Origin: Acidobacteriota bacterium
GTDB lineage: Bacteria; Acidobacteriota; Terriglobia; Bryobacterales; Bryobacteraceae
Assembly: GCA_003223115.1 (NCBI GenBank)
Contig: QHXW01000207.1
Location: 1 to 42,859 of the forward strand
Direction of reading: 5' to 3'
DNA: 42,859 nt
Shown: positions 1 through 42,859 of the stretch, one piece after another
Numbering within the stretch: position 1 is the stretch's first letter
How the letters are laid out: every line of letters begins with the position of its first letter
Notes under the pieces: generated by a model
Databases searched by the model: none
Seen by the model: the letters and a program-made list of their open reading frames with translations, nothing else
Told to the model about the DNA's origin: nothing
Made by a program: the position numbers and the translations under genes

Positions 1-406
1 CTACCTCGATGACATGGATTCGAAAATGGAGTGCATGCGCGCGCTGGTGGCGCAGGATCGTCACGTGGAAGGTCACTTCACCGGCTATAATGTGTCGCTC
101 GAGCGCATGGTGCTGAAAAAATTGAAGTACATGACGCCGGACGTGGTGCGGGCACCCGCGCAAACGAATGGGTCCGCGCTGTCCGAGTTTGAATCCGAGT
201 CCAAAGCAGCAGCCGCGCTCCAGGATGAGCCGTCAGAAAAAACGGAACCCGAGCAGCCGGACCCCTGCCCGCAAGATAGTGCGCCTTCCCTGTTTGACGT
301 TCCCAAAGAAACCAAATTTCGCGAAACCGTTCCACCGGAACCTAAGCTGGGCCCCCAACAAGCGGCGCATCCGTTGTTTCAAACGCCGTCCGCTCAGGAT
401 TCCTAA
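1..406 (+). CDS. C-terminal end of an unidentified protein (cut by window start)
   Basis: The frame is open from base 2 of the window, so the visible 130-residue ORF from the ATG at 14 is probably only the tail of a longer gene. The first ~45 residues are helical and charged. The remainder is low-complexity, rich in Pro, Glu, Ser and Gln, and ends in TPSAQDS, which looks like a disordered C-terminal tail. I do not recognise a domain. Its TAA (404-406) directly abuts the ATG of the BlaI-type gene at 407, so the two are probably cotranscribed. The BlaR-type sensor protease that often accompanies BlaI cannot be recognised in the visible part. Confidence 0.5.
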   Translation, partial: YLDDMDSKMECMRALVAQDRHVEGHFTGYNVSLERMVLKKLKYMTPDVVRAPAQTNGSALSEFESESKAAAALQDEPSEKTEPEQPDPCPQDSAPSLFDVPKETKFRETVPPEPKLGPQQAAHPLFQTPSAQDS

Positions 407-808
407 ATGGCTCGGGCACCTGCGGCGCGCGAGCTTCCACCACCGCTCGAGCTGATGTGTCTCAAGGCGCTATGGACGCTCGGCGAAGGCAATGTGAACG
501 ATATCCGGAACGTCACCAACCGCAACAAGCCGCTGGCTTACACTACGGTAATGACGCTGCTCGATCGGCTGGCGCGCAAGGGCGTGGCCTCAAGGCGTAA
601 GGTGGGCCGGGCCTTCGTTTACACTCCGCGAATCTCAGAAGATTCCATCCGCAAACTGGCGCTCCAGCAGTTCGTCACAAGCTACTTTGACGGCTCGGCG
701 GAGCAGTTGATCGATTTTCTGCGCCAGGCGCCATCCCCGAATTCTCCCGCGAACGGCCGCGAAACGCAGTCGCGTTTGGACAGCGGTCTCGACACCGCGC
801 TGCTGTGA
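407..808 (+). CDS. BlaI/MecI/CopY-family transcriptional repressor
   Basis: A 133-residue protein with the BlaI/MecI winged-helix fold across residues ~8-80. The helix region LELMCLKALWTLGEG is followed by a recognition helix containing LAYTTVMTLLDRLARKG, then the beta-wing (GRAFVYTP) and a C-terminal dimerisation helix region. Members repress their own and neighbouring genes and are released by proteolysis, usually by a BlaR1-type membrane protease. No such protease is seen downstream; its last codons overlap the next gene (GTGA, 805-808). The position between an unknown gene and a lipid A-core sugar cluster suggests it could control envelope functions, but that is inference. Confidence 0.85.
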   Translation: MARAPAARELPPPLELMCLKALWTLGEGNVNDIRNVTNRNKPLAYTTVMTLLDRLARKGVASRRKVGRAFVYTPRISEDSIRKLALQQFVTSYFDGSAEQLIDFLRQAPSPNSPANGRETQSRLDSGLDTALL

Positions 809-1854
809 GTGGCCCCATGGCCTTCTCGAAAATCCTGATCCGCGCGACAAACTGGGTGGGCGATGCCGTCATGTCGCTCCCGGCGATTCGCGCGATTCGC
901 GAGCGTTTTCCTGAAGCGCACATCACGCTGCTCGCTCGCCCCTGGGTAGCCGACGTCTACGCCCGCGAGAAATCCATCGACCGTGTGATCCGCTACGATG
1001 CCGCGTCTGGCGCGCGTGATTGGTGGACGAAGTGGCGTTTGGCGCGCTCGTTGCGTACCGAGAAATTCGACTGCGCCATCCTGCTGCAGAACGCGTTTGA
1101 AGCGGCGATGATCGCCTGGTTGGCCGGTATCCCGCGGCGCATTGGCTACGCGCGCGATGGCCGTGGCCCATTGCTCACCGATCGAGTGCCTGTGCCGAAG
1201 ACGGGCGAAATTCCACGGCACCAGCGCTTCTACTATCTGGAGCTTCTGCGTCGAGCTGGAATCATTGACCAAATTCCGTCCACGCCCGAGATCTGCCTGG
1301 AAGGCCGCGATGCCGCCGCAGGGGACGGCGTGTCGCTATTCAAGCACATGAGCATCACGCTGCCAGTGGTTGGTGTCAGTCCTGGCGCGGCCTACGGGAG
1401 CGCCAAGCGCTGGTTACCGGAACGTTTTGCGCAGGCGGCGGTCGAGGTGGCGCGTATCCGATCGGGCTCGGTAGCGCTGTTCGGCTCGGCCGGTGAGCGC
1501 CCGTTGTGCGCGGACATGGCAGCGGCGATCGAGCTCGAGGGCATTGCCGCGCGAAACCTCGCTGGTGAGACTACGCTAGGCGAATTTATCGTGCTGGCCG
1601 CGGCCTGCTGCGTTTTTCTGACCAATGATTCGGGCGCAATGCACATTGCGTCGGCGCTGGGTGTGCCCACGGTTGCCGTATTCGGCGCTACCGACGAAAC
1701 CGCCACTGGTCCTACAGGTTCGCACGCGCGCGTCATCCGGCAGACTGTAGAATGCAGCCCATGCCTGCTGCGTGAATGCCCCATCGACCATCGCTGCATG
1801 ACGCGAATCGGCGCGGAACACGTAACGCAGGTCGCGCTCGAACTGACCCACTGA
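805..1854 (+). CDS. waaF: Lipopolysaccharide heptosyltransferase II (GT9)
   Basis: A 349-residue GT9 glycosyltransferase, the usual length for WaaF/RfaF, which adds the second L-glycero-D-manno-heptose to the LPS inner core from ADP-heptose at the cytoplasmic face of the inner membrane. The N-terminus carries the typical KILIRATNWVGDAVMSLPA signature. The C-terminal domain has the nucleotide-sugar site region TNDSGAMHIASALGVPTVAVFG, with the acidic DSG motif of the family, followed by a cysteine-rich tail (CSPCLLRECPIDHRCM) typical of heptosyltransferase II. The GTG start at 805 overlaps the upstream stop by 4 nt; the ATG at 817 (MAFSKILI) is an equally plausible start. It begins a compact envelope-sugar cluster. 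Confidence 0.88.
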   Translation: MSGPMAFSKILIRATNWVGDAVMSLPAIRAIRERFPEAHITLLARPWVADVYAREKSIDRVIRYDAASGARDWWTKWRLARSLRTEKFDCAILLQNAFEAAMIAWLAGIPRRIGYARDGRGPLLTDRVPVPKTGEIPRHQRFYYLELLRRAGIIDQIPSTPEICLEGRDAAAGDGVSLFKHMSITLPVVGVSPGAAYGSAKRWLPERFAQAAVEVARIRSGSVALFGSAGERPLCADMAAAIELEGIAARNLAGETTLGEFIVLAAACCVFLTNDSGAMHIASALGVPTVAVFGATDETATGPTGSHARVIRQTVECSPCLLRECPIDHRCMTRIGAEHVTQVALELTH

Positions 1855-1863
1855 ATCTCCTTC

Positions 1864-2253
1864 ATGGATACGCGGGACAAGATCATAGCGCTCGAACGGG
1901 CGGTCGAAATCATCGCGGAACTAGGCGGCAAAGGGATCAAGCCTAAAGTGGTCACCGGCTACTTCGATGTGCTACTAGCCTCTCATGTGCGCCGGCTTCG
2001 CGAGGTGCGGAACGGGACCGATCGCCTTCTGGTCATGGTCCTCGATCCGCCTGAGCCTGTTCTCCCGTCACGCGCCCGCGCTGAGCTGGTGGCTGCGCTA
2101 GCCGTGGTAGACTACGTGGTGCCGATCGAAAAACATAAGGCGGAAGAATTGCTTCGCCATTTCGATGCGGGCGAAATTGTACGGGAGGAATCGGCCGATC
2201 TGACACGCGCTCGCGCGCTAGCCGAACATGTCCACGGGCGTCAGCACACCTAG
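1864..2253 (+). CDS. Cytidylyltransferase-like protein with degenerate active site (HldE domain II-like)
   Basis: A 129-residue protein whose middle, TGYFDVLLASHVRRL (residues 31-45), aligns by eye with the NGCFDLLHAGHVRYL signature of HldE/RfaE domain II and glycerol-3-phosphate cytidylyltransferases. The nucleotide-binding HxGH motif reads L38-A-S40-H41, so the first histidine and the glycine are lost. The C-terminal (R/K)TSTTxxI-type motif of the family is also not found. The fold is probably retained but nucleotidyl transfer is doubtful. It sits between two heptosyltransferase genes, 9 nt after waaF, and overlaps the next gene by 26 nt, so a role in ADP-heptose supply or regulation is plausible but unproven. 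Confidence 0.65.
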   Translation: MDTRDKIIALERAVEIIAELGGKGIKPKVVTGYFDVLLASHVRRLREVRNGTDRLLVMVLDPPEPVLPSRARAELVAALAVVDYVVPIEKHKAEELLRHFDAGEIVREESADLTRARALAEHVHGRQHT

Positions 2254-3220
2254 GCCGCGGATCCTGGTCGTCCGCCTCGGAGCCATGGGCGACGTGCTCC
2301 ATGCGCTGCCGGCCGTAGCTTCGCTCAAGCACAGCTTTCCGGGATCGCACCTCACGTGGCTCATCGAAATGCAATGGGCGCCGCTTCTTGAACGCAACCC
2401 TTACGTCGACGAGATCGCCATCTTCGAGCGCGGCAACCCGCGGGCCTGGCTGCACAACCGCCGCAAACTGCGTGACGGCCGGTTTGATTTCGCGGTGGAT
2501 TTTCAAGGGCTGCTGAAATCGGCCCTGGCCGCCTCCATGGCACGGCCCGACCGGATTTTCGGATTCCACCAGGCGCATTTGAGGGAGCGCGCGGCGGGAC
2601 TCTTTTACTCCGATCGCGTTGTCATTCAGTCCGCGCACATCGTTGAACAAAATCTGGAATTGGCTGCGGCCGCGGGCGCCGCGAATGTACTCCGGACGTT
2701 TCCCCTGCCACCGGGAAAATGTGAAGGACGGTTGCCGGAAGGCGCTTTCGTTCTCGCCAGCCCGCTAGCCGGGTGGAAATCGAAACAATGGCCGCTGGCG
2801 TTTTATTCGCGCCTGGCCGAGCGCATCAAGCAAGAGCTGGGCATGGCGCTGGTGCTCGACGGACCCACGGGCGGTGCGCAGTTCGCAAGCGTCGAGGGAA
2901 CCATCACGCATCACTCGAGCATTCAAGGCCTGATTGATGCCACGCGCCGCGCCTCAGCTATTGTGGGATTGGATAGCGGACCGCTGCACCTGGCCGCGGC
3001 TTTGGGAAAACCGGGGGTGGCCATTTTTGGTCCCACCGATCCTGCGCGCAACGGGCCGTATGGCGGAACTATTGCCGTGTTGCGTAGCCCCGGAGCGGTA
3101 ACCAGTTACAAGCGCGGCCCGACGATCGATCCCAGCATGCGCGAAATCGATCCCGATCAGGTATTCGAAACCCTGAAGTCCCACTTTGTCCGGCGCTCTG
3201 CCGGTTGCGCCGCCGAATGA
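2228..3220 (+). CDS. waaC: GT9 glycosyltransferase, probable heptosyltransferase I
   Basis: A 330-residue GT9 protein. The N-terminal Rossmann half begins PRILVVRLGAMGDVLHALPA, the standard WaaC/WaaF start. The C-terminal half carries GLDSGPLHLAAALGKPGVAIFGPTDP (given here in two parts: GLDSGPLHLAAAL and GVAIFGPTDP), the ADP-sugar binding region. WaaC transfers the first heptose onto Kdo in LPS inner-core synthesis. The ATG at 2228 lies inside the preceding gene (26-nt overlap), implying translational coupling. The assignment to heptosyltransferase I rather than another GT9 enzyme rests on pairing with waaF and the LGAMGD signature; the acceptor could differ in Acidobacteriota. Confidence 0.8.
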   Translation: MSTGVSTPRPRILVVRLGAMGDVLHALPAVASLKHSFPGSHLTWLIEMQWAPLLERNPYVDEIAIFERGNPRAWLHNRRKLRDGRFDFAVDFQGLLKSALAASMARPDRIFGFHQAHLRERAAGLFYSDRVVIQSAHIVEQNLELAAAAGAANVLRTFPLPPGKCEGRLPEGAFVLASPLAGWKSKQWPLAFYSRLAERIKQELGMALVLDGPTGGAQFASVEGTITHHSSIQGLIDATRRASAIVGLDSGPLHLAAALGKPGVAIFGPTDPARNGPYGGTIAVLRSPGAVTSYKRGPTIDPSMREIDPDQVFETLKSHFVRRSAGCAAE

Positions 3221-3870
3221 CGCGGCCCGCCTCCGTCGTGGGACAGGCGTCGAAGTCGAAGACCCCGCGTCTTATCCGGGCTTCCGCCTGGCTCGGTTGG
3301 TTTGTCCATGCCGGCATGATCCCTTTCCCCAAACCCTACGCCGATTTCGCCGCACGCTTGCGAGTGCCCTGCGGGTTTGTGATGGCGATTTCCTTCGCCA
3401 CGTCCTCTCGCCCCACGCCACGCTCGCTCGCGTGGGGAATTCCAGTGGCGTGCCTGGGTCTCGCGCTGCGCGCCTGGGCCGCCGGCCACCTCGCTAAGAA
3501 CCAGCAGCTCGCCATCTCAGGACCATACGCTCACATGCGCAACCCGCTGTATCTCGGTACGCTGCTGGTGGCCGCCGGTCTGGCCGTGGCCGCGCGTAGC
3601 TGGGCGCTAGCGCTGCTGTTCAGCGCGTTTTTCGTTCTGATCTATCTGCCCGTCATCATGCTCGAGGAACAGCATCTGCGGAAATTATTTCCGGCCTACG
3701 CGGATTACGCTGCACAGGTTCCGGCGTTCGCGCCGAGATTGCGGGCCTTTGGTGCGGCGAATGCCAGTTCGCGGTTTCAAATCAGCCGTTACCGAAAGAA
3801 CCAGGAATACCAGGCGCCACTCGCATTCATCGCCGGCCTGGCCTGGCTAACTTGGAAGGCGTTCCGATAA
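3217..3870 (+). CDS. Isoprenylcysteine carboxyl methyltransferase (ICMT/PEMT)-like membrane methyltransferase
   Basis: A 217-residue integral membrane protein. The C-terminal half has the ICMT/phospholipid methyltransferase signature: GPYAHMRNPLYLGTLL (S-adenosylmethionine site, with HxRNPxY), hydrophobic helices, then EEQHLRKLFPAYADYAAQVP, matching the E-x-x-L-x-x-x-F-x-x-Y-x-x-Y pattern. Members methylate small or lipid substrates at the membrane; the bacterial substrate is generally unknown. The ATG at 3217 overlaps the stop of the GT9 gene (ATGA), which is why it is preferred over the TTG at 3205. The coupling suggests a role in envelope glycolipid modification, which is inference. Confidence 0.78.
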   Translation: MTRPASVVGQASKSKTPRLIRASAWLGWFVHAGMIPFPKPYADFAARLRVPCGFVMAISFATSSRPTPRSLAWGIPVACLGLALRAWAAGHLAKNQQLAISGPYAHMRNPLYLGTLLVAAGLAVAARSWALALLFSAFFVLIYLPVIMLEEQHLRKLFPAYADYAAQVPAFAPRLRAFGAANASSRFQISRYRKNQEYQAPLAFIAGLAWLTWKAFR

Positions 3871-3924
3871 TCCGACTTACAGCATCGTCTGAATTACGTT
3901 AATGCCCTGTTCGCGTAACAGAGG

Positions 3925-4449
3925 CTACTTGGTCTTCGACGCTGCCAGCATCCGGTCCAGTTCTGTAAACAGATCCCGCTCTTCGAAAATGCCGCGCGTC
4001 ATCACGTTGTAACCGAAGTCGTTCCGGATCATTCCCTGCGCGTCGATCAGAAAGACGTGTGGAATTTGAAAATTGGGGTTCGATGGACTCGCCTGCAGAT
4101 AGGAAGAGGCCACTTGGCCGCAATCGAACAGAATGGGCACGGAGAGCTTATTCTCCGTCATATACCTCTTCACGTTGTCCGCGTTGTCCGGTGGATTGAC
4201 TACGGAAAGAACGGTCACACGGCCGGCGTACTTCTTCGCCGCTTCATCCAAAATTTGCGAAAAGCGTTGGCAATGCGGGCACGTGGTTTGCATGAACTCC
4301 ACCACCAGAACTTTGCCGCGGAAATCCTGAGGATCGTACTGCTTTAAGTTCATATCTGGAAGCGAGAACCCGGGAGCGCGGCGTCCGGAATGCTCTCCCG
4401 AAGCGAAAAGGGCAGCGGCACACGCCAGCATGCAGAGAAAAATGCGCAT
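3925..4449 (-). CDS. Secreted thioredoxin-like (TlpA/AhpC-TSA type) redox protein
   Basis: A 174-residue protein with a signal peptide (MRIFLCMLACAAALFASG) followed by a thioredoxin/redoxin fold. The domain has GRRAPGFSLPDMN, the active site FMQTTCPHCQRF (C57, C60 from the ATG at 4449), VPILFDCGQVASSY with an additional cysteine, and the cis-Pro strand IPHVFLID. The family reduces or oxidises disulfides outside the cytoplasm, for example in cytochrome c maturation. The start at 4449 is chosen because it places the signal peptide at the N-terminus; an in-frame start lies 13 codons upstream. It is convergent with the methyltransferase gene and has no obvious operon partner. Confidence 0.8.
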   Translation of the reverse strand: MRIFLCMLACAAALFASGEHSGRRAPGFSLPDMNLKQYDPQDFRGKVLVVEFMQTTCPHCQRFSQILDEAAKKYAGRVTVLSVVNPPDNADNVKRYMTENKLSVPILFDCGQVASSYLQASPSNPNFQIPHVFLIDAQGMIRNDFGYNVMTRGIFEERDLFTELDRMLAASKTK

Positions 4450-4511
4450 GCCCTTCAACTTAACACGTCCGGCAGCCGGCAATCGCACACGGGGAGTAAG
4501 ACAATAAATCC

Positions 4512-4778
4512 ATGAGCGTATACGACGAGCGCCACGAAGAACTCGAGAAGCACGAATTCATGATGGGCAAAGCGCGGGGCCGCCTGGCCGTGACGCTTGA
4601 CGTGCTCACCGACGCGCTGGTGTTAGTGGGCCAGCACGGCGTCTATTGCGACAGCGCGCGTCATCCCGGCAAGCCCGCTATGGATGTGCAACTGATCACC
4701 AAGGCCATCACCGATGCCAAAGAGCTGATCTCCGGCGTCATGGCCGAGCTGAAAAAACCAGTGGGTACGACAGAATGA
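4512..4778 (+). CDS. Small conserved-looking hypothetical protein
   Basis: An 88-residue acidic, probably all-helical protein. It has an N-terminal charged stretch (ERHEELEKHEF) and a C-terminal helix (ITDAKELISGVMAELKK), with a single Cys in the middle. There is no signal peptide and no domain I recognise. It is divergent from the thioredoxin-like gene (62 nt between starts) and is followed by a permease pseudogene on the opposite strand. Codon usage resembles its neighbours (GC-rich third positions), which is the main reason for calling it real. Confidence 0.5.
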   Translation: MSVYDERHEELEKHEFMMGKARGRLAVTLDVLTDALVLVGQHGVYCDSARHPGKPAMDVQLITKAITDAKELISGVMAELKKPVGTTE

Positions 4779-4805
4779 CCGGACGGGCTGAGTCCTAATC
4801 GCTAC

Positions 4806-5169
4806 TCACTGTTGCCGTAATGCAAGCAACGGATCGACCAGCGCCGCCCGTCGTGAAGGAATCCACACAGCGAGCAACGCCACCACTACCAACAGTTTGA
4901 TTGCCGCGCCCATCGCCGTGGGATCTTTTTCCGGGACCTGGAAAAGTAGTGCCGCGAGCGCCCTCGTTGCCCAGAACGAGCTGATGAGGCCTAATACCAT
5001 CCCTGCCAATGTCCAACGCACGGCATGCACCAGCACCAGCCTGGTGATCTGACCAGGTGTTGCGCCCAACGCCATGCGGACTCCGATCTCTTGTGTCCTC
5101 TGGGCCACCAGAAAGGAGATCAAACCATAGAGCCCAATTGCTGCGAGTATGACGCCCATCCCGGCGAAT
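4806..5169 (-). pseudogene. ADOP (MacB/FtsX-like) permease, C-terminal fragment
   Basis: This fragment encodes the last ~120 residues of an ADOP-family permease: FAGMGVILAAIGLYGLISFL, then VAQRTQEIGVRMALGATPGQ, two further membrane segments and the terminal SRRAALVDPLLALRQQ. The codons for GFAG immediately before MGV are in frame, but coding homology stops at ~5169. The missing preceding part lies just beyond this point on the opposite strand. About 2 nt appear to have been lost at the junction. It belongs with the fragments at 5170-5925 and 5926-7232 as one broken gene. Confidence 0.85.
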
Positions 5170-5925
5170 CCTGCTGGAAAGTCTATGGAAGGTCCAGAAC
5201 GCTCCGCTCGGTATGCAGCCCGAAAGCGTGCTCACAGCTTCTTTCGTTCTCGGTAAAGAACGCTACTCGAATGACAGCCACCAACTGACATTTTTCGAAG
5301 AACTGGAAAACAGGCTGAAGCGGCTACCTGGCGTAACCGCAGCTGCCATCACGGATTCGATTCCTCCAGCGGGCATCACACGATCGCGGCCTCTTACCGC
5401 GCTCAAGATTCCGGGCCGGCCCAGACTTCAAGGGGGCATGGGCGGTACCGTGATCTGGCGATAGGTGACGCCAGGATATTTCGTGGCCCTTAGTATTCCG
5501 ATCCTGCGCGGGAGAGCATTTGAGGAACAGGACCGCAACCCAGGCGAGGAGGTCGCGATCCTGAGCCAATCGCTCGCAGCGCGCTTATTTCCCAATGAGA
5601 GTCCGCTTGGGAAACGCGTCGATGGAACGGTGGTCGGCATTGCAGCTGATGTGAACAATAATGGGTTGTCCGTCAAGGCAGATGCCGAGTATTACTTCGT
5701 CCGCAAACACTCGACCGAAGGACGATTCCAGAACCAGATGCCACCATACGGTTGGCGCAAGGCGAGCGTGGTCGTGCGCAGTTCCATGAATTCGCAGGCC
5801 GTGGCGAACCTGCTGCGCGCGCAAATTGCGGCACTCGATCCGTTGCTCCCATAACGATGGAAACCATGAATCAGAAGGTAAGCAAGCTCGCCCAGCGGCC
5901 AAGGTTCAACGCGGTGCTCCTCGGG
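5170..5925 (+). pseudogene. ADOP permease, inverted middle segment with internal amber stop
   Basis: On the plus strand this stretch reads LLESLWKVQNAPLGMQPESV through LPGVTAAAITDSIPPAG, VTPGYFVALSIPILRGRAF, LFPNESPLGKRVDGTVVGIA and ETMNQKVSKLAQRPRFNAVL-LG. This is the second periplasmic core of an ADOP permease. A TAG at 5462-5464 interrupts the frame exactly before VTPGYF, where a residue such as Gln is expected (CAG to TAG is one change). The flanking minus-strand pieces end and resume precisely at the boundaries, so this is the missing middle third of the same gene, flipped in place. Confidence 0.85.
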
Positions 5926-7232
5926 AGACCGGCACCCGTCAGAAGGACCAGGCAGACCGCAATCTGTCCGCTAACGAGAACCTGACGGAAGAGATTGCGA
6001 GACCTCCCGACCGTGCGCGATCCAGTAAGGAGCCCGATTTGCGACGTCTGAAAGCAGGTGCGAGTCCGAATGCCATTCCTGAAGCCAGCGAAACCGCAAG
6101 CACAAGGAGCAGGACACGCAGGTCAAGGGTGGCTTGTTGCAGCCGTAGAATTCCCTCGGGTGCGATGGAGAGGAACAGCCGCAGAAGCACCCAGGCCAGG
6201 GCGCATCCGAGCACTCCCCCCGTGGCTCCCAAGACGAGGCTTTCTGTGAGGCTCTGGCGAACCAGGCGCCAGCGCGAAGCGCCTAAAGCTGCGCGGACGG
6301 CAAGGTCGCGGTTGCGGTGGGCGGCTCTCGCCAGTAGCAAGCCGGCCACGTTCGCGCACGCAATCAGCAGAACCGCCATGACAGAGCCAAGCAAAATCCA
6401 GGAAGCCAGCCGCGCTTCCCGAATCTGACGCTCGCGGAGAAATTGCAGCCGTAGCGGGAGCGCCTGCTTAAGCCCTGGAGGCATGGACTCGAGGAACTCC
6501 CGGTACACAGGCTCGAGCGCTGCTCTGGCCTGCTGAATCGTCGTTCCGGGTCGCAGTCGAGCAAGCGGCCTCACCAGGCGTTGGCTCGCGGCTCCTTGAG
6601 GAAGTGCCGCCGGCACTAACAGATCGGCGTAGCCCAACGTAGGCAATTCGAAATCGGCTGGAAGTACGCCGATGATGCTTGCGTGCGAACCGTCCAGATC
6701 GATGGTTTTGCCGAGTACGGTTGGCTCGCCGCCGAAACAGCTTTGCCAGAATCCGTAGGACAACAGAACGACGCGTCCGGCGCCTGGCCGGTCCTCTTCA
6801 GGTGTGAAATTGCGCCCCGCCACGGGCTGGATACCCAATGTGGGAAGAAACGTGGATTCCACCTGAGCGCAACTGAGGCGCACGGGAAAATTCGGAACGG
6901 TGAGATCGCACTCGACGATACCGGTCCAGGAAGTGAGTGCCTCAAACGCCTTTTGCGCCCGTTGCCACTCGTGATAGGTTCCCGCGAACAGGAATTCCTG
7001 TGAATCGATCGGAGGCTGCGACCATGCCGAGCGATACCAGCCGCTCATCATGGGCGTAGGGAAGTCCACGAAACAGGATGCGGTCCACAACGCTGAAAAC
7101 TGCGGTGGTTGCGCCAACGCCGAGCGCGAGCGCAAAGACCGCGGCTAACGTGAAGGACCAATTGCGCGGAACACCCCGGAAAGCGTGGCGCAGATCCTGG
7201 CGTATTGTGTCCAGATTAGAGGTCAAGTTCAT
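5926..7232 (-). pseudogene. ADOP permease, N-terminal portion (frameshifted)
   Basis: The protein starts MNLTSNLDTIRQDLRHAFRG with the first membrane helix SFTLAAVFALALGVGATTAV, typical of ADOP/MacB permeases. Near 7016 an extra base moves the frame: GMVA continues in the next frame as PPIDSQEFLFAGTYHEW. The periplasmic core and three membrane segments (for example MAVLLIACANVAGLLLARAA) follow. A second shift near 5987 moves the frame so that RQVLVSGQIAVCLVLLTGAG is read before homology ends at the inversion boundary. With the other two pieces the total span (4806-7232) equals about 808 codons, the length expected for a full permease. ADOP proteins are abundant and mostly uncharacterised. Confidence 0.85.
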
Positions 7233-7390
7233 TTTGCCGGCCTCTCATCGAAACGATAGACATCGATATATCCATTCTGTTCCACGTCAGCGACCGACGC
7301 CAGATTATGCCGAAATTGCGATGTGCGTTTTGATTGGAAGCGATGGCCCAGACGTTTACAGCAGTTCATGGCGTCTCTATACTCTAGGAC

Positions 7391-9127
7391 ATGATTTGCG
7401 TGCGTATTGCATGTTTGCTGCTCCTAGTATCGCCCGCTGTCGCAGCCGAGCATTATGAAGTCACCACGGAGCGCGGCGCCACCATGAAGACTCGTGACGG
7501 CCTCACGCTGCGTGCGGACATCTATCGTCCGAAGACTAAAGGCCAGTTCCCGGTACTGTTGCAGCGCACGCCCTACAACAAGGCCGGCGCATCCGGTTTC
7601 GGCATGAGCGCGGCGGCCGAGGGCTATGTGGTGATCGTTCAGGACGTACGCGGCCGCTTCACTTCCGACGGCGATTGGTATCCGTTCAAATACGAAAGTG
7701 AGGCTGGCTACGATACCGTCGAATGGGCCGCGGCGCTGCCGTACTCGAACGGGAAAGTCGGCATGTTCGGCGGGTCCTATGTGGGCGCCACGCAGATGCT
7801 GGCTGCAATCTCGAGCCCTCCGCATCTGGCGGGTGTCTTCGCGGTGGTGACCGCTTCGAACTATCACGACGGCTGGACGTATCAGGGTGGCGCGTTCGAG
7901 CAGTGGTTCAATGAATCCTGGACCTCCGGCCTGGCGCAGGACACGCTCGACCGCAGCATACGGCAATCCACAAACGCGCTGAAGGGGATCTGGAAACTGC
8001 CGCTCACCGAGTATCCGCTGCTCGACCTTCCCTCCGCGGCAAGCCTGGCCCCATACTTCGCCGAGTGGCTGCGCCATCCCGATTACGACGACTATTGGAA
8101 GCGATTGTCCATTGAAGATCACTACGCGAAAATCCAGGTGCCACTCTATGGCGTGGGCGGCTGGTATGACATTTTTCAGGGCGGGACCGTGCGCAACTAC
8201 GTCGGCTTGAAAGCGCACGCGGCGACCGAGGCCGCCCGACGCGGGCAGCGGCTGATGATTGGCCCGTGGTATCACGGCCCGTTTGACGGCAAGGCGGGCG
8301 ATCTCGACTTCGGCTCCTCCGCCAAGGGCGACAGCGATGCTGACATGCTGCGCTGGTACGACCACCTGCTGAAGGGCATTCAGAATGGCGTGGAACACGA
8401 GAGGCCCGTGCGCATTTTCGTCATGGGTAAAAATGTGTGGCGCGATGAAGACGATTGGCCCTTGGCGCGCGCCCGTCAGACCCGTTATTACCTGCACTCG
8501 CGAGGCGGCGCGAACACACGAACCGGTGACGGCACACTGAGCATTACCGCGCCTCAGAGCGAACACGCCGACGCATTCACGTATGATCCGGCCAGTCCCG
8601 TGCCCACCCGGGGCGGCAACTTGTGCTGCGATAACGACCATCTGCCGTCGGGCGCTTTCGATCAGCGATCCAATGAAGAGCGTCCGGACGTGCTGGTCTA
8701 CACCACGCCGGCATTCTCGGGCGATTTCGAAGTCACCGGGCCGATTGCGGTGGAGTTGTATGCCGGATCGTCGGCAGTGGACACCGATTTCACCGCGAAG
8801 CTGGTGGATGTCTGGCCCAACGGCTTTGCGCAGAACCTTACCGAAGGCATTCTTCGCGCACGCTATCGCAACTCGCCGTCACGGCCTGAGCCCATGAAGC
8901 CTGGTGAGATTTACAAATTGCACATCGATGTGTGGAACACCAGCAACGTTTTTTTGGCCGGCCACCAACTGCGCCTGGAAATCTCGAGCAGCAATTTTCC
9001 ACGGTTCGACCGCAATCTCAATACCGGCGAAAACGCAGGCGTATCACGCAGCATGGTGAAAGCTCAAAACACCATCTACCACGACGCGCAGCACCTCTCG
9101 GCGCTGATCCTGCCGGTAATTCCGTAA
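7391..9127 (+). CDS. Secreted CocE/NonD-family hydrolase (X-Pro dipeptidyl-peptidase S15 type)
   Basis: A 578-residue protein with a signal peptide (MICVRIACLLLLVSPAVAA) and a CocE/S15 alpha/beta-hydrolase domain. Catalytic elements are visible: the nucleophile elbow MFGGSYVGATQM (S129), the acid in VGGWYDIFQGG (D260) and the histidine in IGPWYHGPFDG (H295). The C-terminal third is the jelly-roll domain of the family (YTTPAFSGDFEVTGPIAVEL, HQLRLEISSSNFPRFDRN). Members cleave esters, amides or N-terminal X-Pro dipeptides; the substrate here cannot be read from sequence. It is transcribed divergently from the broken permease and convergently with the SDR gene, 19 nt away. Confidence 0.9.
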   Translation: MICVRIACLLLLVSPAVAAEHYEVTTERGATMKTRDGLTLRADIYRPKTKGQFPVLLQRTPYNKAGASGFGMSAAAEGYVVIVQDVRGRFTSDGDWYPFKYESEAGYDTVEWAAALPYSNGKVGMFGGSYVGATQMLAAISSPPHLAGVFAVVTASNYHDGWTYQGGAFEQWFNESWTSGLAQDTLDRSIRQSTNALKGIWKLPLTEYPLLDLPSAASLAPYFAEWLRHPDYDDYWKRLSIEDHYAKIQVPLYGVGGWYDIFQGGTVRNYVGLKAHAATEAARRGQRLMIGPWYHGPFDGKAGDLDFGSSAKGDSDADMLRWYDHLLKGIQNGVEHERPVRIFVMGKNVWRDEDDWPLARARQTRYYLHSRGGANTRTGDGTLSITAPQSEHADAFTYDPASPVPTRGGNLCCDNDHLPSGAFDQRSNEERPDVLVYTTPAFSGDFEVTGPIAVELYAGSSAVDTDFTAKLVDVWPNGFAQNLTEGILRARYRNSPSRPEPMKPGEIYKLHIDVWNTSNVFLAGHQLRLEISSSNFPRFDRNLNTGENAGVSRSMVKAQNTIYHDAQHLSALILPVIP

Positions 9128-9146
9128 GGGCTGGAAAGGAGAAACG

Positions 9147-9965
9147 CTAGACCTTCATCACCCTTCGTAGCGTATACGCCGCGGGATGCATATTTTCGTG
9201 CTCCAGGCGCTTCCAATCATCGTTGACGTGAATCAGTTTGCCGCTGATGTGATTCGAACGTTCCGAGGCCAGAAACAAAACGAGCTGGATTTGCTTTTCG
9301 GGCGAAATGCCGCCGGTCAGCCGGATTTGCTCGGCTTCATCCAAATCTTTCCCGGCCCGCGGTCCCGCCTGGATGATCTCGTCGGTCATGTTGGTATACG
9401 TTCCGCCGGGCGCGATGCAATTCACCTGCACGTTGTGATCACGGACTTCTTCAGCCAGGGTTTCGACCAGGCGCACCACCGCGGCCTTCGACGCCGCGAA
9501 CGCCGAAAAATTCGGCCGCGCTTCAGAAGCACCAGGGCCGCTAAGTACGATGATTTTCCCCGAGCGCCGTTCGATCATTTGCGGCAGCACAGCACGGCAG
9601 GCATTCATCACCCCGAGCACGTTGGTCTCTAGCACTTCCCGCCACTGTTTCGATCGGCCTTCGACAAACGGCCCGATGGGCCCTTGCTCAGCCGCAGCGG
9701 CGATGAGGACCTGGACGCCTCCGAAGACCACGCGCATGCGGTCCACGGCCGCCGAGATCTGCTCAAAATCGCGCACGTCCGCTCGCATACGCAGCGACGC
9801 GCCACCGGCATGTTCGATCTCGAGCTTTGCGGCATCCAGCTCTGTTTGCGTGCGGGCCACCAGTCCAACACGGGCGCCCGCCTGGGCCAGTCCCAGGGCC
9901 AGACGTTTGCCTATGCCGCGTCCCGCACCGGTAATCAGAACGCCTTGATCTTTGAGTGTTCGCAA
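9147..9965 (-). CDS. SDR-family oxidoreductase lacking the catalytic tyrosine
   Basis: A 272-residue classical short-chain dehydrogenase fold. The cofactor motif TGAGRGIG is intact (residues 12-19), as is the DVRD acidic loop. The structural NNAG motif is replaced by IAAAAEQG, and the catalytic YxxxK reads F156-A-A-S-K160: the codon is TTC, so Tyr has become Phe. The PGG loop (NCIAPGGTYTNM) is present. A Phe at this site normally abolishes proton transfer, so the enzyme may be inactive, use another residue, or act as a binding protein. It ends 4 nt from the next minus-strand gene's stop side (9970) and could be cotranscribed with it. Confidence 0.85.
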   Translation of the reverse strand: MRTLKDQGVLITGAGRGIGKRLALGLAQAGARVGLVARTQTELDAAKLEIEHAGGASLRMRADVRDFEQISAAVDRMRVVFGGVQVLIAAAAEQGPIGPFVEGRSKQWREVLETNVLGVMNACRAVLPQMIERRSGKIIVLSGPGASEARPNFSAFAASKAAVVRLVETLAEEVRDHNVQVNCIAPGGTYTNMTDEIIQAGPRAGKDLDEAEQIRLTGGISPEKQIQLVLFLASERSNHISGKLIHVNDDWKRLEHENMHPAAYTLRRVMKV

Positions 9966-9969
9966 AAGT

Positions 9970-11448
9970 CTATTCTACGCGCGTATCGAAGATGCCAGTT
10001 TCCACTTTTCCCGCTCGTTTGACCTGCACGAACATACGGTAATTTCCAGGCCGCGGAAAGCCGTAGGGAAAGGAAACTTCAGGAGGTAGCGCGGCGGCCG
10101 GCATGGCGTGCATGCCTTGCATATCGCCCATGGACAGGTTCATCGCGCCCGGTTTCGAATCTGCTTTGCTGGCCGCCTGCAGAATGCCAAACGCCGCCAT
10201 GGGCGCTGAGCCGGACGGATGCACGTGCGCGAATACTTGAAAATCATTGCCAACGAATTCGGCGTGCCCAGGCATGCCCATGTAGAGTTCCACGTTTTCA
10301 GCCGGCCTGCCGTTTTGACCCTCCACACGGAAATGAAACAGGTAGGCGCGCTTAGCTTTGAGCGCGGCGGCATCGCGCTGCCACACCATGCGGTAACCGC
10401 CCGAAAGGGGCGCCACGGTGCGATTCACATCCGCTTGCGACACCGGTGAACCAGCGGCCGCGGAATCATCACCGCTAAGCGGTTTGCCAGGCTCGACCGC
10501 CGGGATTTCCATCACCGTGGCTCCGGTCTCGGGAATGCCACTGGCGTGCACGATGTCGGCGAACAGCCGGTATTTTCCTGCCGGTATGGCCGGCAGATCC
10601 AAGGTGAAGGATCCGGGTTCAGCTTGCTCGGGATGCAGGTGCCACATGCGGTCCATGGCTGGGTCGCTAACCACGAACAAATGCATCAGATGTCCGTGGT
10701 CCGGCACCAGGTCATCCAGCTTATTGAAACGGAAAAAGCCAGTGTCTTCGAGGTGTAACACCAACCGGCGGCCGCTTTCTACTGTGCCAGTCATCTGGAT
10801 GGGTTTGTAAACTCGGCGCGCGTAGTGGTGGGCCTCGGAGTTCCACCATTGGTTGCCGAGGTACCCGACAGCCGCAACGGCCACAAGGCTCACGGCCATC
10901 ACAATGCGGGATCGCCTGCGGTTAGTCTCGCCGGGAATGGCACCCGGGTCGAGCTGCGCCTCGCGCACCCCCGCGCCCACAATGCTCACGATGCCAATCA
11001 TCAGAAACAGGCAGAGGCCGGCAAGTAGCATGCCCAGGCTCTTGTCCATGGTTGTCGATCTCGTGGCCAGCGCCGGCACGGGAATGGATGTTTCGCCTTG
11101 GCCCTTGCCGCCGTCTACGTGCACGCGCACTTGCCAGGAGCCGAAGCCCATCATCCACAAGCTTCCGGTGTAGAACTCGGGATCGTCCTTCGAACGCTGG
11201 GCAATATCGGGTGTGGGAGCAAACTTTGCGCCCGGCCCACGCAGCGGAAGCGGCACGATGCGCACCTGGGTGACGTCATTCGAATTGCAACGGACTTCGA
11301 TCTCCGCGACGCCGGGAATCACCGCTGGCGGCCGGATGGTCACCAGCACATGGTAGGGTCCCGCGTTGCCTTCGTAGAACACATCAGGGCTGCCGACGTG
11401 CGCGAAAGCAGAGGAGCAGATTCCAAGAAACAGGAGAAGATGGCGCAT
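9970..11448 (-). CDS. His/Met-rich exported membrane protein, unknown function (putative metal-binding)
   Basis: A 492-residue protein with a signal peptide (ending SSAFA at ~16), a first extracytoplasmic beta domain, and membrane helices at ~138-160 and ~182-198. A second large extracytoplasmic part is rich in His and Met: PDHGHLMHLF (H251, H253, H256), MWHLHPEQ (H270, H272), ADIVHASG (H301), MGMPGHAEF, FAHVHPSG, and a Met-rich stretch MNLSMGDMQGMHAMP. The spacing recalls copper-handling beta-sandwich domains (CopC/YtkA-like), but I do not recognise a named family. It lies downstream of a polytopic membrane protein gene on the same strand (47-nt gap), and the two probably work together. Confidence 0.72.
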   Translation of the reverse strand: MRHLLLFLGICSSAFAHVGSPDVFYEGNAGPYHVLVTIRPPAVIPGVAEIEVRCNSNDVTQVRIVPLPLRGPGAKFAPTPDIAQRSKDDPEFYTGSLWMMGFGSWQVRVHVDGGKGQGETSIPVPALATRSTTMDKSLGMLLAGLCLFLMIGIVSIVGAGVREAQLDPGAIPGETNRRRSRIVMAVSLVAVAAVGYLGNQWWNSEAHHYARRVYKPIQMTGTVESGRRLVLHLEDTGFFRFNKLDDLVPDHGHLMHLFVVSDPAMDRMWHLHPEQAEPGSFTLDLPAIPAGKYRLFADIVHASGIPETGATVMEIPAVEPGKPLSGDDSAAAGSPVSQADVNRTVAPLSGGYRMVWQRDAAALKAKRAYLFHFRVEGQNGRPAENVELYMGMPGHAEFVGNDFQVFAHVHPSGSAPMAAFGILQAASKADSKPGAMNLSMGDMQGMHAMPAAALPPEVSFPYGFPRPGNYRMFVQVKRAGKVETGIFDTRVE

Positions 11449-11495
11449 GAAACCTCCCGGGAATTACCGAATGCTTGAATTGAATCGAGCGCAGG

Positions 11496-12653
11496 TCAGC
11501 GGCGGATGCGCCGCATCCAATCACCCCATCCCATGCCGATACGCGTCGTGAGGATAGCCGCCGCCAACGCCATCGCCATCTCCGCCCAGAACTGGGGAGT
11601 GGTCTTCTCCAACCCGTAGAACACGTTGCGGACGTAATGGCTGGTGGACGGCAGATTGTAATCGAAATACATCGTGCCGAATGCCCAGTTTCGACTGAGC
11701 GGACTCAACAGAAAAGTGGCGAAGGGCCACTGCACGGCTGCGAAAAGGGTTACGAATATGAGTCCCGAAACAGCGGCTACGAGCCACGGCTTCCAAGTTT
11801 TTGATCGCGCCCAGAACCAATCGAGCGCCACAGCCGGTACGATGAGCAGCAGAGGAAATTCCGGCGGAATCAAGTGGGTGACCGGCTGGTATACCGGTCC
11901 AAGCTTGGGCTGGGCAGAAACCAGCGGCAGGATCCATAAGCAGCCGATCAGGAAAACACTGTAGATACCGATCACTGTTGTCGCCGCCCAGCGTCGGCCG
12001 GAGGCTTTGGCGACACCGGCCAGAACTCCGGGAATCGCGATGGCCACCACGCGGTAGAAATAGCCGCTGTGCATGTAGATCCGTAGCGTGTACTCGAAAA
12101 TCAAAATGCAGATGCATACCACGATCATGGCGCCCACGTACAGAAACAACCAATCCAGTTTCTCTTTGGCCTTACCAACGGCCCGGTTCATCTGACCCAG
12201 AATCAAAACCAGTGTCCCGAACTCGACGGCGACCATTCCAGCAATGAGCAGCACATGCGGCGGGCTCATGATTTTCACATCCAACCCGTAGGCTCCGTGC
12301 CACCAGTCGTCGAATGGGGCCGAGGTGATCATGGCGATTCCGCCCCACGCCGCGATGAATGCACCGAGCGGTCCGCGGAATCCCCAGATCTTCACCGATA
12401 CTCTTTTGAGCAACGATGCGCCATTGAGGCTGGTGGACAGAATCAGATATCCGCAGCCCACGCCGGAAATCACCCCGCACAAATAGATCGCGATATGCGC
12501 GGGCGTCCAGAATGTATCGCGGCCGATGGAGCGGTGCCAGGCGATATCCCAATGCGTGCCCGTCATGGCCGAAGTGACGGCAATTATGGAGCTCCAGATG
12601 TACCAGGGAATCGTGGCAGGGACGCGCGCAGGTTGTTCCGCGCTACTCTCCAT
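11496..12653 (-). CDS. Polytopic membrane protein with conserved-looking histidines, unknown function
   Basis: A 385-residue integral membrane protein with about nine to ten hydrophobic segments. Histidines cluster near the membrane faces of the N-terminal half: TGTHWDIAWHRSIGRDTFW (H34, H40), TPAHIAIYL (H53), APFDDWWHGAYG (H119) and SPPHVLLIAG (H133). A basic C-terminus (GWGDWMRRIRR) follows the last helix. The pattern of paired membrane His/Trp/Asp motifs suggests binding of a metal, heme or quinone, but this is inference. It is the first gene of a two-gene minus-strand unit with the His/Met-rich protein. No cytochrome oxidase gene is adjacent. Confidence 0.68.
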   Translation of the reverse strand: MESSAEQPARVPATIPWYIWSSIIAVTSAMTGTHWDIAWHRSIGRDTFWTPAHIAIYLCGVISGVGCGYLILSTSLNGASLLKRVSVKIWGFRGPLGAFIAAWGGIAMITSAPFDDWWHGAYGLDVKIMSPPHVLLIAGMVAVEFGTLVLILGQMNRAVGKAKEKLDWLFLYVGAMIVVCICILIFEYTLRIYMHSGYFYRVVAIAIPGVLAGVAKASGRRWAATTVIGIYSVFLIGCLWILPLVSAQPKLGPVYQPVTHLIPPEFPLLLIVPAVALDWFWARSKTWKPWLVAAVSGLIFVTLFAAVQWPFATFLLSPLSRNWAFGTMYFDYNLPSTSHYVRNVFYGLEKTTPQFWAEMAMALAAAILTTRIGMGWGDWMRRIRR

Positions 12654-12791
12654 ATTGTTTGTCTCCGATACCCAAATTATACTTTAGTACTCCTTCGCAC
12701 GTTCGGGAATAGATGCGCCCGCCCGTTACTACCGCTATCCTCAGAGTAAATTCCCAATAAAGCGATTCCCAAAAGTGCATTCTCAATTTAT

Positions 12792-13278
12792 TTGGAGCAA
12801 GTTCGCCGTGCGCCATCCGCATGGCTACCGATTCTTTTTCTGAGCGGTTGCGCACTTACGCCTCAGCTTCTGGCGGGTGATTCAGGCGACCGGGTCCATT
12901 ACGTGGGCGGAACGCTCTCCGTCCCCAGCAAAACGGCAGGCATCATGAGCACTACGGACGAGGATGTTTTCCTTTTCCAGGGATGTCACCGTCCAGATTC
13001 CTTACCAGAAAATCAACGTGCTCGAGTATGGTATGGCCAGCGTGTGGGCCGCCGCTACGCCGAAGCCATTCTGCTTTCACCGATGTTTCTGATGAGCAAG
13101 AACGCGCCAACATTACCTGACGATCGGCTTCACCGACAGCCAGGGCAGGCAGCAGGCCATGATCTTTGAGGTCGGCAAGGGTGACATACGATCGTGGCTC
13201 GTAAGTCTGGAAGCCAAGACCGGCCGAAGGCTCGAATATCAACACGACGACGCGTGCCGCTCGGGAAAGGGCTCGTAA
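12792..13278 (+). pseudogene. Frameshifted remnant of a small exported protein gene
   Basis: Three frames join into one protein-like sequence: a lipoprotein or signal-like start (WLPILFLSGCALTPQLLAG), GDRVHYVGGTLSVPSKTAGI and STTDEDVFLF in the first frame, then DVTVQIPYQKINVLEYG in another. Next come GQRVGRRYAEAILLSPMFL back in the first frame and RQHYLTIGFTDSQGRQQAMI through GKGS in a third, ending at the TAA 13276-13278. Shifts fall near 12978, 13030 and 13105. The pieces resemble an uncharacterised family I associate with Acidobacteriota. It directly abuts a second remnant gene of the same kind. Confidence 0.65.
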
Positions 13279-13739
13279 ATGTGGATCGCACTCGCATTCA
13301 TAGCGTTTGCAGCCGCTGCGGAAGACCGCCTGCCGTACACCCGGCACCGGCTTCGGCCGCAACGCAACCCGCCGCCTCACCATCCGCCGTGTTTTCGTGG
13401 ACCGCCTCTCGGGCGGCGATACCGCGGTGCAGATCCGCGACATGATCGTGGCCGCGATGGAAGGGACCAAGTTGTTTCGTGATTACGGAAAACCAGGAAC
13501 GCGCCGACGCCTTTCCGCGCGGCTCTGCTGAAGATCTGGTATTTACTGACGAGCACTCCTCGAGCGACAGTATCTATGCCAACGCAAACTTCGGGCTCGG
13601 CGGGTCCGAGTCTACCGCCAGCCGCACCAGTCGCGGCGGGCGCGGCAGCCAATACCAGGGCATGGGCGTCGGCGAGAGCGAGTCCAGCCGCAGCTCCGAG
13701 CGCAGGCACGAGGCAATGGCGGCGGTCAACGGGGGCTAA
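13279..13739 (+). pseudogene. Second frameshifted remnant, truncated secreted protein
   Basis: The ATG immediately follows the stop of the preceding remnant. It starts with a signal peptide (MWIALAFIAFAAAAEDRLPY), then changes frame to RRLTIRRVFVDRLSGGDTAV and QIRDMIVAAMEGTKLF. It changes again near 13475 to VITENQERADAFPRGSAEDL and VFTDEHSSSDSIY, followed by a Gly/Ser-rich stretch and GVGESESSRSSERRHEAMAA before an early stop. Intact relatives that I recall continue well past this point, so the 3' end appears lost. Two adjacent decayed genes suggest an ancestral two-gene unit. Confidence 0.6.
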
Positions 13740-13835
13740 TCGGGGGAGAGGAATCGAGGTGCCCGTCACTCCTTCAGTGTACGGGCATTAATACATTTCT
13801 TAGCGGAAATGTTTGCCAATTTCTTCACACGGAGT

Positions 13836-13983
13836 GCATCACCATTCGCGGCGTGAGCTTGTGCCGTGCGTCCTCCAGATTGAAACAGACTGTGTTGGGG
13901 TCCACGTCGACGAAGACCGGCAGGTATTCGAAAAAGGCAACAACGGCAGATTCGTCGCCAGTCGGCCGCGTGAAAAAGCCAAG
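13836..13983 (-). pseudogene. Possible DegT/DnrJ-type aminotransferase remnant
   Basis: The minus strand encodes, without a start and bounded by stops, FFEYLPVFVDVDPNTVCFN followed by LEDARHKLTPRMVMHSV. This resembles the PVFVDVDPxTxxxDPxxxxxxITPRTKAI region that precedes the catalytic lysine in PLP-dependent DegT/DnrJ/EryC1 aminotransferases. Only ~50 codons remain, with a TAG just upstream. The rest of the 13740-14079 stretch shows no other recognisable content. It is consistent with the decayed character of the preceding kilobase. Confidence 0.4.
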
Positions 13984-14079
13984 ACGCTAGTCTCGGGGCG
14001 GTTTCGCGTGACGGATGACGTGGATTAGTTCCGGAAGGCCGACGGCCCGGAAGTATTATAGGTCAAGGAGTAGGGAGCC

Positions 14080-14640
14080 GTGACCACGCGTCAACACAAG
14101 GTTCACACTCAACTCGGTCGAGCCGCAGTCCAGATCTTTGCCGCTAATGATCGCATAAACCAGATTCTTATCGAACATCTTGACCCTACCGCCTGGCGAG
14201 CCAAACCGCCCGGCAAGGCCCGCCCCATTGCAGCGATCTTCACGCACATGCACAATGTCCGCTCCAAGTGGGTCAGGCTTACAGCTCCGCACTTGAAGGT
14301 TCCACGACGGCTCAACCGCGCGCACTGTACGCCGCAGCAGGTCCGTGCGGGATTGGCCGAGAGCGCCGCTCGCTGCGCGGAGATGCTCGTTGAAGCGCTC
14401 GGCGGTTGTGGGGGCCGCGTCGAGAAGTTTCGCAGAGACGGCTGGGCTCGTCCTTGGCCCGTTGGCCCGGAAATGCTGTGCTACATGCTTTCTCACGAGG
14501 CCCACCATCGCGGGCAGGTGTGTATGCTCGCGCATCAGCTCGGATTTCCGTTGCCGAACGAGGTGTCGTACGGAATCTGGAATTGGGAAAAGCTGTGGAA
14601 AGAGTGCGGGGCGCCTGGCGGCCCCGGCTCCGATTCTTAA
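14080..14640 (+). CDS. DinB-family putative metal-dependent protein
   Basis: A 186-residue four-helix-bundle protein of the DinB/YfiT type. The expected metal-site histidines are visible: IFTHMHNVR (H56 or H58) and LSHEAHHRGQ (H139, H142/H143), the last being the characteristic H-x-x-H-R-G-Q motif. Members include bacillithiol or mycothiol transferases and many uncharacterised proteins. The GTG start at 14080 is preceded by AGGAG and GGGAG purine runs. It stands alone between a decayed region and the Lhr helicase. Confidence 0.82.
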   Translation: MTTRQHKVHTQLGRAAVQIFAANDRINQILIEHLDPTAWRAKPPGKARPIAAIFTHMHNVRSKWVRLTAPHLKVPRRLNRAHCTPQQVRAGLAESAARCAEMLVEALGGCGGRVEKFRRDGWARPWPVGPEMLCYMLSHEAHHRGQVCMLAHQLGFPLPNEVSYGIWNWEKLWKECGAPGGPGSDS

Positions 14641-14919
14641 GGAATCGCTCAAGGGCACAGGCCGCCCGGGGATGGGCCGCGATGGTGGAGACGTCGAGCC
14701 CCAGCCGTTTTCATTCTAAGGAATGGGTCGAGAAGACCAGGCCAAACCACAGGGGGCTCCCGCAGCTCAGGCTCCAGGCAAGGGACACCACCGATCAAGG
14801 CCGCTCAAAAATGTCTTCAACTCACCTTTAGTTAGGACACGTTGCCTTTGGCGCCCAGGCCCGCGGGCTACCGTCCGCCATCCACCGCGCCAGTGGTAGG
14901 GTAGAAATAGATCCTGCCC

Positions 14920-17900
14920 ATGTCTCTGGCACACTTCGATCCCCTGGTCGCGGAGTGGTTCACGCGGCGTTTTTCCGCGCCCACCGAGCCCCAAATATTG
15001 GGCTGGCCGGAGATCCGCGCCGGCCATGATGTCCTGATTTCCGCTCCTACCGGCTCCGGCAAAACGCTCTCGGCCTTTCTGATTTGTCTCGACGGCCTGG
15101 TGCGTGCGGCTCGCGTGGGAGCACTGCCTGAAGAAACCGCGGCCGTTTACGTTTCTCCGCTCAAAGCCCTGAGCAACGATATCCGCAAGAATCTCGAAGT
15201 TCCGCTGGGTGAAATCGCCGCACTGGCGGCCGAGAAGGGCATCCTGCTTCCTCCTATCCGCACCGCCGTGCGTACTGGAGATACGCCGGCCTGGGAGCGC
15301 CAGCAGATGGGTAAACATCCGCCGCACATCCTGGTGACGACGCCTGAGTCGTTGTTCATCCTGCTCACCGCGGAAGGCTCGCGGCGCATGCTGCGCACTA
15401 CACGGACTGTCATCGTGGATGAGATTCATGCCATGGCCGACGATAAGCGCGGCTCGCATCTGGCGCTCTCACTGGCCCGCCTGGATGCGCTGGTGGAAGG
15501 TCCGAAACCCCAGCGCATCGGCCTTTCCGCCACCGTGCGGCCCATCGAGGAAGTCGCGCGGTTCCTGAGTGACGACGCGAAAATTGTCGATATCGGGCAT
15601 CGCCGCGCAATGGACATCGCAGTGGAGGTCCCGAAAGATGAGCTGGGCGCAGTGGCTACAAACGAAATGTGGGGCGAGATTTACGATCGCGTCGCTGACC
15701 TCATTCGTGCCAACCGCACCACCCTGGTATTTGTGAATACGCGGCGGCTGGCCGAACGCGTGTCGCATGCTCTGTCTGAGCGGCTGGGCGAAGGCGCCGT
15801 TTTGCCGCATCACGGAAGTTTGTCCCGCGCATTACGGTTCGAAGCGGAAGCGCGGCTGAAGAGCGGCGCGCTGCGGGCGGTGGTGGCCACGGCCTCGCTC
15901 GAACTCGGCATCGACATCGGTACGGTCGACTTGGTATGCCAGATCGGCTCGCCGCGGTCCATCGCAGTAGCTTTGCAGCGCATCGGCCGCTCAGGCCACT
16001 GGGTGGGAGCTAAACCCATGGGGCGGTTCTTCGTCACCACGCGGGACGAGCTCGTGGAATGTGCCGCGCTGGCGCGCGGCATTCGTGCAGGCGAGCTGGA
16101 TCGCACCGAGATTCCGCGCAATGCTCTGGATATTCTGGCGCAGCAGATCGTGGCCGCCACAGCCACACAGGACTGGCGCGAGGACGACCTCTATGCGCTG
16201 ATGCGTAGCACGTATTCCTACCGGGATCTTGCGCGCTCCGACTTCGATGCCGTGGTTAAAATGCTTTCCGACGGCATCACCACCCAGCGCGGCCGCAGCG
16301 GAACTTATCTGCACCGCGACGAAATCAACGGGAGAGTGCGCGCGCGCCGCGGTGCGCGATTAGCGGCCATCACCTCGGGCGGGGCAATTCCGGAAAACGC
16401 TAACTACCTGGTGGTGGCCGAACCGGAGGGAGCCGTCGTCGGCACTCTCGACGAAGACTTCGCGGTCGAAAGTCTGGCCGGCGATATCTTTCTGCTCGGC
16501 ACCACGTCGTGGCGTATCCGGCGCATCGAATCAGGGCGAGTGCGCGTGGAGGATGCGCACGGCGCCGCGCCTTCCATTCCATTCTGGAACGGTGAAGCGC
16601 CCGGGCGCACCACGGAACTCTCGCAGGAAGTTTCAAGCCTGAGAGAAGCGATCGCCGCGCGCGGATGCCCGGAAGCCATCGAATTTCTCGAGCGCGAGTG
16701 CTCGCTCGATCAACGCGGCGCTGAACAAGCGTACGAGTACGTCACCGTCGGCGGTTCTCTGCTGGGCGCCATGCCCACTCACTCGACCATCGTCGCTGAG
16801 CGCTTCTTCGATGAGGGCGGCGGCATGCAACTGGTGCTCCATGCGCCTTTCGGTGCGCGCATCAATCGCGCCTGGGGTCTGGCTCTGCGCAAGCGCTTCT
16901 GCCGTTCGTTCAACTTCGAGCTGCAGGCGGCGGCCACCGACAACGGCATTGTCATTTCACTCGCCGAGCAGCATTCGTTCCCGCTCGAAGTGGTCTTCGG
17001 CTTCTTGAACTCAGCCACGGTGGAAGACGTCCTCAGACAGGCCCTGCTTGCTGCGCCGATGTTCACTGCGCGCTGGCGATGGAACGCCACCCGCTCGCTC
17101 GCGATACTGCGGTTCCGGGGCGGCGCCAAGATTCCGGCTCCCATCCAGCGCATGCGCTCGGACGATCTGCTGGCTTCGGTGTTCCCCGATCAAGCAGCTT
17201 GCGGCGAAAATCTCACGGGCGAAATCCGCATTCCGGATCATCCGCTGGTGAACGAGACCATCTCCAATTGCCTGCATGAGGCTATGGATTTGGACGGACT
17301 GAAGCAACTACTCGCCGGAATTTCGAGCGGGACCATTCGTACCGTCGCCATTGAAACCGCCGAAGCATCGCCGTTTTCACACGAAATTCTCAACGCCAAT
17401 CCATACGCTTATCTGGACGATGCGCCGCTCGAGGAGCGCCGTGCACGCGCCGTTCAATTACGTCGCACTTTGCCGGACCTGGCGGACGGGATGGGGGCGC
17501 TCGACGTTGCGGCCATCGAGCAGGTGCGCAGCGAATCCTGGCCCGTAGTGCGCGACGCGGATGAACTGCACGATGCGCTGCTGACGCTGATCGCTCTGCC
17601 TCCGGTCCTGGAATGGCAGCGCTGGTTCGAAGAACTCGATGCGGCCGGACGCGTCAGGATCATTCAATTAGGCGAGGCGGTCTTCTGGACGGCGGCGGAG
17701 CGCGCAAGTTTGGCGCATTTGGCTTACTTCGGCGCCGGTGACGAACGGCAGGCGGCGGTAACCGAAATTCTGCGCGGCTGGCTGGAATCGACTGGTCCCG
17801 CGACCCTCACCGAACTGGCCGAGCGCCTGATGCTCCGGCGCGAGTTTGTCGATATCGGGCTCGCGAAGCTCGAATCCGAGGGCCAGATTCTGCGCGGCCG

Positions 17901-19032
17901 CTTTAGGCCCAATCAAGCTTCTGACGAAACCGAGTGGTGCAACCGGCGCTTGCTGGCTCGCATTCACCGCCTCACACTCGGACGATTGCGGCGCGAGATT
18001 GAACCCGTTTCGACAGCCGATTTCATGCGTTTCCTGTTTCGCTGGCAACACCTGGCGCCGGGCGCGCAATTGCACGGGGTCGATGGCACGCTGCAGATTC
18101 TTCGCCAGCTTCAGGGTTACGAAATTTCGGCGGCGGCTTGGGAATCGCAGATCCTGCCGCGTCGTATTGCGAGCTACACGCCCGAGTTGCTTGACCAACT
18201 TTGTCTTTCGGGCGAAGTCATGTGGGGCCGATTATCGCCGCATCCCGCTTTTGAGCGTGAAGAGCCTGGACGGGTGAGGCCAACGCGCGTGGCACCCATT
18301 ACCATCCTGCTGCGCGAGGATGCCGAATGGCTGCTGGCAGCAGCGGGTCCGGACAGCTCGCGCGGCGAAGAAGAATCTCTCTCGCACCCTGGCCGCGAAG
18401 TGCTGGAAGCTCTGAAGAAGCGCGGCGCGTCGTTCTTCGCAGAACTCGCCCGCTCGACCGGCCGCCTGCCGAGCGAAGTGGAGGACGCGCTTTGGGAGCT
18501 GGTGACTGCCGGGTTGGTAACTGCCGATGGATTTGAAAACCTGCGCTCGCTGGTGGATCCCAAACGCCGGCGCGGCGAAGGCAAGGGTCGCTCCGCACGG
18601 CCCCGGCATGCCGCCGGACGCTGGGCCTTGTTGCGGCCGGTGCCACAACAGCCGGCGGGTTCGAACGAGGCTTTTGCCAATCAACTGTTGCTACGTTGGG
18701 GTGTGGTGTTCCGCGAGTTGCTGGCGCGCGAAGCGCTGGCGCCGGTATGGCGCGATCTGCTGGTAATCCTGCGGCGCCTGGAAGCACGGGGCGAAATCCG
18801 CGGCGGACGGTTCGTTTCCGGATTAGTTGGAGAGCAATTTGCTCGGCCCGAAGCCGTCGAGCTGCTGCGCGCGGTGCGCCGGTCCGAAGAACGTTCCGAT
18901 CGGTTCACCGTTTCCACGGCCGATCCGCTGAATCTTTCCGGCATCCTTTTGCCCGGGCCTCGAGTCAGCGCGCTCGCGGGAGGCACGGTCCAGCTTACCG
19001 GCGCAAGCGAGCTCACCGCGGCCCTCGCCTGA
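14920..19032 (+). CDS. lhr: Lhr-type ATP-dependent helicase (DEAD/DEAH superfamily 2)
   Basis: A 1370-residue protein, close to full-length Lhr. The N-terminal helicase core has the Q-like region PTEPQILGW, Walker A APTGSGKT (K48), motif Ia YVSPLKALSND, Walker B VDEIHAM (D167), motif III LSAT, motif V ATASLELGIDIG and motif VI QRIGRSGHWVG. The Lhr winged-helix and beta-barrel modules follow. The long C-terminal region (about residue 850 onward) matches the extended Lhr C-terminal domain in length rather than the shorter Lhr-Core. Lhr proteins are 3'-5' translocases acting on DNA and RNA-DNA hybrids in repair. No partner nuclease gene is adjacent. Confidence 0.93.
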   Translation: MSLAHFDPLVAEWFTRRFSAPTEPQILGWPEIRAGHDVLISAPTGSGKTLSAFLICLDGLVRAARVGALPEETAAVYVSPLKALSNDIRKNLEVPLGEIAALAAEKGILLPPIRTAVRTGDTPAWERQQMGKHPPHILVTTPESLFILLTAEGSRRMLRTTRTVIVDEIHAMADDKRGSHLALSLARLDALVEGPKPQRIGLSATVRPIEEVARFLSDDAKIVDIGHRRAMDIAVEVPKDELGAVATNEMWGEIYDRVADLIRANRTTLVFVNTRRLAERVSHALSERLGEGAVLPHHGSLSRALRFEAEARLKSGALRAVVATASLELGIDIGTVDLVCQIGSPRSIAVALQRIGRSGHWVGAKPMGRFFVTTRDELVECAALARGIRAGELDRTEIPRNALDILAQQIVAATATQDWREDDLYALMRSTYSYRDLARSDFDAVVKMLSDGITTQRGRSGTYLHRDEINGRVRARRGARLAAITSGGAIPENANYLVVAEPEGAVVGTLDEDFAVESLAGDIFLLGTTSWRIRRIESGRVRVEDAHGAAPSIPFWNGEAPGRTTELSQEVSSLREAIAARGCPEAIEFLERECSLDQRGAEQAYEYVTVGGSLLGAMPTHSTIVAERFFDEGGGMQLVLHAPFGARINRAWGLALRKRFCRSFNFELQAAATDNGIVISLAEQHSFPLEVVFGFLNSATVEDVLRQALLAAPMFTARWRWNATRSLAILRFRGGAKIPAPIQRMRSDDLLASVFPDQAACGENLTGEIRIPDHPLVNETISNCLHEAMDLDGLKQLLAGISSGTIRTVAIETAEASPFSHEILNANPYAYLDDAPLEERRARAVQLRRTLPDLADGMGALDVAAIEQVRSESWPVVRDADELHDALLTLIALPPVLEWQRWFEELDAAGRVRIIQLGEAVFWTAAERASLAHLAYFGAGDERQAAVTEILRGWLESTGPATLTELAERLMLRREFVDIGLAKLESEGQILRGRFRPNQASDETEWCNRRLLARIHRLTLGRLRREIEPVSTADFMRFLFRWQHLAPGAQLHGVDGTLQILRQLQGYEISAAAWESQILPRRIASYTPELLDQLCLSGEVMWGRLSPHPAFEREEPGRVRPTRVAPITILLREDAEWLLAAAGPDSSRGEEESLSHPGREVLEALKKRGASFFAELARSTGRLPSEVEDALWELVTAGLVTADGFENLRSLVDPKRRRGEGKGRSARPRHAAGRWALLRPVPQQPAGSNEAFANQLLLRWGVVFRELLAREALAPVWRDLLVILRRLEARGEIRGGRFVSGLVGEQFARPEAVELLRAVRRSEERSDRFTVSTADPLNLSGILLPGPRVSALAGGTVQLTGASELTAALA

Positions 19033-19053
19033 GTGGTACCTTATACAGTCGTC

Positions 19054-20403
19054 ATGCGCATCATCCCTTCGCTGTTACTCTCTCTTTTATCGCTGAGCGC
19101 GGCCGATTACAAGGCCGGCGTCGGACGCATCATCATCACCCCCGATAAGCCGATCTACCTTTCCGGGTACGCCAATCGCGACCATGCTTCTGAGGGCGTG
19201 CTGCACGATCTCTGGGCTAAGGCTCTGGCCTTTGAAGATCGCAAAGGCGCGCGCGTGGTCATCGTCACTACGGATCTGATCGGCCTGCCGCGCAGCTTGA
19301 GCGACATTGTGGCCGCGCGCATCGAGAAGCAGTACGGCATCGAGCGTCCCCATCTGCTGCTCAATTCCTCGCACACGCACACCGGCCCGCTCATCCGCCG
19401 GAATCTCGAGATGTTGTTCGAATTGGGTCCCGAAGATCAACAGGTAGTCAACGAGTACGCCGAAAAACTGACCGACAATCTGGTGAACGTCGTAGGCGCT
19501 GCGCTGAAAGATCTGGAACCGGTTGATCTTTCGCTCGGCAACGGCCGCGCGACATTCGCCATTAACCGGCGCGAGAACACTGCGAGCGGCGTCAAAATCG
19601 GTGAAAATCCGAAAGGCCCCACCGATCCCGATGTCCCGGTCTTGAAGGTGACCTCGCAGGATGGCAAGCTGCTAGCGGTGCTGTTTGGCTACGCCTGCCA
19701 CAATACGACGCTCACGGGCCAGTTCTACAGGGTCAGCGGCGACTACGCCGGTTTCGCGCAGGCCGACTTTGAGAAGGCGCATCCCGGCGCCACCGCGATG
19801 TTCATGATGCTCTGCGGCGCCGATCAAAATCCTTACCCGCGAAGCAAGCTGGAGCTGGCCGAACAGCACGGTGAGTCACTAGCGAAGGAAGTGGACCGCG
19901 TGCTGAATGAAAAACTCGCGCGCGTGCATGGGCCGATTCATGCGACGTTCCGGATCGTCGAGCTGGGCTTCGCTCCCGAGTCCCGCGAAACTTATGAAGC
20001 GCGCCTGAAAGAATCAAACGTGTGGCGCGTGCGTCATGCCAAAGCCATGCTGCGCATGTATGACAACCCCAGCTTCATGCGCCGCTATCCGTACCCGGTG
20101 CAGGCCTTCCAGTTCGGCAAAGACCTGACGGTGGTCGCTTTGGGCGGTGAAGTCGTGGTCGATTACGTCTTGCGCATCAAGCGCGAATTCGGCTCAAAAG
20201 GCATCATCGTGGCCGGCTATTCGAACGACGTGATGTCGTATATTCCGTCGCTGCGCGTGCTGAAAGAAGGCGGCTACGAGGCCAACGACAGCATGATCTA
20301 TTACGGCCTGCCGGGCCCCTACGATGATCAGGTTGAGGACCAAGTCATCACCACTGTGCAACAGGTGCTGAAGCGTGTGGGCCGGAAGCCGCAAAGGCCA
20401 TAG
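19054..20403 (+). CDS. Secreted neutral/alkaline ceramidase-like hydrolase (N-terminal domain family)
   Basis: A 449-residue protein with a signal peptide (MRIIPSLLLSLLSLSAADY) and the neutral/alkaline non-lysosomal ceramidase N-terminal domain: AGVGRIIITPDKPIYLSGYA, then LLLNSSHTHTGP with metal-binding histidines, VLFGYACHNTTL, and GDYAGFAQADFEK. It has only the catalytic-type domain and lacks the C-terminal Ig-like domain of ~650-residue ceramidases, as is common in environmental bacteria. The substrate is therefore uncertain (ceramide or another N-acyl compound). The ATG at 19054 is preferred over a GTG at 19033 because it places the signal peptide at the N-terminus; the gene follows lhr by 21 nt. 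Confidence 0.85.
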   Translation: MRIIPSLLLSLLSLSAADYKAGVGRIIITPDKPIYLSGYANRDHASEGVLHDLWAKALAFEDRKGARVVIVTTDLIGLPRSLSDIVAARIEKQYGIERPHLLLNSSHTHTGPLIRRNLEMLFELGPEDQQVVNEYAEKLTDNLVNVVGAALKDLEPVDLSLGNGRATFAINRRENTASGVKIGENPKGPTDPDVPVLKVTSQDGKLLAVLFGYACHNTTLTGQFYRVSGDYAGFAQADFEKAHPGATAMFMMLCGADQNPYPRSKLELAEQHGESLAKEVDRVLNEKLARVHGPIHATFRIVELGFAPESRETYEARLKESNVWRVRHAKAMLRMYDNPSFMRRYPYPVQAFQFGKDLTVVALGGEVVVDYVLRIKREFGSKGIIVAGYSNDVMSYIPSLRVLKEGGYEANDSMIYYGLPGPYDDQVEDQVITTVQQVLKRVGRKPQRP

Positions 20404-20483
20404 CGCGCAGCACACCGCGGGATTTCAATTTCTGAGAACCTCAGGCTCCGCTCCACACTTACCTTCCAAGCGTGCAACAGAAT

Positions 20484-20996
20484 ATGACCATGAGCGTAGA
20501 CACGCTGGTGTCGGTTGACGAATATCTTCACACCTGCTTTCCGGATGGAGACCGCGTGTACGTCGATGGTCGAATCGTGGAGCGGAACTTGGGCGAGGTC
20601 GACCACAGCGACGTGCAGAGCGGAATTCTGCATGATCTGCGAACTCATTACCGAAAACGCATATGCGCCGGTGTTGAAGTTCGCGTGCAGGTAAGGAAGA
20701 CCAGGTTTAGGATTCCCGACGTCACCGTGATGGCCGGCTCGAAACCTACCGAACCGATCATTCGTAAGCCTCCGCTGGTGGCGGTGGAGGTGCTTTTTGC
20801 CGAAGACCGAGCGCGCGATCTACAGGAAAAGATCGATGATTACCTCGGCTTCGGCGTGAAATATGTCTGGGTAGCGAATCCCTATACCCGCCGCGCTTAC
20901 GTTCATACCTCGACTGGCAGTCGCGAGGCTAAGGATGGCGTGTTGCACGCGGATAGGGCAAAAATCGACGTTCCGCTTTCCGAAATTTTCAGCTAG
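20484..20996 (+). CDS. Uma2-family (DUF820) putative restriction-endonuclease-fold protein
   Basis: A 170-residue Uma2/DUF820 protein. The PD-(D/E)xK-type core is visible: FRIPDVTVMAG (D79), then LVAVEVLFAEDRARDLQEKI (E102, K116) and DDYLGFGVKYVWVANP. The family is widespread in Cyanobacteria, Chloroflexi and Acidobacteriota, has an endonuclease-like fold and no firmly established role. A GTG at 20472 could extend the N-terminus by four residues; the ATG at 20484 (or 20490) fits the usual start better. It stands alone between two hydrolase genes. Confidence 0.88.
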   Translation: MTMSVDTLVSVDEYLHTCFPDGDRVYVDGRIVERNLGEVDHSDVQSGILHDLRTHYRKRICAGVEVRVQVRKTRFRIPDVTVMAGSKPTEPIIRKPPLVAVEVLFAEDRARDLQEKIDDYLGFGVKYVWVANPYTRRAYVHTSTGSREAKDGVLHADRAKIDVPLSEIFS

Positions 20997-21044
20997 ACGC
21001 CCGGACTCCGGCGATCGTTTCCCACTCGCAGTATCCTAGAAACT

Positions 21045-23435
21045 ATGCGGCTGCTTCTGGTCTTGCTGTGCGCTGGTCTGTGCTATGGGGCCGTGGACGC
21101 GTTCGAACTCGCGCGCAGCATTCGCGACACCAGCCTCGATCCGGCGGCTTGCTACCGCGTGCACGACGTTCAGCTCAACAAAGACGACATTCACCTGTAT
21201 TTCACCGACGGCTACCTCATTTTTGGCAAAGCGGTTGGCGATCGCCCCACCACCGCGGTATTCACAGTAGAAACCGAAGGCGGCGATGCCGAAGTCCTGC
21301 TCATGCCGCCCTCTCGCGCCGAGCGGCGGTCGCTGGTTTCCTATGCCAGCACTCCGAATCTCGAGGAACATTTCAAGGCAACGGTTCTGGTTTTCGGAGA
21401 TGGCACCTACGAACAACTCATGAAGCAGATCAAGGCCAACCCGTTCAACCATGCCTCGCCTGAAATGGGCGCAGCCCTGGCCGACGAGTGGACATCGGTG
21501 GTGCGGAATCTGTCGGCCAGCTTTGAGGCGCGCCTGATGCTCGATCTGCTTTCGCCCAACTACCGGCAGACCGGTTGTTTTTTCGCGACCGTCAGCGGCA
21601 AAGAACTCGGCAACTTCGATGTAATTTATGAGCCGCTCAACCCCGAACAAATCACCGTGGGCCAGGTGAACTCGCGCAACGAGCACGCCTTTTTTGACAT
21701 CTGGACCAGTTTCACGGCGGCGCCTTTTCGCAGCGGCGTACGCAAGCCCGTGACGCCGGATTTCAGTTTGAAGGACTACAGGATCGAGGCGACGCTTCAG
21801 CCCGATCTCTTGTTGCGAGTGACCACCAAAGTGAAAGTCACAACCAGCCGGCCTGGCGAGCGCGGGATACCGTTCGATATTTCGAGTCGCATGAACGTGA
21901 CGTCGGCCACGATTGAGGGCGAGCGCGCGGAGGTCCTGCAGCCGGAATCGTTGCGCTCGAATTTGATTCGCAACGATGGAAACAACCTGTTCCTGGTTGT
22001 GGCGCGGCGTACGCTCGAGCCCGGACGCGAATATGAGCTTGAATTCCATCACGAAGGCGCCGTAGTCGCCGACGCCGGTAATCAGGTCTACTATGTGGGC
22101 CCACGCGGCACCTGGTATCCCAACTTCGCCATGCAGTTCGCGAGTTACGACCTCATTTTCCGGTATCCCAAGGACCTCGATCTGGTTACGCCCGGCGACA
22201 TTGTCGAGGACAAAACCGACGGCGAGTGGCGCACTACCCGGCGTGTCACTACCGTGCCCATTCGTCTTGCCGGCTTCAATCTCGGCGTTTATGAGCGTGC
22301 CCGCGTCTCACACAGCGGCTACACAGTGGAAGTATGCGCGAACCGGAGTGTGGAAAACGCGTTGAAGCCCTCATCGGCGCTGCCTGTGGTCGTGCCGGCA
22401 AGTCCCCGGCTCAGCAGACGCCCAACCCAGGTGGTGAACCCGCCGCCGCCCCGCGTCCCCAATCCTCTGGCCCGGCTGCAGGAACTTGCCAATGAAATGA
22501 AATCGGCGCTCGAGTTCCTGTCGGCGCGGTTCGGACCTCCGGCGCTAAAAACCATCGAGGTCTCGCCCATTCCCGGCGCCTTCGGCCAAGGCTTTCCCGG
22601 CCTGCTTTATTTATCGACGTACACGTACCTGCGCCGCGGTGACCCGGCCTTCGCACGGTTCAGTCCCGGTCAGGAAAGTTTTTTCCTGGACCTGCTGCAA
22701 GCGCACGAACTGGCGCACCAGTGGTGGGGCAACGTGGTCACGTCTGCCGGTTACCACGACGAGTGGCTGATGGAAGCGCTGGCAAACTACTCGGCTCTGT
22801 TGTATCTGGAAAACCGGGATGGCCGTAAGGCGCTGGATGCGGCTCTCGAGCGTTATCGCAATCAACTGCTGGCCAAGAATGAGAATAACCAGACCGCCGA
22901 ATCCGCCGGGCCCATCATCTTCGGCCAGCGGCTGGAAAGTTCTCAGACGCCAACGTCCTGGAACAGCATTACCTACGGGAAAGGTTCCTGGATCCTGCAC
23001 ATGTTGCGCTCGCTCATGGGAGATGAGCGCTTCATTCGGATGCTGGCGGAACTGCGGAATCGCTACGAATGGAAGACCATCAACACGGAACAGTTCAGGC
23101 AACTGGCTGCCGAGTTCCTGCCGCCCAAGTCACCTGATCCGAAACTGGAGAACTTCTTTGAACAGTGGGTTTATGGAACAGGGATTCCAAACCTGAAATT
23201 GAGCTACTCCATACACGGCAAGCCGCCTGCCTTGAAACTCGACGGAACGCTTTCACAAACCGAGGTGGAACCCGAGTTCAGCGCACAAGTGCCCGTCGAC
23301 ATCCAGTACACCCACGGAAAAACCACCACCTGGGTGCGCTCTTCCAGTTCTCCCGTGGAGTTCACGCTTCCACTTGAGCAAGCCCCGCTCAAAGTGAGCC
23401 TCGATTGCTCGAGCGTATTAGCGGTGCACAAATAG
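21045..23435 (+). CDS. Secreted M1-family metallopeptidase (aminopeptidase N-like)
   Basis: A 796-residue protein with a signal peptide (MRLLLVLLCAGLCYGAVDA). The gluzincin active site is clear: AHELAHQWWGN gives H554-E555-x-x-H558, and the third zinc ligand is E577 in EWLMEALANYS, at the canonical HEXXH-x18-E distance. The exopeptidase GxMEN motif that binds the substrate amino terminus is replaced by a GAFGQGFPG-type sequence, so it may not be a standard aminopeptidase. A large N-terminal beta region precedes the catalytic domain, and there is a short C-terminal beta domain. It probably acts in the periplasm on peptides. Confidence 0.88.
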   Translation: MRLLLVLLCAGLCYGAVDAFELARSIRDTSLDPAACYRVHDVQLNKDDIHLYFTDGYLIFGKAVGDRPTTAVFTVETEGGDAEVLLMPPSRAERRSLVSYASTPNLEEHFKATVLVFGDGTYEQLMKQIKANPFNHASPEMGAALADEWTSVVRNLSASFEARLMLDLLSPNYRQTGCFFATVSGKELGNFDVIYEPLNPEQITVGQVNSRNEHAFFDIWTSFTAAPFRSGVRKPVTPDFSLKDYRIEATLQPDLLLRVTTKVKVTTSRPGERGIPFDISSRMNVTSATIEGERAEVLQPESLRSNLIRNDGNNLFLVVARRTLEPGREYELEFHHEGAVVADAGNQVYYVGPRGTWYPNFAMQFASYDLIFRYPKDLDLVTPGDIVEDKTDGEWRTTRRVTTVPIRLAGFNLGVYERARVSHSGYTVEVCANRSVENALKPSSALPVVVPASPRLSRRPTQVVNPPPPRVPNPLARLQELANEMKSALEFLSARFGPPALKTIEVSPIPGAFGQGFPGLLYLSTYTYLRRGDPAFARFSPGQESFFLDLLQAHELAHQWWGNVVTSAGYHDEWLMEALANYSALLYLENRDGRKALDAALERYRNQLLAKNENNQTAESAGPIIFGQRLESSQTPTSWNSITYGKGSWILHMLRSLMGDERFIRMLAELRNRYEWKTINTEQFRQLAAEFLPPKSPDPKLENFFEQWVYGTGIPNLKLSYSIHGKPPALKLDGTLSQTEVEPEFSAQVPVDIQYTHGKTTTWVRSSSSPVEFTLPLEQAPLKVSLDCSSVLAVHK

Positions 23436-23473
23436 CGCTCCGCGGAAAATCAGACGCCACCTCTAGCAGACGT

Positions 23474-24712
23474 TCACGCCTTCACGCCATAACACGTCAG
23501 CATGCCCTGATTGCGCAGATAGAGTTGCCCGCCGCAGACCACGGGATGCGCCCAGCTCGGCCGGCCCTGATCCGGAATGGAGAACCTGCCTTTTTCGCGA
23601 TACGCTTCGGGAGTCGCTTCGGCCAGACCGGCGACGTTATCCTCACTCAGCAGATAGAGATGCCCCTCGGCAAAAATCAGCGACCCTTTACCGACGCTGC
23701 GGTCCTTCCAGGCCACGCGGCCCGTGCCGAATTCCAGGCAAGTCAAAATTGAATTGGAAAAGCCATAGAGGTAGCCGTTGTACAGAATCACGCCGCCATG
23801 ATGGTTCTGCATCTCGCGGCTGAAGTAGATTTCCTGCGCGTCGACAGCGTCTTTCTGCGCATTCAATCCCAGAAGCGCGCATCCGGTCCCATAGGCCGAA
23901 GTGTAAAAAACTTTGTTGTCGTGATAGACCGGTGTCGCGACATTCGCGGTCCGGTTGGCCACGCGTTCGTATCTCCACATGAGCTTTCCGTCGGCGGCGC
24001 GCACACCCACGCCCGCCCTCGCGGTCAGATTCATGATGACCTTGATGCCCCCGACATCGGCGGCAATGCAGGATGAGTAGCCGGCAGAATCGCTCAATTC
24101 CTGGCTGGTCCAGACCGTGCGGCCCGATGCCTTGTCCAGGGCCACGATACAGGCGTTCGATCCTCCCGGTGTCACGATCAGTTGGTCGCCGTTGATGAGG
24201 GGGGATTCGCTCAGCAGCCAGTGCGGGTTGCCGCCGTGGAACTCCTGCAGGATGTTCCGCCGCCAAATTTTGGAGCCATCCTTCGCCACGAGACACGCGA
24301 GTTCCCCGTTCTCGGCCAGCACATAGAGCCGATCACCGTCCAGGGTGGGCGTGCCGCGAGGTCCGCTTCCGCGGTCCTGTTCCATGCTTGCTGCCAACAC
24401 CGTGGTCCAGACGGTTTTGCCGCCGCGGCGGTCGAGCGAGAACACAACGCTATTCGCTCGCTCGACGCCCTGCACGTACACGCGATCCCCTTTGATGGCC
24501 AGCGACCCGTAGCCCTCGCCCAGGGTGGAGATGGACCACAAGACGCGCGGCCCGCCGGAAGGCCACTCCTTCAACAGGCCGGTTTCCTTGGAAATTCCGT
24601 TGCGGTCAGGCCCTTGCCATTGCGGCCACTCTGCTTGATCCTCAAACGCTGAGACATTGCCGTGACGCAAAACCGGCGCAAGCAACAGCGGCAGGAACTG
24701 TCTTCGCCTCAT
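23474..24712 (-). CDS. Exported PQQ-like beta-propeller repeat protein
   Basis: A 412-residue protein with a signal-like N-terminus (MRRRQFLPLLLAPVLRHGNV; a twin-Arg is present but no strict Tat motif) and repeated beta-propeller blades of the PQQ/BamB type: WPQWQGPDRNGISKETGLL, VVFSLDRRGGKTVWTTVL, CLVAKDGSKIWRRN, CIVALDKASGRTVWTSQE, RAADGKLMWRYERV. PQQ ligands cannot be confirmed; many such proteins bind no cofactor. The ATG at 24712 has a strong Shine-Dalgarno (AGGAGGT, ~6 nt upstream), which rules against an in-frame start 75 codons earlier. It lies downstream of the oxidase operon on the same strand, after a 127-nt gap. Confidence 0.85.
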   Translation of the reverse strand: MRRRQFLPLLLAPVLRHGNVSAFEDQAEWPQWQGPDRNGISKETGLLKEWPSGGPRVLWSISTLGEGYGSLAIKGDRVYVQGVERANSVVFSLDRRGGKTVWTTVLAASMEQDRGSGPRGTPTLDGDRLYVLAENGELACLVAKDGSKIWRRNILQEFHGGNPHWLLSESPLINGDQLIVTPGGSNACIVALDKASGRTVWTSQELSDSAGYSSCIAADVGGIKVIMNLTARAGVGVRAADGKLMWRYERVANRTANVATPVYHDNKVFYTSAYGTGCALLGLNAQKDAVDAQEIYFSREMQNHHGGVILYNGYLYGFSNSILTCLEFGTGRVAWKDRSVGKGSLIFAEGHLYLLSEDNVAGLAEATPEAYREKGRFSIPDQGRPSWAHPVVCGGQLYLRNQGMLTCYGVKA

Positions 24713-24839
24713 GGCCGAACCTCCTGGGTTGAACCTGAATGCCGGTATGCGAGCAGACAGATGCTGATTATTGTACTGGTTCTTCGACGAGGTTCGACGG
24801 GGGGCGTCAATCCAGGTCCGGTGCGCCTGACAAACGCGA

Positions 24840-25115
24840 TCACGCGGCGTTTGTGTGCTCGGCGGCTGGAGAGGTAGACACACCGGCGTTGTCACTTTCG
24901 GGCTCACCGCCTGAGCCGTACTCGTTCCGGCGCACAAAGCAAAGCAGCATAAACCCGCCCAGGATCAATATCGGCGGCACCATCATGATGAGGATTCCGA
25001 AGTTCAGCACGTGCGCCCGTTCGGCCTGCTGCGCGGCGGCCGTGCGGAAGCACATCACGCACTGAGCGAAGGCGCTCGTAGCAGCCAGGGGCGCAAGCGC
25101 CGCGATCCGCCTCAT
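24840..25115 (-). CDS. Small membrane protein with CxxC motif, oxidase operon
   Basis: A 91-residue protein with a cleavable-looking signal (MRRIAALAPLAATSAFA), immediately followed by QCVMCFRTAAAQQ, a membrane helix (LIMMVPPILILGGFMLLCFV) and a polar tail. The CxxC just outside the membrane could bind metal or form a disulfide. The start is fixed by an ATGA overlap with the stop of the subunit IV gene (25112-25115), which implies translational coupling and a role with the oxidase, perhaps in assembly or copper delivery. I do not recognise a named family. Confidence 0.7.
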   Translation of the reverse strand: MRRIAALAPLAATSAFAQCVMCFRTAAAQQAERAHVLNFGILIMMVPPILILGGFMLLCFVRRNEYGSGGEPESDNAGVSTSPAAEHTNAA

Positions 25116-25432
25116 TGCCCCCTCATGTACAGGGCGCGCATCGAGTCCGGCATGAAGACCAGCATCAGAATGATGCAAAGCACCAGCATGGGAAATAAGG
25201 TGAGGAACAGACTGAGCCGTTCGAATTTCAGGTGCATGAAATACGCGATGATCAGCGCCGCTTTGATGATCGACAGACCGAGCAGCGAGGTCAACATGAT
25301 CAGCGTGGGAACCTGTTCATACGCCAGCAGCACTTCCACGCCAGTCATGACCAGCAGCGCCACCCAGACATAAACGAACGACTGCGTGGTTGCGCCGGGG
25401 ATGTGTTCCACTTGTTCTGTATGCTCGCTCAT
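25112..25432 (-). CDS. Cytochrome c oxidase subunit IV family protein
   Basis: A 106-residue protein with three hydrophobic helices and the typical prokaryotic subunit IV pattern, including YVWVALLVMTGVEVLLAY and IIKAALIIAYFMHLKFE (the K-A-x-x-I-x-x-Y-F-M-H-L signature). This small subunit stabilises heme-copper oxidases in the inner membrane. It lies 10 nt after the second subunit III gene and overlaps the small CxxC protein gene by 4 nt. Confidence 0.88.
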   Translation of the reverse strand: MSEHTEQVEHIPGATTQSFVYVWVALLVMTGVEVLLAYEQVPTLIMLTSLLGLSIIKAALIIAYFMHLKFERLSLFLTLFPMLVLCIILMLVFMPDSMRALYMRGQ

Positions 25433-25442
25433 GAGTGCTCCC

Positions 25443-26072
25443 TCATACTTTGGCCGACATCAGATAAACCAGCGGGAAGATGAACATCCAGACTAAATCC
25501 ACGAAGTGCCAATAGAGGCCGCTGACTTCCACATCCTCGGCCTTGAACTTACCGCGGCCCACCGCAAAGGCAATGATCCCCAAGTAGATCACGCCGATGA
25601 CCACGTGCGTCATGTGCAGCCCGGTCAGCGTGAAAAAAGTGCCTCCGAATAACGGCACGTTCCATTCGTTATGAAACGGTGTCACGTGCTCGTCGAGAAT
25701 CAGGTGCCGCCATTCCGACGCGTGCAGGATTACGAACGCCAGTCCGCCGGCGATGGTTGCGAGAATCCAGCGCACCGTGGACTTGCGGTTGCCGTGATTC
25801 ATCGCGTGCACAGCCATCACCATGGTCAAGCTGCTCGAGAGCAGGCAGAACGTCATGATGCTTGAGAAGATAATGCTGGGCGAAAAAATGAACGGCTTCG
25901 GCCAGTTCGGATTCGAGAGCCGCAAATAGGTATAGACCATCAGCAGCGCCGAAAATGTGAGCGCGTCCGAGATAATGAACAGCCACATTCCCAGTTTTTT
26001 AGAACCGATGGAGTACGGGCTTGCGCCTCCGTGCCAAACCGATTCCATTGTCGCGGCTCTACCGTCGAACAT
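25443..26072 (-). CDS. Heme-copper oxidase subunit III (second copy in operon)
   Basis: A 209-residue membrane protein of the oxidase subunit III family, with about five helices. Typical features: SKKLGMWLFIISDALTFSAL near the N-terminus, HASEWRHLI, FFTLTGLHMTHVVIGVIYLG and the C-terminal GLYWHFVDLVWMFIFPLVYL. Subunit III does not carry redox metals but supports proton uptake and stability. It starts 3 nt after the preceding subunit III gene. The two copies differ clearly, so they are probably distinct subunits rather than a recent duplication. Confidence 0.9.
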   Translation of the reverse strand: MFDGRAATMESVWHGGASPYSIGSKKLGMWLFIISDALTFSALLMVYTYLRLSNPNWPKPFIFSPSIIFSSIMTFCLLSSSLTMVMAVHAMNHGNRKSTVRWILATIAGGLAFVILHASEWRHLILDEHVTPFHNEWNVPLFGGTFFTLTGLHMTHVVIGVIYLGIIAFAVGRGKFKAEDVEVSGLYWHFVDLVWMFIFPLVYLMSAKV

Positions 26073-26075
26073 TCC

Positions 26076-26711
26076 TTACCCCCAGAAGACAAATAAGAGC
26101 ATCAAAAAGATCCATACGGCATCCAGAAAATGCCAGAAAGCCGCGCTCACGTCTACCGCGGTCCGCTTGCCCGGTCCCAGACGCAACCGCAGCGCCTGTA
26201 CGTCTACATACCCCAGCGCCGTGATGCCGCCCAGCAGGTGAATGGCATGCACACAAGTCAATAGAAAGAAGAAAGAGCTGCTGGGATTGGTCGCCAGGTA
26301 AAAGCCCTGGGCATTCAACTCGCGCCAGGCGAGATATTGCCCGCACAGGAACAGGGCCCCTAGAATCGTGCCGGCCGTCCACAGCCGGTTAAACGCGACG
26401 CGGTGGCCGGAGCGCAGAACGCGCCGCGCCATTTCGATGACCGCGCTGCTGACCAGAAGCACGCTGGTGTTCAGCCACAGAACGCGCGGCATGGGCGTGC
26501 TCACCCAGTCGTCCGAAAGCCCGCGGCGTACGAAAAACGCGCTGGTGAACGCCGCGAACATCATGATACTGGCAGCCAGCAGCACCAGCAGGCCGGTGAA
26601 AGAGGCCCGACGGGACGCGCCACGGCCTCCGGAATCTCCGTCGCCGAAACCCGGCGTGGACGGAGGAGCGCCCCGCCCTCCGGCAATATCAGTAGTGAGT
26701 GACCCTGGCAT
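26076..26711 (-). CDS. Heme-copper oxidase subunit III (first copy in operon)
   Basis: A 211-residue membrane protein with a Gly-rich, disordered N-terminus (~35 residues) followed by five helices. Subunit III hallmarks include LLVLLAASIMMFAAFTSAFF, FFFLLTCVHAIHLLGGITAL and AAFWHFLDAVWIFLMLLFVF (compare the WHFVDxVW signature). It lies between the subunit I gene (26 nt upstream) and a second subunit III gene (3 nt downstream). Tandem dissimilar subunit III-like genes are a known pattern in caa3/aa3 operons. Confidence 0.9.
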   Translation of the reverse strand: MPGSLTTDIAGGRGAPPSTPGFGDGDSGGRGASRRASFTGLLVLLAASIMMFAAFTSAFFVRRGLSDDWVSTPMPRVLWLNTSVLLVSSAVIEMARRVLRSGHRVAFNRLWTAGTILGALFLCGQYLAWRELNAQGFYLATNPSSSFFFLLTCVHAIHLLGGITALGYVDVQALRLRLGPGKRTAVDVSAAFWHFLDAVWIFLMLLFVFWG

Positions 26712-26737
26712 GCTTCAATTATCCCGCCTGCCAATCC

Positions 26738-28492
26738 TCAGGGCGGGTCCGACTGCATCAGGTAATCTTTCGCCCCGCCCGGCACACCGTATTCATAGGG
26801 GCCGTGGTTCACCACCGGGTGATGTCCCGCGAAATTATCAAATGGCGGTGGTGACGGGATGCCCCACTCGAGCGTCGTCGCGTCCCAGGGATTATCCGTC
26901 GCCACAGCGCCCTTCTTCATGCTCCAGAACAGGTTGAACAGAAAAATGAGCTGCGCCGATGCGGTGATAATGGCTGCCCAGGTCATAAAGGTATGAACCG
27001 GCATCAGCTTGCCCATAAAATCGAAGTTCGTAAAATCCGCATAGCGCCGCGGGTTGCCCGCGATTCCCAGCCAGTGCATGGGCGTGAAGATGCAATACAC
27101 GCCGATGAACGTCAGGTAAAAGTGGATCTTTCCCAGCGTTTCATTCATCAGGCGTCCGGTAACTTTGGGGAACCAATAAAAAGTGCCCGCGAACATGCCG
27201 AAGATGGCCGCCACTCCCATGATCATGTGGAAGTGTCCCACCACAAAATAAGTATCGTGGAAGTACAGATCCAAAGCGGGCTGGCCCAGGAAGATTCCGC
27301 TGATTCCGCCGGTTACGAACAGGGAAACGAATCCCATCGCGAACATCATCGCCGAGGTAAACCGGATTCTTCCGCCCCACAGCGTGCCGATCCAATTAAA
27401 TGTCTTGATGGCCGAAGGCACGCCAATGGCCATGGTGAGCGTGGCAAAAGCCATTGCCGAATAGGGGCTCATACCGCTCATAAACATGTGATGGCCCCAG
27501 ACGAAGAAGCCCAGGAATCCAATGGACAGGATGGCGTAAACCATGGCGCGGTATCCGAAAACCGGCTTGCGCGCGAAGGTCGAGAGCAACTGCGACGCCA
27601 CCCCCATGCCGGGTAAAATCGCGATGTAGACCTCGGGGTGTCCGAAGAACCAGAAGAGGTGCTGCCACAGTAGCGGCGACCCGCCCTTGTGATTCAGAAT
27701 CTGATCGCTCACCACCAAGCCGGCCGGAATAAAGAAGCTGGTTTCAGCCATACGATCGAGCAGCAGCAGAATCCCCGCCGCCAGCAGCACTGCGAATCCC
27801 AGCAATCCAAGAATCGCGGTGACCAGCCAGGCCCAGCAGGTGAGCGGCAGCCGCATCATGGTCATGCCCTTGGCCCGCAGGTCGATGGTGGTGGCGATGA
27901 AATTGATGGCGCCCATCAGCGAGGCACCGCTGAATATGGCGATGCTGATAATCCACAGGCTTTGTCCGAGACCCTCACCAGGACCGGCGAGGGGACCCAC
28001 GGCGCTCAACGGCGGATACACGGTCCAGCCTGCCAGCGGAGCCCCGCCGGGAACGAAAAACGCGGCCACCATGACGCACAGCGCCAGGAATGTGGTCCAG
28101 AACGAAAGCATGTTCAGCACGGGAAACGCCATGTCTTCCGCGCCGATCTGGATGGGCAGGAAATAATTTCCGAAACCGCTCTGCGGAGCCGTGGTTAGCA
28201 CGAAGAACACCATAATGGTGCCGTGCATGGTCATCAGCGACAGGTATAGCTCGGGCGTCATGATGCCGCCGGCGGCGCCGGTGGGCCACAGTTTCTCGAA
28301 CCAGGAAACCTTGGCGTCCGGGTAGACCATGTGGTAGCGCATCAGCACGGACAATCCCATTCCCAGGAACACCGAAAAAAGCGCCAGGAAATAATACTGA
28401 ATGCCGATCACTTTGTGATCGAGGCTGAAGATGTACCTTCGAATGAATCCCGTGGGCGCTTGGTGCGCCGCATGCACTATGGATGAGGACAT
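26738..28492 (-). CDS. ctaD: Cytochrome c oxidase subunit I (A-type heme-copper oxidase)
   Basis: A 584-residue, 12-helix catalytic subunit that reduces O2 to water while pumping protons. The heme and CuB ligands are recognisable: MMTMHGTIMVFF (low-spin heme His), FGHPEVYIAILP (H285 of CuB, E287 of the D-channel and Y289, which is cross-linked to His), WGHHMFMSG (the CuB His pair) and VGHFHMIMG (both heme irons). The GHPEVY glutamate marks an A1-type enzyme. The gene follows subunit II by 46 nt, in the order II-I-III-III-IV. Confidence 0.96.
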   Translation of the reverse strand: MSSSIVHAAHQAPTGFIRRYIFSLDHKVIGIQYYFLALFSVFLGMGLSVLMRYHMVYPDAKVSWFEKLWPTGAAGGIMTPELYLSLMTMHGTIMVFFVLTTAPQSGFGNYFLPIQIGAEDMAFPVLNMLSFWTTFLALCVMVAAFFVPGGAPLAGWTVYPPLSAVGPLAGPGEGLGQSLWIISIAIFSGASLMGAINFIATTIDLRAKGMTMMRLPLTCWAWLVTAILGLLGFAVLLAAGILLLLDRMAETSFFIPAGLVVSDQILNHKGGSPLLWQHLFWFFGHPEVYIAILPGMGVASQLLSTFARKPVFGYRAMVYAILSIGFLGFFVWGHHMFMSGMSPYSAMAFATLTMAIGVPSAIKTFNWIGTLWGGRIRFTSAMMFAMGFVSLFVTGGISGIFLGQPALDLYFHDTYFVVGHFHMIMGVAAIFGMFAGTFYWFPKVTGRLMNETLGKIHFYLTFIGVYCIFTPMHWLGIAGNPRRYADFTNFDFMGKLMPVHTFMTWAAIITASAQLIFLFNLFWSMKKGAVATDNPWDATTLEWGIPSPPPFDNFAGHHPVVNHGPYEYGVPGGAKDYLMQSDPP

Positions 28493-28538
28493 ACTGGTTC
28501 TCTTGAGAGTGAATTCCTGATTGTGCCGCGAACGCCCA

Positions 28539-29324
28539 TTACTTCTGTGCAGCCTGCTCCAGCTTCCACTTATTGAAGTCCGCTTCCGTCATTACCTCGA
28601 GCGTGGTGCGCATCTGGTGATGACCCAGCCCGCACAATTCCGAACAGGCCACCTCGTACGTGCCTGTCTGGTCCGCCGTGAAGGGAAATGGGATCTCCAT
28701 ACCGGGTACCAGGTCCTGCTTGAGGCGCAGCTCGCGAACGAAGAAATTGTGGATCACGTCGCGCGACTTGAGGATTAACAGAATCGGTTTTCCGGCGGGA
28801 ACTTTGATCGACGCGCTGGTAATGTCGTCTTTACCCGCGGGATCTTTGTCATCGATGCCGAACGGATTGCCGCCCTGGTCGTTGATCAGCTTGATGTCGG
28901 TCCGCCCGAACTTTCCGTCCGGACCGGCATAGCGGAAGCTCCAGGCGAATTGTTTCGACAGCACTTCAATGCGCATGGAATCCGGCGGCGGCCCGTCGAA
29001 ATGCACAGCCGCCCAGATGCGCGACCCGGTCAGCATGAGGCCGATGAACAGCAGCGCCGTGGCCGTGGTCCACAACGCTTCGAGCATGTTGTTGCCGTGC
29101 GTATAGCGCGCGGGGCGGCCGCGGTCGCGGTAAGTGAAAATCACCCAGCCCAGCGCAAACTGCGCCAAAAAGAAGATGATGCCGGTGACCCAAAGCGTGG
29201 CGTTGAACTGCGCGTCATAGTCTTGGCCGTGCTGTGAAATGGGCGGCGGGAACCACCAGTAATGACCGAAAAAAACGTAGCAAATCGCGATCGTCAGGAC
29301 CCAAATAACTGCGGCGAGTGCCAT
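28539..29324 (-). CDS. ctaC: Cytochrome c oxidase subunit II (CuA subunit)
   Basis: A 261-residue subunit II with an N-terminal membrane anchor, a second helix and a C-terminal cupredoxin domain. The CuA site is complete: CSELCGLGHHQM (C227, E229, C231, H235, M238), with the first histidine in VIHNFFVREL. The aromatic patch that takes electrons from cytochrome c is represented by FAWSFRYAG. There is no fused cytochrome c domain, so an external cytochrome c is expected. The start is supported by GGAGG about 5 nt upstream. It heads the oxidase operon, 139 nt downstream of carD. Confidence 0.95.
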   Translation of the reverse strand: MALAAVIWVLTIAICYVFFGHYWWFPPPISQHGQDYDAQFNATLWVTGIIFFLAQFALGWVIFTYRDRGRPARYTHGNNMLEALWTTATALLFIGLMLTGSRIWAAVHFDGPPPDSMRIEVLSKQFAWSFRYAGPDGKFGRTDIKLINDQGGNPFGIDDKDPAGKDDITSASIKVPAGKPILLILKSRDVIHNFFVRELRLKQDLVPGMEIPFPFTADQTGTYEVACSELCGLGHHQMRTTLEVMTEADFNKWKLEQAAQK

Positions 29325-29340
29325 GACCCTCCAAAAAAGA

Positions 29341-29354
29341 AATCCGTACGGATT
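29341..29354. promoter_or_regulatory. 14-bp perfect palindrome upstream of the subunit II gene
   Basis: AATCCGTACGGATT is a perfect palindrome located 17-30 nt upstream of the subunit II ATG, just before its Shine-Dalgarno. Its position in the 5' leader fits an operator for a dimeric regulator, but no regulator is identified and a 14-mer palindrome may occur by chance. Confidence 0.3.
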
Positions 29355-29463
29355 GGTGCTAATCGGTAGACCCTAACACAACCCCACTGTTGATGGTAAC
29401 GCAAAGATATGATGCACTGTGAGCCGCTCAGAAATTCTTTGAGCCGGATTCCGACAGTTGCAC

Positions 29464-29973
29464 TCAGAGCACCGGCGGCAGACTGAGATGAGCCTTGGCC
29501 AAGGCTTTCTGCAGGATCGCCACGGCCTCTTCTTCGTGCAAGCGGCGTGCGATCGTCAGTTCAGTGACCAACATGTGCCGCGCCCGGTCAAGCATCTTTT
29601 TTTCCCGGAATGAAAGAGGCTTTTCGTGTTGCAGCATCAGCAGACCCTTCAGCACCTGCGCCACGTTCAGCAGATCGCCGTCGATCATCTTTTCCGAGTT
29701 TTCCTTGAACCTGGACTTCCAGTCCCCGCGGCAACGGCAAGTTCCGTGGGACAGGAATTCCAGCATGCGGGTGATTTCGGCGTTGCGGGTCACTTTCCGC
29801 AACCCAATGCTGTCCACGTTGGAAAACGGCACCATAACAGTCATGCTGTTATAGACCAGGCGAAGTAAATAGAATTTCTCAAACTGGGCGCCGAACGAAC
29901 GGCTGCTGATATTCTCGATGGTGCCCACCCCTTGATTCGGATACACCACCTTGTCACCGACTTCGAAGGTCAT
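29464..29973 (-). CDS. CarD-family transcriptional regulator
   Basis: A 169-residue CarD/CdnL-type protein. The N-terminal RNA-polymerase-interacting domain is clear: FEVGDKVVYPNQGVGTIENI, FYLLRLVYNSMTVMVPFSNV and DSIGLRKV. The C-terminal helical DNA-binding region includes GDWKSRFKENSEKM and LSFREKKMLDRARHMLVTEL. CarD proteins bind the RNAP beta subunit and stabilise open complexes at housekeeping promoters such as rRNA. A near-consensus sigma70 promoter lies upstream. The gene is on the same strand as the oxidase operon that starts 139 nt downstream, so read-through into it is possible. Confidence 0.92.
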   Translation of the reverse strand: MTFEVGDKVVYPNQGVGTIENISSRSFGAQFEKFYLLRLVYNSMTVMVPFSNVDSIGLRKVTRNAEITRMLEFLSHGTCRCRGDWKSRFKENSEKMIDGDLLNVAQVLKGLLMLQHEKPLSFREKKMLDRARHMLVTELTIARRLHEEEAVAILQKALAKAHLSLPPVL

Positions 29974-30042
29974 ACGAGGATCCCCTCCCCTAAACCACCG
30001 GTGCTTAGTTGTAACTGATCTTCAATTGATTGAGAACTTCAG

Positions 30043-30071
30043 ATGATAAGCTCAATACTCGTTAATGTCAA
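30043..30071 (-). promoter_or_regulatory. Sigma70-type promoter of the CarD gene
   Basis: On the minus strand TTGACA (30066-30071) and TATCAT (30043-30048) are separated by exactly 17 nt. The -35 is a perfect match and the -10 matches five of six positions. Initiation near 30036 would give a leader of ~60 nt before the ATG at 29973. This is the clearest promoter in the window. Confidence 0.7.
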
Positions 30072-30085
30072 CAAAGAAATTGCTG

Positions 30086-30108
30086 AAAGCCCCTTCAGTA
30101 GGGGCTTT
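30086..30108 (-). terminator. Hairpin terminator candidate downstream of the TIM-barrel gene
   Basis: AAAGCCCC (30086-30093) and GGGGCTTT (30101-30108) form a perfect 8-bp stem with a 7-nt loop. On the minus strand it is followed by a moderately T-rich tract (CAATTTCTTTG). It lies 107 nt beyond the stop of the gene at 30215 and just upstream of the CarD promoter, so it would insulate the two units. Confidence 0.5.
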
Positions 30109-30214
30109 GCGAGATATAGCGGCTGGAATAAGAGGGTGAATTTTGCAGCGCTTCTGGTGAATTCTGATGCCACAATGCGGGATTTGCCACTTGAGGGCGG
30201 TGGTGTACGGATGG

Positions 30215-31069
30215 TCACGCCACCAGGCGCCGGATGAAGTGCAAATTCTTACTCATATCGGCTTCAATCGAGTTCGAAGGCGTATCCGTCTCCAGATTGG
30301 CAAAGCCGCTGAAGCCAATGTCTTCGATGGCGTTGACCACCGCCGGAAAATCGATTTTACCTTCGCCCAGGTAGTGCGGATTATCTTTCAGATGGAACTG
30401 GCAAATACGGCTCTTTCCCAGCCAGCGGATCTCTTTTACGACATCGAAGCCGCCATTTGTTGAGTTGCCTACGTCGTAGTAGGTCAGTACGGCTTTCGAT
30501 TGCGAGCGCTCCATAATGCGCACGTTGTCTTCGGCGGAAATGGTATCTTCCAGCCCCAAAATCACGCCTGCTTTTTCGGCTTCGGGTGCGACTTCTTTCA
30601 GCGCATCGCCGACGTAATCCATTTCCTGTTGCGTGGTGAGTGCTCCTTTGCCGAAGAATGGCAGCAGGATCACGCGAGCGTTCAGCTTCGTGGTGATGGG
30701 AATGGAATCCGCCACCCACTTCTGGCCCAGCTTGTCGTTTTTGAGATAGTTGACGTGAAGAATATCGAGGCAGGTGCCGTCGATTGGGATCTTGTTCGAC
30801 CTGGAGGCTGCCAGGTACGCCTGCTGCACGGCCGCGTCATCCAATGGCAATTTTCCGTTGACCGGCTTGCGGCCAAGGCTCACTTGCACGCCGTCGAAGC
30901 CAACCTGTTTGGCCAATGCGACCGCTTCCACTTTGCCCGTGAGCCGAAGGTTCCAATCGGTGACTCCGATTTTGAGGCCGCGGGATCGCGCTATCGCAGG
31001 CCTCGAACCTATGCCTGCCAGGCTCACACCGGCGCTTCCAGCTAGAAAAGATCGTCTTGAGAGCTCCAT
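30215..31069 (-). CDS. Tat-exported sugar phosphate isomerase/epimerase-like TIM-barrel protein
   Basis: A 284-residue AP-endonuclease-2/xylose-isomerase-like TIM barrel with an N-terminal twin-arginine signal (LSRRSFLAGSAGVSLAGIG). Barrel landmarks: KIGVTDWNLRL, QVGFDGVQVSLG, ARVILLPFFGKGAL, GVILGLEDTISAEDN, LTYYDVGNSTNGG, CQFHLKDNPHYLGEGKIDF and GFANLETDTP. Glu, Asp, His and Glu residues at strand ends could form a divalent-metal site. The family includes inosose dehydratases and sugar epimerases; the substrate here is unknown. The gene is monocistronic, with a hairpin downstream. Confidence 0.85.
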   Translation of the reverse strand: MELSRRSFLAGSAGVSLAGIGSRPAIARSRGLKIGVTDWNLRLTGKVEAVALAKQVGFDGVQVSLGRKPVNGKLPLDDAAVQQAYLAASRSNKIPIDGTCLDILHVNYLKNDKLGQKWVADSIPITTKLNARVILLPFFGKGALTTQQEMDYVGDALKEVAPEAEKAGVILGLEDTISAEDNVRIMERSQSKAVLTYYDVGNSTNGGFDVVKEIRWLGKSRICQFHLKDNPHYLGEGKIDFPAVVNAIEDIGFSGFANLETDTPSNSIEADMSKNLHFIRRLVA

Positions 31070-31595
31070 AACTTTTTTCCGAAGCTCTCATCATACCAGC
31101 GCCCGCGAATCGGTGCGACTTGCGTCAGGCTCTCCGAGGCTCTCCGCGACGAGAGATTCCAACGTAATAATCCAAACGCTTGGCATCCAAGGTCGGTGTT
31201 CTTTGAACCAGACGTGTCGTTTCCCCCTTGACTCGATTTCCATCGTGCGCTTACAATGCCCAATATCTCGGCACTGGGTCGGCTGTTGCCCCGGTGTCGT
31301 GTTTGTTAGTGGCAGAGGATGGTCGACTTCTTAAATTCTAAGATCGGCTCCCGAGTGGAGTTCTTTCGCTCTCCGTCTGCCCGTGCGAATAATCAACCAA
31401 ACCTGCTGAAATTTCATAGCCTGCCTGGCTTAATCTGCTGTCTGACGCCTTTAAGTGGGGCGCTTGAGACCCTACCAAAACAAGTGACCACCCGGCATGG
31501 GCGGCGCGAGTCGGCGCTCGATGACGGCACAATAGCCGCAGGAAACTGTCCCCCCCACCAACCGGCGGTGCTGGCCGCCGCATGCGGAGAACTAC
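31070..31595. other. Non-coding stretch upstream of the dehydratase pair
   Basis: No convincing gene is seen. A short plus-strand frame at 31319-31684 overlaps the start of the next gene out of frame and has no recognisable features. A 10-bp tandem repeat (GGCTCTCCGA twice, second copy imperfect at the last base) lies at about 31128-31147. The unusually long leader may hold regulatory sequence, but no promoter is clear. Confidence 0.4.
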
Positions 31596-33389
31596 ATGCA
31601 CGATCACGAGAGCAGTTCGTTAGTGGCGGAACCAACCGACGATGTCGCGCGCCAGGTGAGTGCCGAGCGTGCCCGGCTCCGTAAAGAAGCCGGGTTGGTC
31701 CAGTTACAGCACTTCAAGAAGCCGAAGGAAAACGCCTTCACTGCCGAAGAGCGCGATCACGTCACCGTCCTTTTCGGCGGGTTAACGTGGAAGCACGAAG
31801 CCCTGATCCAGGCTGTGTTTCACGGCAGTGGCTACAAGTGCGAGGTCGTGCCGTGTCCGGATGTGCCTGCATTCCAGCTCGGCAAGGAATACGGCAACAA
31901 CGGCCAGTGCAATCCGACATACTTCACCGTCGGCAATCTGGTCCAATACCTCCAAAGGCTCGAAGCCGATGGAATGTCGCGGCAGGACATTATCAACAAC
32001 TATGTGTTCTTCACGGCGGGTTCTTGCGGCCCGTGCCGCTTCGGCATGTATGAGGCCGAGTACCGCTTTGCCCTGCAGAATGCTGGCTTCGACGGCTTCC
32101 GCGTACTGCTGTTTCAGCAGCAGGAAGGGATCAAAGCCGCATCCGGCGAGCCCGGCCTGAAGTTCACAGTGGATTTCGGCATGGGCATGCTGAACGCCCT
32201 GCATCTGGGCGACGTCATGAACGATCTACTCCACCAGATTCGTCCTTTCGAGGTGAATCACGGCGAATCAGACCGCGTATTCAAGGAAAGCATGGAGCGG
32301 CTCAGCACCACGCTACGCGATCGCCCGCCTTTCGAAATTCTCCAGGCGGCGCCCTCCTGGGCCAGGCAATATCTCAGCCGTCCGGAAAAGAAAAAACTGA
32401 AGAATACGCTCAATACGCTCTGCAAAATTCGCGAGAATCTTTCCGGCAAAGTGTATCTGGACGCGCTCGAGGAATGTTGCGACGCGATCGACAATATCGA
32501 AATGGACCGCTTCCGCGTCAAGCCTATCGTCAAGATCACCGGCGAGTTCTGGGCGCAGACCACTGAAGGCGACGGCAACTTCCACATGTTCGAGTTTCTC
32601 GAACGCGAAGGCGCACAGGTATTGGTCGAGCCCATCGCCACTTGGGTGGCCTACCTGCTGAACCAGGCTAAAGCCATTTCGGCGAGGAAGAAGGACGTGG
32701 AGAAGCATCACCAGCACATCGAGTGGTGGGAATTGAACAAGCACCTGGCGCGCGAAAAGAAATATGCCGGCAAATGGCTGATGCTCACCATCGGCGAGAT
32801 GATGTGGGAACGTCTCTACCATCGCGTGATCCATCGCCTGGGCGGCATCACACATCACCTTGCCGACCAGAGAGAACTCGCGCAACTCGCCGAGCCGTTC
32901 TACAACCGCTTCGCGCGCGGCGGCGAGGGTCATCTTGAGGTCGGAAAGAACGTCTACTACACGGTTCATCACCTGGCCCACATGGTGCTGGCGCTGAAGC
33001 CTTTCGGCTGCATGCCGTCTTCGCAATCCGACGGCGTGCAATCGGCGGTGATCAACAAGTTCAAGGACATGATCTTTCTGCCGATCGAGACCTCGGGCGA
33101 AGGTGAAGTCAATGCCCACAGCCGCGTGCAGATGGCGCTTGGTGAAGCCAAAGCCAAGGCCAAGGGGGAATTCGAGACCGTCGTTAAGTCGACCGGCAAG
33201 CGGCTCGACGATTTGAAAGGTTACGTCGCCGATCATCCCCAGTTGCGGCGCCCCTTCTACCACGTGCCGCATCGCGAAGGCATTACCGGCGCAGCTGCGC
33301 AGTTCGTCTTACACATCAACGACCTGATGAACCGGAGGAACCGCTTCTGGCCGGTTCGCGAGGCCATTCCAAAAACCAGCGCGGCGTGA
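31596..33389 (+). CDS. 2-hydroxyacyl-CoA dehydratase (HgdB/BcrC-related) family protein
   Basis: A 597-residue protein resembling the dehydratase-like half of large CoA-activase fusion proteins. Recognisable stretches: VTVLFGGLTWKHEALIQAVF, NPTYFTVGNLVQYLQ, FFTAGSCGPCRFGMYEAEYR with two cysteines that could ligate Fe-S, VKITGEFWAQTTEGDGN, and LKPFGCMPSSQSDGVQSAVI leading to IETSGEGEVNAHSRVQMAL. Family members bind [4Fe-4S] or [8Fe-9S] clusters and perform radical reductions at very negative potential after ATP-driven electron transfer. GGAG ~8 nt upstream supports the ATG at 31596. The partner activase gene starts 93 nt downstream. The substrate is unknown. Confidence 0.82.
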   Translation: MHDHESSSLVAEPTDDVARQVSAERARLRKEAGLVQLQHFKKPKENAFTAEERDHVTVLFGGLTWKHEALIQAVFHGSGYKCEVVPCPDVPAFQLGKEYGNNGQCNPTYFTVGNLVQYLQRLEADGMSRQDIINNYVFFTAGSCGPCRFGMYEAEYRFALQNAGFDGFRVLLFQQQEGIKAASGEPGLKFTVDFGMGMLNALHLGDVMNDLLHQIRPFEVNHGESDRVFKESMERLSTTLRDRPPFEILQAAPSWARQYLSRPEKKKLKNTLNTLCKIRENLSGKVYLDALEECCDAIDNIEMDRFRVKPIVKITGEFWAQTTEGDGNFHMFEFLEREGAQVLVEPIATWVAYLLNQAKAISARKKDVEKHHQHIEWWELNKHLAREKKYAGKWLMLTIGEMMWERLYHRVIHRLGGITHHLADQRELAQLAEPFYNRFARGGEGHLEVGKNVYYTVHHLAHMVLALKPFGCMPSSQSDGVQSAVINKFKDMIFLPIETSGEGEVNAHSRVQMALGEAKAKAKGEFETVVKSTGKRLDDLKGYVADHPQLRRPFYHVPHREGITGAAAQFVLHINDLMNRRNRFWPVREAIPKTSAA

Positions 33390-33482
33390 ACGGGTGGCGC
33401 TCAGGTCGCCCTCAAACGTCACAGCAGGGGGCGGATATTTTCCGGCCCTTCACAGGCGCAGTCAGTGGAATGGAGGAGAAGA

Positions 33483-36400
33483 ATGCATCCGGATCAACAT
33501 GAGAGCCGTTATATGGTCGGGCTGGACGTGGGCTCGACAACTGTCAAGGCGGTCGTAGTCGAACGCGAGAGCGACAAAATCATCTGGAGTGATTACCAGC
33601 GCCACGAAACCAAGCAGCCGGAAAAAGTCTACGAGTTCCTGGGGCGCATGGAGAAGGAAGCCGAAATCAGCCCCCGCAACACCCGCATCTTCATGACCGG
33701 ATCGGGGGGCGGCACCCTGGCCAGCCTGATTGGGGCGAAATTTGTTCAGGAAGTCACCGCCGTGTCACTCGCGGTTGAGAAGTTACATCCAGAAGTCTAC
33801 TCGGTGATCGAGCTGGGCGGGCAGGATGCCAAAATCATCGTCTTCAAGGCGGATGCCGAGAACGGCCGCAAGAAGAAAATCCCGTCGATGAACGACAAAT
33901 GCGCCGGCGGCACCGGGGCCGTGATCGACAAGATCAACGCCAAGCTCAAAATTCCTGCGGCGGACTTGTGTAACCAGGGGTACCACAACGTCAAGCTGCA
34001 TAAAGTGGCAGGCAAGTGCGGTGTTTTCGCCGAGACCGACGTCAACGGCTTGCAAAAAGAGGGCACACCGCCGGACGAGTTGATGGCCTCCCTGTTCGAA
34101 GCCATCGTGCTGCAGAACCTCACGGTGCTGACGCGCGGCCATACGCTCAAACCGCACGTGCTGCTGCTCGGTGGGCCCAACTCATTCATCCGCGGAATGC
34201 GCGAGGCTTGGCAGGCCAACATCCCCAAGATGTGGCGCGACCGCAAGGTCGAAATTCCCGAGGGTGCAAAGCCCGAAGAACTGATCAAGGTACCCGAGAA
34301 CGCGCAATATTTTGCTGCGCTCGGGTCTGTTGAATTCGGCAGGGATGAAGACGAGTGCGTCGGCTGCTATCGCGGTACTGAAGCGCTGGTGCATTACATG
34401 GATGTTGGCAGGCAGGAGGAAAAGGCCAAGTCAGGAGCATCCGGGCTGGTGAAATCATCCACCGAGCTCGAGTCCTTCAAAGATAAGTACCGGCGCAAAA
34501 AATTCACGCCCGCTACCTTCCAGCGCGGCCAGACTGTCGGGGGATTCGTGGGTGTGGACGGCGGCTCCACCTCCACTAAGGCCGTGCTGCTCGACGAAAA
34601 AGGCGACATTCTGTGCAAGGTTTATCAACTTTCGAACGGCAACCCGATTCAGGACACCATCGACATGTTCGAAGGACTGCGCAAGCAGGTGGAGGATCAG
34701 GGCGCCAACCTCGAAGTGATGGGCGTGGGCACCACCGGCTACGCCAAGGACATTCTCAAAGACGTGCTCAAAGCGGATGTGGCGCTGGTCGAAACCGTGG
34801 CCCATACCGAATCGGCCATGAAGTTCTACGACGATCCGCACGTCATCGTGGACGTCGGCGGCCAGGACATCAAGCTGATCGTCCTCAAAGACGGCCGGGT
34901 AAAAGATTTCAAGCTGAACACGCAATGCTCGGCCGGCAACGGGTACTTCCTGCAATCTACCGCGGAGGGCTTTGGCCTCAAGGTGGAACAATATTCCGAT
35001 CTGGCGTTCTCCGCGACCGCCATGCCCATGTTCGGCTATGGCTGCGCGGTCTTTATGCAGTCTGACATCGTGAATTTTCAGCGTCAGGGCTGGCGCGCGG
35101 AAGAGATTCTCGCGGGACTCGCCGCCGTGCTGCCCAAGAACGTGTTCCTCTACGTCGCGAGCATTCCGAATCTGGCTGCTCTCGGTTCGCGATTCATCCT
35201 TCAGGGCGGTACGCAAAATAATCTCGCCGTCGTCAAGGCTGAGGTGGATTTCATCAACGCCAGCTTTCGCGCGGCGGGCAAGAAGCCCGAAGTCATCGTG
35301 CACGAGCATTGCGGCGAATCTGGCGCAATCGGCGCCGGCGCGGAAGCCCTACGGCTGTGGCGCAACGGTAAACAAACCACATTCGTGGGCCTGAATGCCG
35401 TGCGCGATATTATTTACCGCACTACCCGCAACGAGAACACGCGCTGTAATTTCTGCAAAAACACCTGCCTGCGCACGTTCATCGACGTGCAGACGGGCGA
35501 TTCCGGCGGTTTCATTCCGCTGGGCAAAGTCACCAAAGTCCCACTCCAGGCCGGCGAGCGCCGCCTCATCATCGCCACCTGCGAGAAAGGCACGGTAGAA
35601 GACGTGAACGACATGCGCGAGATCAAGGCCGGTCTCGACGAGAAAAAGAACGCGTTCCCGAATTTCGTCGATATGGCGGCTCACGAAGTCTTCAAATCAC
35701 GAAACCCGAAGGTCATAGCCGACCCGATTCCCGCACGCGCCTGGACCAAGGCCACACGCGAGCGCATCGAGCTGATGAAGAACCGCAAAACCCTCAAAAT
35801 CGGCATTCCGCGTGTGCTGAACCAGTACGTTTACGCGCCTCTGTTCAACTCCTACCTCGAGAGTCTCGGCGTTCCGGCGGAAAACATCGTGTACTCCGAT
35901 TACACCAGCGGCGACCTTTACCGCGCCGGCTCGAGCCGCGGTGCCATCGACCCCTGCTTCCCGGCCAAGATCGGCATCGCGCACGTGCATAACCTGATCG
36001 CCATCAAGGGCGCGCGCAAGCAGTTCAACGTGATCTTCTTCCCCATGATCGACGTGCTCACGTCGCCGTTGGTGAATATTACGGGATCGAACGCCTGCCC
36101 CACTGTGACCGCCACTCCGGAAACGGTGAAGGCCGCGTACACCAAGGAATCCGATGTTTTCGCCGATCACGGCATCACGTATCTGGATCCGATCGTCAAT
36201 CTCGGGGATCGCCTGCTTCTGGAGCACCAGATGTTCGTGGCATGGAAACCGATTCTCGGCCTTTCCGAGGAAGAGAACGCCCGCGCCATCGACGCCGGCT
36301 ACAAAGCTCAGGAAGATTACGAGTCGAGCATCCAGAAACGGGCGCGCCAAGTATTAGACGAGCTCGAGCGTGAGGACCGCATCGGGATCGTCATGCTGGG

Positions 36401-36962
36401 CCGGCCTTATCACCACGACCCCGGTCTGAACCACGAAATTCTAGAGGAATTCCAGAAGCTCGGCTACCCCATCTTTTCGCAGAGCACGTTGCCGCTTGAT
36501 CCGGACATGCTCGAGCGGCTGTTCGGTGATGAAGTGCGCTCGGGAGCCATCACGAGCCCGCTCGATATTCAAGACGTGTGGAAGAACTCCTACTCGTGCA
36601 GCACCAATCACAAGGTCTGGGCCGCGAAATTCACGGCACGGCACCCGAACCTGGTGGCGCTCGAAATTTCGAGTTTCAAGTGTGGCCACGACGCGCCCAT
36701 TTACGGCGTGATCGAGGGCATCATTGAGAAATCCGGCACGCCCTATTTCTGTTTCAAAGACCTGGACGAGAACAAGCCATCCGGCTCCATCAGGATTCGC
36801 GTCGAGACCATTGATTATTTCCTGCGCCGCTACCGCGAGGATGTGATCAAGAAAGCCACTGCGGCGCGGGAGATTGAGGCCCGGCTGGCCGCATACGAGC
36901 GCGCGCTGCGCGGAGAGTCAATACTGGGGGTGGAGCGGGAGAACGAGCTGCAGTGCGTCTGA
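33483..36962 (+). CDS. Tandem acyl-CoA dehydratase activase (two BadF/BcrA ASKHA ATPase domains) with DUF2229-like C-terminus
   Basis: A 1159-residue protein with two activase domains in tandem. Domain 1 (~10-300) has MVGLDVGSTTVKAVVVE, KCAGGTGAVID (C140) and KCGVFAETDVN (C179). Domain 2 (~355-630) has GVDGGSTSTKAVLLDEKG, QCSAGNGYFLQ (C482) and GCAVFMQSDIV (C521). The paired cysteines match those bridging a [4Fe-4S] cluster in activase dimers, so one chain could form an internal pseudo-dimer. The C-terminal half has RCNFCKNTCLRTF (C655, C658, C662) and a DUF2229/HgdB-like region with GRPYHHDPGLNHEI and YSCSTNHK. The ATG at 33483 has GGAGG 6 nt upstream and is preferred over GTG 33465. It should deliver ATP-gated electrons to the partner protein. 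Confidence 0.88.
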   Translation: MHPDQHESRYMVGLDVGSTTVKAVVVERESDKIIWSDYQRHETKQPEKVYEFLGRMEKEAEISPRNTRIFMTGSGGGTLASLIGAKFVQEVTAVSLAVEKLHPEVYSVIELGGQDAKIIVFKADAENGRKKKIPSMNDKCAGGTGAVIDKINAKLKIPAADLCNQGYHNVKLHKVAGKCGVFAETDVNGLQKEGTPPDELMASLFEAIVLQNLTVLTRGHTLKPHVLLLGGPNSFIRGMREAWQANIPKMWRDRKVEIPEGAKPEELIKVPENAQYFAALGSVEFGRDEDECVGCYRGTEALVHYMDVGRQEEKAKSGASGLVKSSTELESFKDKYRRKKFTPATFQRGQTVGGFVGVDGGSTSTKAVLLDEKGDILCKVYQLSNGNPIQDTIDMFEGLRKQVEDQGANLEVMGVGTTGYAKDILKDVLKADVALVETVAHTESAMKFYDDPHVIVDVGGQDIKLIVLKDGRVKDFKLNTQCSAGNGYFLQSTAEGFGLKVEQYSDLAFSATAMPMFGYGCAVFMQSDIVNFQRQGWRAEEILAGLAAVLPKNVFLYVASIPNLAALGSRFILQGGTQNNLAVVKAEVDFINASFRAAGKKPEVIVHEHCGESGAIGAGAEALRLWRNGKQTTFVGLNAVRDIIYRTTRNENTRCNFCKNTCLRTFIDVQTGDSGGFIPLGKVTKVPLQAGERRLIIATCEKGTVEDVNDMREIKAGLDEKKNAFPNFVDMAAHEVFKSRNPKVIADPIPARAWTKATRERIELMKNRKTLKIGIPRVLNQYVYAPLFNSYLESLGVPAENIVYSDYTSGDLYRAGSSRGAIDPCFPAKIGIAHVHNLIAIKGARKQFNVIFFPMIDVLTSPLVNITGSNACPTVTATPETVKAAYTKESDVFADHGITYLDPIVNLGDRLLLEHQMFVAWKPILGLSEEENARAIDAGYKAQEDYESSIQKRARQVLDELEREDRIGIVMLGRPYHHDPGLNHEILEEFQKLGYPIFSQSTLPLDPDMLERLFGDEVRSGAITSPLDIQDVWKNSYSCSTNHKVWAAKFTARHPNLVALEISSFKCGHDAPIYGVIEGIIEKSGTPYFCFKDLDENKPSGSIRIRVETIDYFLRRYREDVIKKATAAREIEARLAAYERALRGESILGVERENELQCV

Positions 36963-37079
36963 GCCTTATCCTGCAGCGTGGCTTGCCGGAAAACACCCAG
37001 GCCAATCGTTCAGCTTGCGCAAACGAACGCCTGTGAACTTCGGGGGGACGTTTTCCAGTCCAGGCGGCGCCGGACCGGG

Positions 37080-37382
37080 TCAGCCTCGACGGCTGCCGGC
37101 GGCTACCACGGCCGCTTTTTCGCGTTCAGCCATCAGGAGCCGACGCAGCGTGCGCAGGTCGTTCAGAATGCGGCCGCTCGTCTTAATATGGGATGAGAGC
37201 TTTTCTAGGTTATAAGCCACAATCTGCAGCGCCTCCTTTCGGCGTTCTGCCTTCTCCCCGATAGAGAGCATAATCTCCTCTTCGACGTCTCGCCTGGCCT
37301 CCTCAATGGCTTCGGCCAGCAGGGACACATACTGATGCGAGCTTTCAATGTTGTCGAACGGCGTTTCTGACGTATAACTCAT
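37080..37382 (-). CDS. Small helical protein, unknown function
   Basis: A 100-residue, highly charged, probably coiled-coil protein (YVSLLAEAIEEARRDVEEEI, ERRKEALQIVAYNLEKLSSH, LNDLRTLRRLLMAEREKAAV). There is no signal peptide or membrane segment. The ATG at 37382 is chosen over an upstream in-frame ATG because AGAAAGG lies ~7 nt before it. It is convergent with the activase gene (117 nt between stops). No function can be inferred beyond likely oligomerisation. Confidence 0.65.
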   Translation of the reverse strand: MSYTSETPFDNIESSHQYVSLLAEAIEEARRDVEEEIMLSIGEKAERRKEALQIVAYNLEKLSSHIKTSGRILNDLRTLRRLLMAEREKAAVVAAGSRRG

Positions 37383-37577
37383 AGCGCGCCTTTCTGAATG
37401 CGGCTGCCTCCGCAAAAGTCGCTTACTACTGTGGGAGTCTTAACGTTTATTAATTCTCGCACAGAAGTTGTCCGATAGGGCCGTCGGATTTGGAGGAGCC
37501 TGGCACGGGTGTGCTCCCTGAAGGGAATACAGCCGCGAGAGAGCGTGAAACCGCACATTGGTCACATTGGCCCGAAT

Positions 37578-37607
37578 TTGGTGGGAGTACCTGCGCCGTG
37601 TTACGAT
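37578..37607 (+). promoter_or_regulatory. Candidate promoter of tRNA-Asp
   Basis: TTGGTG (37578-37583) and TACGAT (37602-37607) are spaced by 18 nt, and the -10 ends 23 nt before the mature tRNA 5' end. Each hexamer matches four of six consensus bases, so this is a plausible but not strong call. Confidence 0.35.
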
Positions 37608-37630
37608 CCAAGTATCCGACACATTTCAGC

Positions 37631-37707
<77 letters not shown>

Positions 37708-37713
37708 ATTCTT

Positions 37714-37994
37714 TCAATCAGTTAGCTTCCTCGACTTCGGCTTCTTTTGGCCTACGTGAAGTAGGCGTGAACTAGATGCTTTCTTTCCGCCCTTGCCGGC
37801 TTCCTTGAGCACCCCTGCAATTAAATCGACCGTCTTGCGCTTGAGCTCTTCCCGGAGATGCTGGTACCGCCGCAACTCGCGGCTTTCATGCCCAGTCAGC
37901 AGACCGATGATGTTGTCCTCGACTCCGGCGCTGGTCAGGGTCGACGCTGCGAAATGGCGGAGATCAAGAAGTGACAGAGATCGCAGCCAGCCAC
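37714..37994 (-). pseudogene. Tyrosine recombinase (integrase) C-terminal remnant next to tRNA-Asp
   Basis: The minus strand encodes SLLDLRHFAASTLTSAGVED, then NIIGLLTGHESRELRRYQHL and REELKRKTVDLIAGVLKEAG with a basic tail, ending 6 nt beyond the tRNA CCA. These are the Arg-II box (DLRH), the GH(E/S) box and the catalytic Tyr (RRYQHL) of phage-type integrases. The box-II histidine of HxLR is replaced by Leu. An in-frame TAG lies just upstream (~37994) and the N-terminal and core-binding domains are absent. Location and orientation fit an integrative element inserted at the tRNA 3' end. Confidence 0.72.
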
Positions 37995-38029
37995 CCTAGG
38001 AGCGTCAACCAGTCACACGCCATCTCACC

Positions 38030-38514
38030 TGAAACCATAAAGTGGCCGCAAGTTTCGATTTTGAACCATAATGTGGCCGGGAGTATTGAGACAGGAGCGG
38101 CGCCGAACATCTGGAGCCGACACAAAGTCTTTGTAATCTGTTTACAGCCCGCCTGTACGTGTGATCCAATACACCTATACTACAGGCTTTTCCACGTCAT
38201 TGCTCAGCGGTTTGCTGATTACCAGAGGGTCCGCGCGGTTGCCAGGAGAGACCGGGCTCGGGTGGAGGTTAGATAGGCGGCTTATCAACTACATGCAAGG
38301 GGTGTCAAGATCGCTCGAAAACACCTCCTCCTGCTTCTGACAAATTCGGAACTACCTCAATCTCGAGGCGGGTCGCGCGGCACTTCAGCAGGTCAGGCAA
38401 GAACTCAATCGTGGGGGTCGAGGACGGATAAGTCGAACCCAATTTATACTTCAAAGGGACAGCCGCCGCTGCACTGGCCACATTATGGTTCAAGACGGCC
38501 ATTTTATGATTCAA
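38030..38514. mobile_element. Non-autonomous IS-like element with doubled inverted terminal repeats
   Basis: TTGAACCATAATGTGGCC at 38061-38078 recurs as a perfect 18-bp inverted copy at 38476-38493. Each end has a second, imperfect copy further out: TGAAACCATAAAGTGGCC (38030-38047) and GGCCATTTTATGATTCAA (38497-38514). Multiple terminal repeats are typical of IS21-type ends, where they bind the transposase. The ~400-bp interior encodes no transposase I can recognise, so this is a deletion derivative or MITE-like element. An 8-bp direct repeat AGTCACAC occurs at 38011-38018 and 38514-38521 and may be a target duplication, though its left copy is 11 bp from the outer repeat. Confidence 0.6.
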
Positions 38515-38515
38515 G

Positions 38516-39214
38516 TCACACCAACACGTAGTCGGTGGTTTCTCCGATGCGAGCCTTCAGCTCCTGGACCCAAGTGCGGGCATTCGCCCGATGTGTCACG
38601 CGGCCCAGAAAATCCAACCGCTCCGCAATGCCGTTGCGGTTCTTGCGAATGTCTTCCTTGGTGGTCTTGGCATACAGGCGAACAAACGCGTCAAGGTCGT
38701 TGAGCTTGGCGAAGACGTAGGTGGCGTGCCCAAGTTCTGGAACTTCAACAACGATCGCGTGTTCAAGCTCCATGATGTACTCGGCGCGAAACAGATACGT
38801 TTTGCGGGCGCGCTTGCGGAGTTGATTGTAGAAGAACAAGTCGTAGTCGGGCTTCCAGGAGATCTGTGCCACATCGAAATCGCCGGCAATGCCCAAGTCG
38901 CCGCAGAGCCGGTCGAGTTCTCGCCGTTCCAGCGGTTCACGCTCCAGGCGCAGGCGGATTCGTTCGAGGGCGGTGAAGTAGTGGCCAAAGCGGTGGTAGC
39001 TTCGTTTCGCAGCCTGAACCTGGTCGCGGATGTCTCTCGGCAGGGACAGCTTGATGCTGCTGGGCAGCGCGGACAGCCAGAAAATGAGCTGCCACTCGCT
39101 CGAACGCAGCCGGTACTTCCCGCTGGCCACAAAGGTTGCTTCGATGCCCATCTTGGCGCCCAGCAGGTGTTTCCACTGGTTCCAGTGAGGTGGGTTTGCA
39201 CGGCGTGGCCTCAA
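38516..39214 (-). CDS. Hypothetical protein of the integrated element
   Basis: A 232-residue soluble, charged protein (ATG 39214; an internal Met at residue 22, MGIEATFVASGKYRL, is an alternative start). It is rich in Arg, Leu and Glu, with helical stretches such as HRFGHYFTALERIRLRLERE and RKNRNGIAERLDFLGRVTHR. I recognise no domain. Its stop codon (38516-38518) lies inside the 8-bp repeat at the edge of the IS-like element, so its natural C-terminus may have been replaced at insertion. A protein-like stretch in another frame upstream (near 39220-39300) raises the possibility of an N-terminal frameshift. Confidence 0.5.
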   Translation of the reverse strand: MRPRRANPPHWNQWKHLLGAKMGIEATFVASGKYRLRSSEWQLIFWLSALPSSIKLSLPRDIRDQVQAAKRSYHRFGHYFTALERIRLRLEREPLERRELDRLCGDLGIAGDFDVAQISWKPDYDLFFYNQLRKRARKTYLFRAEYIMELEHAIVVEVPELGHATYVFAKLNDLDAFVRLYAKTTKEDIRKNRNGIAERLDFLGRVTHRANARTWVQELKARIGETTDYVLV

Positions 39215-39525
39215 GCGCGATCACGGCTGCCTGTTCTGGATTTTCATATGGCGCGGAGACTATGGAAGCTGCTTGGGCTCCGTAGATCACAGCGTTGGAA
39301 GAAAGACGGATTATCGAACTGCACCTGATCGATTTGCTCCTGAAAGAACAAAGCCACCCGAGGCTCAATGGTTTCAGTCTCAAGGTCAGATCACGTCTTC
39401 ATTGCCTGCCTGGCCCTTGGGCGCATCGTGCTGGGATGTGCGTGATTCAAATTCCGATTAAGCGCCCGAGATTCGGGTGTTGGATTTCCGAGTCGCACAT
39501 CTATTTAAAAAGGAGACGTTTTAAA
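39215..39525. other. Intergenic region between the hypothetical gene and the PRTRC-E-like gene
   Basis: No supported gene. The minus strand carries a short protein-like stretch, YGAQAASIVSAPYENPEQAA followed by VIALEATP, in a frame different from the downstream 232-residue gene. This could be a lost N-terminal extension or coincidence. The 3' end holds the Shine-Dalgarno (AGGAG, 39511-39515) for the GTG at 39526. Confidence 0.35.
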
Positions 39526-40026
39526 GTGTTCACAGAATTGGTGCCGCTGCTGAAACAGCGGGTCGTGATCATTACAGTTTCGGATGTAGGCCAAGGACTG
39601 CTGCGGGTAAACATCATCCCTCGAAAGCTCGACGGGGACTCCGAGCAGGCCCTGGCGCTCACAACGCCACTCTCAATCACCGGCAAACCCGGGGAACTGC
39701 ACCGGGAATTGCCCGGCCAACTCGCATCCTTCACGGAGTCGGTGGTCAAGACCAGGTCGAATTTGGAGGCGTTGAGGACGCAACATGCCGCCGCGGTCAA
39801 AGCAGTCGAAGCCGAGAACAAGAAGAAGCTCGACGAAAAGAAGAAACTGAATGGAGCCAAGGCCGCGAGCGCGTCGCCACAGCCCAGCCCTACGTCAGAG
39901 TTCAAGGATGGGAAACCGGTCTTCGGCAGCACGTCGCCCGTAACTCCTAGCGACTGCCGGGGCCTATTCGACGCGCCAGCGGAGCAATCGGAGACCGACG
40001 GCGCCAGTGATCCCAACCAAGGATGA
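39526..40026 (+). CDS. PRTRC system protein E-like
   Basis: A 166-residue protein starting (M)FTELVPLLKQRVVIITVSDV, then LLRVNIIPRKLDGDSEQALA, LTTPLSITGKPGELHRELPG and a coiled Lys/Glu-rich segment (AAAVKAVEAENKKKLDEKKK). This matches by eye the PRTRC-system protein E pattern (FT-x-L-x-P-L-L ... LRVNVIPKKL ... LTTPLSxTGTPxELDxELP). PRTRC genes form a conserved, uncharacterised plasmid-associated cluster with ThiF- and ParB-related members. The C-terminal ~60 residues are Pro/Ser-rich. The GTG at 39526 has AGGAG ten nt upstream; upstream in-frame codons lack such a site. None of the other PRTRC genes is present nearby. Confidence 0.68.
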   Translation: MFTELVPLLKQRVVIITVSDVGQGLLRVNIIPRKLDGDSEQALALTTPLSITGKPGELHRELPGQLASFTESVVKTRSNLEALRTQHAAAVKAVEAENKKKLDEKKKLNGAKAASASPQPSPTSEFKDGKPVFGSTSPVTPSDCRGLFDAPAEQSETDGASDPNQG

Positions 40027-40239
40027 GCCGACGCGCAAAAGTAGCATCCAGGACCAAGCTGTAGGTTGCCAGAGTAGATGAAAATGCCCGCGTTGACGCC
40101 AAAGAGCAAATCGTTATTCCTTGCCAAATAGTGACAGCCTACAGAGCGCCGAGCGCTCCTTCGCACGGCGAATCCGAAGCGTGAACTCATCCTTGTCGAT
40201 GAGGCCGCCCGGCTTGTTCTCCAGGGCAGAGGAAACGGG

Positions 40240-41370
40240 ACATGATCTCCGGCGCCATCGTTTTGTTTCGCAGCATGGTGCGCCTCGAAACCATCGATCC
40301 CGGCCTGGACTCCTCTAATCTGCTCACCTTCCGCGTTCCCCTTACAGCAGGGCGTTATCGGGAGGCTCGTGCACGCTCGCAGTTCCTCGAGCGGGCTCTC
40401 GATCAAATCGCTCACTTTCCCGGAGTCCTCTCCGCGAGCGGTAAGTTTTCTCCCCTTCACCGGCCCCGGCGACGGCACTTCGGTGAATATCGAAGGACGG
40501 CTGCCGTCCAAGCCAGGCGCGGAGCTGGAGGCGATCATCCAAACCGTGATGCCCGGATATTTCCACACGCTCGGCATTCCGTTCAAGAGCGGGCGCGACT
40601 TCACCGATTCCGACAATCGCCCCGACTCACCCTACCGTTTCATCGTGAATGAGGCATTCGTGCGGCAATTCCTGCGCGGCGAACAGCCTCTCGGCAAACG
40701 GATCAACGCGATCAAGGATCTTCAGAATCCGTATGGCGAAATCATCGGCGTCGTGGCCGACGTGCGCGAATCCTCGATTGATCACAAACCGGAGCCGACC
40801 GTCTATTACCCCCACGCCCACCTGACTTATCCACGCATGGTATTTCTCGTTCGCGCGGACCGCAATCCGCTCGGCCTCGCCGAGCCGACACGGCGCGCAA
40901 TGCGGCAGCTCGATCCGGAACAGCGCATCGCCGCAGTACAAACGCTCGAAGATGTGCTGGGCGAAAACATCTCCCGCCTGCGGTTCAGCTCGTGGCTGCT
41001 TGCGGGATTTGCCACAGTGGCCCTAGTGCTGACCGCGGTCGGCATTTACGGATTGCTGGCGTATTCAGTCTCGGCACGAACGCGCGAATTCGGCGTCCGC
41101 TCGGCACTGGGGGCCGGGCCGAAGCGCATTGTTGCCCTGGTGCTCACGAGCGGCATTCGCCCGGTTCTGGGTGGATTAGCTGTCGGATGCGCGGGAGCAC
41201 TCTCCTTGTCGGGCCTGCTGAAGAGCCTCTTATTCGGTGTCGGCCCGCGTGAACCGCTGACTTTCGCGGGCGTGCCGTTATTGCTCGCTGCCGTCGCGCT
41301 GCTGGCCGCCTATCTACCCGCGCGTAAAGCCGCCTTGCTCGACCCGATGGACGCCTTGCGAATCGAGTAG
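40240..41370 (+). pseudogene. ADOP-family permease, C-terminal half, 5' truncated and frameshifted
   Basis: Homology begins abruptly near 40242 with MISGAIVLFRSMVRLETIDP (the membrane helix before periplasmic core 2). It continues to HFPGVLSAS and then shifts frame near 40440 into VSFLPFTGPGDGTSVNIEGR, VMPGYFHTLGIPFKSGRDF, EQPLGKRINAIKDLQN, the GIYGLLAYSVSARTREFGVR helix region and the terminal PARKAALLDPMDALRIE. The N-terminal membrane segment and core 1 are missing. A 5' truncated permease inside a plasmid-like region suggests capture of a chromosomal fragment or recombination between repeated ADOP copies. Confidence 0.82.
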
Positions 41371-41439
41371 CGCCATTAGGCCGCACATCAGGGCCAAAGT
41401 CCTCCCTAACGCCTTACCGTTTGCGGACGGTTCCGGCCG

Positions 41440-41853
41440 GCCGGGGACGCTGGAAGGTCCGGCAATCGCCGTTCGAGCGACAGCCGCCGGCCGCGGTATC
41501 CGCCTGAACTTACTCGACTCAATCTCAGTCGGTGTCGATCGCATGCAGCGCAACTTCGCTCCGATGCAAAAGCAGGTGGAGTCGTGGCGCGGACTGGAAC
41601 TGAGCAACGTCGCAGCGAAGATGATTGTCTACGAGGCGTTCATCGAAAGCGAACTCGAGGTTCCGAAGCACTTGGCTCGAAGGGTGCATGATTTGTACTG
41701 AGCCAGTGTACGAAGAGTTCCACGCGCGGACCCTGTGGAGCTTGTCCAATGTCATTCACTTCGGCCTTCAAAGAACTCGACCCGATCCCGCAATTCAAAG
41801 CCACGGCGAAGCTGAGCGAATTCCTGGAAGCGCGACTTGCCCGGAAGTTCTGA
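41440..41853 (+). pseudogene. DUF932-like phage/plasmid protein, C-terminal remnant
   Basis: Joined over three frames the sequence reads RLNLLDSISVGVDRMQRNFA, PMQKQVESWRGLELSNVAAK, MIVYEAFIESELEVPKHLAR, RVHDLY; after a shift near 41698, EPVYEEFHARTLWSLSN; and after another near 41748, FTSAFKELDPIPQFKATAKL, SEFLEARLARKF and a TGA at 41851. This resembles the C-terminal part of DUF932-type proteins found on phages and plasmids; the family name is from memory and tentative. No start is visible upstream. Confidence 0.5.
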
Positions 41854-41954
41854 GGCGCTGTGAAAACGGTGACGGCAGGCCGACCGAACCTGCTGTCACC
41901 GCGGTGAATATTGATGGCCTCCTGCGCGAAGGCAGTGTCATAGGAGAAACCGCC

Positions 41955-42161
41955 ATGGCTTGTCCAGACTGTGGCTCGTCGACCGGGGACTTACGATTTG
42001 TTACATCTGTCGAAACGCATGGCCTGGATTGTGGGCCCTATGAAGTATTCAACGAAGAGTTCGTTGTCTGTTGCGGGTGCGGCGGGCGATATGACATTCG
42101 CGACTGGGGAAAACGCGCCAGAGTTGAGGCCAGCGATCTGCACTCCATTGAGACCTATTGA
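41955..42161 (+). CDS. Small zinc-ribbon-like protein
   Basis: A 68-residue protein with two cysteine knuckles: MACPDCGSSTGDLR (CxxC) near the N-terminus and VVCCGCGGRYDIRDW (CCxC) later, about 35 residues apart, the layout of a zinc ribbon. AGGAG ~8 nt upstream supports the ATG at 41955. It follows the DUF932-like remnant and may come from the same plasmid-type module. No function can be assigned. Confidence 0.5.
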   Translation: MACPDCGSSTGDLRFVTSVETHGLDCGPYEVFNEEFVVCCGCGGRYDIRDWGKRARVEASDLHSIETY

Positions 42162-42336
42162 AACGGCGACGCCCGGCCGAATTGCGTTCAATCCGACGAA
42201 CGGACCCGGTGCTGTGCCCACGCGAACAGACTTCCTCAGGTCACCGGCGCCGAGCGGTCAGGTAAGTAGGAATTCAAACATCCCGCTTGAAGGGTCGACG
42301 CGACATTCACTCCTGATAGAGGACGGAGAATCCGCT

Positions 42337-42561
42337 GTGAGCTACTTCAATCTTGAAATCAATCCGCAGATCGCAACATCGCTTGTTCATTGCCTCAACC
42401 ACCGACACAAAGGCGCCCGCAGATTTCCGGTCACGGCCCCCGACGCGCAAGGTACCCTGATCGTGTGGGCGCGCGATCCGCAAGAGTGCCGGGAACACAT
42501 AATGAATGCGTTGTTCGATCTCATCTTTGAATTGAACGGAACCGTTTCGGCGCCGCCGTAA
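42337..42561 (+). CDS. Small hypothetical protein of the mobile region
   Basis: A 74-residue protein: (M)SYFNLEINPQIATSLVHCL, a basic NHRHKGARRFPV turn, TLIVWARDPQECREHIM and a C-terminal helix. The GTG at 42337 has GGAG ~8 nt upstream; the in-frame region further upstream reads like non-coding sequence, so the short form is preferred. I recognise no family. Confidence 0.45.
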   Translation: MSYFNLEINPQIATSLVHCLNHRHKGARRFPVTAPDAQGTLIVWARDPQECREHIMNALFDLIFELNGTVSAPP

Positions 42562-42859
42562 CCCAATCCCCATGCATCTTCTGTGGAGCCATGCCTCCGG
42601 CGGTGCCGGATTGAACAGCCTGTGACTTCGACCGCAGCCGACTACCGGCTTTCCGCGCCGCCGTTTTTGGGGAGACAGCCGATGTTGGAAATAAACGACT
42701 TGACTGGAAGTCACAGGGGCCGATTTTGAAGTGAGCTGGGATGCGCGGGACTGTCTCGCCTCGTGAAAGTGGTAGGCGACCACTTTGAACAACGGCAAAG
42801 ACGCATCCGATCTTTCCCTAGGCAGCTGGGGATAACCGGTTCCCAGCGGTCTTCCTAAT

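Follow-up and report, generated by a model that had tools for sequence, protein, structure and literature searches.

The window analysed here is a stretch of 42,859 nucleotides (contig QHXW01000207.1, C115 in our numbering) from an Acidobacteriota bacterium that probably came from soil, the draft genome of which (G000) comprises 9.14 Mb in 594 contigs. The minus strand at 4806-7232 carries a broken gene of the ADOP permease family, with a start codon at 7232 and a stop codon at 4806-4808, and the central ~756 bp of this gene (~5170-5925) are on the plus strand. The neighbouring genes, for a CocE/NonD hydrolase (7391-9127) and a thioredoxin-like protein (3925-4488), are apparently whole, and no structured RNA scored above the Rfam gathering scores between 4400 and 7600. 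A second ADOP remnant at 40246-41367 of the window consists of a C-terminal half only (model positions 498-869, in two adjoining matches).

Read in gene direction, the N-terminal piece occupies 7017-7232 (minus strand) in a first frame and shares 55.6-60.2% identity with the N-termini of three intact relatives. Four additional nucleotides at 7013-7016 (minus), relative to the genes of genomes G002 and G014, change the frame, and the N-terminal half continues in a second frame at 6026-7012 (minus) with the first periplasmic core and FtsX domains (Pfam, on the ORF 5939-7135). A second frameshift lies within 5981-6030 (minus; tblastn, frame -2 to -1), or later still in the alignments of some relatives, and the piece preceding the first join (5926-6029, minus) ends in TGAG(L). 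The right breakpoint is at 5924-5926, a triplet that reads GGA on the plus strand and inside which the exact base is ambiguous, and the left breakpoint is at the triplet TCC (5169-5171). Between them the inverted block (5170-5925, plus strand, ~756 bp) contains the second periplasmic core domain (Pfam, MacB_PCD), an in-frame amber codon at 5462-5464 (plus) and a third frameshift at 5848-5851 (plus; tblastn, frame 3 to 2). The C-terminal piece at 4809-5168 (minus) contains the second FtsX domain (Pfam, 7.1e-15).

Pfam applied to the separate pieces found MacB_PCD and FtsX in the N-terminal half, a second MacB_PCD at 5465-5854 (plus) and a second FtsX in the C-terminal piece, and the two shortest pieces submitted had no match. 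The NCBIfam model of the ADOP family, TIGR03434, searched against the pieces other than 7017-7232, matched four of them at consecutive positions, 76-393 (minus), 437-516 (plus), 533-655 (plus) and 684-802 (minus), with 320.7, 49.4, 91.4 and 145.2 bits. No piece reached the curated cut-off of 622.3 bits, as a whole protein is not encoded; the intact G002 relative scored 839.3 bits. Like the MacB/FtsX-type duplicated permeases of this family, the window gene has two successive MacB_PCD-FtsX halves in about 800 codons, and their order is correct only with the block reversed. It differs from them in that it is not one open frame, owing to the inverted middle, the amber codon and the frameshifts.

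Intact genes of relatives align with the locus in the manner expected of an inversion. By tblastn the G002 gene (819 aa, same genus) places residues 82-413 at 7012-6026 (minus), 447-673 at 5168-5851 (plus), 673-698 at 5848-5925 (plus) and 700-819 at 5168-4809 (minus). The genes of G003 (834 aa) and G014 (a 963-aa frame) gave the same pattern, and the pieces are collinear with them only if the block is reversed. An ADOP profile of 105 sequences (intact copies of the own genome and the G002 gene) detected the plus-strand block alone at model positions 503-723 with an E-value of 7.9e-46, so the signal is not due to chance. When 5170-5925 was reverse-complemented in silico, the minus-strand total of the profile rose from 591.2 to 797.2 bits and the plus-strand total fell from 158.4 to 0; the hits at 469-512, 503-723 and 748-868 merged into a single match at 469-868 with 373.5 bits. 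At the first join, TGAG|LLLESLWKVQ is exact and no residue is missing. At the second, RPRFNAVLLG|FAGMG, one nucleotide stands between the block end and the C-terminal piece in place of a codon in the relatives; this 2-nt shortfall may be a separate later lesion. The initial annotation had proposed three ordered pieces of one permease with the central one on the opposite strand, had written both joins in this way, and had suggested turning the block in silico as a check. These proposals are borne out by the tblastn, profile and TIGR03434 results, and its length of ~808 codons is close to the ~807 that we counted from the pieces and to the 803 of the family model.

The gene has lesions both inside and outside the block, namely the amber codon, the three frameshifts and the shortfall at the second join. 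The initial annotation had already listed the amber codon at its correct position and a frameshift near 7016, which corresponds to the four extra nucleotides. It had placed another at 5987; that frame change is real and its position is uncertain, since the three closest relatives put it at about 6029-5996 and others follow the first frame to 5981 or beyond. The frame change near 5850 was absent from that annotation. Given the inversion and these lesions at a locus where G002, G003 and G014 each have a single open frame, the window gene is an ADOP-family pseudogene and not a functional member of the family, and it is dead irrespective of the inversion.

The three searched pieces (6026-7012, 5465-5851 and 4809-5168) share their best non-self match, which among 61 genomes (the own genome and 60 relatives) is the same G002 gene with 57%, 53% and 72% identity, respectively. 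Copies in the own genome score lower. For the N-terminal piece these are on contigs C435 (49%) and C12 (44%). C435 is the best own-genome match both of the N-terminal half and of the block, where it reaches 53% over 86 of 129 residues and 81.9 bits compared with 104.7 bits for the G002 gene. The C435 copy (L057, 2535-4965) is also broken, into two frames of 629 and 221 aa, and no inversion was seen in it. The C-terminal piece is 72% identical to G002, compared with 59% to G003 and 58% to G014, and the block and the N-terminal piece vary less between the relatives; the only account that we offer for the high C-terminal value is stronger conservation of that domain. A comparison with five loci (three in relatives, two in the own genome) gave, besides ADOP-to-ADOP matches, a single weak match of 23%, and orthology therefore rests on sequence similarity.

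The own genome yielded at least 150 ADOP matches per search, and several matches may belong to one gene. In a partial profile and tblastn survey of 140 ADOP-bearing regions (1,258,178 bases of the 9.14 Mb), hand-picked from the matches listed in the family searches, three of which scored about 150 candidates each, and of the window, two more in-place inversions of ~232 and ~187 bp were found in broken ADOP copies. The first, on contig C350 (L147, 1546-1777; contig ~3545-3776), is a minus-strand block within a plus-strand gene. With the block turned, the gene-strand total was 884.4 bits (815.2 before) and that of the other strand 0 (64.5 before). The block is bordered by the two arms of an 11-nt inverted repeat (1535-1545 and 1778-1788, one mismatch). 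Of 4000 position pairs drawn at random with equal spacing and tolerance, 0.1% gave such a match; the 11-nt length used for this comparison had been set once the repeat was known. This gene also has several frame changes, and a stop inside the block. The second, on contig C494 (L215, also in the overlapping L157; ~15255-15441, contig ~37254-37440), is a plus-strand block within a minus-strand gene, the flanks of which abut. Turning it raised the gene-strand total from 458.6 to 505.0 bits, merged two hits and reduced the other strand from 22.4 to 0. No inverted repeat of 8-11 nt was found at its edges, and this gene also has no match for model positions 256-556. Evidence for the C494 block is the weakest of the three (profile i-E-value 1.8e-5, best tblastn match 47 bits). 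The profile test for a block sandwiched between opposite-strand pieces recovered the window and C494; C350 is a sandwich by tblastn and was only one-sided in the profile test, since the plus-strand alignment crosses the block. Opposite-strand neighbours in L096, L097, L166, L207, L186, L025 and L245 were set aside as adjacent genes on the basis of their coordinates, and L245 alone was relisted.

The surveyed regions of the own genome contained 139 model-spanning loci, of which 104 are in one piece and 35 in two to six, together with 66 partial loci inside regions and 79 at region ends, some of them double-counted through overlaps (C3, C85, C494). The three inversions are thus to be seen relative to about a hundred ADOP loci that are either broken or partial and interior. 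Loci with 0 to 5 breaks numbered 104, 14, 10, 6, 4 and 1, compared with Poisson expectations of 82.2, 43.2, 11.3, 2.0, 0.3 and 0.0 (dispersion index 2.19), where breaks are counted as profile pieces, a measure that can also take a large insertion for a break. The profile test, and not the tblastn test that revealed C350, was applied to 64 regions of relatives; it found no inversion sandwich, and one-sided hits were listed. Those regions (39 chosen mainly for short open frames or from the matches listed in other searches, among them one Ku locus, L248, included by mistake, and 25 other loci, some overlapping) contained 30 loci spanning the model, of which 10 were in two pieces, along with 12 partial ones in region interiors and 33 at ends. 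Because broken loci were few in the relatives and the test was less sensitive there, a difference from the own genome is not shown. One of three opposite-strand neighbours there (L219, 4743-7463, on G003:C37) was rejected as an inversion: it consists of head-to-head divergent ADOP C-terminal halves, both of which begin near model position 400 and the best protein segments of which are 46-60% identical to each other. While 35 of the 139 spanning loci of the own genome are in pieces, the best 76 matches in the two-contig relative G010 are all in open frames of at least 629 aa. Our impression is that the own genome has more broken ADOP loci than G010, with measures that differ between the two genomes.

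We consider that the locus is most probably a non-functional ADOP pseudogene in which ~756 bp were turned in place by a non-programmed event, and we assign this reading, made from sequence comparison, a probability of roughly 0.82. It is favoured by the collinearity of the pieces, their shared best relative, the profile gain on turning the block, the lesions inside and outside the block, the lack of an inverted repeat of 8-11 nt at the breakpoints and of a recombinase among the 18 ORFs scanned, the large size of the family, the Ku matches of the genome, and the two further inversions. The breakpoints have in common only the inverted triplet TCC/GGA at 5169-5171 and 5924-5926, and their positions are therefore uncertain by up to 3 nt. 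By our own estimate, 3 nt in common is about what chance would give. No inverted repeat of 8-11 nt with one mismatch was found within 5 nt of both breakpoints, and among the pairs listed in general repeat searches (25 of 31 in one search) none links the two. A 22-nt inverted repeat of 86% identity (4816-4837 and 5835-5856) was set aside, as neither arm is at a breakpoint and both read as encoding a similar DPLL stretch.

The main alternative is an assembly or library artefact, in which the assembler or chimeric reads reversed a block that is normally oriented in the organism itself. The draft state of the genome (594 contigs) and the presence of three inversions in one assembly, compared with none in the relatives' regions, which had fewer broken loci and a less sensitive test, would be in keeping with this. 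However, the sequence common to the breakpoints is at most 3 nt, and nothing longer is there for an assembler to confuse. All three inverted genes have further lesions, while 104 of the 139 spanning loci read as one piece, and the over-dispersion of breaks per locus fits true pseudogenes rather than random sequence error. Given the minimal repeats, the independent lesions both within the block and beyond it and the two comparable inversions elsewhere, illegitimate recombination is likelier than an assembly error, and we regard an artefact as improbable.

A programmed, phase-variable intragenic inverton that still flips would also appear as a clean block turned in place within a membrane-protein gene, and the edges of the C350 block with their 11-nt inverted repeat resemble one. 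Intragenic DNA inversions of this kind were reportedly described by Chanin et al. (Nature, 2024), and the window shares with them a reversed segment inside a coding gene. Invertons are flanked by inverted repeats of 10-40 nt, bound by an invertase and reversible (PMC11892184), whereas inverted homology at the window is 3 nt, no inverted repeats of ~10-40 nt are present at the block edges, and neither orientation gives an intact gene. Even with the block turned back, the amber codon and the frameshifts prevent an open gene. A Pfam scan of 18 window ORFs, which took in only a minority of those beyond 23.5 kb and a part of the short ones, found no recombinase. As TCC/GGA is all that the breakpoints share and none of these 18 ORFs encodes a recombinase, we consider a programmed switch unlikely, and for lack of repeats, together with the lesions, we rejected an invertase switch at the window; we give a still-flipping inverton very little credence. 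Insertion of a fragment of a different ADOP paralogue, for which the very many ADOP genes of the genome might supply a source, is practically negligible, as the block and both flanks have the same top G002 gene and the model coordinates abut at both block ends. These results agree with the initial annotation, which had read the locus as an in-place inversion of part of one gene with 2-3 nt of breakpoint homology, no long inverted repeats and no evident invertase switch. It had offered illegitimate recombination and assembly error as the alternatives and had named an origin of the plus-strand piece in another paralogue as what would overturn it; the identical best relatives of the three searched pieces contradict that origin.

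In the favoured case of a non-programmed inversion, the DNA might have been broken at two sites ~756 bp apart, or a single fork might have stalled and switched template twice over that distance; end joining or microhomology-directed synthesis could then have restored the intervening fragment in reverse. The inversion would be tolerated in a very large gene family, in a gene that was already, or was thereby, dead. The joins are compatible with either route. End joining is slightly preferred, since the genome has three Ku-domain matches (C217, C519 and a partial one on C86); the support is circumstantial and weak, because 15 of 40 relatives also have a Ku match (16 of the 41 genomes searched, own genome included). 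The possible but lesser candidate is template switching, a jump of the nascent strand onto the opposite strand followed by its return. As this competes with end joining inside the favoured explanation, its probability overlaps with that of the inversion itself. The short inverted sequence common to the joins would suit template switching, which has been discussed for human microinversions of 17-33 nt (PMC8755829). However, 756 bp is long relative to those, 3 nt of homology is little, and the small loss at the second join is equally compatible with end joining. The human-chimpanzee microinversions, which the same source attributes to template switching or microhomology-mediated break-induced replication, are likewise inverted in place (PMC8755829). 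Spontaneous inversions in Salmonella end in short inverted repeats (PMC3411829). They resemble the present case as non-programmed inversion junctions, and C350 with its 11 nt fits them; the 22 confirmed Salmonella junctions have more than 10 bp of homology, in contrast to 3 nt at the window (PMC3411829).

The best reading of the window inversion is an ordinary kind of gene death, a one-off accident in a decaying gene. It explains, for annotation, why fragments of one gene lie on opposite strands at this locus. The slightly unusual part of the observation is recurrence in the broken ADOP copies of one genome, a pattern that we find mildly interesting. The acidobacterium Candidatus Solibacter usitatus has a genome with many old, divergent paralogues (PMC3174227). 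A large gene family that is redundant, and in which many copies are dead, is a place where such inversions can be counted. We recognised no report of in-place partial-gene inversions in bacterial pseudogenes in the partly accessible literature covered, which is weak evidence of absence, as subscription papers and bioRxiv were mostly outside it. Repeat-free inversions of this kind are easily overlooked in bacteria because, according to PMC11892184, the inverton caller described there begins by finding inverted repeats. Should reads confirm all three inversions of this genome, they would give a first estimate of the frequency of inversion relative to frameshifts and stops. We tentatively suggest, as the less probable case, that this lineage has a recurrent process, perhaps Ku-dependent rejoining of paired breaks, that turns segments of ~0.2-0.8 kb in place at sites sharing little or no homology. 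If this is true, inversions that are usually purged by selection would be visible in the decaying permease copies, which would then document a kind of bacterial mutation that is poorly described.
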